Position numbers and translations under genes: made by a program
The notes under the pieces: model-generated
What the model was told of the DNA's origin: nothing
Database searches by the model: none
Seen by the model: the letters and a program-made list of their open reading frames with translations, nothing else
Shown: one piece after another, positions 1 to 64,000 of the stretch
Numbering within the stretch: the first letter of the stretch is position 1
How the letters are laid out: each line of letters starts with the position of its first letter
NCBI GenBank assembly: GCA_002102555.1
Contig: MCFL01000050.1
Span: 62,001 to 126,000, forward strand
Direction: 5' to 3'
DNA from: Catenaria anguillulae PL171
Taxonomy: Eukaryota > Blastocladiomycota > Blastocladiomycetes > Blastocladiales > Catenariaceae
Length of the DNA stretch: 64,000 nt

Positions 1-759
1 TCGAACCCGCCTCCCTATGTTGGGTATTCGGCCTGAAATAGCAAGATGGTACAGTTGGGAAGGGATGAAGGTCGAGGAGAGGAAGGCGAGGTCGGTTTGG
101 CGTTGGACCAGCCGGGTTCGCTGGCATGCTCCCCCGGTCCATTGCAATTGCGCGATGTCGCTAATCAAAATACATATCACCTTATTATTATTCTTCTTCC
201 TTGCTTTCTTTCGCGTTCCGGTCACTGGTCGCGTAGGGCCATGTGTTCATGAGTTGGATCGGTGATACTCATCTGATCCGCCCACTGCTGATCCTGTGCT
301 GATCCTGTTCGCATTCCATGCTGCAGCTAAAGGGAACTGCTGCCTGTACTAATGGCCGTTAACATAGTATATATGCACTAGGCGCCATATTCCAACAGCA
401 GCGCCAGGCATCCAAAGCAGTGTGGCAGTCCAAGCAATTGGGCAGTCACTTGCACCCCGTAATCAAATGCATGACTGCTCCAGTCTTGACTCCAAAATTT
501 TTGGTTTCAAGGTCAATGCAGTGTCAATATGCTGGTCTCCACTGACTCCCTTGCAATCAGCCGATCTTGTTCATGGACCAGGTCCTCACACAAGAATTCT
601 GCCCCACATCCTGGGGCCAAGTCAAGCAAAAAATATGTAGTTGTATTCAAAACAGAGGACCAAATCCTCTTGTATTTACATTGGCCTATTTCTAAATGAA
701 TGATCACACTCGGCCCAGTGGGCTGCTGCACTTGTGGGAACTAAACAGAAAGACAAGAA
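1..759. other. Intergenic, nothing recognised
   Basis: No frame here reads like a conserved protein, and I see no tRNA fold or repeat. The stretch lies downstream of the kinase gene on the minus strand and probably includes its 3' UTR and terminator. Confidence 0.5.
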
Positions 760-3410
760 CTACTTTCTAATTTCCTTCTCCTTGGAGCTCTCACCCCACG
801 ACTTGAGCTTTCTTGTCCACTTGCTAAAGAAACTGCCACCAGACTTTTTACTGTTGATGCTTGAAGAACCTGCATGTGCTGAGTGGAAGCTCCCCATGAG
901 TGTTGGATCTGATTGCCCAGTTCTGGTTGATGTTGACAGTGGTGGATTGGCATGGCCAGTTTGGAAATGTGCGCCAGGCGAGTTTGATGGAGGATGATAC
1001 ACCAATGATGAATCAGATTGACACACAGCAAGCGTTTGATTGCGTGCGCCAGAAGGTAGCTGCTGAGCAGGTGGCTGTGGCAGCTCCTTTCCATGATGAA
1101 GCGGCAGGAATGGGCTGTTGAGCAAGGGAACTTGTTGCGAGATACTGGGTTTGACAACAGGAGTGCTGTTGCCATCCAAATCGAGCACAGGTATTGTGGC
1201 ATTAGGTCGAGCAGGTGATGCAGCAACTTGCACAGGAGATAAGGTTTGTGGAACAACTGGTGGAGACTTTGGCGGTGGCGTTGGGTTGCGGTACAGTGGT
1301 CTGGCTGCCAAAGGTGGTGAGGTTGGTGGTGGTGCATGAGATACTGTCGATGTTGGAGGGGCGGTCTGAGTCTTGTCTTTGGTAAGATCGCCAAGAGAGT
1401 AGGATGACAGTGAAGACGATGTACTGCGCGAATGCTGGGGTGCTGGCTTGGGCTCTCGTGTCGAAATGTGCTGTGGAGGGCAACTGGGCTTTGGGTCACT
1501 GGCATTGAGCTGGCTGTCCGAGGCATGAGCCAAACGGTTCGCTGAATCGGCCGTTGGATCCTGGTTAAGTGAACCTTCGCTTGCTGCCACCGATGACCGA
1601 CGCGAAGACGCCAAACTGCTGGCAGAGGCACGGTGGCGAAGTTTAGCGGCAAACTTGATAACGCTCCAAGTGGCCTTGATCTTGGACACGGCTGAGGACA
1701 ACTCGCTGGCCGTGATATCATCAGGCGAGATGATGACGGCAACATTTTCTGCCTTGGTGGGCAAAATATAGTCGTCGTGATCCGTAACCCAAGGATGGTC
1801 GCGAACCTCGTCTAATGTGATACGCGTGGCTGGATTCTTGTCGAGCATCCGATACAGCAAGTCGTACAAATACGGATCGAGTGTCGGTTCCGCATCGGGA
1901 GATTCTCGTATCCACGAGCCAGCAGACATGCTTTTGGGCGGGTGCCAATCGGGTTGGGCATTGCAAATGGCCCGATAGAGTTCGACGACGCTTGCACCGC
2001 GAAAGGGCAGCCTGCCAAAGATCATGCAATACAAACACACACCCATGGACCAGACATCAGTGGCGCGGCCAGATGTCGACATACCAGATCCTCCCATGGA
2101 CGAGCTGCGGCCGGAATCGGTTGCTGCGATGATGGGGTGCGGGCTGCTGGGGACGTTGCAGAGCTCTGGAGCGACAAAAGCGGGCGAGCCCGCGGATTGG
2201 GAAACGCTGTCGCTGAGCGAAGAAAAGAGTTCCGACACACCAAAGTCGACGATTTTGAGCTCGTTGTCGGCAGACAAGAGAAGATTGTCGGGCTTAAGGT
2301 CCTGCAAATGGGTGTCATTATATGCGGGATTGGGTGAATCGTGAGTGTGTGCAATCGCGAAAAGGGGGCGCGAAAAATGCAAAGAAAAAAAAAAGTTCAA
2401 GAACCTACTCGATGAACGATGTGATGTGCATGCAAATACTCGATACCGAGGACGAGTTGTTGAAAGTAATCACGAGCTCGCTCGGCCGACAACGCCTCGG
2501 CGGTTGAACAGCCTTGCTCGTCCAAGTTCATGATGGGCCCACCCGAGCACAGCTCAAAGATCATATAAATCTGGTCGCCCGCCTCAACTTCAATCACCTC
2601 GTACAACTTGACACAATGCGGATGGTGCAACTTTTTCAAAATGGCCACCTCCCGCGCAATGATGGAGTTGTCATCGTCCGTGACAGACAAGGATCCAGAA
2701 CCAGATCCAGAGCCTGTTGACCGCATGGACGATCCGCCGCGCGGAGAGAGTGCGCCTCCGCGTCCACCGCCGCGACCGCCACGCATGGCACCAAGGCGCG
2801 ACCGGGACGACATGGCCCACATTGCTTTCCGCATCCGGGATTTGGAAAACTCTTTGACGGCGTACTGAAGACCTGTGGTATCGTCACGGGCAAGGTAGAC
2901 GGTCCCGTAAGCTCCCTTGCCAAGGTACTTGACAATCGAGTATTGGTTGATTTTGGTTGTGCCGGCGTCGTCTTCTTCCTGCGATACGACTTTGGTTTCC
3001 TTGACGGGATCAAACATGCCGATAGAGGCTGAAAGTCGGCGCTGGCGGGAAGGGGAGGGAGAGCGTCCACCGCCATTTGCGCCAGGCGATGCCGAGCGGG
3101 GAAGTGGGTTTGACGGCGAGAGCGAGAGAGAAAGAGAGGAGGATGAAGTGTGAAGGGTACGCTGTTGTGATGAAGCGGATGCATTTGCGGTGAGGGCGGC
3201 CAGTGCGGCGGATACGGAGGCGGAAGAAGAAGAAGCTGAGGCAACGGCAGCAGCGGACGCCATCCGGGGCGAGGGCTGCATAAATGGGACGGGTGCTGCA
3301 GTTGGAACAGAACCTGAGAGAGTGGTCGACGAGGATTGGACTGCAGCCGGAGCAGAAGCCGGCGCATCCGGAGCGTGGGCCTGCTCGGTATGCACGGGCG
3401 GTGACAGCAT
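760..3410 (-). CDS. CaMKK/SAK1-like Ser/Thr protein kinase
   Basis: Protein kinase of the Ca2+/calmodulin-dependent kinase kinase type; family members phosphorylate the activation loop of AMPK/Snf1 or CaMK. Two exons, 3410-2409 and 2301-760, with a phase-0 GT-AG intron of 107 bp splitting the catalytic loop between VHR and DLKPDN. The product is about 847 aa. Residues 1-150 are Ser/Ala/Pro-rich. The glycine loop GKGAYGTVYLA is near residue 165, the catalytic Lys (AVKEF) near 186, DLKPDN at 335-340 and DFG at 353-355. An Arg/Gly/Pro-rich insert (MRGGRGGGRGG) follows the lysine strand, where CaMKKs carry their RP insert. A low-complexity C-tail of about 350 residues follows the kinase. The start is the first ATG in frame, in context AACCATG; the frame extends upstream only from TTG. 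The subfamily rests on the insert and the GSPAFVAPE activation segment. Confidence 0.88.
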
Positions 3411-3509
3411 GGTTGAAAGTGACGACCGACGGCGGTCCGGGCGAGACAAGGATGAAAGGATGAATGGGTGGAAAAGCAAAGGAAAGAAAGGATGCCGAAG
3501 CTTACGCCA

Positions 3510-3562
3510 ATGCTGATGTTGCTGTTGATGTTGATGTTGATGTTGCTGTTGATGTTGATGCT
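3510..3562. repeat. Imperfect TGTTGA/TGTTGC repeat
   Basis: About 50 bp of trinucleotide-phased repeat alternating gatgtt and gctgtt units, 100 bp upstream of the kinase start. It probably lies in the kinase promoter or 5' UTR. No conserved protein is encoded in it. Confidence 0.8.
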
Positions 3563-3922
3563 ACTGCATCGAGTCGAGAATTGTACTTTGCCTTTGGTTG
3601 CATTTACCATAGGTAAGTGCCTACTTGATTGCCCGTGCCGCAAGGACGTGCCGAAGGAATCCAGCTGCAGCCGCAGTGAGACTGCCGGCCGCCGGCGAAA
3701 GCTGAAGGAAAGCTTTGCAGTGGACGGCGCCACACTCAATCTGCAATCAGCAATCTGCATTGTGCCTTCGATCAGACAACGGTCCATCTCATTTCACTTG
3801 TAATTGAAAATTTGGCATGAATTTCCTGTAAGGATGCATATCATATGGGGTGTCAACGTTAACGCTCGCTCGACTCGCCGCAAAACACACTCGGCCCAAG
3901 CCACTCACGCACTGTATTCACC

Positions 3923-4465
3923 ATGGACATTCCGGAGAACGCTCACGACCACGGCCACGACCACGACCCAGACCACGACCATCCGGACCCTGACCCAGAC
4001 ACGGCCATGGATCCGGTCATGGTAATGGACACCGTCGATCATCACGCCCTCTTGCAACTCGACCCAAACACCTTGGACCGCCTCATGCTCAAGTCGGCCT
4101 ACACCGGCCTCCAGCAAGCCTACGCCAACGCTCAAGCCGAGCACATTCGCGTCGATGCCCTCCTCGTCCAGGCCCAGCTCGACGCTCGCCAGTTGACTCT
4201 CCAAGTACGGTATGTAGGTCCTTGCAAGCGTAATCAGTGCTTGGCCAGTGGTCACATGCTTCCAGTTTTCTGCTCGTGTTCCTGTTCCTTACCCGCTTTC
4301 TTGCCTCTCGGTTTGTTTTTGGTTCATGTTAGCGCCCTTGTCGATTTGATTCTTGAAAAGAAACCGGGCTTTCGGCGATCCAACCCCAACCAGCGACACC
4401 AAACGACAGCACCTCCACCTCCTCCCGCCACCGCAAATGGGACTGGGAGCGCAAACGCGAATTAG
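3923..4465 (+). CDS. Small hypothetical protein, His/Asp-rich N-terminus
   Basis: I do not recognise this protein. The ATG at 3923 opens a frame whose first 30 residues alternate His and Asp (DHGHDHDPDHDH). A short helical segment follows (LMLKSAYTGLQQAYANAQAE), ending in LDARQLTLQ. A GT donor (gtatgt or gtacgg, about 4205) and an AG just before 4371 suggest an intron, although the frame stays open through it to the TAG at 4465. A second frame after the acceptor (AFGDPTPTSDTKRQ) also looks protein-like, so the 3' end is uncertain. The His/Asp run could bind metal but could equally be low-complexity sequence. It is head-to-head with the kinase gene. Confidence 0.35.
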   Translation: MDIPENAHDHGHDHDPDHDHPDPDPDTAMDPVMVMDTVDHHALLQLDPNTLDRLMLKSAYTGLQQAYANAQAEHIRVDALLVQAQLDARQLTLQVRYVGPCKRNQCLASGHMLPVFCSCSCSLPAFLPLGLFLVHVSALVDLILEKKPGFRRSNPNQRHQTTAPPPPPATANGTGSANAN

Positions 4466-5957
4466 CTTCCACCATCTTCCTCTTCCAGTGGTCCTTTGGC
4501 CCAGTGCATGTTTACATTGGTCTTTTCGACTTTCTCTTGTACATATCTCTGCACGATCTGCACGATCCACCGACTACATGGTTTTCTTCCTTTCTTTCCA
4601 GCACTCCCCGCAACAGCCGGAAGTCGGCACCTGTATGCTGGCCAACTTCACCATCATTCCGACACTTCTCTCCAGCACTCAATTCTCCCATTTCATCATC
4701 ACAGCCGCGCCACCCGGAACGCCGAATCAGGCAACCAGTGCTCCAAGCTTTCCAGCTGCCTCCATTTCTTCCGTCACTAGGTGCTGGTGCTCCTGCAACG
4801 GTTTACATCAGCGAGCATTCTTTTGTTTTCATTGACACAAAACTCGCTGCTTGCTGTGAGCTCCAAATCAGGCATGGGATGCTTGAATTTCCGATACACC
4901 TGTACATTGGTAGCAAGTCGAAACATGCAATGCAAAAAGAAAAAGCACAATAAAGAGGCCGACCAATGCCATGCAACGTGATTTTATTTTCGTTGGGCGG
5001 GACCCGTCCTTGCATCAGTTTGGACTCAAGAACTGGCGTCAATTGAGCACAATGTGCACAGTTGCACCCCTGATCTCTTTGCATGATGGACAGTAAACAC
5101 ATTTCTCCAGAAATTTCATAGATCCTGCCTCGCGATTATTTCTGTCTTGGGACCGTACAACCGTATCAAGGATCCTGACCAGCATCTGGCGACTGCATAC
5201 ATAGCCTCGTGATGCACATGGCATGAGCACACATGTTAACGCATCCCCACTCCAGCTTTTTCACTGTTTATTGTTGTGGTGGTGGTTGGGGGGGGGGGGG
5301 GGGAGGAATGCTTCTCAAAAGGATTGATGGCCGCTGTGATGGCACAGCTCTGGATCAGGCATGGCACGTCATCCAATCCCACAACGCGAGTTTGCAGCTG
5401 TACTCAATCCCAGACCAGTGTATGGGACAGTCAGATATAGAGGTAACCATATTAGTCAAAGACATGAGAAGTGATTGGCGCTTGCTGCAATGTGATGCCA
5501 AGTCACAGACCGCCCGACAGACCAACCAGCTGACCAAGCAACCAACCAACAGTCCTAAAGCAGACACGGCGGAACGGTAGTACTCCTAGATTGCTTTCGT
5601 GAACGGTCAACACCCTATACAAATCGATAACCCAATACGCTTGGACATGTACAAAACATAATGCCACACAACACAATGTCAACGAACCACAAGAGCGTTG
5701 CGGCTCTCACCCCCTAATCCTCGTGTCTTCACTGCGGGAAGCCGCCCGTCATTCAACACCTCCAGAACCGGCATTGATCCATGGAACATTGTATGAAGAG
5801 CGGAGCTCCTATTGACGACCCAAAGTTTGTGATTGCCGCAAGAATCTGCAGTGTAAGAGCAATGTGACTTAATGGATAGAAACAACTCGAACGAGCAAAG
5901 AATGGTCTATTTCGATAAGCTTAACGATACAAGACGCACAAAAACGAGGCGTGGATC
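4466..5957. other. Gene-poor stretch
   Basis: No convincing gene. Open frames are short and Ser/Pro/His-rich. A run of G residues lies at 5288-5303. Confidence 0.45.
5288..5303. repeat. Poly-G run (16 G)
   Basis: Uninterrupted guanine homopolymer of 16 bases after ggtggtggtt. It may be a G-quadruplex or slippage site, and its length is assembly-sensitive. Confidence 0.9.
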
Positions 5958-5958
5958 G

Positions 5959-7367
5959 TTAGGAATAAGGAACAAACAAGAGAGAGAAGCGAGCAACTTG
6001 ATGTTCAGCACAAAGAGACGAGGAAACGAGTCCAATATGAAGGTTTAACAAAACAGTGAGCAAAGTGCAAAAGGGCGACCAGAGCGAGACCTTGGAGCTT
6101 GATGAGCACCTTGGCAGCTTGAGCGACAGGGAGCCCAACCATGGCGGTGGCGACTTGGACTTGCCACCGTGCTGTTCACTTGCCGGATACACCCACCGTT
6201 GGCACTGTCCACGTCGCCTCTGCCCAAAACGTATGGACAATTGTACTGACGCGGAAATGAAAAGGGGCTCCATGGTCCAGGAGCCGTACGTTGGAGGGCT
6301 CCGGCAACCTGCTACGTCAGCGGCGGCCTTGTCGCAGTATTCCTTGAGGATTTCTGCGAGAGCAGTCGCAGGCAACGAGTCCCCACCTTTCAAGTATACG
6401 GCAAGCAAGCCAGAGACGCGAGGAACCGAAACCAGAGCCGTGGGACGACTTTCGCCCAAGCCAGGAAACGGAACTGGGACGCATTCCGGCTCGTCTAATA
6501 TGTACTGCACAAGCTGAATGTAGCGTTCAGGCTCCGTTGCACTGTTAGCGACCAGGTATGCAAACCGGAAGGGATTCCGTCAAACCGCTGTGGAATCAAG
6601 ACTTGTTGGTGGTTGGTTGTCAAGCTGAAGACTTGACGCAACTGTTGCACTCGTGCCGTCTGCTCCGCACCCTGGATGACGAAGGCGCGCAATCCTACCG
6701 GAACATTCTTGTTTTCTGACGTTGCTGCAGGTATGGTTATTCACGATCGGTGCGTCGACTTTATTGTTCCGCAGCCACTCGGCTGCGGTCGGATGCAGAA
6801 AACTGTCGATGATCGCAAGTCGGTTAGGTTTTTGGCGATGCCGCTGGTGCGCAGCTGTAACTGAATACAATTGGCAGCAGATGTGGTGCTCGAGATGGCA
6901 GTGAAAGCGAAAAGGTGGGATGCAGTGCTTCAGCGCCCAAGGTCGTGTAGGGCAAGCGTTTTGGCTATGGTGGCTGTACGGGCTCATCCAAGAAGCACTC
7001 GGCCAGCCGAATGAAGTGGCCAGGCTCCGTTTCTCTGTTGGCGATCAGGTATTAGAAGGCATTCCATCACCTTGGGCAAGTTGCGCCATGTGCGCGGCAT
7101 TGTACTGATCCAAGTTATGCTTGAGCCGCAACTCAAGGATAGGATTGTAGTAGCCGTGAGGGACAGGCGGCGGGACAGGAACGCGATTGGAACGAGCGAG
7201 CGACGCTACGGTGAGACAACGGAATATCGCGATACGCGGTTCCAGTGACGAGAGATTGGATCCGCGTGGTCATCGGTGTAGGACGCCGGCTGAACGGTCG
7301 TGAGATGAATGGCCATGGGCTGAGCGAATTGCTGGAGGCTGGTAGGCATTCTGGTTTGGTTGTTCAT
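5959..7367 (-). pseudogene. Decayed, internally duplicated coding relic
   Basis: Unknown family. Reading the minus strand, islands of protein-like sequence are interrupted by stops and frame changes. An ATG at 7367 opens MNNQTRMPTSLQQFAQ. About 7190-7080 reads PVPHGYYNPILELRLKHNL in another frame. Two related segments then follow about 500 bp apart: YLIANRETEPGHFIRLAE (near 7060-6990) and AYLVANSATEPERYIQLVQ (near 6560-6490). Each is followed by LDEP and each is preceded by a shared GATGGAAT/GACGGAAT CCTTC word after which the frame shifts. The second segment continues open to 5959 (VPVPFPGLGESRPTALVSV). This looks like a tandemly duplicated exon or gene that has decayed; an unresolved multi-exon gene is the alternative. 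Confidence 0.4.
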
Positions 7368-7663
7368 GACGGAAAGGGTGTCGGGGCCCTGCGAACCAAG
7401 TTGACAAGATCAGCCGACGAGATGAGCGGATGGCACAGAGACATGCAACGGCAGATGCGGGACGATGGGAATGAGGACGTACTCTGTGAGGACGGCGGGA
7501 CGACGAGCTCTGCTAAGCGACGTGGCGACCTTGGTGCGTGTATCAATCTTTCAGCTCTTGTTGCCTGTTGCAACATGGTATAACTGAGACGTGGGGGTCA
7601 TTTTGCACGATCGTCACGCACGCCAGGGAAAGCAAAGTGTATCGACCTGCACAGGCTGCAATC

Positions 7664-9116
7664 TCATTCATCACCGTCCGGCTCACTATGCACCAAATAC
7701 TCTGCAATCTCATCAAACAACGGCACCCTCACCGCCCTTGTTGCTCCCCTCTTGTCTGCCATCTGCAGCTCCTTTAACGTTCTCGCGCACCCTTGACACA
7801 CTCCCCGATACTCTGTTGCTCCCTCAACCAGCTCGTCCTCGCCGTGAACCAACGGCGTCAACCGACACATCGCACACGTGGCCTCTGCCTCAACCCGACG
7901 CAACCGAGCCGCCGTCTTGTAAACAGTCGAATGAGTACCCTCCTTTGCCTTCTCGAGCGCAAGCAAAAACGACATGGTCACTTGCTCAATGCCCTGCTTG
8001 AGGCCCGGCGGACGCCCAGAAGTGAATGTGGGAAGCGGAACAATGTCCAAGCGGTGGAAATGTGCAAAAAGCGCAAGCTCTTTCATGGAAAAGCCCGAAA
8101 GAGGTTTGAGCATCATCACCCCGGAAGCCGACGGTGTCAATGCGCTTTCCATGGGGCTGACCATGTCATGGACAGCTGCGCCGCGGCCCTTGACCGTAGC
8201 CGAAATGACTTGGTGGGCGACCGTCAACGTGGACGAGCCCAAGAGAAGGTACTTGTCGTTGTGTTCGGCAGCGAGGTGGGCGAGTAGGCGTGAGCGGATG
8301 GTGCGCATCATATCCTCTTTCGCAGAGACGCTGGGTGTGCCCGTGAAGATGGATTGAAGGAGCTCAGTGTTGGATGCAGATGGACGAGCTGTGTGTGTAT
8401 GCGTGTGTTTGAGGTCAGCGGCACGGTTGGGCAGGCAAGAATAGGAGCAAGTGTGCGGACCAGACGCGGACATGGATCCATTGGACAACTCGAGCACGAG
8501 GTCGGCCTTTGAAAAGCGGAAAATGTCAGACAATCGAGCGACTTGCAGCTCGAGACCGTACTCTGCGGCCGTGGTTCGGATCCTTTCAATGTAATCCTGG
8601 GAAATGGGAAAGTGAGAACTCACCCTGCTGCCAATGGCTGCCAAAGCACGAGCGGCGTACGGGATCACATGGAATGACTTCAGATTCATCAATAAACAAG
8701 ACTCTGAGGGTCGAAAACGGCCCGCGGTGCTGCTGTTGCTGCTGCTGTGAATCTGCCCGCGGCAACATATACTGACCCACCACCATATGCAACAACGACC
8801 GCGAACACGTTCCTCCGGACAATGCCACGACCGCAGATACCTCTGGCGATCCGGGAAGAGCCAGGGGAAGCTTGAACCGAGCCACGGCGTCACGGAACTT
8901 GACCATGGACCCATCGAGGAAACATGGGCGGCAAAAGACGGCCTGGCGGGCAGAGACGGTCGCCTTTGCGTCCTTGCAACGCTTGCAGAATCCTGGGGCG
9001 GCCTCAGGGGCACGGGTGCGGGACTTGCCAGATTTGATGGCCGCAGTTGCTGACGCAGATGCTGGTGGTGGCGAAGATTCGGTTGACATTTTCATGGGTT
9101 GATGATGTGGATACAT
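7664..9116 (-). CDS. NCS2: Cytoplasmic tRNA 2-thiolation protein 2 (CTU2/NCS2)
   Basis: Partner of CTU1/NCS6 in 2-thiolation of wobble uridine (mcm5s2U34) in tRNA-Lys/Gln/Glu, in the cytosol. Two exons, 9116-8661 and 8596-7664, joined in phase 0 across a 64-bp intron (GTACGC...CCCAG); about 462 aa. The N-terminal zinc-ribbon-like segment CKRCKDAKATV...CRPCF is near residues 43-65. It is followed by a degenerate PP-loop, SGGTCSRSLLHMV, and the strand VLFIDESEV. The C-terminus has a second Cys cluster, CAMC...CQGC, and ends in DEIAEYLVH. A 72-bp in-frame segment between SMSASG and ARPSAS has GT...CACAG ends and may be an extra intron. Start is 9116 or the second ATG at 9095. The gene is divergent from DNAAF3. 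Confidence 0.9.
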
Positions 9117-9311
9117 CGCCGTTCATTAGGCATGTGCACTTGTCTCACACTGACCCAGCACAGGAAGGACAAAGAAGCTTGGACGAACATGGTGCTTTTC
9201 GATGGCACGTGATTTGCTACCATGTCAAACCTCCTACCACCGTCGATCGCTGATCAATGCCAGTATTAATATCTTTCGCCTCGACAACAGCACGTTCCCA
9301 CTCTCGCGCGC
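9117..9311. promoter_or_regulatory. Shared divergent promoter, CTU2 / DNAAF3
   Basis: Only 195 bp separate the two start codons, so both genes must be driven from this interval or from elements inside the flanking 5' regions. I see no clear TATA box. Confidence 0.55.
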
Positions 9312-11259
9312 ATGATGCAGCGAAAACAGCAGTGCGGAACGCAATCGGGAATAATAGGAATGAACGCAAGCATGAATGGCCAAGGACCCGTGCCGATGTA
9401 CGCCGCGTCGCGTGCCCTCGACTTGCTCGATCCTGGTCCGTCCCCATTGTCGAAAAATGATTCCTCTTGGTTCGAGGCTGACATGGTTGGATGCACCCAG
9501 ACAATGTCCACGGTGAGCGCAACGTCCTCAACATCTTCCCTTCACCCGATGAGGGCATCAAGACTTTCGACGAGCCCGTGGTCGCCGACAGCGCGTCGTC
9601 CAACATGCCGCACTTGAACGTGCTCATATTTGGACTGGCCGACCCGGCGACCATCTTGAAGACCATGTCGCGGCTACGAAGGCATCCAGAGTGTCGCATT
9701 ACTGTATGTCTCCATTAACTTATTGGCAGAATTCAGCGACTGTTCCATTTGACATTTGGCAAACGGCTAGTTTGACGTGCTCGAGTCGCAAATGCCCGTT
9801 CTCGCCAAGTGTATCCTGCTTTTGTTTATTGCTATCGACCCAAGTCTGGACGAGCTCAGCGACGATGGTTGTTATGCCTTGAATTGAAACGGGTCAGCTG
9901 TTTTCCTGATTGCCCACTAAACTTGCCGCCCGCGACTGCTTCCAGAACGCGCCGACTTGTTTCTGGAGCTGTATGGGTCCGTCAAGATCCGGGAAAAGAC
10001 GCATGTTTGGCTCAATTCAATCGCCAATGACCTGATTCGGTACGAATTTATCCGTTGAAAATGCTGTCAAAGAAGTAACTCACGGAGGTCTCGCATTCAC
10101 AGGATTGTGACGGACGGCCGCGGTGTGCTTGGTCGACTGATCGACTTTTCCCGGCTCCGCTTCCGTGATCGTGACGATGTCGAGTTCACGCTCAAGTTTT
10201 GGAAGAGTGAGCGTCCGTTCTTGATTGATGCCATGTGGTTCGTTGGTCCACCTCTTGCTCGTGGTTCTCGCAGGTTACGCTAAAACTTTGCAATTGGGAT
10301 CCAGGGACAACCGACTCAAGGCTCTCTACGGGGTCCGATACGACTCCCGTGAAAATGTGGTGGACTGGGACTTGAACATGCGCCTCAAGGACAATGTACG
10401 CAGGGACCCTCGTACCCCTGTCTGGCATTGCGCGATCACTCACTCGCTCAAGTATTCATAGTGCTCACACCTGACCAAACCCGAATTCCTCCACTGGCGC
10501 CTCACGGGCGAGGCTTTTCGTATACGTGACTCGACCCTCTCGCATCCAAACCGCACATTCGCTACTGTTTCAAGTTTGCTCGACCCCAAGGAAGGCCTTC
10601 GCACGTCAAAATGGGGATACTTTAGCGACGTGGCCACCGGTCCGTTTGTGGCCTGGGGCACTGACACAGAGTTCCGCGACATGCTGAAGACGGCAAATAA
10701 TCAGCCGACACACTGTGCTTCCGAGATATCGAGGAAGAATGTGAGTGCAATGCTTGTCGAGTTGAGGCAAGGCAGGTGTGATGGGGGATCCGAGCCGATT
10801 GGGCCTGGTCTCGGCGACTTGATTGAGCGATGCACAGTGCGGTTTCTGCCGAGCGAGCCGGACAAGGTATTGGGCAAGGCAGGCGCGCTGTGGGACGTGG
10901 CGGTTGTCGGGTCAGCATTTGCGCATAGGGCCGCGCAAGTTGCTGAACGCGTTCATTGTGAGCAACCGTCAAAGATTGCACCGAGGGTGTTGGTTGAGAC
11001 GGCTCGATGGAACTTGGACGTCAACTTGGCGCAACGTGGCATGTATTGCGAGAAGATTGTCGACATGATGGGCAAGAGCACTGCAAAAGTGTACTTGAGC
11101 AAGATGCAGGGCAAGAAGGTGTGGGAGGTTGGGAGCAAGTGGGAGTCGGTAGGTGGATTGTGGGATTACTTAGTGTTTGACTTGTCAAGCAAAGTTGACC
11201 AATCCATCGCCGAAATGGAAATGACAAGGGATGTGGCGGTCGCGGAGGCTGCTCCGTGA
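9312..11259 (+). CDS. DNAAF3: Dynein axonemal assembly factor 3
   Basis: Cytoplasmic factor for preassembly of axonemal dynein arms (PF22 in Chlamydomonas), found only in organisms with motile cilia or flagella. Seven exons are supported: 9312-9512, 9563-9703, 9771-9867, 9946-10039, 10103-10206, 10274-10395 and 10462-11259. They sum to 1557 nt (518 aa), all with GT-AG junctions in compatible phases. Landmarks seen are the N-terminal PMYAASRALDLL, MPHLNVLIFGLADPATIL, the family block RYDSRENVVDWDLNMRLKD, SKWGYFSDVATGPFVAWG, and a C-terminal methyltransferase-like half (GALWDVAVVGSAFAHR, RVLVETARWNLDVN). The first intron (9513-9562, 50 bp) has a weak acceptor; an alternative start is the ATG at 9491 within an unspliced first exon. 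This gene is strong evidence for a zoospore flagellum. Confidence 0.9.
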
Positions 11260-11307
11260 TTGATTCGATGTTGTTGTCGCACTTTTTTTCAAAACACAAT
11301 GATCTAC

Positions 11308-13146
11308 TCATGCACTGGCAGACAAGAAGCTATTGATCACTTGAATTACAAGCTCGTCGACTGCTGGCATTGGCACCGTATCGTCAACAGCAAGAATAAC
11401 ACGAGCAGTCCGTCCATGCGACTTGAGCTTTTGGGACACGAGCGTTGTGCCATTCACCTGCGTGAAAAAGTTGTCAATACAAATGTCAGAAAGCCCATTG
11501 ACGTTGGCCCGGAGGCAAAGTGAGAGACGCACCAATTGGACCTCGACGCGAGGAGCTTTCAAGCATACAATGGCACCTTGGATCAAACCAAGCCACTCAG
11601 AGACAGGCGGATTGTGACTTGGGCGGCTCCATTCTCGAGCGACCCGGGCTCCTTGATTTTTGAACAAGAGTAGCGCCCTGTATAGCAGCAGTTAGTTTGA
11701 ACGCTAATCATTCGAATCCCCTCACAAGTCTTGATTACGGTGACGTATGTACCCATGCAGGCATGATGGTCGAAGGATAACATCGACTGCGAGAACCGGT
11801 TCTGCCATAGCGGCAAAAAAGAGCCGAGCGGCCTATAAAAAAACGCTCTATGGCGTTAGGACTTGACCATGTAGCAATGACTTCAAAGCTGGCGTAGGGT
11901 AACATGCATCGGCCATGACAGTATCGAAATGACTCGACTTGTTTTCGGCAAAGATTGACAGCACAGCAATGTCGGGTGTTACATGGCGCCCAGCTAAGAC
12001 ATGATTCATCTTAAGGAAGAAGACCAGATAATAGAACCACGAGGTCAGGTCAGTGCAACTGGCGCAAAGAAATACAAATGCTCAGTGGGGAGGAAAGTAC
12101 ATGAGGCGAGGAGTCCAGCAGTTTCAGCGATTGCTTGAACGAATGCGCGCCCCGGAGATGGCGAACAGCGATGGAAATGATGATGAACTGCTCAAGAATG
12201 GTCAAATTCTTCCTGTTTCACACAGCCAAGTTGCAGCATTCTCCTCATGGAACGGTTCACTGTGAATATCTGCGCACCAATCGGAAGTGAAATGCATGAG
12301 TCGGCCGCGATGCAGCAAGACAGAGATGGGCGCTTGAATGTGTTTTGCAAAAGACACCAAGCGCTTGCCAATATCACTGTGAGATTCGAGCGATAATGGG
12401 GCTGTAGGAACCAGGGCGCCTGCTTGCCCAGGAATTCCTTGCATTTGAAGCGCCGTTGCGAGCTTTCCAAGGACCTGCTCTGGTCAGTTGTGGGTTAGAG
12501 AAGGCTCCACACGAAGCAGGAAAAGGAAAGATACGTACCCTAGGTGAGAGCGGATGCCCGAAGTTTGCACCAGAGTAGACAAGGGCAAAGAGGGCTGCTC
12601 CGAGAGTTGATACGGTTGAAGGAGAAACAGCTTGGTGAGAAGCTATAACAATTAGAAGACTTGACGCCCGCCCCGCCCCCGAAGTTCATCAGTTTGAGAA
12701 GAAAAAAATCGCGCTTGGTACTTTTCAACCGTCATGAGTGAGGCATACTTGCGACAAATGGTCGGATGAATGAACAATGACTCTTGAGCAAAATTGAGGT
12801 AGTCCGGCAGTTGGGACATTGTGGCCAATGGCTCAAACATGTTTTTGAGCCATGAGCACAAAGACTTTTGTTGCGATGACTGCTGGCTGCGGCTAGGCGC
12901 TTGAGCAGCCGACTTGAGCGAAGGGAACCTGAGAGAAGAGTTCGCTCCAAAGGGCGAGCTGGTAGCCACTGTCTCGGACCCTGCGCACGTCGGGCATGGC
13001 GCCATTGCTGCTAGTGCACTCATGGCGCTGGCAGGATCACAAGAGTTCTTGACATTGCGACGGAGGGCGGCGACGAGGGCCTGGGCCTTGGTGTCCCAGA
13101 TCCACACGTGCTCGATGGTGCATGAGGAGTGCTTCATACTGGTCAT
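11308..13146 (-). CDS. Conserved-looking multi-exon protein, function unknown
   Basis: I do not recognise the family. Exonic blocks on the minus strand have protein-like composition and plausible splice sites. The first runs from ATG 13146 (IEHVWIWDTKAQALVAALRR) to about 12760 (LNFAQESLFIHPTICRK, then a GTATGC donor). Next come AVSPSTVSTLGAALFALVYS (about 12640-12540), VLGKLATALQMQGIPGQAG through HFTSDWCADIHSEP (12480-12200), AARLFFAAMAEPVLAVDVIL (about 11835-11760), and a last exon ending at 11308 (LGLIQGAIVCLKAPRVEVQL ... ILAVDDTVPMPAVDELVIQ). The AARLFF block splices in phase to the last exon (GTACAT...CTATACAG). The join after the first block and the 12200-11850 interval are unresolved. 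The gene is divergent from the CHY zinc protein gene. Confidence 0.55.
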
Positions 13147-13498
13147 TGACGTTCCTCATTGACGACACTGTGGCTGTGTTTTGCTCCAGTCGCTCGTCGC
13201 CAGCCGGCTGGCGGATCGTGGGAATGGTGGCAGAGTCGCCAACTGACGCGAACCGGTCACGTGCACCCAGGATCGGCGCCCGACCCGATGAACGTCCTCG
13301 GCAGCCGCCAGAGTTCGAGTCCACACACACCGCGATATCCATGCAAAGTACAGCTGTATGTAAACACTCGGAGCATCGCATGCCAAAGGCCAAAGCGTAT
13401 CGACTTCCCACTGACCCGGACCAGCTTTCTGCCTGCTGAACCCCCCACTTTGTGAACGCCTTCGTCCTCGCCATCCAATCAGCCGCCAACTTTCCACC
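13147..13498. promoter_or_regulatory. Divergent intergenic promoter region
   Basis: 352 bp lie between the start codons of two divergent genes. Antisense frames run through it, but none resembles a protein family I know. Confidence 0.4.
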
Positions 13499-14095
13499 AT
13501 GTGCAAGCACATTCTCAACGCCCAAGTCTCGATTCGTGCGCAATGCTGTCGGCGGTGGTTTGACTGCCCACAATGCCACCAAGAAGTCTCGGATCACGAG
13601 CTCTTGAGGACCATGGAGATGATCTTTGCTTGCAAAAAGTGCAAAAAAGTGTTCCGCAAGGACATGGAGTATGCCAGATTCTCTCTCTTCTGATCAAGCT
13701 ATGAGTGCCAGTTACGATGCCGAACCGGTATTCTGACCCATTTCGCCGTTCCAAATCGCTTGCGCCAGGAATTACGAGGAGCAGGACGAGTTTTGCCCGC
13801 ATTGCGACAACCAGTACGTCATTGAAGCTGTAGAGCCACAGATGGAGGTTGGTTTTGAGACGGAGGATGTGCGCAAAGATGCAAGGTATGCGCCAGCTTG
13901 TACTGCATGTCAGTAGCACAGTGTCGAGGCTGATGTCTGGTCTGTAAATTTTCGTCACACAGTTTGATCCGTGATCACCGTGTCAAGCAAAAGCCAATTG
14001 ACCCGCATGAAGCCCTTGAAGAGTATCGCAAGGCTGTGGCAAAGCAAATGGCCTTGTTGGACGAGGCGGAGGAGGCAGAGCTTTTGAAGGATTGA
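13499..14095 (+). CDS. Small CHY-type zinc finger protein
   Basis: Cys/His-rich protein of the CHY zinc-finger family, in which the domain binds several zinc ions; small fungal members include the Hot13 type. Three exons, 13499-13668, 13769-13885 and 13963-14095, total 420 nt (139 aa) with clean GTATGC donors and CAG acceptors. Visible ligands are MCKHILN near the start, CCRRWFDCPQCHQEVSDHE, FACKKCKKVFRKD and DEFCPHCDNQYV. The tail is charged and helical (HEALEEYRKAVAKQM) and ends in LLKD. The start ATG sits in ACCATG context. The exact partner and role cannot be read from sequence. Confidence 0.85.
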
Positions 14096-14555
14096 ACTGC
14101 TCGCTTGCGCCGCTGCTCTGATGTTGGGCATTGTTTTGGTTTTGGTTTGGTTTTCGGTTACACTTACATGCACCCCCTGTACATTTTTGCCGGTTGAATG
14201 AAGTGTATCGCGAACTGATGCTTGGTAAACAACATACGAGAATGTGTTGTCCTGTTGGAAAAACTGGGAACCCAAGAGCGCTAGTTGCCAGTACAATCCA
14301 CCGCCAGTCCATCAGATCTGTATGATACGGTGGGTGCAGCGGTCCTCTAGTACTAGTAGTACGACGCCGACGCGGAGGAGATCGCGTGCAGAAGGCCGAA
14401 CAGGATCGACAGCCATGCTAACCTGACTCGCCTTCCACTCTTTGTTTCGCGCGGACAGCGTGTGAATCACTCTACGAACACATAACCTTTCACAAGTGCT
14501 CAAGTGCACAGCCTACCTTTTGCAAATTCAACCCACATTGTACTTTCCCCGCAAA
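14096..14555. other. Intergenic, 460 bp
   Basis: Holds the 3' end of the CHY gene and the upstream region of the next gene. No gene or structural RNA recognised. Confidence 0.5.
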
Positions 14556-15310
14556 ATGAACCCTCCTACCACACAAAGCTTACGTACGTCTTGCCTCCAC
14601 CCCGCCTGCTTCATGTCTGCACCTCAGGCAGAGCCAGCATCAGAGCTCACCATCAGGTTCTGCCACACTCTCTGTCAGGTCCCGAACGTCGTGGGACGCC
14701 AAGCATAGAAGATACCGCCGAGCGGACTCGCCGTACTGGCACTCCACCGCTGTCTCTTCGATCGGTTCGCGATTCCAAGTCACCCGTCCACAACCACATC
14801 AAGGGTGCCGACGCGTCTGCTCTTGTCCCAAAGCAACTCAGTTCCATTAGCAACACATCGCTCGCCTCATCAACCGACACTGGCCGTTCAAGCCCGTCCA
14901 CAGGCCGTGGCCGTGGCCGGCCTCCCGCCTCGTCCAAGACCTCAACCACGGCCTCGCGCCGAAACAATGTCTCTAGCCCATCGAGTCCACTCTCGCCAGC
15001 GTCGGACGACTTTTCTTCGAGCGGCGAGTCTGCGCGCACAATGACGCCCAAGGTGCTGCGCCAGCGCGTCAAGCAACTCAAGCGCGTCGCCATGCGCGAC
15101 ATGCGCGAGATGCTGCAGTTTCACCGAGCGCAGGCGGCGGCCGCGGCAACAGATTCCGAGCTGGCATCGGTATTGGGAGACTCAAAGAAGGTGATTCACG
15201 ACTTGAAGACGTGGTTGGAAACGCTTGAGGCGTATGAGGAGCAGTACAAGGGGTTGTGGTCGTCGGGAAAGTCGTCAACGGCGAGTTCAAGTGGGTCGGA
15301 TGAGAGTTGA
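14556..15310 (+). CDS. Ser-rich basic protein with C-terminal helical region
   Basis: Unknown function. A 28-nt first exon (14556-14583, MNPPTTQSL) splices in phase 1 through GTACGT...TGTCAG to 14679-15310, giving 219 aa. Residues 10-120 are Ser/Thr/Arg-rich and probably disordered; they include GRGRGRPPASS, an AT-hook-like GRP core. The C-terminal third is helical and charged: VLRQRVKQLKRVAMRDMRE, then VIHDLKTWLETLEAYEEQYK. The composition suggests a nuclear or scaffold protein, which is inference only. The unspliced frame also runs upstream to an ATG at 14504, but the spliced start has better context. Confidence 0.6.
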
Positions 15311-15773
15311 GGTGACGTTATGGGCTGCAGACGTGGATAACAGGGACTCACGTGGATGAGGTTTACTTGCGGAACCCGCATTGTTGGCTGACAGACTTGA
15401 TATCATCACCCACCGTGTTTGGTCTCATGTTTCCATTTGGTGGCCGATTTCAGGACTTTTTGTTTTCCGTTATTTACCTACCCGTTTGCACACAGATTAA
15501 TATGAATCTTCTCAGGCATCCCGTCTGAATTCACTCTTTTTCGCGGGTACCGCTGCAGAGACGTCAGAGGGACAGGCACTGGGAACATACATGCCAAGGC
15601 ACGAGCGCAAAGCAAAGGTTGATTGCGTGCAGGATGGGCCGCCGATCAGACCGAGTGGAACATCTATTTCTATTTGTGTGCAACGACCCGTTGATGAAAT
15701 CCCCAAGAAAATATCTGTATACGTAATCTTACATGCTATACCGAGTGTCCCAATACCATTCGCTGTGCGCATA
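15311..15773. other. Intergenic, upstream of AlaRS
   Basis: 463 bp. The AlaRS exon-1 frame stays open upstream to an ATG at 15591, so part of this could be translated as a longer N-terminus. Otherwise nothing recognised. Confidence 0.4.
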
Positions 15774-18700
15774 ATGCATGCTTCTGTCCGGATCCGCCCA
15801 TGGCTAGCGGCACCACGCTCAATCGCCGCCACGCCGACCAGGCCTGCAGCCGCGGCTCCACCACCGGCTGCCTCCACCGCCATCCCACTTCACTCAATAC
15901 GGCGGGTCAGTTGTTTCCATACATCACAATCACAGCCAATCGACACATCGAAACTGACACACAAAACAGCGACACTGGACAGCCCCAAAAGTGCGCTCCA
16001 CCTTCATCAACTACTTTGCTTCCAAACACAACCACACCCACGTGCCCTCGTCCAACACCATCCCACACGATGACACAACGCTCCTCTTTGCCAATGCCGG
16101 CATGAACCAGTTCAAGCCCATCTTCCTGGGCACGGCTGACCCAAACTCGCCCATGGCCAAATGGACGCGCGCCGTCAATTCGCAAAAGTGCATTCGTGCG
16201 GGCGGCAAGCACAACGATTTGGAGGATGTCGGAAAGGACACGTATCATCATACCTTTTTTGAGATGCTGGGCAATTGGTCGTTTGGCAATTACTTCAAAA
16301 AGGAGGCCATCGAGTATGCCTGGGTCTTGTTGACGGAGGTGTATGGGTTGGACAAGAATCGGCTTTATGTGACGTACTTTGGTGGTGATGAAAAGCTTGG
16401 GTTGCAAGCAGATACGGAGGCAAGGGACTTGTGGATCAAACTGGGTTTGCCTGCAGATCGGGTGTTACCGTATGGGAGCAAGGATAACTTTTGGGGTACC
16501 TTCCTTTCTTTTTCTTTTCTCACATTTTGCCGATGTTGCTCACCTGATTTCACACAATAAAAGAAATGGGCGACCAAGGACCATGTGGCCCCTGCTCGGA
16601 AATCCACTACGACCTCCTCAACACTGGCCGCTTTGTCCCCACACTTGTCAACGCCGACGACCCGACCTTGATCGAAATCTGGAACCTGGTCTTTATCCAA
16701 TTCAACCGCGAACCCGATGGCTCCCTGCGCCGCCTGCCCACCAAGCACGTGGACACGGGCATGGGCTTTGAGCGACTCGTGTGTGCGCTGCAGGGCAAGT
16801 TGTCCAACTACGACACGGACGTCTTTACGCCCATTTTCGCTCGCATTCAACAGGTAACTGGTGCGCGGCCGTATGCTGGCAAGCTGGGCACCGAGGATAC
16901 AGATGGCATTGATATGGCGTATCGCGTTGTGGCAGATCATGTGCGCACGTTGACGATCGCCATTGCCGACGGTGGTATGCCGTCCAACGACGGCCGCGGC
17001 TACGTTTTGCGGCGCATTTTACGCCGAGGCGTGCGGTATGCCCGGTCCGCGTTTGGTCGGCCAGCGGATACACCACTTTTTTCATCACTCGTGGATGCCG
17101 TTGTCGAGTCGCTGGGCGATGCGTTTCCAGAGGTCAAGGCGAATGCCGAAACTGTCAAGCAGATCTTGGACGAGGAGGAGGTTGCGTTTGCAAAGACGCT
17201 GGACCGCGGGCTCAGGTTGTTTGAGTCGATTGCGGCCAGGTCGGCCCATCAAAAGCGGATTTCAGGTGCAGATGCGTGGAAGCTGTACGATACCTTTGGG
17301 TTCCCGATCGACTTGACCCGTCTCATCGCTGAGGAAAAGGGCCTGCAGGTGGACGATGTCGGATTTGTGGCCGAGCAGGCAAAGTCAAAGGAATTGTCTC
17401 GCCGTCGCAAGGAAACGGAGGGCGAGCAGGTAATCAGGCTCGATGTGCACGCCATCAAGGCGGCCGAGGCCGCGGGCGTGGCCAAGACGGATGACTCGTT
17501 CAAGTACAACACGGCCACGCTCGATGGCGCCAAGGTCATTGCCGTGTACAAAAATGGCGAGTGGATTCTCGATGGCAAGCACGTGGCCATTTCCGAGGGT
17601 GAGGCGGCGGGCGTCTTGTTGGACCGCACAAGCTTTTACGCCGAGTCTGGTGGCCAGGAGGCCGACAAGGGTTCATTGGTGATTGACGGCGAGCTCGAGT
17701 TTGCTGTCGAAAACGTGCATGTGTATGCCGGCTATGTCCTACACACCGGCTTGCTCAAGTACGGCGCACTTAAGGTTGGGCAATCCGTCACCGCTTCAAT
17801 CGACACATTGCGCCGTTGGCCCTTGCGCAACAATCACACGGCCACGCACGTGCTCAACCATGCACTTCGCTCGGTGCTTGGCGAAGGCGTAGATCAAAAG
17901 GGATCACTCGTTGCCCCGACCAAGCTCCGGTTTGATTTCTCGGCCAAGGCGCCTCTTGCGCACAAGGATCTCGTCAAGATTGAGGCCAAGGCTGCCGACA
18001 CCATCAAGCGTGCCTTGCCCGTGTATGCCAAGGAAGTGCCGCTTGCCCATGCAAAGGCCATCAACGGCTTGCGTGCCGTGTTTGGCGAGGTGTACCCGGA
18101 CCCCGTGCGCGTCGTCTCGATTGGCGTGTCCGTTGAGGATCTCGTTTCGGATCCCAACAATGCCAAATGGCCAGAGTACTCGATCGAGTTGTGCGGTGGC
18201 ACCCACGCGGGCACGTCGCTCGAGCTGGGCTCGTTTGCAGTGATGGAAGAGTCGGCCATTGCCAAGGGCGTGCGGCGCATTGTTGCCGTGACAGGTCCCC
18301 AGGCCATTGCCGCGCACGACCAGGCCGCGAGCTTTGTACAAGAGCTCAGCAAGCTCTCGGGCTTGTCTGGGTTTGCTTTGGGTGAGGCCGTCAAGGAGGC
18401 CGCAAAGGAAGTGGACTTGCGCGAGATACCTGCTGCTGCCAAGATGCACGCGCGCGAGGTTGTTGGTGCACACAAGAAGCGTTTTGACGACTGGAACAAG
18501 GCGCAAAAGGCGGCCAAGGCCACGGCGGCTGTCGAGGAGGTCAAGGCGTACTTTGCTGGCGACGAGGCAAAGAACAAGCCGTACCTTGTCCGCGTGCTGG
18601 ACGTTGGTGGCAACAACAAGGCCGTCAAGTTGGCGATCGCGGCCGTCAAGGCGACGGGCGGCGAGGGCAAGGCGGCCTTGTTTATCACGGTGGCCGAGGG

Positions 18701-18905
18701 CGCCAAGGTGAGCTATGCGGCCTACGTGGACAAGTCGTTGCACGGAAAGGTGACGGCGACGCAGTGGGCCGAGGTGGTGGCCAAGGCCGTGGATGGCAAG
18801 ATGGGTGGCAAGGAGGAAATGGCGCAAGGGATCGGTTCCAAGGTGGAGGCGGTGGATGAGGCAGTCCGGTTGGCCGAGGAGTTTGCCAAGGTTAAGCTCG
18901 CCTAA
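15774..18905 (+). CDS. ALA1: Alanyl-tRNA synthetase
   Basis: Class II synthetase charging tRNA-Ala. Three exons, 15774-15905, 15970-16495 and 16564-18905, total 3000 nt (999 aa). Exon 1 encodes an Arg/Ala-rich leader lacking acidic residues ([19 protein letters not shown]), typical of a mitochondrial presequence, and splices in phase 0 to [12 protein letters not shown]. The catalytic core shows [51 protein letters not shown] and [12 protein letters not shown]. The editing-domain zinc ligands are in HTATHVLNH and CGGTHAG, and a DHHA1-type C-terminal domain follows. Fungi often make the mitochondrial and cytosolic enzymes from one ALA1 gene with alternative starts; no in-frame ATG is obvious between the leader and the core here, so a cytosolic start could be non-AUG. 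The last 130 bp are copied at 21503-21634. Confidence 0.97.
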
Positions 18906-19189
18906 GTTTACAATCTTGTGATTCCTGTTGTGTCCCCTTTTCTTTTTCCTTTTTTGTGTGTGTACCAACTGTACTCTCCTCTCCCTTCGTCGTTTGATAC
19001 ACAAATACACAAACGATCTGAATGTGAGTGAGGGGGTCTGTCACCTTAGGCAGTTCTCTTGCTCCACAACGCGTCCGTTCCTTCGAACCCCTGCTCCGGC
19101 AAACCAGATGGGCCGCCGATCCTTTCAGGGATCGTTTGGATCGTTGCCGATCGTCCACCACAGTCATCCCGGACGCTCACCCATTCAGG

Positions 19190-19987
19190 ATGACCGACAA
19201 ACGACATAAATCGCGATGGAAAGCTGCCGCTCAGCAGAAACAGTAGCAACAGCCTCCAATCTACACCTCCCGCAGTGCATTCGATGCGCATGCCAGGCCT
19301 AACCTTCGTCAACTTCCTGGCGCTCCCGCTCAGCAGCTGGGTACTGGTGTCGCTCATGCGCGGCAGAGTTTTGTGTCGCAAACTCAACCCTCTCACACAA
19401 CCACTCAGCCGCCTGCAGATGGTGATGGGAACACAGATGAAGAGTATGAAGAAGACGATGATGACGGGCCCATTGTCGCCGACCTTGCTTTTGGAGCGAG
19501 AATGAAGTCATTGATGAAGCTGTTGTGTCTCTCGATGACGCTTTCCTCATTGCCCTCAAAAATTTACTCGGCAAATCCGCCACAGACCCTGCCATCATGG
19601 ACGACGGAGATCATCAAAGACCTCGCAGCAAAAGGCATTCTCGTTATGCCCCCCTCCGCAGAGTCGCTCGCAGCACCATCAGCATCAGTGTCTGGAAGCG
19701 CCAACGACGCAGAGCACGATGAGGACGAGGACGATCAGGATGTTTTGGGCGGCCTCGATATGCAAACAGAAACCAACGACTCGCGATCGCCAAGTGCTTC
19801 GGACCCCCGGCTCAAACTGTACCGTGCCCCAATCGACCCATCAGCCATCACAAAAAAGTATCAAAAAATCTACGCCGCGCTCGCGTACCGTTATCCAAAG
19901 CTTGGTCACCATGGCCGAAAGTGGCTCACCAAGCAGCTTTTGGAAATGGGATACAACATGAGCGAGATTTCTTTTGCTCTCGGCTGA
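19190..19987 (+). pseudogene. Broken ORF, unknown acidic protein
   Basis: An ATG at 19190 starts MTDKRHKSRWKAAAQQKQ. A TAG at 19244 then interrupts a Gln-rich run, after which the same frame continues (QQPPIYTSRSAFDAHARPN ... DEEYEEDDDDGPIVADLAF). Near 19490 the protein-like reading moves to another frame (NEVIDEAVVSLDDAFLIALK) and near 19600 it returns (EIIKDLAAKGILVMPPS ... KYQKIYAALAYRYPKLGHHG), ending at 19987. No GT-AG pair explains the two shifts. TAG is a normal stop elsewhere in this window (the YbaK-like gene ends in TAG). Either a decaying gene or a poorly sequenced live one; the TAG could instead be part of an intron acceptor. The family is not recognised. Confidence 0.4.
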
Positions 19988-20099
19988 TCAAATTCAGTCA
20001 TGGAGACAATCTATGGCCACAATGCTGTCCCGCACAACGTCCGTTTCATTTTCATTCTCTTTATCTTATGCTTTGAAAAGATACTGATATGATATTCAA

Positions 20100-21500
20100 C
20101 CGCAAATCTTTTCCAGATTCTTCGTGGTGCTGCTGGCTTCCGTCACGATGAGACATATCATGTCCCCCTCGTGATAATCACCGACTGGGCCAAGAGCACG
20201 AGACATCGAGGAATGCGTGTTTCAAGTTAATTTTCCCATGGGCAGACGAGCAGCTGCGACTCGTGCGTGAAGCGCAACAGAGTGTCGACAAGAAACATGG
20301 GCAGGAGTATGCTGGGCGGGTTCGTTTCCTCGAGTTCTTAATCCGCGGGCGCGAGTACTTAATTGTGGTGCGTTGAGGTCGTTTTTTACTGGCGAGCGGT
20401 TTATTCCCCATCTATGTCTGACCCGTCAACATGTCTTGTTAACGTTCAGTGGCTGGCCGAGCTCCGCCAGTCTGTTCTCTCCGACCCTAACCCGGCCCTC
20501 AATGATTGTGCCAAGGACTTGTTTGATGTCAAGCGCGCTGGGCAATGGGCCGTCAAGTCGCTTGTCAGTCACACACCCGAGTTTAATGCCCACGCAAACG
20601 CTTTGCCAAGCTGTTCTGAATGAGGAATACGCCGTGCCCGAGGATCTTGCCATGATTCAAAACCAGCAAATTCGCTCGTTGATGGTGCACCATGGGGATC
20701 GATTTGTTGTGCTGCAGAAGCAAGTCTTGTCGCTGCATCGCTCCATTCAAGCTGTGGATAGGCGTGTTGACTCAACCATCAGAATGCTGAATGACATCCG
20801 CATCATTCATCCCACTTTTGGGCGGGTCCCCGTGATCTCGCAGCATGTTCCCACGTCGTCTTTCCAACCACAGCATGTTCCCGCGTCGGCTTTGCAGCCG
20901 TCGCAGCCATCCACACCCTGTCGCACAACTCGACCTACTTCAAACGCCCCGGCGAACGCATTCACACCGATCCCCCGCGCGCCTGCAGCCAACGTATTCA
21001 AACCAATCCCCCGTGCGCCTTCAGCTTCAGCGCCGCCGTCGCACTGGTTTGCACCGCTTTCGAGCTCAGATGCACCCAGCAGCAGCGCCACAATTGCCAG
21101 CGAAGCAGCCAACCAGCAAGCTCGCCATGGTTCGTCAAGCACGGGGTCTGCCGCCTCGCGCTCGTCATCACTGCTTCCGCCGCCTCCTCGCTCCTTGACA
21201 CCCACGCGTATGTAGTTATCTGCATCATTGTGCATACGTTTACTATCTGTGTGTGCTGACATCATGCAACCCAGCTCCATTTCCGTCCCCATTGAACTCC
21301 ACATCTCGCGCCTTGTCTCAATCGAATTCAGGTGCTGCTGCCGGGCTTCCACAACCATCGTGGCAAGCTCACTCTTATGGGTCGCCCACGCCAAGTCTTT
21401 CTCGAGCCGCTTTATCGTCCTCTTTCGCCGCTTCATCCGACGCAGCATCAGCACCAGCACTGGCACTCACCACGTCATCCAAGGCTTCATCCGCCGCAGC
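20100..21500 (+). CDS. Unassigned exons, possibly the 3' part of the preceding gene
   Basis: Protein-like blocks with plausible splice signals but no recognised family: ADEQLRLVREAQQSVDKKHG with FLEFLIRGREYLIV (20250-20370); a GTGCGT...GTTCAG intron; WLAELRQSVLSDPNPALND with DLFDVKRAGQWAVKSL (20450-20565); then AVLNEEYAVPEDLAMIQNQQ and a helical VLQKQVLSLHRSIQAVDRRV (20605-20800). A long Pro/Ser/Ala-rich, probably disordered tail reaches about 21215 or, by splicing, 21520. It may belong with 19190-19987 as one gene. The tail runs directly into the copied AlaRS fragment. Confidence 0.35.
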
Positions 21501-21502
21501 GC

Positions 21503-21634
21503 CAGGTGGCAAAAGCCCTTGATGGCAAGATGGGTGGTAGGGAGGAAATGGCGCAAGGGATCGGTTCCAAGGTGGAGGCGGTGGATGAGGCTGCTCGGCT
21601 GTCTTGGGAGTTTGCGGCTGCAAGAGTTGCCTAA
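21503..21634 (+). pseudogene. Duplicated 3' tail of the AlaRS gene
   Basis: About 130 bp closely match the last codons of the AlaRS gene at 18775-18905. From GATGGCAAGATGGGTGG to GTGGATGAGGC the two copies differ at only a few bases, and both end in GCC TAA. In the shared frame the copy reads [20 protein letters not shown] against [20 protein letters not shown]. Divergence rises toward the stop (SWEFAAARVA against [10 protein letters not shown]). Only the C-terminal tip is present, so it cannot encode a synthetase; it could now serve as the 3' end of the upstream unassigned gene. Confidence 0.85.
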
Positions 21635-21784
21635 CGATAGTGTACAAAGTCTTTACATAGAAAGAAATTGTTTCGGTACAACTCCATGAGACCAATGAGA
21701 CACGAAAACAGACGCATAGGCTGTAACTCTCCAAGGCCAAAATTGCGACAACAAGAATGATAGAGGAAAGCTCGAGCACTAACG

Positions 21785-24700
21785 TCATCTTCTCGTCTCC
21801 ATGTTCTCGTACCATACAACCAAATCATCGTCACTGCGGCCCTGCAACAGCGGCCCCTTGAGCTTCCAAGGCTCCTTGGCCTCCACGTCCATATGCACCT
21901 GGAGCGTCACGCCGAACGCATTGATGATGAGTGGTGTAAAGAAATCCTCCTCGCCATCGGCAAGCAATAATGGAAACATGCCCTCCTTCACGATGGGAGC
22001 CAACCCTTTGGTAACCGTGAACAACCGTGACCCTTTTTTGTCAAGGAGAATGGCGACGCCGAAATTGATGGGCGACGAGCATGTTGGCTCCACACTGTCC
22101 AAGTCACAACCCTCGCGGACGGCATATCCGCACACCACGATTTGCGCTTGCGCAGTGTCATTTGATCCCACATCGACCAAGCCCGCAACGGATCCATCTT
22201 CAGCAAACATGACGCCAAATGCCGCCTCTGGCGGCGAAACCGAGCGGTTCTGCCCAAAGTACTTGATGAGCGCCGGAATCCATGTGCACCACTGCGCTGA
22301 ATGCTCGACAGCCGTGACGTGGTCATCGAGTGCAAATTGCAGGGCAAGCTCGATTTGACGTGTCGAAACCCACAGCGTGTAGGTCAACCCTTGACGGAAG
22401 CCCACAGCCAGGAGCGGATCCGTGAAGGAAGGCGTCAATTCGGTCTCGTAATAGTTGCGCAGTACCAACTTGGACAGTGCCTTGGGGGTAAGCGGCAGGC
22501 CGTCCACAGTGATGGGAAGGTATTCGCGTCGTGCATCGGTCGAATCCGACGCTGTTGGGATGGGCGAACGAGCATCAGGGTGGCGGATCAGGTCGGAAAT
22601 CGGGGCAGAGCCGAGGGGAATACCAGATGACTCGCGGATAGATTCGGAAAAGTTGGTTTCAATGACGGATCTTGACATTGGATAGATAACGGGGAACCAC
22701 GTTTGGCTACGATCTAGGTTGCTGAAAACGACGCGGAACGGAAGCTGATCCACCCCATAGATAAACTGACCATTGTCAAGATCGAGGATGCAGGTAATGA
22801 AACTGTTGGCCGTTGCGTAGTCGACCGAATTGCGGAACTGGTGCGACGAGCAAAAGCGGGATGATGCATGAGCCGCGTGAGATTCCACGTAGAACAACGG
22901 GGTATGTTGGCGTACCTTTCCCGACTTCCAAGCTGCTGCAACTTCGAAATTGATGACAACCGTCTGCGGTGCTCCCTCGCCGTTGGACGTCGGCTCTTGC
23001 ATGTAGAGGTTCTGGTTCCACACCAATGGTCCAGCATTCGTGGTCCATCCTAGCGTGATGCCGGCTTTCTCGGGAAAAGATACGGTGTAGCAATACTTGC
23101 CTTTGCCCGTCACTCCATGAGAACCGCGAACCTGTTGCTGATGTGCCGAAAAATTGAAGACCTGCAATGAAGAAGATCATGGTTCAGCTTTCGGCTCAGC
23201 ATCACCAAGTGATTGGGGAAGAAGGTCGAAGTAGAGACAGACCGTGCTTCCACGAGCGCATGTTTGGACGCCGCCAGTCATGGATGCCCAATGTACAGAG
23301 TCAACTGTCGAGTTGCGCACAAACACCCGGTTCATGCCCTCGAGCATGGCCAAAGCATCTTTAGACTTGACGGGGTACTTTTGCTCGGCAGCGACTCGGT
23401 AGTGGAACGACAGTGTCTTGTAGTACTGGTCCAAAACCTTCAGAGGAGCTATGCATGTCGGCGACAGACGAGCAGATGATGATCGTAAGTCTCCGTGGGC
23501 AATGTGAATGGCGAAGTGGATGCGTACCTTGAAGCGCAGTTTGGTAAAAGAATCGAATGTTTTGGCCGCGGTTGAACAAGATTCCCGGAAGCAGTGGCAG
23601 GATGTCCAAACAACGAGGACGAAGCAAGTCTGATGATGTGTGGTCAGACATCGCCCCGAATTGACAATGTACGTGTTTGACTAAAATAGAGACCATACCA
23701 AAGTGGGACAAGTGAGACAGAGCGGTGCATGTTGCTGAAACAATCGAGTATATCACGTTGTGCGTTTCGTTGAATGAAATGTAAGCATTGGCCTCATCCA
23801 AGGCATCTGACCACTCGTTACCCACCGAGTCGTTGGTTGCATAGTACAGGTCGAGTGCTCTGGGATTGTCTTGACTGTAGTATGGCCGCTGCTTGGAATC
23901 GAGCACGTTGAGTTCAAGCAGTTGTTTTAGGCAATCGACAGCTTGAAGCAAGCCTCCGTCTTGCTGTTCCACCAGTACTTGGACGACTTGCGGGTTGAGC
24001 GAGCGCAAAAAAGAGTGATGAAACCAGACCAAGGTGCTGACAAGAAGTTCCTCTGCTGCCATGATGCTGTGGTCGTCAACCGGCACGGATTGCTTGCGAA
24101 CCGTTACAAGGATTTCCTTGGTTGCAGAAATGAGCTCGAGAATGGACGAGTGCCAATGAGAGAGCAGCGGAAGATGAAAGGCCGCAACAACCGTGGGAAT
24201 CAACGCCTCATCATAGCAGAGGGCATCGACCACATGGAAAATGATTGGGTAACCACGAAGCGACGGCTCCAGCGCGGAAATTCGAAGAATGTCAAGCAAG
24301 TCTCCTTCACGAATCAAGCGCTCCCGGACTTGCAGCTCGTCGCTCGGTTTTGACACAAAGAGGAACGAGCAAATTGCGGTAAGGAACTCGCGGAAGGCAG
24401 CTGGATCATCGATGGTGGACGCGGCCAAGTCGGGCGCAACCGTTGCGCATTGCTGAATGTACAGGTCTAGGAGCTTTCCGCGCGCGTCTGGATCAAAGGT
24501 GAGAAGGAATGGCATTGCTACTGGTGTAGATTGAACCTGATCGAGGTGATCGTAGCCGAGCTGAATGAAGCCGGTGTCCTTGAGCTGGTCACGAATGTCG
24601 TCAAAGACTATGAACACCCATGGGAATGGTAACGTTAGTTTGAGCGTCGCGACAATAAGTTCATCCGTGAGGCATACATTCTGGATTGGCCGATGTAAGT

Positions 24701-26397
24701 GCGCATTGCAGAGCCCCGAGGAGCTCCAAATTGCTAACGACCGCTTGGTCCGTGACCAGTTGACGCATTCGCCCAGATGAAATCAGTTCTTTTGCCATCG
24801 AGTCTGCCGAGGATGTGAGCCACAGAAAATGATGATCAGTCAACCAACCAGTCACTCTGCTGCGAATGGAAATGATTGCACCGTTGGCGAATAGAATTGT
24901 AGACAGAGACCCGTTTGCCAAGTTGGAAGTACAAAGCGAAAACGAGGAAACGTAGGGATCAAGGAAATCGGCCCCGAGAGATAACAAGTCATCGGCTCGA
25001 GTGTTTGTAATGAACATGAGAACAATGCCCAGGTGCCCAGCTGACACGAGGCACTCTAGGTACGCATGACGAGATCGTTGATGAGGTGTGAGTGTGCGAC
25101 TTTGTGTTCGCGAGAAAGCTGAAGGCTCCTGTGTGATGCGAACCTTGGTCGGACCGCAATAGCTCGACAACCTGCTTTTCGGGGCATCTGGCGGCCCACT
25201 CGCGGAGCAAGTCCAAGTTTGTGTCTTCTTCGTTGATCATGAGAAGGGTAAGAATCTTGAAGTAGTCGTCACGGTGTGAGATATCGAGCGACTTGTTGTT
25301 GATGCCATCCCACAAAATGTTGGCGAATCCCAACGAAAAAACCTCGGTTGCAAAAAGAGGGTTGCTTGTGAGTGAAGTGAGGTAATGAACCGCCGCGGAG
25401 CGGAGGGATTCGGATCCGTGAGCTTCAGAGTCAAAAGCGAGCGACAACATTCCGTCGATGGCGCTGCGGGTCGTGAAACACGGAATCAACAGTTTGGCTG
25501 CGCATGCACGTCAAAAACGTCGATGATATTGATTGATGAGTTGCAAACCTCTTGAGGAGTGCGTTTTCAGATTTCGTACCATCAGAGACAATGTCGGCAA
25601 GGGCCTGTACAATGTTGACCCTCACAGCGGAAAGAGTGACGTCTCCGACAATTCCAAGAACAAATGGAGCAATTTCGGACGTGAATGCAGTCGTTGCTGG
25701 AAATGCAAGACAAGTAAGGTGGATGGGCAACGGTTACAGCAAATGGGGACATGCAACGACATACCGCTGCGGCGGCCTCCGAGCACGAGGGCCCGGAGCA
25801 ATGCGGCTGCGGCCGTAGCGACTGATTTGTGTGGTGTCACCAAACAAGCAGCGAGGGTTTCCAGCTGGCTATCTACATGAACCCAAAAGCAAACAAAGAG
25901 GAGAAGGTCAGCTTCTGAATGGTGACAATGCAAGGAGGGGCAACGTACCGCTCATCAGTGGAACGGTCGGAAAGAAGCGGTAAAGGCTAAGTTTTTCAAG
26001 TTGGTGCAGGAACGTGAGACAGCTGATCAAACGTGTAAGTTTTGGCGAGATTTTGGACAAGGAACTGACCGGCGCAAGTCATCTTCAGTCAAATCGCCAC
26101 ATTTGGGACCGGTGCAGAATAGTTCAATGATGTAGTCCAGCTCCTCCTCTGTTAATACGTTGTTCCGAGTAAGCTTGAGTCTTTGTGAATGCGGGTGCAA
26201 CGGTTGTTGGCGAGAGGCATGCCTGGACGATCAGCGATCGAAAACAACTGCAAAACGTCGGCCACACTTGGTTCAGTGGCGCGAGAGCGCTGTTTGGCTT
26301 GAGCGAGCGATGCGATATGGGTCCTTGCGATGGCAGCGGCGGCGGCAACACCCGCGACGGTGATCAGGGTCAGGGCGGCGCGGTTGGCCCCGGTCAT
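21785..26397 (-). CDS. Anchored alpha-solenoid + SPRY-like protein, copy A
   Basis: Multi-exon gene of unknown function, paralogous to 26841-31477. The ATG at 26397 starts a hydrophobic N-terminal helix (ALTLITVAGVAAAAAIA), a likely signal anchor or organelle-targeting segment, followed by QLFSIADRPGMPL. A long helical, ARM/HEAT-like region then spans about 26160-23440, with blocks FLHQLEKLSLYRFFPTVPL, IVGDVTLSAVRVNIVQALAD, FANILWDGINNKSLDISHRD and FLLTFDPDARGKLLDLY. The segment VDSVHWASMTGGVQT (near 23300) leads into FNFSAHQQQVRGSHGVTGKG and a SPRY-like core (GKYCYTVSF, GITLGWTTNAG, FITCILDLDNGQFIYGVDQL), split by an intron near 22900. A C-terminal domain of about 250 residues ends at 21785. 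Nine or more exons; most internal boundaries were not fixed individually. Confidence 0.75.
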
Positions 26398-26840
26398 GGT
26401 GAATACATATACAACAGTTTGGGTCGATGGCAATGTTGATGAAGAAGCTCCTGAGCATCGGTTGCATGGGTGGTTGATTGATTTCTATATGTAGGCAAGT
26501 GTGAATACAGAACATAAAACAAATGCTGGCGCTGGCGGGAGGATCATGTAAATCGAGAGCCAAGAGAACTTGACTCACTCAAGAAGAGGCTCTTGAGTTA
26601 GCGTTCGACGGCTGCTCGCGGTGTTTTGATCTGATGCAGGCAATCGCCGCGGAGATCATATGAACATCATGCGTGCACACCAGGCCGGGATGAAACGGAC
26701 AAAGCGGAAACGCTGTACATGCATTACTCGCGAAATATGGAATGCATCCTAAATGTATTCAAGATCGAAGTCCAAGAGGAGCCAATACCTTGGACAGTCA
26801 AGAGTGCACACCCCCGAATGAATCAAGCTAATCCGCCTGT
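26398..26840. other. Spacer between tandem paralogues
   Basis: 443 bp holding the 3' end of copy B and the promoter of copy A. No gene recognised. Confidence 0.5.
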
Positions 26841-29800
26841 TCAAGCCTTGCAATTCTCGAACCACGTTTGCAAATCTTCTCGCTTGCGGCCCTGAATGAG
26901 CGGCCCTACAAGTGCCCAAGACTCTGGCGCTTCCAAATCACTGTGCATGTTGAGCGTCACAGAGCGCGCATGGATTAGTAGCGGAGTCATGACGTGACTT
27001 TGGCCAACAAATGCCCATGGGAACATGTCGCTTGCAAACGCCGTGTCCAGGCCCTTGGTCACGGCAAACGACCGGGATCCGCTCTTGTCGGCAACAATAG
27101 CGACACCGAGGTTGATTGGTGAGGAACAAATCGGGTCGAGGTCCTTGAACAAAAATCCGGCACAGCCTTCACGCACGCAATACCCACAAACATTCAATTG
27201 AATCTCGGAAATCGCACTCGAGCTCAGCTCAATAACGTTCGCAACAGCGTCGTTTTCTGGGGTAAACTTGACTCCAAAGCGGTCGGGCATAGTCGCTTCG
27301 TCGTTTTGAAGGAGATGATCGACTACGACTGGAATCCATTTGCGCCACGGGACCGAGTCTTCCACGGGGCCGTCATCTTGAAGAAAGAATTGGACAGCAA
27401 GCTCAATTTGATGTGTCCCAATCCACAGCGTGTAAAAGTTGTCCATTCGGAACCCAGCAGCCAGGACGTGGTTTGTCTGCGACGGCGTCAATTTGGCCTC
27501 GTAATAGTTATGGATTGTCAACTCGGCAACTTGTTCCGAGTCGAGCACGGGGGCGTCATTGCTGGCTATCGGTGCGTAATCATGAACGGCAGCAGCTGGC
27601 TGATCTGCAGCTGGCTGAGGCAAGCGAGCGTCAGGGTGCCGCGTAAGGTCACACGCGGGTGCCAACCCGAGCGGAATGCCGGACACTTCACGCATGGTGT
27701 CATTGAAATCGGTGTCCACGACCGTGTCTGCTTGTGGAAAAAGGACTGGGTACCATGTTTGGCTGCAATCAAGGTTGTCAAAAATGACATGGAACGGCAT
27801 GTCGTTCAGGGCCGCCGTGAACACGCCAGCGTCGAGGTCAAGGACACAGGTGACGACGCTATTGGGAACGGGGGTCATGATAGTGTTGCGATACTGTATA
27901 CAAACAAGTTCAGGTGAATGTTGGAAGCAAAAATCTACGGAGGCTGCAGCGCACATACCTTGCCGGTGTTCCAAGCACAAATGTCATCGTAATCAACGAC
28001 AACCGTCTGCAATTCTCCCTCATCTTGCGCATGCTTGAACAAACACTTGTTCCAAGCCAGTGGCCCGGTATAGGTCGTCCAGCCACATATAATGCCCGAT
28101 TCGTCAGGTGAAAATACAGTGAAGCAATACTTGCCCTTGCCAGTCACGCCGTGCGAGCCCCGAAGCTGTTGTTGGTGCTGTGAAAAGTTGAACACCTATT
28201 GACATGAGGCTCCCGTGCGTGTGAGTCATGCACTGGACCAAGGCTGGGCTTCGCCAGAGAAAACGAATACGTCAAATTGATGGAGTTTCCATACCATGGT
28301 TCCACGAACACTGGTTTGAACGTTCCCTGTCATGGACGCCCAATGCACAGCATCCACGGTTGGGCTGCGAATACACGACCTCTCCAGAGCCTCGACCAAA
28401 AGCAAGTTGGATTTGTTTGCAAACGATGAACAATCGAGTTGTACCACTGTCGAGTAATGTGCGGCAATCCACTCGTAGTAGTGGTCAAACACATCAGAAG
28501 GGGCTAATGGCGGGAGCCGTGAGACAATATCCCAAATCAACAGAGGCGTGCAGGAGGAAGCGTGCACAGTCCAGATGAGTACCTTGCAGTAAGTTGCGGA
28601 AAAATGAATCATTAGAACTTGAGGTGGAAAACAAGAGTGCCGGAACCGTGGGCAAAATTTCCAGGCACTGTGGACGTGTCACATCTACAAGCGTGTACAA
28701 TAGGTAACGTCACCAAGAAGCAGCTTGATGTTGACACAGACGGAAGCAAAATCTGTACCAAAGTCCGCCAACTCGGATAGGACGAGGCACACGCTCCTCA
28801 TTACTGAGGGAAGCAAAGCGCAAGACTCTGTAAACGCGACGTACGCATCAAACTCATGCCACCTAGTTGACCACCCCGACTTGATACAGTGTTGGTTGCG
28901 ATTAAAGTACAAATCCAGCGCCTTTGGCCGGTTCCTGTGCGCAAACGGGTGCTTCTCAGAGTCGAGAATATTCATGTTGAGAAGCTGTTTCAGGCAATCC
29001 AAAATTTGCGACAGCCCAACATCAGGGAGCTCGACCAAGGTGGCAACAACCGGTGGCTTGAGTGCGTGCGAGAACGAATGATGGAACCACGACACAGTGC
29101 TAAAGTACAGTTGGCCGGCCGCGTCCACAGCAGCATTGTCAATCGAGGTTGCTGGTTGCCCTCGCACCGAGTCGAGGACCACCTCGATCGCAGACACGAG
29201 ATCGTTCATGGAGGGGTGTAAATGGGCAAGGAGAGGTCGATGGAATGCATCAACGATCATGGGAACCAAAGACTCGTCCTCACAAAGCGCGCCAGCGAGC
29301 TGATATGTCGCTGGGTAAAACCGAACAGATGGTTCCGATGACGCAAAGCGAAGAATGTCGAGGAGCTTGCCATTCTTGATGAGCCTTTGACGGGTGAAAC
29401 GCGTGTCGCGAGCGGAAGTTTCTGCGAGGAGGCAATAAACTGAATACATGAAGGCCCGCAAGGAGTCAGAATCGATACCCTCGGTGCTTGAGGTCAGCTC
29501 AGCTGCAAGTGCATCAGATTGCTTCACAAATAGGTCGAGGAGCTTTGACCGTGCATCAGGATCAAATGTGAGTAGGAACCGGAGTGCGACTGGCATCGTG
29601 TGTGCGTCGTGCACATTGTCGTACGCCAGCTGAATGAATGGCATTTCCCTGAGAAGCTTTTGGATTGTCGGAATGGCTAGGTATATGCATTGCGAGTGCG
29701 ATGTGATTGAAGTGAAATGTAACACCGAGGAAATATGCGATGGACTCATACTTTGAACATTTGCGCACACGAGGGCGGATTGAATCTTGCCGATATTTTC

Positions 29801-31477
29801 CAAGTTGCTTGCAGCGTCTGGAGTTGAAATAAGCTTGCCAAGTTTGAGAGAGCTCAACAGTTTTCTGGCAAATGCATCTGGGATTGTTTGTGTGAATGTC
29901 CATGGCCCTGCCCCATTGACCGAGAGAACCATAATTCATACCATTTGCGGAGACAAGTGCGCACAATGACAGCGTTGCAAACCTTGACGAGCAAGAATCA
30001 AACGTCGATAGGAAAGCGTCGAAAACATTGTCACCGAGCGATGAGACTGCATCCTCCTTCTGATTGGCGAGGAATTGAAGCGTGATTGCAAAGTATGCTG
30101 CGGAGCGGAGACATTCTATGGCGAATGGGGATAAAGGTCAGGAAACGCTACCAGAAAAAGATGCTGCTGTGTGACAAAGTGGCCAACACATGAAACACCA
30201 ACCATGTCCAGACTGAAGCAGCTCTAGAATGTCCTCCTTTGAGATCACGTCGGCCCATTGATAGGCGAGATCCGACGGCGTGCTATCCTTGACCAACATG
30301 AGATTGCTCAAGAATTGCGCGTAGACGTCTCTCCGCGAAACCTCGAGCGAGCTGTCCATGATTCCATCCCACAGCAAGTTTGCGTAATGCAGTGAGTTAA
30401 ACTCGGGTGAAAAGTGCGGTTGCTGTAACAATGTTGCAAAAAAGTGCAGTGCAGTTGAATGGCGCTGATCAGACTCGCTCGACGATTGATATGCAAGCGG
30501 GAGCACATGGTCGAGGCTGGCCTTGGCCACGAAACAAGGGATCAATTTTTCGGCTGCGCCATCAAACGGGCTGTAAGCACAGCGGTGTCATGCGGCGGTG
30601 AGAGAGGACGCTCAGCGGTGTGCGTACCGTTGGCGACGATGTCAGTAAGCGCGTGAAGCACATTGACTTGGACAAGTGGATGCTTGATTTCGCCAACAAT
30701 GCCAAGCAGGAGGGCACAGAGTCTATGCTCTAAGTCGGCAGAGTCTTGAGGGGATGAACTTGGTCAGGTTGTATCGATCCTCACCGGCCGGTAAATATTG
30801 CCAGGGAGGAGGAAGCAAATGCATCTGTACCTTGCCAACGACTGGCAAGAATCGTAGCACGAAGAAAGGCTGCTGTGCTCACTGCAATGGTTTCATCAGC
30901 GCTTGCCAAGCACGACCCAATAGTCTTGATCTGACAATCTACACATGGCCAACCCGTGTTTTGAGACGTGTTTTGAGACGACCAAGGGCATGCAATACAT
31001 ACCACTCAAATCTGTGACAGCTGAGAAAAAATCGCAAATCCTGACGGCCCATATGTCAATCAAGTTTGCGGTCAGAACCGCAGGTCAGAACGCGAGGATT
31101 GTCACTCGGATGGGAGAGGAAATACGTAATGACCGTACCTGGAGATGGATTCTTGGGACAGGTCGTCGCCATTCGGTCCAGAAGAGAACACTTGGATAAT
31201 AAAATCGATGTTCTCGTCTAGAATAGCCTAGAATGAGTCTTCATCGTCCAACTGAGCGCGATAGCGCGTTCGGAGGCAAGTTGGCGGGCAAACCAGGTTG
31301 ATCGTGGACGCAAAACACCTGACGGATGCTGGCCAAGCTTGGATCGTCGTTGGCAGCTGTTCGAGCATCGGTTGCAGTTGCAGGCGCGAGGCGGGTCGCT
31401 GCGATGGCGGCCGCCGCAGCCGCAGCCATTCCGGCAACAGCAGCCAGCGTCAGCGTCGTCCGAAAGGTGAATGGCAT
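26841..31477 (-). CDS. Anchored alpha-solenoid + SPRY-like protein, copy B
   Basis: Tandem paralogue of copy A in the same orientation and of nearly the same length. The ATG at 31477 starts MPFTFRTTLTLAAVAGMAAA, a hydrophobic Ala-rich helix, then QVFCVHDQPGLP. Solenoid blocks match copy A one for one: YANLLWDGIMDSSLEVSRRD (30400-30330), FLLTFDPDARSKLLDLFVKQ (about 29550), LLDILRFASSEPSVRFYP and WFHHSFSHALKPPVV. The SPRY entry VDAVHWASMTGNVQT is near 28350, then FNFSQHQQQLRGSHGVTGKG (28195) and VTCVLDLDAGVFTAALNDM (27860). The single large 3' frame ends at 26841 (LQTWFENCKA). Intron positions appear shared with copy A, for example within the SPRY core. No catalytic motif is visible, so a protein-protein scaffold is the simplest guess. 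Confidence 0.75.
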
Positions 31478-31824
31478 GGTTGCGGCCGGTGGTGGAGCGA
31501 AGTACTGTTAAACAGATTTTCGAAATAATTTCCATCGGGTGCATGGAAGGATATCGATACATGGCCATTCATCGTTCTCATGTGTCGTTTTGGGCCGGAC
31601 AGCGAATGTCCAGAGGATATTGGTCCCGAAACACGTGTCCATTGAGCCAGAAAAGGCACGCCTAGCTTGGTACATCATGTGGACAATCGGAGACATGTAA
31701 ATGGTGCGTGGGCAATGTGTAGGTATGTATACTTGGTGAATCATCAAGCAAATGCATACAATGTAATAACCAGCACAATTCCGAGGACAAAACAATGAGC
31801 GACTCACCACGTCCTGATTCCAAT
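31478..31824. other. Intergenic, OLA1 3' / copy B promoter
   Basis: 347 bp between the OLA1 stop and the copy B start on the same strand. No gene seen. Confidence 0.5.
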
Positions 31825-33392
31825 TTACTTCTTCTTGGGCGCGGCAATCTGGCCAATTTGCCAGTAAATGATGTCGCCGTCTTGCACCACGTACGTCTTG
31901 CCCTCTTGGCGGTACTTGCCCGCAGCCTTGATGGGCGCCATACTCTTGTTGTCGTTGCACAAGGCCTTGAAGTCGCTGAACGAAACGACCTCACCCTTGA
32001 TGAAAGCCTTTTCGCTATCCAAGATGAAACACGGAAGAGGGTCAATCAAACATCATTTGTCGAAAGCCACGGCCAGCAATGATTCTTGGGAAACGTACAA
32101 ATCCGTGTGAATCACACCGGCTGCAGCGGGTGCCAACGTTCCTCGGCGCACAGTCCACGCACGCACCTCCTTTTCGCCGGCCGTGAGGTAAAAGATGAGA
32201 TCGAGCGAAGCGTAACCGGTCTTGATGATCTTGGGCAGCGCCGACTGAGCACCAGACTCCTTGAGGAATGCCTCGCGGGCCTCGGGATCCTCGCGCTTGT
32301 CCCAAAGCTGCTGCTCAAACTCGACCGAGAAGGGGATCATGGAACCGCCGCCATGCTCTTGGATCCATTGGTGGATCTTGACGAGCCACTTGTTCTTTTT
32401 GCGGAGGTAGTCCTTCATGGTCAGGTTGACGAGGTAGATGATGGGCTTGGTGGTGATGAGGGACAGCTGCGAGGACGAAAAGAATCGAGACAACGCGGAT
32501 GTGTGAGAAGACATGGGCCAGCAAGCAGATTGTGGGTTTGGGGGGAAAACGTACGCGCTCGTTGATGAGGTCAACCTCGGCAGTGGTCCATTCGCCGTTG
32601 CGAACGGGCTTGTTCTCGGAGAGCATCTGCAACCAAAATATAAACAAGGTTAGAAACGAGACATCGCAAGCAAGTTTGAAGGCAACAGACAATCGTACCG
32701 TCTTAAGCTTATCCATGGTCTCCACAAACAAGGGCGAAATCTTCTTGCCCTGGTTCCTCCTGTTTGCCGCCTCCTCGGCCGCAATGGCCTTCTCAACAAT
32801 GTCCAAATCCTTCTTGCACAACTCAAACTGGATCGTCTCCAAATCACGAATCGGGTCCACACTGTCATCAACGTGAATGACATCGTCATTCTCGAACGCA
32901 CGGATCACGTGGAAGATGCCGTCGACGGCCTGGATGTGCGAAAGGAAAGCGTTGCCGAGACCCTGGCCCTCGGACGCGCCACGGATCAGGCCGGCAATGT
33001 CGGTGACCATGAGGTAGGCGGGAATGCACGAGGGCGAGTTCCACAGCTTGACGAGGTAGTCGTAGCGGTCGTCGGGGACGGCGCAGCGGGCCCTGTTGGT
33101 TGCGTTTGGTTGATTGCAAGAATGTATCGCGGCAAGAAGAGTGAGCAATGTGCCGATTGTAAACCAGAGTCAAGAGCATGGTATGTGTACGCAACTCGTT
33201 GGGCTCAATGGTACAGAACGGGTAGTTTTCCGCGGCAGCCGACTGCTCCGTCAATAAGTTGAAGAGGGAAGACTTGCCGACGTTGGGCAGGCCAACCACG
33301 CCCATTTTGAGCGTGTTGCGGACGCGACCGAAACGGGCAGCGTTGGCAATCTCGTTGGACACGGCGGGTGCGGCGGCGGCTTTGGGTGGCAT
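31825..33392 (-). CDS. OLA1: Obg-like ATPase 1 (YchF family)
   Basis: P-loop NTPase of the Obg/YchF group that prefers ATP and associates with ribosomes and stress regulation. Five exons, 33392-33196, 33092-32699, 32626-32555, 32466-32099 and 32014-31825, total 1221 nt (406 aa; family about 395). G1 is [15 protein letters not shown] near residue 35; G3 is [17 protein letters not shown]; the G4 position reads YLVNLT, where YchF proteins have NxxE rather than NKxD, in keeping with ATP use. A helical insert follows G3. The C-terminal TGS domain is split by the last intron ([17 protein letters not shown]) and ends [17 protein letters not shown]. The start ATG begins [14 protein letters not shown]. 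Confidence 0.96.
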
Positions 33393-34194
33393 GGTCAGAT
33401 TCCGATGACGGGAAGTGATCTATTGCCATGGAAACATCCAAACGGTGTGGTGTTAGCATGGAGTGGTAGTTGAATCCATACATAGGCCGGTGCATTTGCC
33501 AACGGCACGGCCTGCATTGTGTAGAATTCATCGAGTGAACGACGTCATTACATGCCTCTGTGTACAGGACAGTACAGTATGTACAGTTCGGTAACTATTA
33601 CTCTGTATCACGACCAAAGTTGGTGAGTGTGTTCAGTGTTGATGCCCACTTGGCGGCGTCTCACTGTGGAGAGTGGCTGGTGATGGCTCAACATTCGTGC
33701 TCACGTGAACCGTCTCCGTGCGATCCTCATGTCCGCTCCATGTCCTTGCGCTGCTCCAGCCTGAAGCACACCATGAAGCGCGCATAGAGAGACAGAGAAC
33801 ATGGAGCAAACATGGATTTCGTATCACACAGACAAGATTGGCTGAGCACTGCACCAGCGGGACATTTGAAGTGAAAACGGCGGGACAAGAATCAATGAAA
33901 CACAATCGAAAAGGATCAATGTGAGAGGGGAGGGGAAGCAATTGCGCATAGGAGGAGAGGGGGCATATGGGTTTTAAGGAGGGAAATCAGCGTGGAAGAG
34001 AAACAGTGTGACAAGCACAATGAGCGAGGAGGACAGATAAATGATGAGAAACACAAAATGACAAAACAAAGCAAAAACACGGCTCTTCACAATTACAATC
34101 AATTACATGATCTTTGTTCGCCTGTTGAAAAAAAAAGTGCTTTTAGGCCGACCAATACCATCCCCTTCCCTGTGCCTTGACCGTATCCACATCC
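33393..34194. other. Intergenic, 800 bp
   Basis: OLA1 promoter on one side and fungalysin 3' flank on the other. An A-rich segment lies near 33990-34140. No gene or RNA recognised. Confidence 0.5.
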
Positions 34195-36705
34195 TCACAC
34201 TCGGCCGGCATGGAACCCATCCACCCTGGTCTCATCCATCCATGGCGACTTTGCTGGGATCCGTTTTGCATTCACACCCAGCCCACGCTTTGCAAATGCC
34301 CTCCACATGACACACTTGAACTTGCCACCCGTCAGCACCTGCTGGCTTGGAACATTGCGTCGCGTGCATCCAAGAAGGTGGGACGGCACGGCTGCATCTT
34401 GAGGGCGTCCACGATAATCTGCATCATGAGCGTGTTGCCATGCTCCCTGCTGGCCGACAACCAATCACTCGTGAACCCGAGCTCGTCCACCAGCGACCAC
34501 AGCACCTCGAGCAACATGATGGCCCACACCTCGCCCTTGGCATGCACGCCCCAATACCCGTTTGCATTCATGGTGCTGTACGTTGACGGGTTCACGTCCA
34601 TGTCTGGCGAGTACGGGTACTTGCGAATGCCGACCTTGCCGCCATTTGCATACTTGCCCATTTCCCACGGGTGCGGCCACGACCGGTGCGCCATGGCACT
34701 TGTGCGCATGCGCAGCATGACGGACCAAACGTCGCCCCACCCTTCGCCCATGCCGCCGGCTTCGCCCCACCCAAGACACCCAGAGTTGAGGCGGCCGCCA
34801 GTCAGGCGCGTCGAGACGCCATGGCCAAATTCGTGAATGATGATCCCGTTCTAACATCAACGACGGATCTGATGGTCAGCACGGGTTGCCAACGCGGGAA
34901 CGCATGTAATTGGTGAAAAAAAAAAAGCCTGTGCATACCTCAAGATCCCCATCTCGGTACGGCGTCACGGTGTTCCACACATACATCCTCATCTTGCCAC
35001 TCCTCCCATCGGGCGGCGTCATGAAGTTTGCATTCGAGAACCCGCTCCCGTCCTGCGCATATGCCACCACCGCATCTGCACCCGCCCCGCCGCGGCCCAT
35101 GTTATGCTTCTGGAAGTTGCCTGCAGGCTCCGTGAACCCATACGCATAAAAGATATCGTGCAGGGCATTGTTTGTGTAAAACAGCTGGGTGATGGCCGCG
35201 TCCAGATATGTTGATGGGTTTTTCGAGAAATCAATCGGATAGTCAAATGTCTTGACGTGCTTGCCCGGGTGCGGCCGGTAATGCCGAGTCGGATCAGCGA
35301 CCGAATCGGATCCATAAGGATTGTCTTCGGCCACCACATTGTTGCCCGACGTGGATCCGCGCGCCACCCATCTCGTAGATGAGGATGCGGGCGTCGACGA
35401 CGACGAGTCCGAGTTTGAGGGAGAGGCAACGTGCGTCAGGAGCACGCGCGGGCCGTCGTCCGGGTCGTTGACGCCAATCGGGTACACACGGTATGTCGAT
35501 CCGACTGGAATCGCCTTGTCCTTGTCCTTGTTGCTTGTGCGATTGCGGCGGCGGCGGCGGCGACGACCACGGTGTGTGGATTCGGCTTGGGCGTCTTGGC
35601 TGTCGGCGGCCCAGTCAATCACAGACAATACCTCACCCGTTTGCGAGCACACGTGTGCGTGGACCCAGGATGTTGGCGATTCAATTTCGTAAGCGTAGAC
35701 GAGCGACAGGTTGGGCCGCGAGCTCGTGTTGGAAAGTGATGCAGCGTCCGATGTAGGCGTGTGCAAGTATGCGAGATAAACGGGAATGTCAGAAACGGAA
35801 ATGCCCGGAACGGCGGTGTACGAGCCAATGAATCCGCGTGGCTGTTGTTCGGTATTGGAGGAGGACAGGGCATCGTGCGACGAAAAGGATGCCAACAGGG
35901 TCGTGTCCAAGGTGGTGGCTGCCGAGCTCGAGTGGGAATCGTGCCGTTCGAGTTTGGTCAACAGCGATGCGAGCGCTTGATGGGGGGAAACAGCAGGGGT
36001 CGGAGTCGAACCAGTCGAAAAGTGGTGCTGCTGCTGCGAAGAGAAGAGCATGGAGGATAGACTTGATGCCAAGGACTTCTTGTTGGCATGGCCGGGCGTT
36101 GGGCCAGATTGGAGCGACGAGCCAAAAGATATGACACGGCCGAATCTGTGCATACAATGACGACAATGTGAGGCAACCAGCAGTGGGCAATAAACCGCGA
36201 GGCACACAAAACAAGCGTACTGGTCCAGGTTCACATTTGCATCTGCATTGGCCACCTCCAATCCATGCACAACCTGGCGAATGTATACATGGGTCACGCC
36301 ATTGTGTTCCGACTTGAGCGATGAAAGCACTGACAAGTTGGACGGTGCCACCTTTGTTTCCTTGGCAACAAAGTCGACGGCAATCCGCTCGGCATCCGAC
36401 ATTGTAATGACCGCGCCACGGTCACCCTCGGCAAACCTTGACGCAAATGCGTGCCGGCCAGTAGCATGGGGTACTTGATTGACGCGGGCCAGATGAGGCG
36501 TGGCCTTGAATGTCGGGTGAGGCAGGCCAGAAGGACCGAATGCGATGCGGCCGGAGCTAACGCGTTCACGCTGTTGCTGAGGGGAGAGGCCCGCAGCGCC
36601 AGGGTGAGAATCAACCTCGGTTGGGTCGCGGAAGGCGGCGGCAGGTGACGAGCCGAGGGCCAGCAGGGCGGAAAGGGCCGCCAGGAGGACGAGGAGGCGG
36701 GTCAT
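34195..36705 (-). CDS. Fungalysin (M36) metalloprotease, apparent C-terminal frameshift
   Basis: Secreted zinc endopeptidase made as a preproenzyme. The start at 36705 gives the signal peptide MTRLLVLLAALSALLALGSS. Exons are 36705-36221 (signal and FTP propeptide, VIRQVVHGLEVANADANV-like block), 36145-34939 (rest of the propeptide and start of the catalytic domain, NALHDIFYAYGFTEPAGNFQ) and 34850 onward. The zinc motif HEFGH is near residue 570, with the downstream Glu in GEGWGD. Near 34345 the reading TFLDARDAMFQAS runs into a stop (34332), while the next frame resumes the family C-terminus GGKFKCVMWRAFAKRGLGVN and ends at 34195. This implies a 1-nt insertion or 2-nt deletion, or an assembly error. 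An Arg-rich stretch in the propeptide region near 35540 is unusual. Confidence 0.9.
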
Positions 36706-37604
36706 CGCACAGATGACGAATGAAGAATATGGATGGGTGCGATGGGTTTGAAAACGAGCAGTGGGATGGAGGAAGATTCTACGACGAGGAAAGAGCGGGT
36801 GAGAGGCGAGCGAGACGGGGACAAACCGGTTGATTATGAGGAGAGCAGACAGCAGCAAGAGTGGCTGTGGGAATCAATGCATTCATGCAAGTCACAAGTC
36901 ATGCGTTCAAGCTGTCACGGCCTCCGTCGCGAGGCTGGAACGATGTGACCGCTTGGTCAGTTGACACGACTCGGCTGGTTCTTTGCTGAGGGAAAGAAAT
37001 TGCGATCCTCAGGCGAGCTCAACGGTGCCATTGACAACTGCAGCGAAAGATTATAACCACCTCCTCACACCTACGGCACCCAAGTGTGGGAACGCCTTCG
37101 TTTTCAATCCTTTCCTTGGCGTACGTCGTGATGAGTTGCGTGCTTTTGGATTGCGTGACACCACCCTATCGACAGTCATGGGCCATAATATGATATAAAT
37201 GCTTTGCACGGATGCTCTGATTGTTCGCAACAGCGGTGCTTGTGCATTCATCGCTTCAGCTCGGCCACCAAGAATCGCGTCCACTCCTGCTATTGAGCGT
37301 ACACAAACCCACTGCACAACACTGTCACATGCATGTTGGTCGCAAGCTTGAAACCACGTCTTGTCGCCCGATGCAAATGCAAACGGCCCACGTCCACAGC
37401 ATGTCCGGTGCTGCTCGTCATCGGGCTGTCGCCGATCTTTAAGCAGTCGGGGGCCTCCGATCCGCAGGCAAATCGCTCAACACACGCCAACCATGAAATG
37501 ATACATAAGTCGCGAGAGAGCACCGCGAGACGTCCCCACTGCCGCCTGTCGCCAGACCTATCTATGTCATAACATCCTCCTTTTCAATTCAACACGAGGC
37601 CATC
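36706..37604. promoter_or_regulatory. Divergent intergenic region, fungalysin / YbaK-like gene
   Basis: 899 bp between two divergent start codons; must contain both promoters. Short frames only; no motif assigned with confidence. Confidence 0.4.
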
Positions 37605-38602
37605 ATGTCCGACGCCCCCGCCGCACACTCGCCCAACTCTGCCCTCGAGTCTGAAATCCAAGCCATCGAGCAGCTCTATCTTGAGCCCATCATTGTCGCG
37701 CAATACACGTCGCGGTTCCTGGCCACTGCCTCGCGTGCCGCCGCACAGTACCTCCGCGATGCCCGTGGCGACGACTCCGACCGCATGCCCTTGGATGTAG
37801 CGCGCGTCGTCAAGGGCCTGGCCGCCATCCAACTGCAGGGATTGTATCAGTTGTACCTAGTGGAATCAGATTATTACTCTTGGTCGCTTGCGCGCCGCAT
37901 GTGCAGATTGAATGCGCCGACCAGGGACCATTTGTGCAAGACCATTGTCATGGAGAATACAAAGTGTCCGCACGACAGTATTGAGGATCCCAAGTTTTCA
38001 AAGTACTATGCTGTCATTGGTGCGTTTTTGGATTGGCGTCGTTGCCTGTCTAGAATGGGCGGCAGTAAGGCGAGTGGTAAGCTGACGTGGAGCAAGTTCT
38101 GCACAGTGCAATACACGGCCAAGCTCAACGCGCAGAAACTCCTCAACTGGGGCCGCGAAATCATGGACAAGAAGATTCCTAAATCGAAGTACAACTTTCG
38201 GCTGGTTCCTGAAGGTATGTGTCTGCCCGCTCCTTGTGCCGGCGGCTTTGCACCTAAGTATTCCACACAACTCTAATGACCTTTGCCCACTTTCCGCCCC
38301 CTCGCGATCCCAAATAGACGTCTCTTTCAAACTCACAGGTTTTACAAACAATGGAGTCTCTCCATTCGGTTCGTCGCAACTCGTTTTTGTTCTCCTGTGT
38401 TCTCAAGCGCTTTTGTCTGACCATACCTATCGAGAAAATCACAGGTATGACGTGCAATCTCCCCATCATCCTCGCCAAAGGAATCACCGAACTGCAACCC
38501 GGCATCTTTTGGCTTGGTGCCGGGCATGTGGATTGGAAGGTGGCAGTGCCCGTGGATGAGTTTGTCAAGGCTACGGGATGTTTTGTGGTTGATATCTACT
38601 AG
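37605..38602 (+). CDS. YbaK/ProRS-associated-domain protein (aminoacyl-tRNA deacylase-like)
   Basis: YbaK-fold proteins hydrolyse mischarged tRNAs in trans (for example Cys-tRNA-Pro or Ala-tRNA-Pro). Three exons, 37605-38214, 38318-38368 and 38445-38602, total 819 nt (272 aa) with matching phases; the middle exon is only 51 nt. Residues 1-100 form a eukaryote-type helical extension. The domain begins around HLCKTIVMENTKCP. The middle exon carries VSFKLTGFTNNGVSPFG, corresponding to the YbaK GxxPFG loop. The last exon reads LPIILAKGITELQPGIFWLG then GHVDWKVAVPVDEFVKATG and ends in TAG. The specific tRNA substrate cannot be inferred. Confidence 0.8.
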
Positions 38603-39071
38603 AAGCGTGGAGCGGTATGGCTGTGGAGTATGAGCATGTATATGTATTGCGTGTATTGAGGGAGACTGAGTCGAGTCGTTCGTACGGTGGGTGGGCGGGG
38701 AAGATGAAAAGGGAGAAAGTAACTATCACGGTCACTTGCGGAAGTAGGGAGCATTTCACGTGTCACGGACAGGTTTTTTAGAAGGGACGTCTCGCGCAAA
38801 ATACGCGCGCGGAGGACGAGAAGAGAAAGAAAAGAGTGGAGCGCAGAGTGGACGACTCTGGCCGAGAGCGAAGAACGAATGGGACGAGGGCTAGTAAGAA
38901 TTGGAATAAAGATGGATCAAGATATGGGATACGTGTACGAAGGAAAAGAGTCAAGGTGGTCGAAATGAGTGACTTGAAACGACGGTCGCGCAAATGCTCT
39001 GTTTGAGAGCCTCAATGTCAGTCGAAGGTCGACCACGAGAGCGAAGCCTAAACGACAAGCGGACCTTGAGC
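38603..39071. other. Convergent 3' flank
   Basis: 469 bp between two converging genes; purine-rich on the plus strand. Nothing recognised. Confidence 0.5.
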
Positions 39072-40840
39072 TTAATGCCAGTAATGCTCCCACAAGTAGC
39101 AAACGGCCAACAACGGCGGGCCTGCAAACATGGAGAACCAAAAGAATGCGTTGCCCGCGACGGGATGCTTGCGCGACCACGGCAGCCGACCAATCCAAAT
39201 GAGCGGCAGCTGGAACATTTGCAGCACAAACAAGTACATGCGAATGCGGCGCGCAACCATGATCATGGCGAGCTCGTGCAGGCACGAGGAGAAGAGGAAG
39301 GTCAAGAAGGTGGCACGGTGCTTGGAGACTTTGTATGTGTTGATGGATTCGAGATACTGCCGGCCGCCGAGTGAAGGTGAGCATTGTATGGGGAGACACA
39401 AGTCAATTGCAACACAATAAAAAATGAACGTACGACGTGACGGAGGAGGAACTCGTGGACAGGCTTGTTCCACTTGCGAGCGAATTGGTCAAACGTGCAA
39501 GAGTTCCACCAGTCGTCGTAGAAGCTCCGGTCCTGCAGAACACGGTCGAGTAGCGTGAGTGAGCGACCACGGTCACGGACAGATGAATGAATGGTAGCGG
39601 CACGTACGGCAAAACGAGTCAGCTCGGCAAACCCGTTGGCCACACACTCAAAGATGATGTAAAAAGTCATGAGGTAGCAGATCATGAACGGAAGGATGAG
39701 CCGGAGAAGACACCCAACAAAGGTCAAACGCTTGATTTCCAAGAGGACAGGGACAATGTAGTGCTCGACGGTGATGTACATGAGCATAATACTCCCTACA
39801 TACAACGGAAAGACGCTGCTGAATGAAAAACGCAAGCTGCGTGGACCACATCGACAATCAATCAACATACCGAAAGTCGCCAACACCTTCTCCCCAACAT
39901 ACATCCACCGAATGCGTGGCGTACGCGGATACTCAAGCTCGTACACCAATGTGGGCACCAACAAGTAGTCCACAAAGTTCAAAATACCAATATTCTCGGG
40001 ATACCGCACGTTGCCATGCGGCTTCAGCTCGCTCTCCAACTCGGCCATCTGCTCCTTGATGGCCTGCATCTCGGCCGCAACCGTTGCCGAACTGCCATCG
40101 TCGGCGCGCTCGAGAATCTTGAGCTCCTTCCTCAACCTGCGATCGACCCAGTAACGCTCGTTCAAGTCGCCATTGTACTGGTTGTACGAGTGGATTTTGA
40201 ACAGCATGGCAATCACGTGCAAAGTCAACGTGGCCGCCTGCACCCACGGCGGGTTGCGCTGCCAGATCCAGCCGAGCCACCCAAACAAGAAGGCCGTTTG
40301 CATGGAATGCTGCAAGACCAGCCGGACAAACCTGTGCCTGACGAAATGCCACTTTTGCAGGTAGGCCAAGAACAAGCCCGAAAACAAGGACCCGACAATC
40401 ATGAGGTCGTCGCGCACGAGATGCAAAAAGTTGCTCGACATGTGCCGAAACGTGCCAGTGCCAAAGAAGACGCCCGTGGTTTGCCAATTGTTGAGCAGCG
40501 TCAGGATCGTGTAAAAGGCCATGCCCATCCAAAAAAGCACAAAGAAGCCACGGAATTCGTCTTTGTCGCGCTCGAGACGCTCCAGGTCGAGCTTGGATGA
40601 GCGAGCGCGGAAGGGCGAGCCACGCCGGGAGTTGTTGGCACTACCCCGCGACGAAAGGCGCTGGTGGTGTTCGGTCACGGATCCGTTCGGCACGGCAGCA
40701 GTCACCGATGTGGATGCCGAGGTTTCGACGGAGGCGTCCGAGTCGGGAATGGCCGATGAGATTCGGGACGAAGGGTGGACATGCTCGTCGCTGGCCGCGA
40801 CGGCGGTGGCTGCCATGGCGGCAGTTGTTGCGGCGGACAT
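39072..40840 (-). CDS. MBOAT acyltransferase, sterol/diacylglycerol O-acyltransferase type
   Basis: ER multi-pass enzyme making steryl esters or triacylglycerol from acyl-CoA (ARE1/ARE2, SOAT and DGAT1 group). Four exons, 40840-39871, 39795-39608, 39532-39434 and 39356-39072, total 1542 nt (513 aa). The first 100 residues are Ser-rich and cytosolic. Hydrophobic segments begin at FFVLFWMGMAFYTILTLL. The hallmark motif FYDDWWN falls in exon 3, and the catalytic-His region FLFSSCLHELAMIMV falls in exon 4. A charged helical insert (RKELKILERADD ... EMQAIKEQMAELESELK) follows the third or fourth hydrophobic segment. Sterol and diacylglycerol specificity cannot be separated by these motifs. The start is the first ATG in frame; the frame extends further only from TTG. 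Confidence 0.9.
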
Positions 40841-41683
40841 GATGAGGGGGTGATGTCGAGATGATCCAGATCGCGGACCAAAGTGTGTCGAGGGGCTCTG
40901 TCGTGTTGGGGTGTGCAAGTATCAAGACCAACAATCAATACGGTATTTGCATGGAGCTTCATTTACATAACCATGGCATCCATCGTCATCCGTCGTCCGT
41001 CACCATTTGGCGGGGCATGGGCGGCGATGATGATGAGGAGGCATGGCGTGGGCGAACAACAGCCAAGACCCAGGCACTTGTGGCGATTCTGATCACTGCC
41101 GAGCCCTTCGATCACGTGCTGACACGGTCCTCTGCCTTCTGCGATTGTGATCAAACATCACTTGATGGACGACGGAAAGACGTTTTCAAGCACTCCGTCG
41201 ATAAGAAAAACATGCCGAGCAAACGTGCGATGTATAAGTAAAACCTCTCTCACTTTCTTCCGATCCAGAGAGATCCACAGCGAGTGGGGGCGAGCAGTGC
41301 GTGCTTGTGTTGCACGGCTGTATGTTCGCCACCACGCGTCAAGATGTCAGGTGCGAACAACTTCCACTGGCCCAAGTTCCTTGTGAATGATGTACGACGA
41401 CTTCTCGCACTCGTACCATCCACGAAAATCCATTAAAGGAAACTCAATGCAAACTTGATTTATCGATAGACCGCATGATTCAATTGACAACGTGAGCCGT
41501 CCAGGTCGCATCGGAGCTCCAAGTTGAACATCAATCCACCACAGCCACAATCGTCGTTTGGCCGGGCCGGTCGAAAAACGACACCAAGTACATGGAACAT
41601 GCACAAAATTTGAAAAAAATGAACAGTTCGCTCAATATTGCAGGCAAGGGAACGGTAGCCACCGGGCACCGCACCGACGAAAG
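40841..41683. promoter_or_regulatory. Divergent intergenic region, MBOAT / receptor PDE
   Basis: 843 bp between divergent genes. The start codon of the PDE gene probably lies at its right end (ATGs at 41592 and 41622), but I could not fix the first exon. Confidence 0.4.
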
Positions 41684-44600
41684 CCCGGGTTTCAATCATT
41701 CACGGCTCTTGTCGTCTTCATCCTCGTCGTTTCGGCCCATGGCCAACTGCAAATACTCATCTCCACGGGTCTTCGCGGCCAGCTTGTCGAAAGCAACGTA
41801 CGTGTGCGGTTCTTGCTTCTTTCCTTGTCGGGTGCCATTTTTTACAATGAATGTTTCACTTTCTCAGGGAGTGGGTGGAGCCGCACGGTTAAAAACGGCC
41901 ATCGACCGATACCCATCAGCTGTTCGAGTCGTTAGTCACGGCTTCGTTGGCAGCGGCCGCTATTTTGCACAATCAGGCGGCACGCTGGAAACTGACACCC
42001 TGAATGACCTTGGCATTCATGTCGCATCGATCGGCACTCGCGAGTAGCTTTGGTGCAGCCAAGTTATCGAACAGTACGATCCCAAAACGCTTGTAATTTG
42101 CTTGTCAGGCTCGTTTTTTACTGCATTGATGGTCCCTTGATTGCAGATGTCGTGGCCGAGCCACGTTTCCGATCGTCGCATCAACGTGGGGGTTTCCTTC
42201 TCGCTCGCAGCTGTCATCCCGAATCCAGCCATACACTGTTGTGGTTGCAAATGAAGTGGGATCCAATCGCCAGCTCAAAATTGGGATTCTCAGCGTAGGA
42301 ACTGCTGGTACTCATTCACGTATCACGCAAGCCCTCAATGACCTAAACTCACGTACAACCTGCCGTTCCGGGTGCCACAGCTCAATGCTCGCTCGCACCT
42401 TGCAGCGACTCTGGGGGCCCAATTGTTTCTCCACTTCCAATATCCCTTGCCATTACACGGCTCCAAAGCCTTGTTCATCAGCTCACTAACTCTGAAGCCG
42501 TCGACCTCATCATTACTCTCGGCACGTCATCATCCTACGCAAACGACTGGAGCATCGTCCGCGAAGTCCCCGGAATCAATCTGTTTATTAGTGGATCTCT
42601 CGACTCCGAACAAGTGCCTCAATTGCTCCAAACCCGTGGGACTCTCAACGTCCCAAATCAGTCTGGTCAGAACGTATCAATCGTTTGGGCTCCAGGCGAT
42701 GGAGGTGCGGATGTCAACCTCGTCCAAATCGAGTCCCCAACCTCGGCAACGGCCAGGACAGTCACCTCCACCAAGTTGTCATTGTCATGCCCTGACCCGA
42801 CTACCACCAACACATGCATCCAACCGCATTCCGCGACGGCGACCGCAGTGTCCACACGCGTGTCCAACTTTGAAGCATCCTCGCCACCCACCGTGTCAGT
42901 GACATCTACTCCAGCACTCCGTCAATCCGACTGCTCATCGTCAACGGAATGTGCCCTCGGTGCAGTCATCGCAAAGGCCCTTCGATCAAGCGGCGCAGAC
43001 TGCACTGCGTCCATGTTTAGTGTGCGCAACGCGACCCAGATGAATCCTGGGATTGATTCAAACACTGCCCTGTCATGGTCAAATCTTGCTTCGGTCGGCC
43101 AGGGATTTGGCCGTGTTGTTGTTGCGAACGCGACTGTTCGCGAGTTACTTGACTTTGCGTCTTGGCTGCAGATCGACGGGTGGGGCCAGGGCTCTGGATT
43201 CGCTGCACAGTTCAAACCAACTGGGTCGACGTCGGGGTTCACGATTGAGGGGCGGATTACAAATATGACAGTGTCGGGCACCCCGCTGCTGCCGTCAATA
43301 GCCGACGTGTCGTCACAAGTTGTGTCCGTTTGCACCACGTCAGCGACTTGGTCGGCGCTTCCGCCGACGCTGCGCAGCCGCATGATCCAACTCGGGGCAG
43401 ATCCCTGGAATATTGATGTCGTCGATGCGCTGTTCAAAACCTATTCGACAGGCTCCGCGCAAACATTCACGTTCACGCCGGCCAACATTTGGACCAGCAC
43501 CGCACTCACGGCCGCGGGCATTATTGGCGCATGCGCATTCAACTCGACGGCTCGACTGTCTTCAACGGCGTCCTCCTCTGCCGTGTCCATATCTGATTTA
43601 TGCGCTGGTCGTCGGCTTTTGACCGATTTCACCATTTTCGTTGAATCGGGTATCGCCGATGTAATATCTGCAACTGTGACTGTTCCAGTTGGCACTCTGT
43701 CCGCAACAAACCACACGTCGTTCGCTGTATCCGCCACTCCATGGAGCGACCCTGTGTCCGTTGTTCGCGGCCCGTTTTCGACAGCAAGCAACACATTCAC
43801 CGTGCCATTCTTGCCTGCATACATTCGCGTCGTGCGCAGTCAGGAAATCGCGCTGACAGGCGTGACACTCAGCATGACGGGCGTCGCCACCTGTCCCGCC
43901 GGATACGTCAAGGATACTGCGGCAAACAAGTGTACCCCGTGCCCCGCGGGCACGATGCGCAGCAACTCCATGTCGCAATGCACGCCATGTCCAGCTGGTA
44001 TGATGGCTGCCAATCCTGGATCCACCGAATGCTTTACCTGCCTCTCCGGGAGCTTCTCGTCCACTGAAGGCACGTCCCAGTGCACTGCCTGCGGTCCAAG
44101 CGCGTACCAATCCAAACCTGGCCAAAAATCGTGTCTCGCGTGCCCTTCACCTCGGATCCGTGTCTCTGGCTCAAGCTGCCTTTGCCCGCTCGAAGATCAA
44201 GTGTATGACGCGGGAGCCAACGCATGTGTTTCGGCCGGTCTGATCAACTCCATTACGCTTTCTTCAATCCTGCTCACGGCCGCTGCCGCAGCACTCATCC
44301 TCGGCGCCGTCCTGTGGGTGTGGGTGTGGACCAAACGGTCGGGGAAGCCCGCAAAGGCTCGCAAGCGGTCCACGTCTGGAGCAACAACGGCCAACCAGCT
44401 GCAGTCGATTGCCGTTACATCCATGCTGCAAAGCGAAGACTCGGGAGGCGACGCACCCATCAAGCGCGCAATCGATACGCTGCAAATGCTCAAGGGCGCC
44501 ACCGCGAGCGTGCGGCTTAAGAAGCACATTGACAATGTGATTGCCATTTTGGTGTCGGGGGACATGTTTGATGTGCGCCAGATTGAGGGCGAAGATTTGG

Positions 44601-46924
44601 ATGACGATGTCAAGGATTGGATTGCGACGACCGTGATTGGCAAGCGCACGTCGGCGACGCCAACGCTGGATACGAGGCAGTCGGCAACAATTGCCAGTGC
44701 TCGACTGGGAACCGTGGGCCGTGGGACGCGCGCAGCGACCGACATGCCCACGGCGGGCTTTGACGGGCAGCAGCAACCAGCGTTAACGCCCGATGCAATT
44801 CCGTCCATCGAGTACATTGGTCGCGACGTGTTCAGAATCGGCGACCCGCATCTTGCACAGATTCGCGACATGCTCGAACACAGCACGCAGTGGGACTTTG
44901 ACATCTTTGCATTCAACGATGCAACCAACGGGCACCCACTCCTCTTTTTGTCGTACTACATGATCAAGAAGCTCAACTTGCTCGAGGCCGCAAAGGTTGA
45001 GGAGATTGTCTTGTTGCAATACTTGGACGAGGTCGAGTTGACATATCAAACAAACCCATATCACAATGCGATCCATGCTGCAGACATGACCCAGGCCATG
45101 TGGGTGTTTCTCAGCGATGAGCGGATCCGCGCGGCGTGTTCCCCGCTCGAGCTGTTTGCCATCATTATTGCTTGTTGCATTCACGATGTGGACCATCCCG
45201 GTGTGACCAACGCATTCATTGTCAAGTCTCGCCACCCGCTCGCATTGCTCTATTCAGACACATCGGTGCTCGAGTTTCACCATGCGGCAACTGGGATCAC
45301 AATTGCAGAGCGACGCAAGCTGTTCCAACCGCTGGGCAGCCAGTACGACGACCTGCGCAAGCTCATTGTGGAACTGGTCATGGCCACCGACATGGCCAAG
45401 CACTTTGAATTTCTCAACAAGTTCAAGTCACAAATGCTGGCCGCACAGGGCGTCGATTCCAATTCCGAGTCGCTGCGCTTGGACAAACCAGAGACGAAGT
45501 TGCTCACGCTCATGACGGCCATGAAGTGTGCCGACTTGAACAACCCAACACGACCGAGGCATGTTTCGTTTGAGTGGACGCAGCGCATTATGGAAGAGTT
45601 TTATCAGCAAGGCGACCAGGAACGAGCTCTTCACTTGCCTATTTCAAAGTTTATGGATCGAAATAGCCAAGCGGATGAGAATGTGGCAAAGTGTCAGGTA
45701 CGACTTTGCTTTCATTTGGCCCTTGGCAGTCGTGTCTGGGCTCACCACGATAGCCTTCTTTGACAGACTTCGTTCATCGATGTGATTGTTGGCCCACTGT
45801 ACCAAGCCTGGTCGACGTACCTCAAATCGCCCGTGACCCACGTCATCCAAGCTAACATTCACGCCAACCGGTCATTTTGGGCACAAACATCCAAATCCAA
45901 AGACAACCTCGTCGCCGCTGGGGGCTCCAACAATGGCACAAACGGCCCGTCTCCCACATCTCCATCTGCCAGAAACAAGGCACATCCGTTTCGAAAGGAG
46001 CGATCGGCGAGTTTTGCCGCAGGAACGAACGGATCTGGCTCGTTCAGCGTCATGAACGGTGCCAACCGGCGCGGCGGGCCCAGCGTCGTTCGCCTGAACG
46101 CTCCAGTCGCAAAACCCATCAGCGGGTCTCCGTCCAAGAACGGCAGCTCGTCGACCGTGGCCGCATCGTCGGTTGCCTCGAGCAACGGGTCACTTTCGGT
46201 GCGACATCCCACGAGCGTCATGTCCACCACGCAACGCATGAGGGCGTTGAGCGAATACGTTTCGTCGCGAGGATCGGTCAGTGGAATTAACACGCTTGGG
46301 TCGAGTCCGTTGAGTTCTGAGCTTCAGCCGTCACCATTGACACGCATGGGAACCGATGTAACAAAAGAGCGGTCGACACCTGAAAGTGCAGACAGTATCA
46401 CTGTCCCCGTACCGCCTGTGGTAGGCACCTCGAGCGGCGCCATCACGGGCAGCCTGTCGCTGGCCATCACGGGCATGTCGAGTGCCATGCCAACACCATC
46501 CGTGTCCAACAATGGCACATTACCCGTGATTCCTGACGATGCATCCAGCACCGCGTCCAGCGACGACGCAGCCCTGTCGCGGCGCTCAAGCTTTTCTTCG
46601 GCGGTGGCCACGGCCAAACCAGGAGGCGTTGGCATCATGTCTGCGCCGGTTCCCGCCCCGGGTTTGGGGCGGCGCGGGTCAGCGTCGTTGCAAGGGTTGA
46701 AGCAGTTGCCGTTGCCGAGCGCGGGCGGACCCAACATTAACGTGCCAACGTACATGATTCTCGAGGAGGAGTCGGATGAGGATGGGATCAATGGTGCGGA
46801 CGGTGGTGGCAAGCCGCCGCCGGCGGCCCCCGGCAGTCTTTCTTCGCCGACGCTGCCGAACCAGTTGGGAAGTATAGGACGGTCCAGGGTCGGGTCAAGA
46901 GTCGATCCTAAAATGCAGCCATGA
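41684..46924 (+). CDS. Receptor-like cyclic-nucleotide phosphodiesterase with 5'-nucleotidase-like ectodomain
   Basis: Type I membrane protein. Exon blocks: up to 41797 (signal sequence FTALVVFILVVSAHGQLQIL), 41868-42043, 42147 to about 42371, about 42406-45697 and 45767-46924. The ectodomain follows the UshA/5'-nucleotidase order: a metallophosphoesterase-like half (GVGGAARLKTAIDRYPSAVR, VPGINLFISGS), then a C-terminal nucleotidase domain (FGRVVVANATVRELLDFASW). Every metal-ligand motif I can place is altered. Next come a Cys-rich repeat region (CPAGTMRSNSMSQCTPCPAG, 43880-44210) and one TM helix (SILLTAAAAALILGAVLWVW, about 44265-44325). The cytoplasmic class I PDE domain has YHNAIHAADMTQ, IHDVDHPGVTNAF, MKCADLNNPTRP and, across the last intron, the invariant Gln and SFIDVIVGPLYQAW. 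A Ser-rich tail of about 350 residues ends at 46924. The first exon and the 42340-42410 join are unresolved. Confidence 0.87.
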
Positions 46925-47115
46925 GGTTTTGTCTTTTGGTAACTTTTGCCGATAGCTCGTATGAAAAGTATTGTTGTGCATGTCGTTCAGATTCATCCTT
47001 GATTCAGTGTTTTGGACGTATGTACCCATTCAAGCTTTCGTTGATAGATCATGGCCCAGAGCTGTTGGTGAGACAAATCCAAATCAAGTGCACGATATAC
47101 ATTGGCGAAGGGCGA

Positions 47116-49233
47116 CTATCCAATTGCTGCTTCTAGTGCCAACCCCACCTTGTCGCCCTCTGCCTCATCCAACACTTTGGTCTCCACCTCCTCAACCCTC
47201 TCGCCCTGAATCGCGCGCACCCACCACTCAACTGCCTCGCTCTGCTGCTCACGCTGGCGAATCGTCTCCCACACCACCGCGGGCCGCCGCCGCATCACAC
47301 GGACCTTGCGCTGCTTCTTTGCCGCAAATGTGTCGCCCGCGCCCGTGCGCACCTTGACTGAGCGTGTCGCCCACGTGGCCTCGTGCGTGTCGCGCACAAC
47401 GCCCACGCGCACTTCCTGGCCGGATGCCAGCACAATCGACTCGTGTACGTCGCTCTCGAGGGGAGGCACATATGTGTCGATGAGTGCGTGGACCCAGGTG
47501 TACCCGAGAATGGGCGAAAAGTGCGACACGGTGCGCGCGAGATGGGCGTCCCAGGCGGCGCCAGTGGAAAAGAATTCGAGCAGGATGCGGCGGGCAAGGT
47601 GCCGGCGCGTAGGTGGCACGAGGTGTGCAGAGTGTAAGGTTTGGACGAGCAGCGAGGTGGTGGTCGATGGGCTTGACAGGCCTTCGTGCAGGGTCATTTC
47701 AGTGTGCAGGGCAAGGGCGAGGTGGAGCAAGTCGGCTGAGTTTGAGGCGGGTGAGTCACTGGGTTGAGTGGTTTGTGTGTGGGTAGACGTTGGCTTTGGT
47801 GACATGTGCGAAAGAATGCCCGAAATCACGGTCGAGTATGTGACTGCGGTCGGATGCAGCCCCAGATGGTAATTTGCCCCTGACGCGGGTGGAAGCAAGG
47901 ACGAGTGCGACGGTTGGGCAAGCCGATCCACTTCAAGGGCTGACTGGGCATGTTGAGGGACGCTGGCTTCCAAAGACGCAGTCACGGGTTGAGTGCGCAG
48001 CTTGAGCCACCGGCGCATGGCCGACAGTGCGCTTGCAATATCAAAGTCGTTGGCCAAGTGCGCTTGGATGGCGGCCGTCACCGAGGGCGTATCGGGGACA
48101 ACGTGGATTGAACGCGATTGGTCTGACGTTGGGATTGCCTGGACCATGATGGAATCAAACAGTTGCACAGCCGCCTCGGCATGTCCCGCTCGAACCAGTC
48201 CGGCCATCATAGTTGTCACATGGGTCGCAGAGAGCAGGTTAGGATCAAATGTTTTGAATGCGGTGACGGCTTGTTCGAATTGGCCAAGCTCCAGCATGGA
48301 TTCGAATGCCGGGTTGAGGGCACGAGGGCTGGATGCGAGAATGGTGGATCCATAAGTGGTGTAAAGATGGATGACTGTCTTGTGAATGCGGGTCGCCTCC
48401 TGTGCCGAGCGGGACCGTGCGGCTTGCGACGTCAGGCCAGACAAGATGTGGGCGAGGAGAGTATCGATAGGGAACGAGTCGTGCATGGCCGGAGGCGCCC
48501 CCGTGGAGCTTGACTTTGAAGGGTCGGGCAAGTAGGGTTCAAGGACAGCGAGGGCAGCATATGGATTGCCGATGCGGACGAGTGCGAGAACTTGATGCTC
48601 GACGAGTCGAGCAAAGACTGCCCCCGATTTCATGGCACAGCACAACTCGATCGCATCGGATTGACGATGAGTACGCTTGTCGCCAGTGAAGCGCTGCCTG
48701 TATGTTGGCCGGACATGGCATTGCGAAATGGTGCTCAACTCGAGCTTGTTGGCAGCATGACCGAGGACAGCGTCTCGCATGCACACGCATTGGCCACAGC
48801 GATGGGGCGACACACTAGAGCTGGTCTCGGGTTGCTTGAACAGCGGCGCAAGGTCGTTGCAAATCGCCAGAATGCGCTCCTGGTCACTGCGCAAGTACGA
48901 CCTCGACAGCAGGTACAGGAACCGGGAGATGAGCGGCGCCAGGCGAGGCAGGCATTCCGGGTGCGCTGCCTTTGAGGTCGAGTAGAGCGCCCAGAGCAAG
49001 TCGACATTGTGGTGGTTGGCGTCGAGCAATGCAGACGCAAAGACATGGGTCGCACGTGTTGCCCGCTGGAGCGGCGAGTTGGGTTTGGTCCTAAAGTGGG
49101 GCTTGACCTTGAGCCGGTCGAGCGGGGATCGCAGCTGGAACCGGCGGACAACTTGGGCCAGGACCGGCGTCGATGGAGCCAACGGCAATGGCAGCGGGGC
49201 GCATGTGACGGAGAGCTTTGACCGCAACGCCAT
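47116..49233 (-). CDS. Pentatricopeptide-repeat-like protein, probably mitochondrial
   Basis: A single long frame of 705 aa starts at ATG 49233. The N-terminus (MALRSKLSVTCAPLPLPLAP, then VVRRFQLRSPLDRLKVKP) is basic and lacks acidic residues, as in mitochondrial presequences. Helical pair repeats of PPR type are visible: ALNPAFESMLELGQFEQAV, HVTTMMAGLVRAGHAEAAV with LFDSIM, PDTPSVTAAIQAHLANDFD, and PTAVTYSTVISGILSHM. The family usually binds organellar RNA. The region around residues 150-215 (Cys/Arg-rich) could be an unspliced in-frame intron. The specific PPR protein is not recognised. The C-terminal 100 residues are basic (KKQRKVRVMRRRP). Confidence 0.7.
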   Translation of the reverse strand: MALRSKLSVTCAPLPLPLAPSTPVLAQVVRRFQLRSPLDRLKVKPHFRTKPNSPLQRATRATHVFASALLDANHHNVDLLWALYSTSKAAHPECLPRLAPLISRFLYLLSRSYLRSDQERILAICNDLAPLFKQPETSSSVSPHRCGQCVCMRDAVLGHAANKLELSTISQCHVRPTYRQRFTGDKRTHRQSDAIELCCAMKSGAVFARLVEHQVLALVRIGNPYAALAVLEPYLPDPSKSSSTGAPPAMHDSFPIDTLLAHILSGLTSQAARSRSAQEATRIHKTVIHLYTTYGSTILASSPRALNPAFESMLELGQFEQAVTAFKTFDPNLLSATHVTTMMAGLVRAGHAEAAVQLFDSIMVQAIPTSDQSRSIHVVPDTPSVTAAIQAHLANDFDIASALSAMRRWLKLRTQPVTASLEASVPQHAQSALEVDRLAQPSHSSLLPPASGANYHLGLHPTAVTYSTVISGILSHMSPKPTSTHTQTTQPSDSPASNSADLLHLALALHTEMTLHEGLSSPSTTTSLLVQTLHSAHLVPPTRRHLARRILLEFFSTGAAWDAHLARTVSHFSPILGYTWVHALIDTYVPPLESDVHESIVLASGQEVRVGVVRDTHEATWATRSVKVRTGAGDTFAAKKQRKVRVMRRRPAVVWETIRQREQQSEAVEWWVRAIQGERVEEVETKVLDEAEGDKVGLALEAAIG

Positions 49234-49656
49234 GATGAGATGCTATTACGAGGTGCCAGAAACTATTGCGTCGAGTATTTCATTTGGTATCTGCCTTGAG
49301 TGCTCGCTCATATTCATTTTTGGGGTACGAATACGTGTTCAGCACGGCAGCGCTGCTCGTGGTCGGTCGTCACAGTTCGAATCGGAGTCGCTGTCTCACA
49401 TGCATTACTTATTTATCATACCGCCAAGTGCAATCACGTCATGTCTCACGGTTGTTGTCATATTGGATGGATCCTTGACCTGGAATCATGCCATAAACCA
49501 AAGAAAAATGCCGATGACTACTTGATTGTCAGTACCCTGTACATTCTCTTTCACATAATCCGTGAATTCTAGGGACACATCCGCTCTACCCCTCGACCAA
49601 CACGATGCAACGGGCATTGTGTCGCGCAAGCAACGTTGACTTGTCTGTCGTTATCG
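49234..49656. other. Intergenic, 423 bp
   Basis: PPR gene promoter and 3' flank of the next minus-strand gene. Nothing else recognised. Confidence 0.5.
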
Positions 49657-50717
49657 TCACTTGTGCAATTGGCGTCGATTCCTCACGAACAGGGCAACGC
49701 AGATGAGCAGCAAGACAACGCCTCCCGCACAGCTAATCACAATCATGAGCATGTTCGAGGTGCCACTTGAGGATTGGGTCGATCCAGAGCTGCCCTCGGT
49801 GATCAACACAGCGGGAAATGTTGTGCCAAGCGTCGGACGAGCGCGTGAGGTCGGGGTTGGCGCGGCTGGTGTGGGAATCGTGACATTGGATGGGCAATTG
49901 AAATGAAAGCGAACTACATTGAGCGTATAGAGCGATTCATGCGATCGAATCAGTGCTTAAGTATCGCAGTGCAAACATGATGGCGAAGGGACGACTGGAC
50001 GCAACCGTTGTTGATCGTCTCTGTGATGAGCGTGTCATGCTCGGCCTGTATACCCTTGAGCACGCACGAGTCGTACTCGGAATCCACCTGCCTCCATATT
50101 CCGCCTGTCGGCGAGACGACGCCCACGAGCGCATCGGCATAACCAATCGACTTGACGGATGACGCCCCAGTCACAAGGACATCGCGAATTCCATTGGGCG
50201 AGTCTGAACCTTGAAACAGCGTCTGGGGCCGGTGGATACCGAAAAAGGGGGGTGCTGCGATGCCTTGCTTTGGCGACTTGTCGGAACATGTGACAAAGAT
50301 GCCAACCACGTCGGCTGCGACCATATGCACACCCTTTTTGGTTATCGAGTCGGAAGAGGCGCGGTGTGCGATTTCAAGGTCGAGGCGAGTCACAAATGAG
50401 TCGCCAGAGCACAGGGCCAAGGTGGTGTTGGCCGACGGGTTGATTGTCCCAGGACGGTCGAAAGTTTTGATGTTTGACGATGCCATGGTGTGCTGATTGT
50501 CGAAGAAAGAGACGTTCATCCAAGGTACATCCGGACTGCGGTTGTAGAGCATGCATTGAGATGTCAAGAAAATGTCAACAGTCAGAGAGCGTGTGGGGCC
50601 GGCCAAGGAGGTCCTCGCGAGATCAAGTAGGTAGGTGAAAAATGGATGATGGACTGAACCCCTTTCTGTGAGTTGTGAGTGTGTGTGTGTGCCCAGGTTG
50701 CGAAACCCAACTGACAC
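49657..50717 (-). CDS. Single-pass membrane protein, paralogue C
   Basis: Unknown family; divergent paralogue of the gene at 51187-52143. Two exons are supported: from at most 50717 down to 50054 and 49913-49657, joined in phase 1 (GTATAC...TTGTAG). The ectodomain starts around PDVPWMNVSFFDNQHT and contains TTLALCSGDSFVTRLDLEIA, GIRDVLVTGASSVKSIGYAD and GGIWRQVDSEYDSCVLK. The second exon reads FHFNCPSNVTIPTPAAP, a Ser/Thr-rich stalk, then a TM helix (MLMIVISCAGGVVLLLICVA) and a short basic tail (RNRRQLHK). The first 60 residues of the open frame look untranslated; an acceptor (ACCGCAG) lies just before PDVPWM, so a signal-peptide exon probably lies upstream. Confidence 0.6.
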
Positions 50718-51186
50718 AAATTGAAAACGAACAAAGACATCAGACTTGACACATCAAATTGGCGACATTCACCGCCGCCACACCATCATGATACATATAT
50801 ATATAGTGGAGGTGTGGGAGCTTGATCAGTTGTGACATGTTTATGTACATGGGAAGTGCACTCGTGATCAAGTGAGACAAGCCCAGAGTTTGTTGGAAGT
50901 CTCACTTGGTATACAACGGGCGGTTCACCGCAAATAAAGGAAACATCAAATGAAAAGGAGACCTATCGTGGAACCTTCGTCGAAATGCACGTACACTCTC
51001 TGCTGGGTCCCACTTGATCCGCCCAACATTCGTCTGGCGCTTCGGTCTCGCCCTCGCCGCGGCCTCCACCACACTTTTGGTCTCATATATGTAAATACGC
51101 ATCAATCCAGCGCAACAAAAGAACCCCGTCTCGACGCTCATGAATCCTCTGATCGTTGTACATACTACAATTCGAAAAACCGCAAA
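50718..51186. promoter_or_regulatory. Shared divergent promoter of the membrane-protein pair
   Basis: Contains an AT-rich TATA-like run (catatatatatatag, about 50794-50808) in an otherwise mixed sequence. First exons with signal peptides for either gene may lie here; the plus-strand frame is open from ATG 50950. Confidence 0.45.
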
Positions 51187-52143
51187 ATGTCCGCTTCAAA
51201 TGCCACCGACCCTTTGCGAACCTTCTCCCGGCTCATCGCCCTCGGCGGCAATGTGCAGAACCCGCCGACATCAACCAATGGCCTTGGCGAAGCGATTCGT
51301 GCGTCCAATGGCATGGCCCTGTGCCAAAAGCTCATCACCCGGCTCACGCTCGAAGCACGCACCGATCCACAAGGTCTTTCCAGTGTCGCCAACGGAATCG
51401 GCGCGCACTGCAGCGACTCGGACCGAGTCATCGGAATCAATTTCCTTGGCAAACCTCGCCGATTGAACGACGACCTTGTGCCGCAAGTACCCATGAACAC
51501 AACGTTGGCGCAGGTTGCAGGGCCCGACGCCATGGACGGAATCAAGGATTTGACGGTGGGAATGGGCACCGTGGTCAATTCGACGGCGACAGGTGAGGCG
51601 AAGGAGCGCTTTGCGATTGTGTCGCTCGGGTATGCGGGAAAGGAACTCAAGTTGGACGGTCTTGCTGCAGGTAACTCGAGTGCAAGTCGTGCAAATGCCA
51701 CGGCGGTGTCTGTCAAGAGCAACGGGGTGTGGAGGCAAAGTGAGTCGAGCGCTGCAGGATGTTCATTGACCGCGATCGAGGGCGTGTACCCATCCTTCAT
51801 TTCAGGCAGTATGCTTCCATTTCTGTCCTATCTGCTGTTCAAACCGTCGCTTCTGACTGACGCTAGTCATATGTTTTGCATGGATCGATGCTTTGTTCTT
51901 CCAGTTCGCCTTGTGTTTGCCTGCCCGGCGACCACCCAAGGCGGGTCAAGGGAATCACGTGCATTCATTATCGCCGCCTCGTCCACTGGAAGCACCAACG
52001 CGGAGGCCTCGAGCGGATTCGGCATCACAGAGTATCCATTTATTGCTGCCGGTGTCGCTGTTCTGCTCATCATTTCACTTGTAGTTGGAGTTGGGCGGTT
52101 GTGCAGCAGGCGTCGCAACACCAAGATGTTTGACCCGAGGTAA
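51187..52143 (+). CDS. Single-pass membrane protein, paralogue D
   Basis: Unknown family; mirror-image paralogue of 49657-50717. Exons 51187-51808 and 51905-52143 (286 aa from this ATG) join in phase 1 with GTATGC...TTCCAG; the unspliced frame is also open. Blocks shared with the paralogue are MALCQKLITRLTLEA (against LALCSGDSFVTRLDLEI), GIKDLTVGMGTVVNS (against GIRDVLVTGASSVKS), GVWRQSESSAAGCSL (against GIWRQVDSEYDSCVL) and LVFACP (against FHFNCP). The TM helix is PFIAAGVAVLLIISLVVGVG with tail LCSRRRNTKMFDPR. The start is uncertain: an open frame extends to ATG 50950 and a signal peptide is expected upstream. Confidence 0.6.
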   Translation: MSASNATDPLRTFSRLIALGGNVQNPPTSTNGLGEAIRASNGMALCQKLITRLTLEARTDPQGLSSVANGIGAHCSDSDRVIGINFLGKPRRLNDDLVPQVPMNTTLAQVAGPDAMDGIKDLTVGMGTVVNSTATGEAKERFAIVSLGYAGKELKLDGLAAGNSSASRANATAVSVKSNGVWRQSESSAAGCSLTAIEGVYPSFISGSMLPFLSYLLFKPSLLTDASHMFCMDRCFVLPVRLVFACPATTQGGSRESRAFIIAASSTGSTNAEASSGFGITEYPFIAAGVAVLLIISLVVGVGRLCSRRRNTKMFDPR

Positions 52144-53302
52144 ATAGGAAGGCATTGTCACGACCAGCAGACCAATGTGGTGTGCATGTAGAAAGACACA
52201 AAGCTGGTGGTTCGCGACACCTTTCGTTTTCTGTTTGTTTCCCATTGCAGAATGTATTATAGATCACCTGAAGGCATGTTGGAGTGGCAAGCTCTCAAGC
52301 GGACCACAATCCCGATTGCGCCAGGCGAGAGAACACTGGACGGGCAGATAAACCAACTTCAGTGGTACGATGCACGGCGACAGCGATTAGGTCAGCGTCA
52401 AAACTGGCGTGCCAAGAGCCAACTGCGAGTGAATGCTTGCTCGAGCGGCTCTATTCGGATCGGAATGATGGGATGCCGTGACACGTCTGATCGGAGGGAC
52501 TACCTTCAATTGGTGGTTCGAGAACGATTATTGGTAACAAGTGCTGGTGGCTGATGGTCATGCGGTGCGGTGAAGCAGAACAATGTGTGAATGACATTTC
52601 GTCATACATATATGTAATCATCGCAGCAAAAGGAAGGTGTCAGGATTGGCGCGAGAACAAAGTGAAACCGCGTGCGGCTGGAAAGCAGCGTTCCTGTGTT
52701 GCAGGTGGCCCATGCATGGCGGCAAGCCCACTTGATGGCTGCCCACACAGGCATTTCGGGGGGAGGGGAGGGTTTGCGTTCATCACATCGCAATTATTGC
52801 TATTCCCCCAACGTTGATGACCCGCTTTCCGTCCTGCAGTCACAGTCGCCATCGCCGCCGTCCTCGCCCGACGCCCGACGCCCGCCCGAACCCGTCCCAT
52901 TGCTGCCCGTGCTCGAACCGTCGTCAGCCAATGTGTCGATATTGCGGGCCGCCCTCCCATTCATCCATTGGCTGCCTCTGCTTGTCCGCAATCACATCCC
53001 ATGACCTTTTCGGCAGTCACGGTACTTGTCGAGCGCTCCGTTCCCCGTTCCCCGTTCCCCTCTCAGAGAACTCACTCTGATTGTCTGCAATTGTCTCGCA
53101 CTGCGCATCTATCGCCTCACGCCCACGAATGCATGCACCTGCGCCCACTTGAGACTTTCACAGACTTGGTGCACTTATTTGCCAGACTCTCAACTCATTT
53201 CGAAAACCGTTTGTTGCCCCTCCCGCGCCCCAACCCGCTCCTGCTCCAAAACAACATTGCCCTTGTCTTTGGATCGCAATTGGAACTGCCGCCGCCCTCA
53301 TC
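52144..53302. other. Intergenic, 1.16 kb
   Basis: 3' flank of the membrane protein gene and 5' region of the zinc-finger gene; pyrimidine-rich from about 52850. Open frames are Pro/Ser/His-rich and not convincing. Confidence 0.5.
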
Positions 53303-56300
53303 ATGTCCTTTCCGTATCCGCAGCAGCAGCATCAGCAGCAGAAGTATGGGCAGCATCAACAGCAGCAGCCACATACCATCCTGCAGCAAGGTCGAGGCCA
53401 AGCACAGTTCGTGGCACTGGCACCCGCCCAAGTTGTGCATAGTGCATCGTCCTCGTCCTCGTCCTCCTCGCAACCGCTGCCACCAACACCATATTCGCAA
53501 GTGCACCACGGCCATAGTCAGCAAGCGCTCATGAACCACCCGTCATCGGCGCTCTTGTTTCCTACCGAACTGTTCAGCTCGACTGTCCCACACCCGGCCC
53601 AGTCGCGGTCGCTTGTCTCGCAGTCGCTGTCGCAGCAGCAGCAGTCGCAGTCTCAGCAGCAGCAGCAGCAGCAGCAGTCGCCCAATGCCTCGCAGCAGCA
53701 GAGCCAACGGTCTGCATCGTTTTCGATTCCGCAGCCCGATACTGCGTCGCTTTCGCTGTTGCTGTCGAGTGGCATTCGGGATCCAAACGGAATGACGACC
53801 ATCACTCCTCAAACGCAGCAGGGTTTGGGCTACCAGCAGCAGTACCATCGACCGCCGCGGATACCATCACCAGCTGCACTGGATCATTCAACAGGCTCTG
53901 TATTGACGGCCGACTTGTCGACATCCCACCTGGATGACCTTGCGGGTCTTTTTGGGCCCATACCGCCACAAACGGCTGCCGCCGATGCCCCCGTTTCTGC
54001 CGCATGTCCACCAACGGCAACGCCGCTCGCCACTCAGGATCTGCAACCCAGCTCTCTCGTTCGCAAACCTCCAGCACCGGCAACAGAGCACCCACAACCG
54101 TCGCAGCAGGCGCAACCATCATCCACCTCGGTTCCTGCCGACAACAAAGACTCGGTCGACGACCACCCTCTTCCTTTTGCCTGCCCGATGGTCTCTTGCC
54201 ACCGCCGGTACAAGACTGTCAAGGCTCTCAAAAAGCACATAGTGGATCACGCCAATGCCCTCACCGGTGATGCCGACGATCGCGATGTGAATGGAATTGT
54301 CGAGGAGGAGGATGCCAACCCGATCGTCACGACGACAACATCAGGCGACGAGTCACTTGCAACCAGGACATGTTCCGTGTGCGGGCGCGTGTTCAAGCGC
54401 AAGTCGGATTGCCAGCGCCATGAGCGGTATGCCCCTCAGCCTCTCATGTTCTCATGTCGACATAGTTTCTCTTTGCCTGACTTTTTCTCGTCACAGTTCA
54501 CACACCAACGAACGGCCATTCGCCTGTGCGACGTGTTGCAAACGCTGGACACGCAAAGAGGGTTTGACCAAACACTTGCGCGAATCCGTGACTTGCCGAG
54601 CAGCGGAAGAGCTGCGCGTCAATGGCTTACTTTCTGGCTCGCCCTCGTCCACCCTCGTCTCACCACTCTCGCAGTCGCCCTCAATTACCTCAAGCTCGGG
54701 CTCGCCCTCTTCCATGTCTCCGCCCGTGATCACTCGCCGTGTATCCGCAAATTCCAAACTCTTTTCTCCTCCACATGACCACCTGGCACCTCCTTCGTCC
54801 TCATTGGCATCGCTCTCCGGATCCGTCCCAACATCTCGCGCAATGCCGCTTCCCAGCCCGCTCGCCACCCCGCCTGCCGTTTCGCGCGCCCTCGCACAGG
54901 AATTCACGGCTCGCGAATCGGGTGCACCTGAACCAGACGATCCGCAATCCACCACGTCTGCTGGTTCGCTCGTGCCTCCACAACCTACAGCCGCGTCCGC
55001 AGCCGGTGCACAGCAGTCCAACTTGCTGTCGCGGCGAATGATGCGTCGACCGGCGTCCATGATGCACGACGCGTCCTTCATGATTGTCCCTCCACAAGAA
55101 CAGCAGCCCGCAGCAGTGGCCAAGGTCGATGATCCGCTCTCGAGCCCAGGCGTTGCACGACTCGCCAGCCTACGCATCCAACGCACAGAATCGCTCGACC
55201 TATCCACGACCGACCTATCAAAACTCTCGGCATCACCTCGGCCGCCCTCGACCAGGGAAATCCAGCAGCCGCCCGCAAAGCGGCACGCAGGTTCCGGGTC
55301 GTCCGCCATCAATGTGCCCGGAGGGCCTGGATGGATGGGTGACACAGGCGCGCCCGAGCAGGCAGAGGTATTGGCCACGTCACCGCGGTCGCGCGGGCTG
55401 GCCAGGCACGTATTCGCAGATTTTACCCACGTTCCGTATGGCGCGAATCCAATCGGAACCACAGCACTTGCGCGTGCCCCGCACTCGTCGGCGACCACCG
55501 CCAACCCCTCGGCGACCACCGCACCGACAAGCGCGACGACCACCACCACTGCGCGCGGAACGAAACGCCCAGCGTCGTGGTCGCTGCAATCCACGGCCGA
55601 CGCGCTGCTTCGCGAAACGCTGTCACGGCCGGACACGGGCGTTGCCGAACCGGCGCCGCCCATGGGCTCGCGCCGCGAAATGCTCGACTTCCCGCTCTTG
55701 CACATGATGGGTGGTGTTCCACACGGCTTTGGCGAAAGCGGATTCAGGCACTCGTTTGTGGGCGTGGCACCTATTCCGCCGAGCTCGAGCTCGGCGAGCG
55801 AGACAAAGTCGACCGTGGCCGGCACTGACTCTTCATGGACTGTGGACGCCAACGGGAACCCCTTGCTTGGTGCAAACCCGTCATCGTCCTCGTCGGCTGC
55901 CACGCTTGCCGGCGGGATGCTTTCGCACATTTCGTTGCCATCATTGACAAACTTGTCCATGCTCAGCCAATCGTCGTCGTCGGTCGCCGCACCTGCGGCT
56001 GGGACCACGCCCATGGGTCCTGCGGCGGCAAGCGTTCAGCCGACCCCACCACTGTCTGCGACCTCGTCCGATATCAAGTCCCCGTCGAGCTTCATGTCGT
56101 TTTCGCCCAACTTGGGCGGCACCGCTGATAGCACCACGCCCGGTCCGGGTGCGCGCAGAGGCGCAGGCAATTTGGTCCGGATCCCGAGCCACTTGTCGTA
56201 TGCGAGCTCTTTGATTGCGTCGCCTACTTTGGATTCGTTTGAAGGTGCAGCCGCCGTTGCAATGGCAAGCGTTTCTGGACTGGGCATGGGCCAACAAGAG

Positions 56301-56744
56301 CAAGGCCAGCAGCAGCACGCGCAACAGGTCCAGTCCTTTAGTCAGTCGCAGCCGACCATGCAGCACTCGCAACCGCCGCCGCCTTCCCTTGTGCAACAAG
56401 CGCCAGCGGGCCCGGGCCAACCAACCATGCTCAAGCTGCAGCCGATTGTCAACCCCGACGGCTCAACAACCATCCGGCTGCCTCCTGGGTTTGTACTTGC
56501 ACCGGGCCCCCCGCCGCCTCAACCAAATGGATCTTTCAGTGCCAACTCAATGTCGTTGGCGCAACACCAGTTTGCGCCCGCGGCTGTCCCACAATTTGTC
56601 GTACTTCCGCACCCACAGCAGCAGGATCAGCCTGGCCAGGCGCAGGGCCAAGCACACGATTTGTCGTCCTGGACGCAGGTGGTGCCGGGTTTAACGCAGG
56701 TCGGAATGATGACCGCGCAGAATGGGGCATACATGTTGCGGTAA
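53303..56744 (+). CDS. C2H2 zinc-finger transcription factor with poly-Q tracts
   Basis: Nuclear DNA-binding protein. Exons 53303-54426 and 54497-56744 total 3372 nt (1123 aa). A phase-2 intron (GTATGC...TCACAG) falls exactly in the linker between two fingers. Residues 1-290 are Gln/Ser-rich, with CAG runs near residues 7-35 and 105-135. The first finger is CPMVSCHRRYKTVKALKKHI; the second is CSVCGRVFKRKSDCQRHE; after splicing a canonical linker HTNERPFAC gives the third finger, CATCCKRWTRKEGLTKHLRE. About 740 Ser/Pro/Gln-rich residues follow, probably an activation region. The start ATG follows CATC and opens MSFPYPQQQHQQQ. DNA target and regulatory role cannot be inferred. Confidence 0.88.
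53631..53700. repeat. CAG-rich microsatellite in coding sequence
   Basis: Imperfect CAG repeats interrupted by TCG and TCT, encoding Gln/Ser runs in the zinc-finger protein. A smaller CAG cluster lies at about 53320-53375. Confidence 0.9.
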
Positions 56745-57084
56745 ACTCGCGTGTCCGCATTAGATTATTTTTGTTCCTTTTTTTGGTTCTTTTGTTTGTT
56801 TTTCAGTTACCCCTCTTCGCGTTTTTCTTGCTTCTTTCGCTTTTTGTATTGGCACCCCCGTGTTTCGCTCCGAGTCGGCTTGCCGTTTTGTACCAATGAT
56901 TGTCGTTGAGTGGAAGTAAGTAATGATGTACATAAATGTATCATTGTCGTCATATTCGCAAGCAAGTGTGTAAAGAGTCGTGTAAATGAACAATCAGAAC
57001 AACCACTATGACAACCAAAACGAAAACAAGTCGCTTGCCTAGTAGTCGGACACAATCAATCCCCGCTTGCATGTCTGAAACGCC
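56745..57084. other. Convergent 3' flank
   Basis: 340 bp, T-rich near 56765-56840 on the plus strand, consistent with a 3' UTR and terminator. No gene. Confidence 0.5.
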
Positions 57085-59219
57085 CTAATCCTTCTTGTCA
57101 GTGCCCATCCTGGCCCTCCGCCGCCTCTTACTCGATCCACCCCCATTCTGCATCCGCTTGGTCAATCCCCGCAAACTCTTGCTTGCCAACTCTTCCCTAC
57201 TCAACGGCCGATCCTCATCCGCATCCTCATCCGAATCCTCATTGTCACCTGTATTCGGCGCAACGATCTGCACCACGACCGCTGTGGGGCCGCGAAGATG
57301 TGCATTTCCACCTGCCGGTGCGCCCGCCGACCCGGCGCCGCCGCCATTTGCATCCCTGCCCTCGGCCGATGTCGGCGCGGCAGATCCGGGCGCGCTTCCA
57401 CTTGACCCGTTTCCATTTGCGCCAGCTGGGGCATTGGGCCCCGTGGGACTGGCTGACGCGAGCTTGGCGCGCGGATTGGTGGCAATTTGGTGCAGAATCA
57501 AAAGGTCATTGACGCGTTCTTCGATGCTGGCCAGGTGCGACAGCAGCGCGTCGGCGGTCGAGGCGCCAGCGGGCAGTTTGATGTCGGCCATGATGAACGG
57601 GTTGGTCGTAATGGCCGACGAGGCTGCGGGTTGCTGTGGCGAGGTGGGCGACGAAACGGCCGTGGAAGAAGCCGATGGACCAATGTTGGATGACGACGAG
57701 GCGGCTGGAGGGCCAGTCACGGCCGCAGCAGCTGCTGCTGCGGCGGCGGCTTCTGCGTCGTCAGCCGCCACAGGGGTCGTGGACGTGACTGTGACGTTAC
57801 TGGACCGGAACGCGTCAACGAGCTTGAGGACATTTTCGTACAGGCCCGTGACCATGGCCTGGATCTCGTCATTGTGCGCCTGCAATTGCATGCTCTTGTC
57901 CCTCGCATCTTGCAAATGCTTTTCCAACACTCGCAGACGTTTGTTGCGATTGACATCTGCGCGCTTGTTTTCGTCGTCCATGCCGTCGATTTGCCGCTGG
58001 ATCCGCACAAGCTCCTCGCCAATCTTTTCCACCTCGTTGTTGACCTGGTTGACATAGTTGAAGAGCGAAAAGTTTTGCTCTTCCACGTCCTTGAACCGCT
58101 GCACGAGCTCGTCGAGCGATTTCACGCCCGTGACTTCTTGGATGTGATTGAGCACCTTTTCGTACGAGGCCACCGACACGTTGAGCACGTCTTGCGAGGA
58201 CGACGAGGCTTTCGACAAGCCCGCACCAGGGGCGCCAGCCGCGGCACCTGCGCCGCCCTTGGGCTGTAAGCGGCCGGGCGAGTTGGAGGGCGAGATGGAC
58301 GAGGCGGTTGGGTCGAGCCCGGCACTGCCCAGAAGAAGTGCGCCTGCGTGACGGTCGGCTGCCTTGGTCGCAAGGAAATTGCGCAGTTTGCGGTCTTGCT
58401 CGAGCGTGCGGTCGAGTTCCTTGATTTCTTGAATGTATGCTTGGTATTCCTTTTCGGCTTTTTCCGACAGGATGAGGATTTTGGCTTGTGCTTCATCGCT
58501 GTAGTTGTGCCGAGTTGAAGCATGTCAAGTAAGACATCCAATAGTGGAAAGAACAGGTGGCATGTGGCGTACCGTGCTTCATAGGCTGCATTGGAACTCT
58601 CAATGATCTCGGCCATGGCCTTCTTTTGCTCGGTCAACTCACGCTCAAACTTTGTGTACACGGTATCAAACACCAACCGCTCCCTCCTCAAGTTGTCAAT
58701 CAATCCCCTGAATCGCTTGTTGTTGGCGAGCGCCCGGTTGTACTTGACGAGCGCCTGGTCCAGCCTGTTTTCTAGAATGCGAATCTGCTTTTCAATGGCA
58801 AGCGAATTGACCATGGCCGCATTCACGCCGCCCATTTGCTGTCGCTGCTTGGCCATGGCCTTATGAATCTCGTCCATTTCCTTGTCGAGCTCGCCAATAT
58901 GCTCGGCAGCCGTCTTCATGCGCCGCTGATGCAAATCTGCGCGCTGGTGCAAGATCTCGGCCTTTTCGGACCCTGTCCCGTTGCGTTTGGTGTCTTCAAT
59001 GCGCCGCTGGGCTAGGGCCAGTTCTTGCAGCAAGTACTCGTTGTCACGGCGGAGTTTGTCGATGGCTGACCGCTGCTTTTTGATGAGCTGGCGGGCTTCT
59101 TCAGCATAGGATTTGCGCTCGGATTCCATGACGCGGAAGGTCCGCTGCAGTTTGGAGTATTCGAGCTCGACGGCACCGTCGTTGGCTTCGCCCGACGTGA
59201 CAGATTGCGCGCGGCTCAT
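57085..59219 (-). CDS. Outer dynein arm docking complex coiled-coil protein (ODA1/CCDC114/CCDC63 type)
   Basis: Axonemal protein of the complex that seats outer dynein arms on doublet microtubules. Exons 59219-58573 and 58498-57085 total 2061 nt (686 aa; CCDC114 and ODA1 are about 650-750). Coiled coil predominates: LEYSKLQRTFRVMESERKSY near residue 20 is the family signature, followed by EARQLIKKQRSAIDKLRRDN, ENRLDQALVKYNRALANNKR, DNLRRERLVFDTVYTKFERE and, after the intron, EVEKIGEELVRIQRQIDGMD. A low-complexity Ala/Gly/Ser tail ends in a basic cluster (KRRRRARMGTDKKD). The start is the first in-frame ATG (the upstream extension begins at TTG). With DNAAF3 it indicates a motile flagellated stage. 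Confidence 0.88.
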
Positions 59220-60203
59220 GGCGAATGGTTCAAGATGGGATGGGTTGTTCAGGGCAGGGGATGTGCAGACAGCTTTCAACGGTTGGGCTCAAGGGCGGAT
59301 CTAGTGAATTGCATGAGGTTGCATTGGGTCAAGGTCCTGTTTGCTCAGGCATTTGTCGAGGTGAACTGGCAGGCATGATGCTTTCAGTAGCTGAGAACAA
59401 AAATAGGGAACATCTCGAAGCACACAGACAGTGACGCGTCAACAAAACAAAGGGCTAGTGCGTCCGTCTCCAAGCTGGAAATGTCGAGCGGCGGGATCGA
59501 ACGAACATAAGAACAGGATTGAGATGAAGGCGAAGAGGTGAAATAGGTCGGGGGACGCATGTTGGCAAAGCGAATGCCTGGTGGTGGGATGCATCTCCGG
59601 TGTTTGGACCACCGCGCGCGAATGAAGAAGCCTTCTAGAGCGCGACGAGAGAAGAAGTCGAGAAGGCAGAAGGCGAGAACGTGGCTGGCTCGAGCTCAGT
59701 CACAGTCACCTGGCTCGAGCTCTTTTTCAGTTCAGAGTCTTGTCTTGTCAGCAGACCACAGCCGCCAAGTCGATGGCACCATCAGCCATCAGCCAGCGAA
59801 TTTCGAAGCTGAAGGCAAGAATCAATGCACGCTATCCATAGTATTCGCCAAAAAGTACTGTATGAAACTCTGAGCATTTGCCCCGCACCGGCTGCTGCCT
59901 TGATCTCCACTGCCCGTTTCGTTGTCACCGCCGGTCGTTGCCACTCTGCCTGTTACTCGCCACATTGCGCCGCCCACTGCCGCCGCTCACCAACCACCCA
60001 CCACGCAAACGCAAACGCTCCTTCCAGCCAGCCAGTGGCAGCCCGCACTCGCTCCACCCTTTACCCCCTACAAGCACTTTGCATGCAGGCAGCCAGACTG
60101 ACGCACATACTCGCTCCTGTTGCTGCTGCACACGTGCCTTACCCTGAATCCGTCTTTAGTTATTGATTCATCTGTCCTGCAATCCGAGAAACCTACCCCA
60201 AAA
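59220..60203. promoter_or_regulatory. Divergent intergenic region, ODA docking gene / RAB5
   Basis: 984 bp between two divergent starts, pyrimidine-rich over the last 300 bp before RAB5. No further gene recognised. Confidence 0.45.
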
Positions 60204-61492
60204 ATGTCTGCCCCCGCCGCCGCCGCCGCCGCTGCCGCAACTCCCGTCCAGGTCAAGCTCGTACTCCTTGGTGGGTTTCTTCTCTTCACGCCGCCTGCCG
60301 ATGCCCAAGCTTTGGCAGTGCCGATCCGGCGCGTCCATCCTACGGGCTAAGCGACCTCTGGCATCTTCTGCCCAACTGACATGCTCATTTACCCATGCCA
60401 CTTGCCACTTGAAATCAAATAGGCCAAGGTATGTCCTCGCTTTCGTCGCGCACGTCTTTCCAATGCTCCATGAACTCTCACCGCTCCGTCTCATGCACCT
60501 GTCCAATTGAATAGCCGCCGTCGGCAAGTCGTCGCTTGTGCTTCGGTTTGTTCGCAACGAGTTCCAAGAGAACCGTGAACCCACCATTGGCGGTGCGCCT
60601 TTTGGTTTTGCTGATGACCTGTTGGTTTCGATGTGCATTGCTGACGCACCCTGACCTTTTACTTCCGATTTTCTTGCTCAGCCGCTTTCCTGACGCAAAA
60701 GTGCAAGGTCGACGACAAGGTGGTCAAGTTTGAGATTTGGGATACAGGTCGGTTTTCATTCTCTCGCCTTTGCTATTTCGTCCATACCTTGTGCTTCCAT
60801 CATCATGATTCCCTTGGCTCGTGGCATGGCCATCAGCTCGTCTCATGCTTGCGCCCAAGCCCGGAAATCGGACCCCACGTTCACTCGTTACGCAAACACG
60901 CAGCATCCCTCAAACCCTCACACGTTTTTTCCCCATCCATGTCACTCACCTCCCTCAACACCTATGCTCCACCATGACATTTTCCAGCCGGCCAAGAGCG
61001 CTTCCACTCGCTCGCGCCCATGTACTACCGCAACGCCCTCGCCGCCATTGTCGTGTATGACGTGACGTCGGCGCAATCCTTTGACAAGGCCAAGTCGTGG
61101 GTCAAGGAGCTGCAGCTTCAAGGAAACGCAAACATTGTCATTGCACTTGCAGGCAACAAGATTGACTTGGTCAAGTCCGAGGGCGAGAGCGTGCGCGAGG
61201 TGGCCGAAGACGAAGCCAAGGCATATGCACAGGAAACGGGCCTCTTGTTCTTTGAGACGAGTGCCAAGGACGGGACAGGCGTCGAGACTATTTTCAACGA
61301 TATTGGTATGTGGCTTTTCACTCCCCTTTCTCATGTGTATGCGCTACTCACTCGCTCGTCTTGGTCGTGCCCACGTCTCGTATCACAGCCAAGAAGATTC
61401 CGTTTGAGCAGATTCTCGCAAAGAACAATGCACCCCGTCAAGGCGTCAACCTGCACGAGCCGCAGGCGCCTGCACCCAAGGGGTGTTGCTAA
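60204..61492 (+). CDS. RAB5: RAB5-family small GTPase (Ypt51/Vps21)
   Basis: Early-endosome Rab GTPase controlling vesicle tethering and fusion. Six exons, 60204-60270, 60423-60428 (6 nt), 60515-60592, 60682-60747, 60988-61305 and 61389-61492, total 639 nt (212 aa), all GT-AG. Exon 1 ends at KLVLLG, the micro-exon GCCAAG supplies GlnAla codon bases, and exon 3 continues [11 protein letters not shown], restoring the P-loop GQAAVGKSS. The effector loop [18 protein letters not shown] is characteristic of Rab5. Switch II is [22 protein letters not shown] and ETSAKDG are the guanine-base motifs. The C-terminus PKGCC ends in the two cysteines that are geranylgeranylated. The N-terminus is an Ala run ([14 protein letters not shown]). 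Confidence 0.95.
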
Positions 61493-63995
61493 ACTGTGCC
61501 GTGCCGTCAGTCGAGCTGTTTTTTTGTTTTTTTTTTTGTTAAGCTTTGTTGCCGGTTCCTTGTCCTTTTCCCTCCTTTCGATCAAACCCCCGCTCCTCTC
61601 TGTCATTTGCCTGCCCGAGCATTTTCTCTTCATGGCGGATCTCTCCTTCTCTCCCTCCCTTTTTCCTTGATTATGTATTCTCGTTTCTCTCCCGGCTGCG
61701 CGTCTCCTCGCACGGATTCGTATTCGCTCTCCACCCTTCTGATTCGTTGCCTGCCACTCCTTTTGTCGTCTACTGTCGGTCATACGTTTACCGATTCATC
61801 TATGTACATTTGATTCACTGTTGACTGTGGCAAATTGAGTCGTGCATCGTGCACTCGTGCCAAGACTTGTGTTCGCGGTGCTGCTTTCATGGATATCGTG
61901 CAAGTGTGCGCAAATGCAACCATGACTGCGGGCACCTCTGTAAACCAGCTGCGGACAACGTGTGTCTCGACGTGGAGTGATTGGTGTTTGGCTCGCATAA
62001 GAGCGGCACGCTCTGTTTGAGGATTTTCATTGTAGCCGCCGACGCTGACGAGCCCATTCCCGTGTTGGGCACAGCGGCAATCGGCAGGAACCGCCCGCGT
62101 CGCCGTACATACTGTACCCACCATCCACGCCGTGAATTCCTGCCTCATGCTTGTATGTACGTAGGCCGCCGACAATATGGTCCGCCAAGGGATTGACATA
62201 GACGGTAGCGTAGGTGCCTACCCGCCGCCGACGGACGATGAACAATCAATGGGGCGCGACATACCCCGTTAGCTTTGTAGGCACAGATGGTGTTTGGGGG
62301 TCAAGAACGGGAGAAGGAGAAGAGAGCGTTGCTGACGGGTGTCGACGCGATCAGGCACGGTAGGTGTGGAGAAACGAGGCGAGGGTCGGAAACGGTAAAT
62401 GTCACATGTCGCGAGAGCGAGGGGCATGAAGTTAATGAAATTTGACGGCATATGGGTCATGTGAAGTCGGAACCGGGAACTGACAGCAGCTTTGTCAGTT
62501 CATTTATATAATATGCAACAACGTATAAAACAGAGCGTTGGTACATACAGGTCTAGCTTCCGTGAGCTCGACGCGATGCTCCCGGAACGCAGCCCGGAAC
62601 GAGTCGGAGCGCAATTCGTTTGCGACTCTGCGGTTCAAGCATAGCGCCAATTAGACGGACGGGCGGAGCGTGACCTATCCAAACACATGTGCCTCATGTG
62701 TTGAGTGGGGAACGAACTTGGCGACAATGAGAAAACGTCGCGATCTTGGTCGTAGCGGCAAATGTACAGCTCGGCCGCTTGGCCGATAACATGAGTAGGT
62801 AGCAGAAAGTCAGTGGAGCACAGGTCAAGAGGCAGGTAGCGAGCGTCCTGTTTGGCCCGCCCGTCAATCTGTACACGGCCAGTCTCGCGACGCCGCCGTC
62901 AATGACCGAGAGCGCGTCAACATCCAAACCGTTCCGCAACCTCCTTTCGCGTTGAGACATGCGGTCGGAACGGAACGGGGACCGAGCGGCGCAACATGCA
63001 TGCACATATACCCGCCACTTGCATTCCAATGAGCCGGGACAGGCGGACGTCAATGCCACCCACAATGATCCGCGCGATAATGTGGAGTTAAAGATTGTGA
63101 TCAGCCGTGTTCCTTGTCTCATGTTGTTGCCTGTTTGAGCAAAGGGCGCGTTGAGGCTCATTCCGGGTGATCATTCCGCTCCAGCAGATCCATTGTTCCG
63201 ACGCGCTTCCCTGCAGTTTCCGACGGGTCCCGTCCCTTTCCATCTGAGCAAGCCTCGATCGCATCAGTTTGTTGTTTGGTGTGCCTTTTCATCAAGTGTG
63301 TCAACGAAGGGCCTGGTTCCTATCAGTCGTTGATAAGGGCTCGAGGGCACATGAGTGGCAGGGGCTGTGCACCATGAGAGGCGCAGAACTGGTAAGAAAG
63401 GATGCGTCATTGTTGCTTGGGCAACGTTGGTGAGGCCAAAGGTCGGAACGAGGAAGCGAAAGTTGCCGATGTTTTGTTGATGTGGGCGGCCTCAAAAGAG
63501 CATGGTGCATGAGTGCGACGTCTGACGTTGAATGTGCTCACAGCTTCCACACCCGCATTCCTCATGTCGCTCGCTCACGACCAGTGCCACCAGAAAAAGT
63601 ATAAAACCAAAGCGATCCCCCATAGTTGGAAAGTTTACAAACCCGCTTTCCTTGACCGTAGTGCTTGGTTGAACGTCTATTCCCTTCGATTTCAAGCTCC
63701 AAACCCATCCCAATCCATTCGACCCCACTCCCGCATCCATCCCATCCTGCTCCCAACGTCTTGCGTCCGCAACCAAGCAGTATCTTGCTAGTTTCCAACT
63801 GGTCTCGCACACACTGTTGTCGTCGTCGTTGTCTTTTCTGTCCATTATTCCGCTCCTTTCTTGCGTGTGTGTGTGTGTGTGTGATTTGTTGGATTCTCGC
63901 CCCGTGTTCCCCTTGATTCCCACCCCCACCCACTTCTCCCGCCCGCCCACCCCCTCCCAATTCCAAATACAAGCGTTGCATCGTGAGACATCATC
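61493..63995. other. Gene-poor right end
   Basis: 2.5 kb without a convincing gene. 61500-61800 is T-rich and fits the RAB5 3' UTR. Minus-strand frames at 61780-62199 and 62694-63161 have no recognisable features. From 63600 the plus strand becomes pyrimidine-rich like the leaders elsewhere in this window, and an ATG at 63996 may start a gene that continues beyond the edge. Confidence 0.45.
63865..63882. repeat. (GT)9 microsatellite
   Basis: Nine perfect GT dinucleotides in pyrimidine-rich sequence just before the right edge. Confidence 0.95.
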
Positions 63996-64000
63996 ATGTT

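What the first reader, a model, noticed from the sequence alone, without database searches (positions are those of the whole stretch)
41684..46924. Receptor PDE with a metal-site-less 5'-nucleotidase ectodomain
One gene joins a signal sequence, an UshA/5'-nucleotidase-order ectodomain, a Cys-rich repeat region, one TM helix and a class I PDE catalytic domain. The PDE half keeps its family residues (HNAIH, HDVDHPG, invariant Gln before SFID). The ectodomain has lost the motifs that bind catalytic metals: where the family has D-x-H-G I read ISTGLRG, where it has GD-x2-GG I read SHGFVGSG, where it has GNHE-FD I read GTREC, and GGHSH reads SGSLDSE. The simplest reading is a pseudo-enzyme that senses an extracellular nucleotide, nucleoside or other ligand and regulates intracellular cAMP/cGMP breakdown. 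I know of no described PDE with this architecture.
Basis: partly seen in the sequence, partly recalled or inferred. Interest (0 to 1): 0.9.

Follow-up and report, generated by a model that had tools for sequence, protein, structure and literature searches.

The report
Membrane phosphodiesterase with dead nucleotidase ectodomain
A swimming-spore fungus carries an enzyme that should destroy the messenger molecules cAMP and/or cGMP inside the cell, joined through one membrane helix to an outside domain that looks like a 5'-nucleotidase whose catalytic metal site is lost, so it probably acts as a receptor that turns outside signals into messenger breakdown.

Summary
One gene (about 41650-46924, + strand, Catenaria anguillulae PL171) encodes a hydrophobic leader, a 5'-nucleotidase-like ectodomain, an ephrin-receptor-like Cys-rich stalk, one TM helix, a linker and a class I PDE with intact motifs. 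Mid-ectodomain to PDE is one 3.3 kb exon, so this is not two genes. The ectodomain is a decayed relative of CD73/UshA: 42.4 bits against a nucleotidase HMM (best of 1000 shuffles 5.8), with 0 of 7 catalytic-site residues. A Blastocladiella emersonii protein has the same order and the same losses (ectodomain 38-43% identical, PDE 78%). A second gene in this genome has a related ectodomain without PDE; it also has 0 of 7 but keeps the nucleotide pocket. The PDE-linked proteins have lost most of that pocket, so "senses nucleotides" is not favoured over another ligand or a protein partner. Chytrid PDEs with ANF-receptor ectodomains fall in the same clade, whose inner order is unresolved. My keyword searches found no description in print. 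Unproven: ligand, activity, expression, start codon, exact course of intron 2. The AlphaFold2 attempt failed (pLDDT 34).

The parts
41650..41797 (+). exon 1 (5' end uncertain; no in-frame ATG): hydrophobic leader FTALVVFILVVSAHG and first ectodomain strand with ISTGLRG where the family has D-x-H-G
41868..42043 (+). exon 2: GVGGAARLKTAID, SHGFVGSG (family GD-x2-GG) and GTRE (family GNHE); probably extends to about 42092
42044..42146 (+). intron 2 as modelled (103 nt); its first ~49 nt are probably coding, with the intron then 42093-42146; the two genomic copies disagree here and just beyond by six single-base indels
42147..42319 (+). exon 3: ATFPIVASTW ... KIGILSVGT, nucleotidase-like strands
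42381..45697 (+). exon 4 (3317 nt, one open frame): rest of nucleotidase-like N domain, C domain, region before the stalk, Cys-rich stalk, TM, linker and PDE up to the invariant Gln
41741..42872 (+). pseudo-metallophosphatase (N) domain, with introns; 0 of 7 catalytic-site residues
42875..43624 (+). 5'-nucleotidase C-domain-like region (weaker similarity than the N domain); the Cys pair flanking CD73 R354 is kept, the nucleotide pocket mostly lost
43625..43885 (+). region before the Cys-rich stalk, shared with the paralog and B. emersonii, no Pfam match (beta-rich only by eye)
43901..44155 (+). Cys-rich stalk, two Ephrin_rec_like matches (43901-44041, 44048-44155)
44240..44326 (+). single transmembrane helix
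   Evidence: hydropathy 2.34
44330..44884 (+). juxtamembrane linker with a segment (DAPIKRAIDTLQMLK...DDDVKDWIATTVIGKR) that by eye, on a MAFFT alignment, resembles the linkers of chytrid ANF-receptor PDEs
45059..45829 (+). PDEase_I match (interrupted by intron 4, 45698-45766), five of five catalytic motifs present
45767..46924 (+). exon 5: end of PDE and a long cytoplasmic tail rich in Ser/Gly/Pro (by eye) to the stop codon

Best explanation
It is a single-pass receptor-type cyclic-nucleotide phosphodiesterase. The extracellular part is a catalytically dead 5'-nucleotidase-type module on a Cys-rich stalk; it most likely binds an extracellular ligand or partner protein without hydrolysing a nucleotide. 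Binding is passed through one TM helix and a linker, probably in a dimer, to an active class I PDE and so changes cAMP and/or cGMP breakdown at the plasma membrane, plausibly in zoospores. Shown: domain order, single exon, intact PDE motifs, loss of catalytic-site residues, conservation in B. emersonii. Inferred: PDE activity, ligand binding, direction of regulation, dimer and linker mechanism, stage of use.
For: One exon joins mid-ectodomain to PDE in both genomic copies. PDE and Cys-stalk Pfam hits; PDE motifs 5 of 5 (the same patterns missed one motif each in the Borealophlyctis and PDE8B rows, so they are strict); the 60 PDB rows shown are class I PDEs, PDE8A and PDE4D among the first. Nucleotidase ancestry by HMM, hhalign and controls, and through the paralog, which matches ours at E 1.4e-11 over the late C domain to stalk (30% identity) and only weakly (E 0.22) in the N domain, and which Pfam recognises as 5_nucleotid_C at 1.3e-23. 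Catalytic-site residues (six metal ligands plus the catalytic His): ours 0 of 7, paralog 0 of 7 (one a gap), B. emersonii 0 of the 5 where its model has sequence; both orthologs read HGF(V/I)GSG and GTRE there. B. emersonii protein with the same parts. Between the two genomic copies, purifying selection on PDE (dN/dS 0.018, p 4e-9), TM+linker (0, p 7e-5), region before stalk + Cys (0.11, p 0.004) and tail (0.17, p 1e-6). The same PDE clade (98/96) holds chytrid PDEs with ANF_receptor ectodomain and TM. Precedent for a membrane sensor driving a class I PDE through a linker modelled as HAMP-like: Rh-PDE (PMC7644710, passages).
Against: No ligand, activity or expression data. Between the two copies the nucleotidase part in exon 4 is not distinguishable from neutral (dN/dS 0.58, p 0.22); exons 1-3 hold one change in all and say nothing. 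Without own-genome rows the C part alone scores no better than the best shuffle. No start codon in exon 1; the intron 2 region is inconsistent between copies. The three Allomyces models begin in the Cys-rich region, and the Sorochytrium model lacks both ectodomain and Cys stalk, so the ectodomain-PDE join is shown in two genera only. The PDE clade also holds GAF-domain PDEs, and the order of its groups is unresolved, so a common receptor ancestor is not shown. AlphaFold2 gave no usable model (pLDDT 34.3).
Confidence: 0.6

Rival explanations
1. The ectodomain is a structural or adhesive module (dimerisation, cell-wall or flagellar-membrane anchoring) that places a constitutively active PDE at a membrane site; it does not sense a ligand.
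For: Catalytic and most nucleotide-pocket residues are gone; the exon-4 nucleotidase part is not distinguishable from neutral between the copies; Allomyces models lack it.
Against: 38-43% identity to B. emersonii over both nucleotidase-like domains with conserved blocks at the old active site (HGFxGSG, GTRE); chytrid PDEs of the same clade carry a recognised ligand-binding domain in the same place.
Confidence: 0.26
2. The ectodomain senses extracellular nucleotides or nucleosides through the old substrate pocket.
For: Family ancestry; the paralog keeps the five pocket positions (Y for F500) with 0 of 7 catalytic-site residues; a Trp stands at the F500 position in ours and B. emersonii; two of the five positions vary among intact enzymes too.
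Against: R395 and F417, kept in all five reference rows shown, are lost in ours and in B. emersonii, as is R354.
Confidence: 0.08
3. Two neighbouring genes or an assembly fusion mistaken for one.
For: Start and intron 2 are unresolved; Allomyces models start at the Cys-rich region.
Against: One uninterrupted frame spans nucleotidase C domain to PDE in both genomic copies; the B. emersonii protein has the same order.
Confidence: 0.02
4. A decaying gene (pseudogene or broken allele).
For: Indels and an in-frame TAG around intron 2, read differently in the two copies; no ATG in exon 1.
Against: PDE dN/dS 0.018 between copies; no indel in 3317 nt of exon 4; ortholog conserved.
Confidence: 0.04

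Closest known systems
Blastocladiella emersonii ATCC 22665 protein P0004 (named only as a 3',5'-cyclic-nucleotide phosphodiesterase)
   Same: Pseudo-nucleotidase ectodomain, Cys-rich stalk, TM, linker, PDE; same lost motifs
   Different: Database model lacks the leader and first ectodomain strand
Chytridiomycota PDEs with ANF_receptor ectodomain (P0010, P0018, P0020, P0021, P0022, P0024; phylum)
   Same: Ectodomain, TM, resembling linker and PDE of the same clade
   Different: Receptor-ligand-binding (ANF) ectodomain instead of a nucleotidase-like one; no Cys-stalk match; P0024 shows a second hydrophobic stretch near its N end
Rhodopsin phosphodiesterase (RhoPDE/Rh-PDE) of choanoflagellates
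   Same: Membrane sensor fused to a PDE through a helical linker (PMC7644710, abstract and passages; PMC12004702, abstract and introduction)
   Different: 8-TM rhodopsin senses light; no extracellular ligand domain described in what I saw
CD73 / UshA / Thermus 5'-nucleotidase (4h2b, 1ush, 2z1a)
   Same: Homology by profile
   Different: Those are metal-dependent enzymes (recalled); here 0 of 7 catalytic-site residues
PDE8 / PDE4 class I PDEs
   Same: Catalytic domain and motifs
   Different: No TM before the PDE in the rows examined (P0031-P0033, P0035, P0036, P0038, P0049)
Receptor guanylyl cyclases (recalled, not fetched)
   Same: Extracellular domain, one TM, intracellular cyclic-nucleotide enzyme
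   Different: They make cGMP; this one should destroy cyclic nucleotide

Membership tests
Class I cyclic-nucleotide phosphodiesterase (PF00233) | PDEase_I match over the curated cut-off | tested here: met
   254.8 bits against cut-off 24.8
Class I cyclic-nucleotide phosphodiesterase (PF00233) | HNxxH, HDxDHPG, (C)ADxxNP, EFxxQGD and invariant Gln before FID (motifs recalled) | tested here: met
   5 of 5 motifs in ours
Class I cyclic-nucleotide phosphodiesterase (PF00233) | hydrolyses cAMP and/or cGMP | not testable with these tools
   no assay
UshA/CD73 5'-nucleotidase | sequence-profile similarity to the family | tested here: met
   42.4 bits vs best shuffle 5.8; hhalign 96.1%; carried mainly by the N domain; Pfam itself lists no hit
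UshA/CD73 5'-nucleotidase | metal ligands D36, H38, D85, N117, H220, H243 and catalytic H118 of CD73 (numbers and roles recalled) | tested here: not met
   0 of 7 in ours
UshA/CD73 5'-nucleotidase | nucleotide pocket R354, N390, R395, F417, F500 (recalled) | tested here: not met
   ours S, N (alignment-dependent), N, G, W; R354 and F500 vary in reference enzymes too
Rhodopsin phosphodiesterase | seven- or eight-TM rhodopsin domain | tested here: not met
   one TM before the PDE besides the leader
Single-pass receptor enzyme | leader, ectodomain, one TM, intracellular enzyme | tested here: inconclusive
   order and one TM found, but the leader has no located Met and topology is not shown
Single-pass receptor enzyme | ligand changes enzyme activity | not testable with these tools
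   needs biochemistry

The most novel reading that the evidence does not exclude
Zoosporic fungi have a class of receptor phosphodiesterases, the mirror image of receptor guanylyl cyclases: one PDE clade coupled by a TM helix and a similar linker to different ectodomains, a dead 5'-nucleotidase in Blastocladiomycota and an ANF-receptor-type domain in Chytridiomycota, letting an outside ligand directly change cyclic-nucleotide breakdown. A PDE-less paralog would be a nucleotide receptor that no longer hydrolyses.
Probability: 0.48. Interest if true: 0.85.

Novelty: new variant of a known kind. Interest (0 to 1): 0.72.

Why it matters
Cells are usually described as controlling cyclic-nucleotide synthesis at the surface and breakdown inside (general knowledge). 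A receptor whose own intracellular domain is the phosphodiesterase would give an outside signal a direct, one-protein route to lowering cAMP/cGMP. In B. [quoted passage not shown] It is also a clear case of an enzyme fold re-used as an ectodomain.

Tried and rejected
Protein search with the ectodomain region: none of 7999 scored candidates at E <= 10. The PDE-region search then found the orthologs, so that miss came from word matching and the candidate cap; my note that the database lacks fungal proteins is wrong. A search with the paralog gave two nucleotidase-type proteins. PDB search with the ectodomain: three chance hits. AlphaFold2 on the exon-4 ectodomain with three companions: pLDDT 34.3, pTM 0.22 (same answer again); no fold search was run on it and it counts neither way. 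Paralog cytoplasmic region against PDB: one hit at E 0.037, judged chance. Allele dN/dS does not show constraint on the nucleotidase part (p 0.22). My note reads C9 through intron 2 wrongly (it misses one base that one search shows); the reading in this report replaces it. My first impression that the gene at 39.3-40.9 kb is a bestrophin was wrong: Pfam says MBOAT. Alignment A1 was made and not used further.

Ten paper searches gave no receptor-type PDE with such an ectodomain; the library holds open-licence papers only, and I judged from listings. Seen more closely: PMC4046227 and PMC8815786 (passages), PMC7644710 (passages), PMC12004702 (outline with abstract and start of introduction).

Full report
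WHERE. The window is G000:C404:62001-126000 of a 41.07 Mb, 457-contig genome. A protein named Catenaria anguillulae PL171 BCR44DRAFT_26328 lies on a 539,409-base contig (P0027), the length of contig C35 of this genome, so the organism is taken to be Catenaria anguillulae PL171 (Blastocladiomycota).

GENE. Four GT-AG introns of 70, 103, 61 and 69 nt give one open frame of 1656 residues ending at 46924. From residue ~166 to the invariant Gln of the PDE the protein is one 3317-nt exon, so the nucleotidase C domain, stalk, TM and most of the PDE are one reading frame. The second genomic copy on C9 is 98% identical with no indel in exon 4; exon 5 differs by one 3-base indel. Exon 1 has a hydrophobic leader but no in-frame Met; one of 20 enumerated upstream solutions is ATG 41475 + intron 41492-41643, unproven.

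INTRON 2. C9 has six extra single bases in about 110 bp: four in the intron and one in exon 3, one at the junction (read). Under the window's splice the C9 copy shifts frame. B. emersonii reads GTRELGLGVSRLASNVV; C9 reads GTREVALGAAKLSNSTI, so the first ~49 nt of my intron 2 are probably coding and the assembly (or an allele) is faulty there. Neither copy as assembled is open right through under that reading. The GTRE residues are upstream of the doubt.

ECTODOMAIN ANCESTRY. Pfam lists nothing in our ectodomain. An HMM of six nucleotidases (2z1a, CD73, two own-genome enzymes, two database proteins) gives 42.4 bits; N part alone 27.3, C part alone 12.1; reversed -1.6; best of 1000 shuffles 5.8, of which 439 were listed. 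Without own-genome rows: 24.0 (N 16.7, C 3.8), best listed shuffle 3.7. hhalign with B. emersonii: 96.1% (N domain alone 92.9%, C domain alone 66.3%; five shuffles 0.1%). In B. emersonii Pfam itself sees 5_nucleotid_C, below its cut-off (17.9 against 23.6 bits).

PARALOG. Six Ephrin_rec_like matches at E <= 0.001 were found in this genome (12 candidates scored; counts are lower bounds), and they lie in two genes, each on two contigs: ours (C404/C9) and C92/C246. The latter (L033, minus strand; model of 1218 residues) has leader, nucleotidase-like region, Pfam 5_nucleotid_C 1.3e-23, stalk and TM; no PDEase_I match is listed on C92 or C246. It matches ours significantly only over the late C domain to stalk (E 1.4e-11, 30%), weakly in the N domain (E 0.22); the full-length MAFFT alignment is forced and is no test. 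It too lacks the metal site (TNSING, HISNAV, ATRD, LSYDID), sharing (G/A)TR(E/D) in place of GNHE, so the loss may have preceded the split. It keeps the nucleotide pocket positions (R, N, R, F, Y); ours does not. Intact reference enzymes vary at two of the five (NT29: N, N, R, F, I; NT26: R, N, R, F, M).

ORTHOLOGS. The PDE-region search returned 72 proteins at E <= 1e-10 among 7990 candidates scored; 4 of 72 carry Ephrin_rec_like (B. emersonii and three Allomyces), 6 of 72 ANF_receptor, all of them Chytridiomycota. Identity of ours to B. emersonii: N domain 114/268, C domain 87/231, region before stalk 27/78, stalk 50/117, TM 11/30, linker 91/177, PDE 256/330, tail 94/298. The Allomyces models start in the stalk; whether the ectodomain is absent or unpredicted is unknown. 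The Sorochytrium model (Blastocladiomycota) has TM and PDE with a Ras-like N end, possibly a model fusion.

TREE. 33 PDE domains chosen by me from 73 extracted of 76 sequences (34 were named; P0014 was not among the 73). Ours + B. emersonii 96/81; with Allomyces 100/97; with Sorochytrium 100/100; within an 18-row group (98/96) whose 16 named rows are from zoosporic fungi and two are unnamed. The group also holds the ANF-receptor PDEs and GAF-domain PDEs; the order of its three branches is unresolved, the root is a midpoint and the deep branches are weak. So one clade carries different ectodomains, but gain, loss or swap cannot be told apart.

SELECTION. Between the two copies dN/dS: PDE in exon 4 0.018 (1 change at 693 nonsynonymous against 14 at 189 synonymous sites), PDE end in exon 5 0.16 (1 against 2 changes, not tested), TM+linker 0, region before stalk + Cys 0.11, tail 0.17, nucleotidase part of exon 4 0.58 (13 against 8 changes, p 0.22); exons 1-3 one change in all. 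The ectodomain is not shown to be constrained on this short scale; on the long scale (B. emersonii) its identity argues that it is.

MECHANISM. Outside domain senses, stalk and TM transmit, linker couples, PDE acts. The linker resembles those of the chytrid receptor-like PDEs by eye on a MAFFT alignment. In Rh-PDE the TM-PDE linker is modelled as a crossing, HAMP-like four-helix coil in a dimer (PMC7644710, passages), a direct precedent. Substrate choice cannot be read from sequence with confidence. B. emersonii has been reported to have independent cAMP and cGMP phosphodiesterases (Vale et al. 1975, seen only as a title in the reference list of PMC4046227).

KNOWN OR NEW. The proteins exist in databases as hypothetical or plain PDE entries; ten keyword searches of open-licence papers showed no description of a receptor PDE of this kind. 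The parts are known kinds; the combination, and its parallel with ANF-receptor PDEs in another phylum, is new to me. I rate it a new variant of a known kind.

Noticed in passing
42043-42153 against L017 (contig C9): Six extra single bases in C9 within about 110 bp, against no indel in 3317 nt of exon 4: likely assembly error in one or both copies, or a damaged allele.
   Followed up: partly
L033:402-4222 (minus), L036: PDE-less paralog: nucleotidase ectodomain without the metal site that keeps the nucleotide pocket positions, with Cys stalk, TM and a cytoplasmic region with further hydrophobic stretches and no convincing Pfam or PDB match; candidate nucleotide receptor.
   Followed up: partly
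P0010, P0018, P0020, P0021, P0022, P0024: Chytrid PDEs with ANF_receptor ectodomain and TM; P0012 has one TM and no recognised ectodomain.
   Followed up: partly
P0039-P0043, P0045-P0047, P0050-P0053, P0065, P0067 (14 of 72 rows): PDEs with an Ion_trans (PF00520) domain, oomycetes where an organism name is given: apparently a voltage-sensor or channel-type domain fused to PDE.
   Followed up: no
P0008: Sorochytrium protein with a Ras-family domain before TM and PDE; real fusion or gene-model error.
   Followed up: no
L018, P0027, P0028: Other Blastocladiomycota PDEs with several hydrophobic stretches before the catalytic domain.
   Followed up: no
39305-40921 (-): MBOAT acyltransferase gene on the opposite strand, divergent from the PDE gene.
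   Followed up: no
57088-58524 (-): ODAD1 central coiled-coil match (outer dynein arm docking), a likely flagellar gene.
   Followed up: no
34879-36873 (-): M36 fungalysin metallopeptidase match.
   Followed up: no
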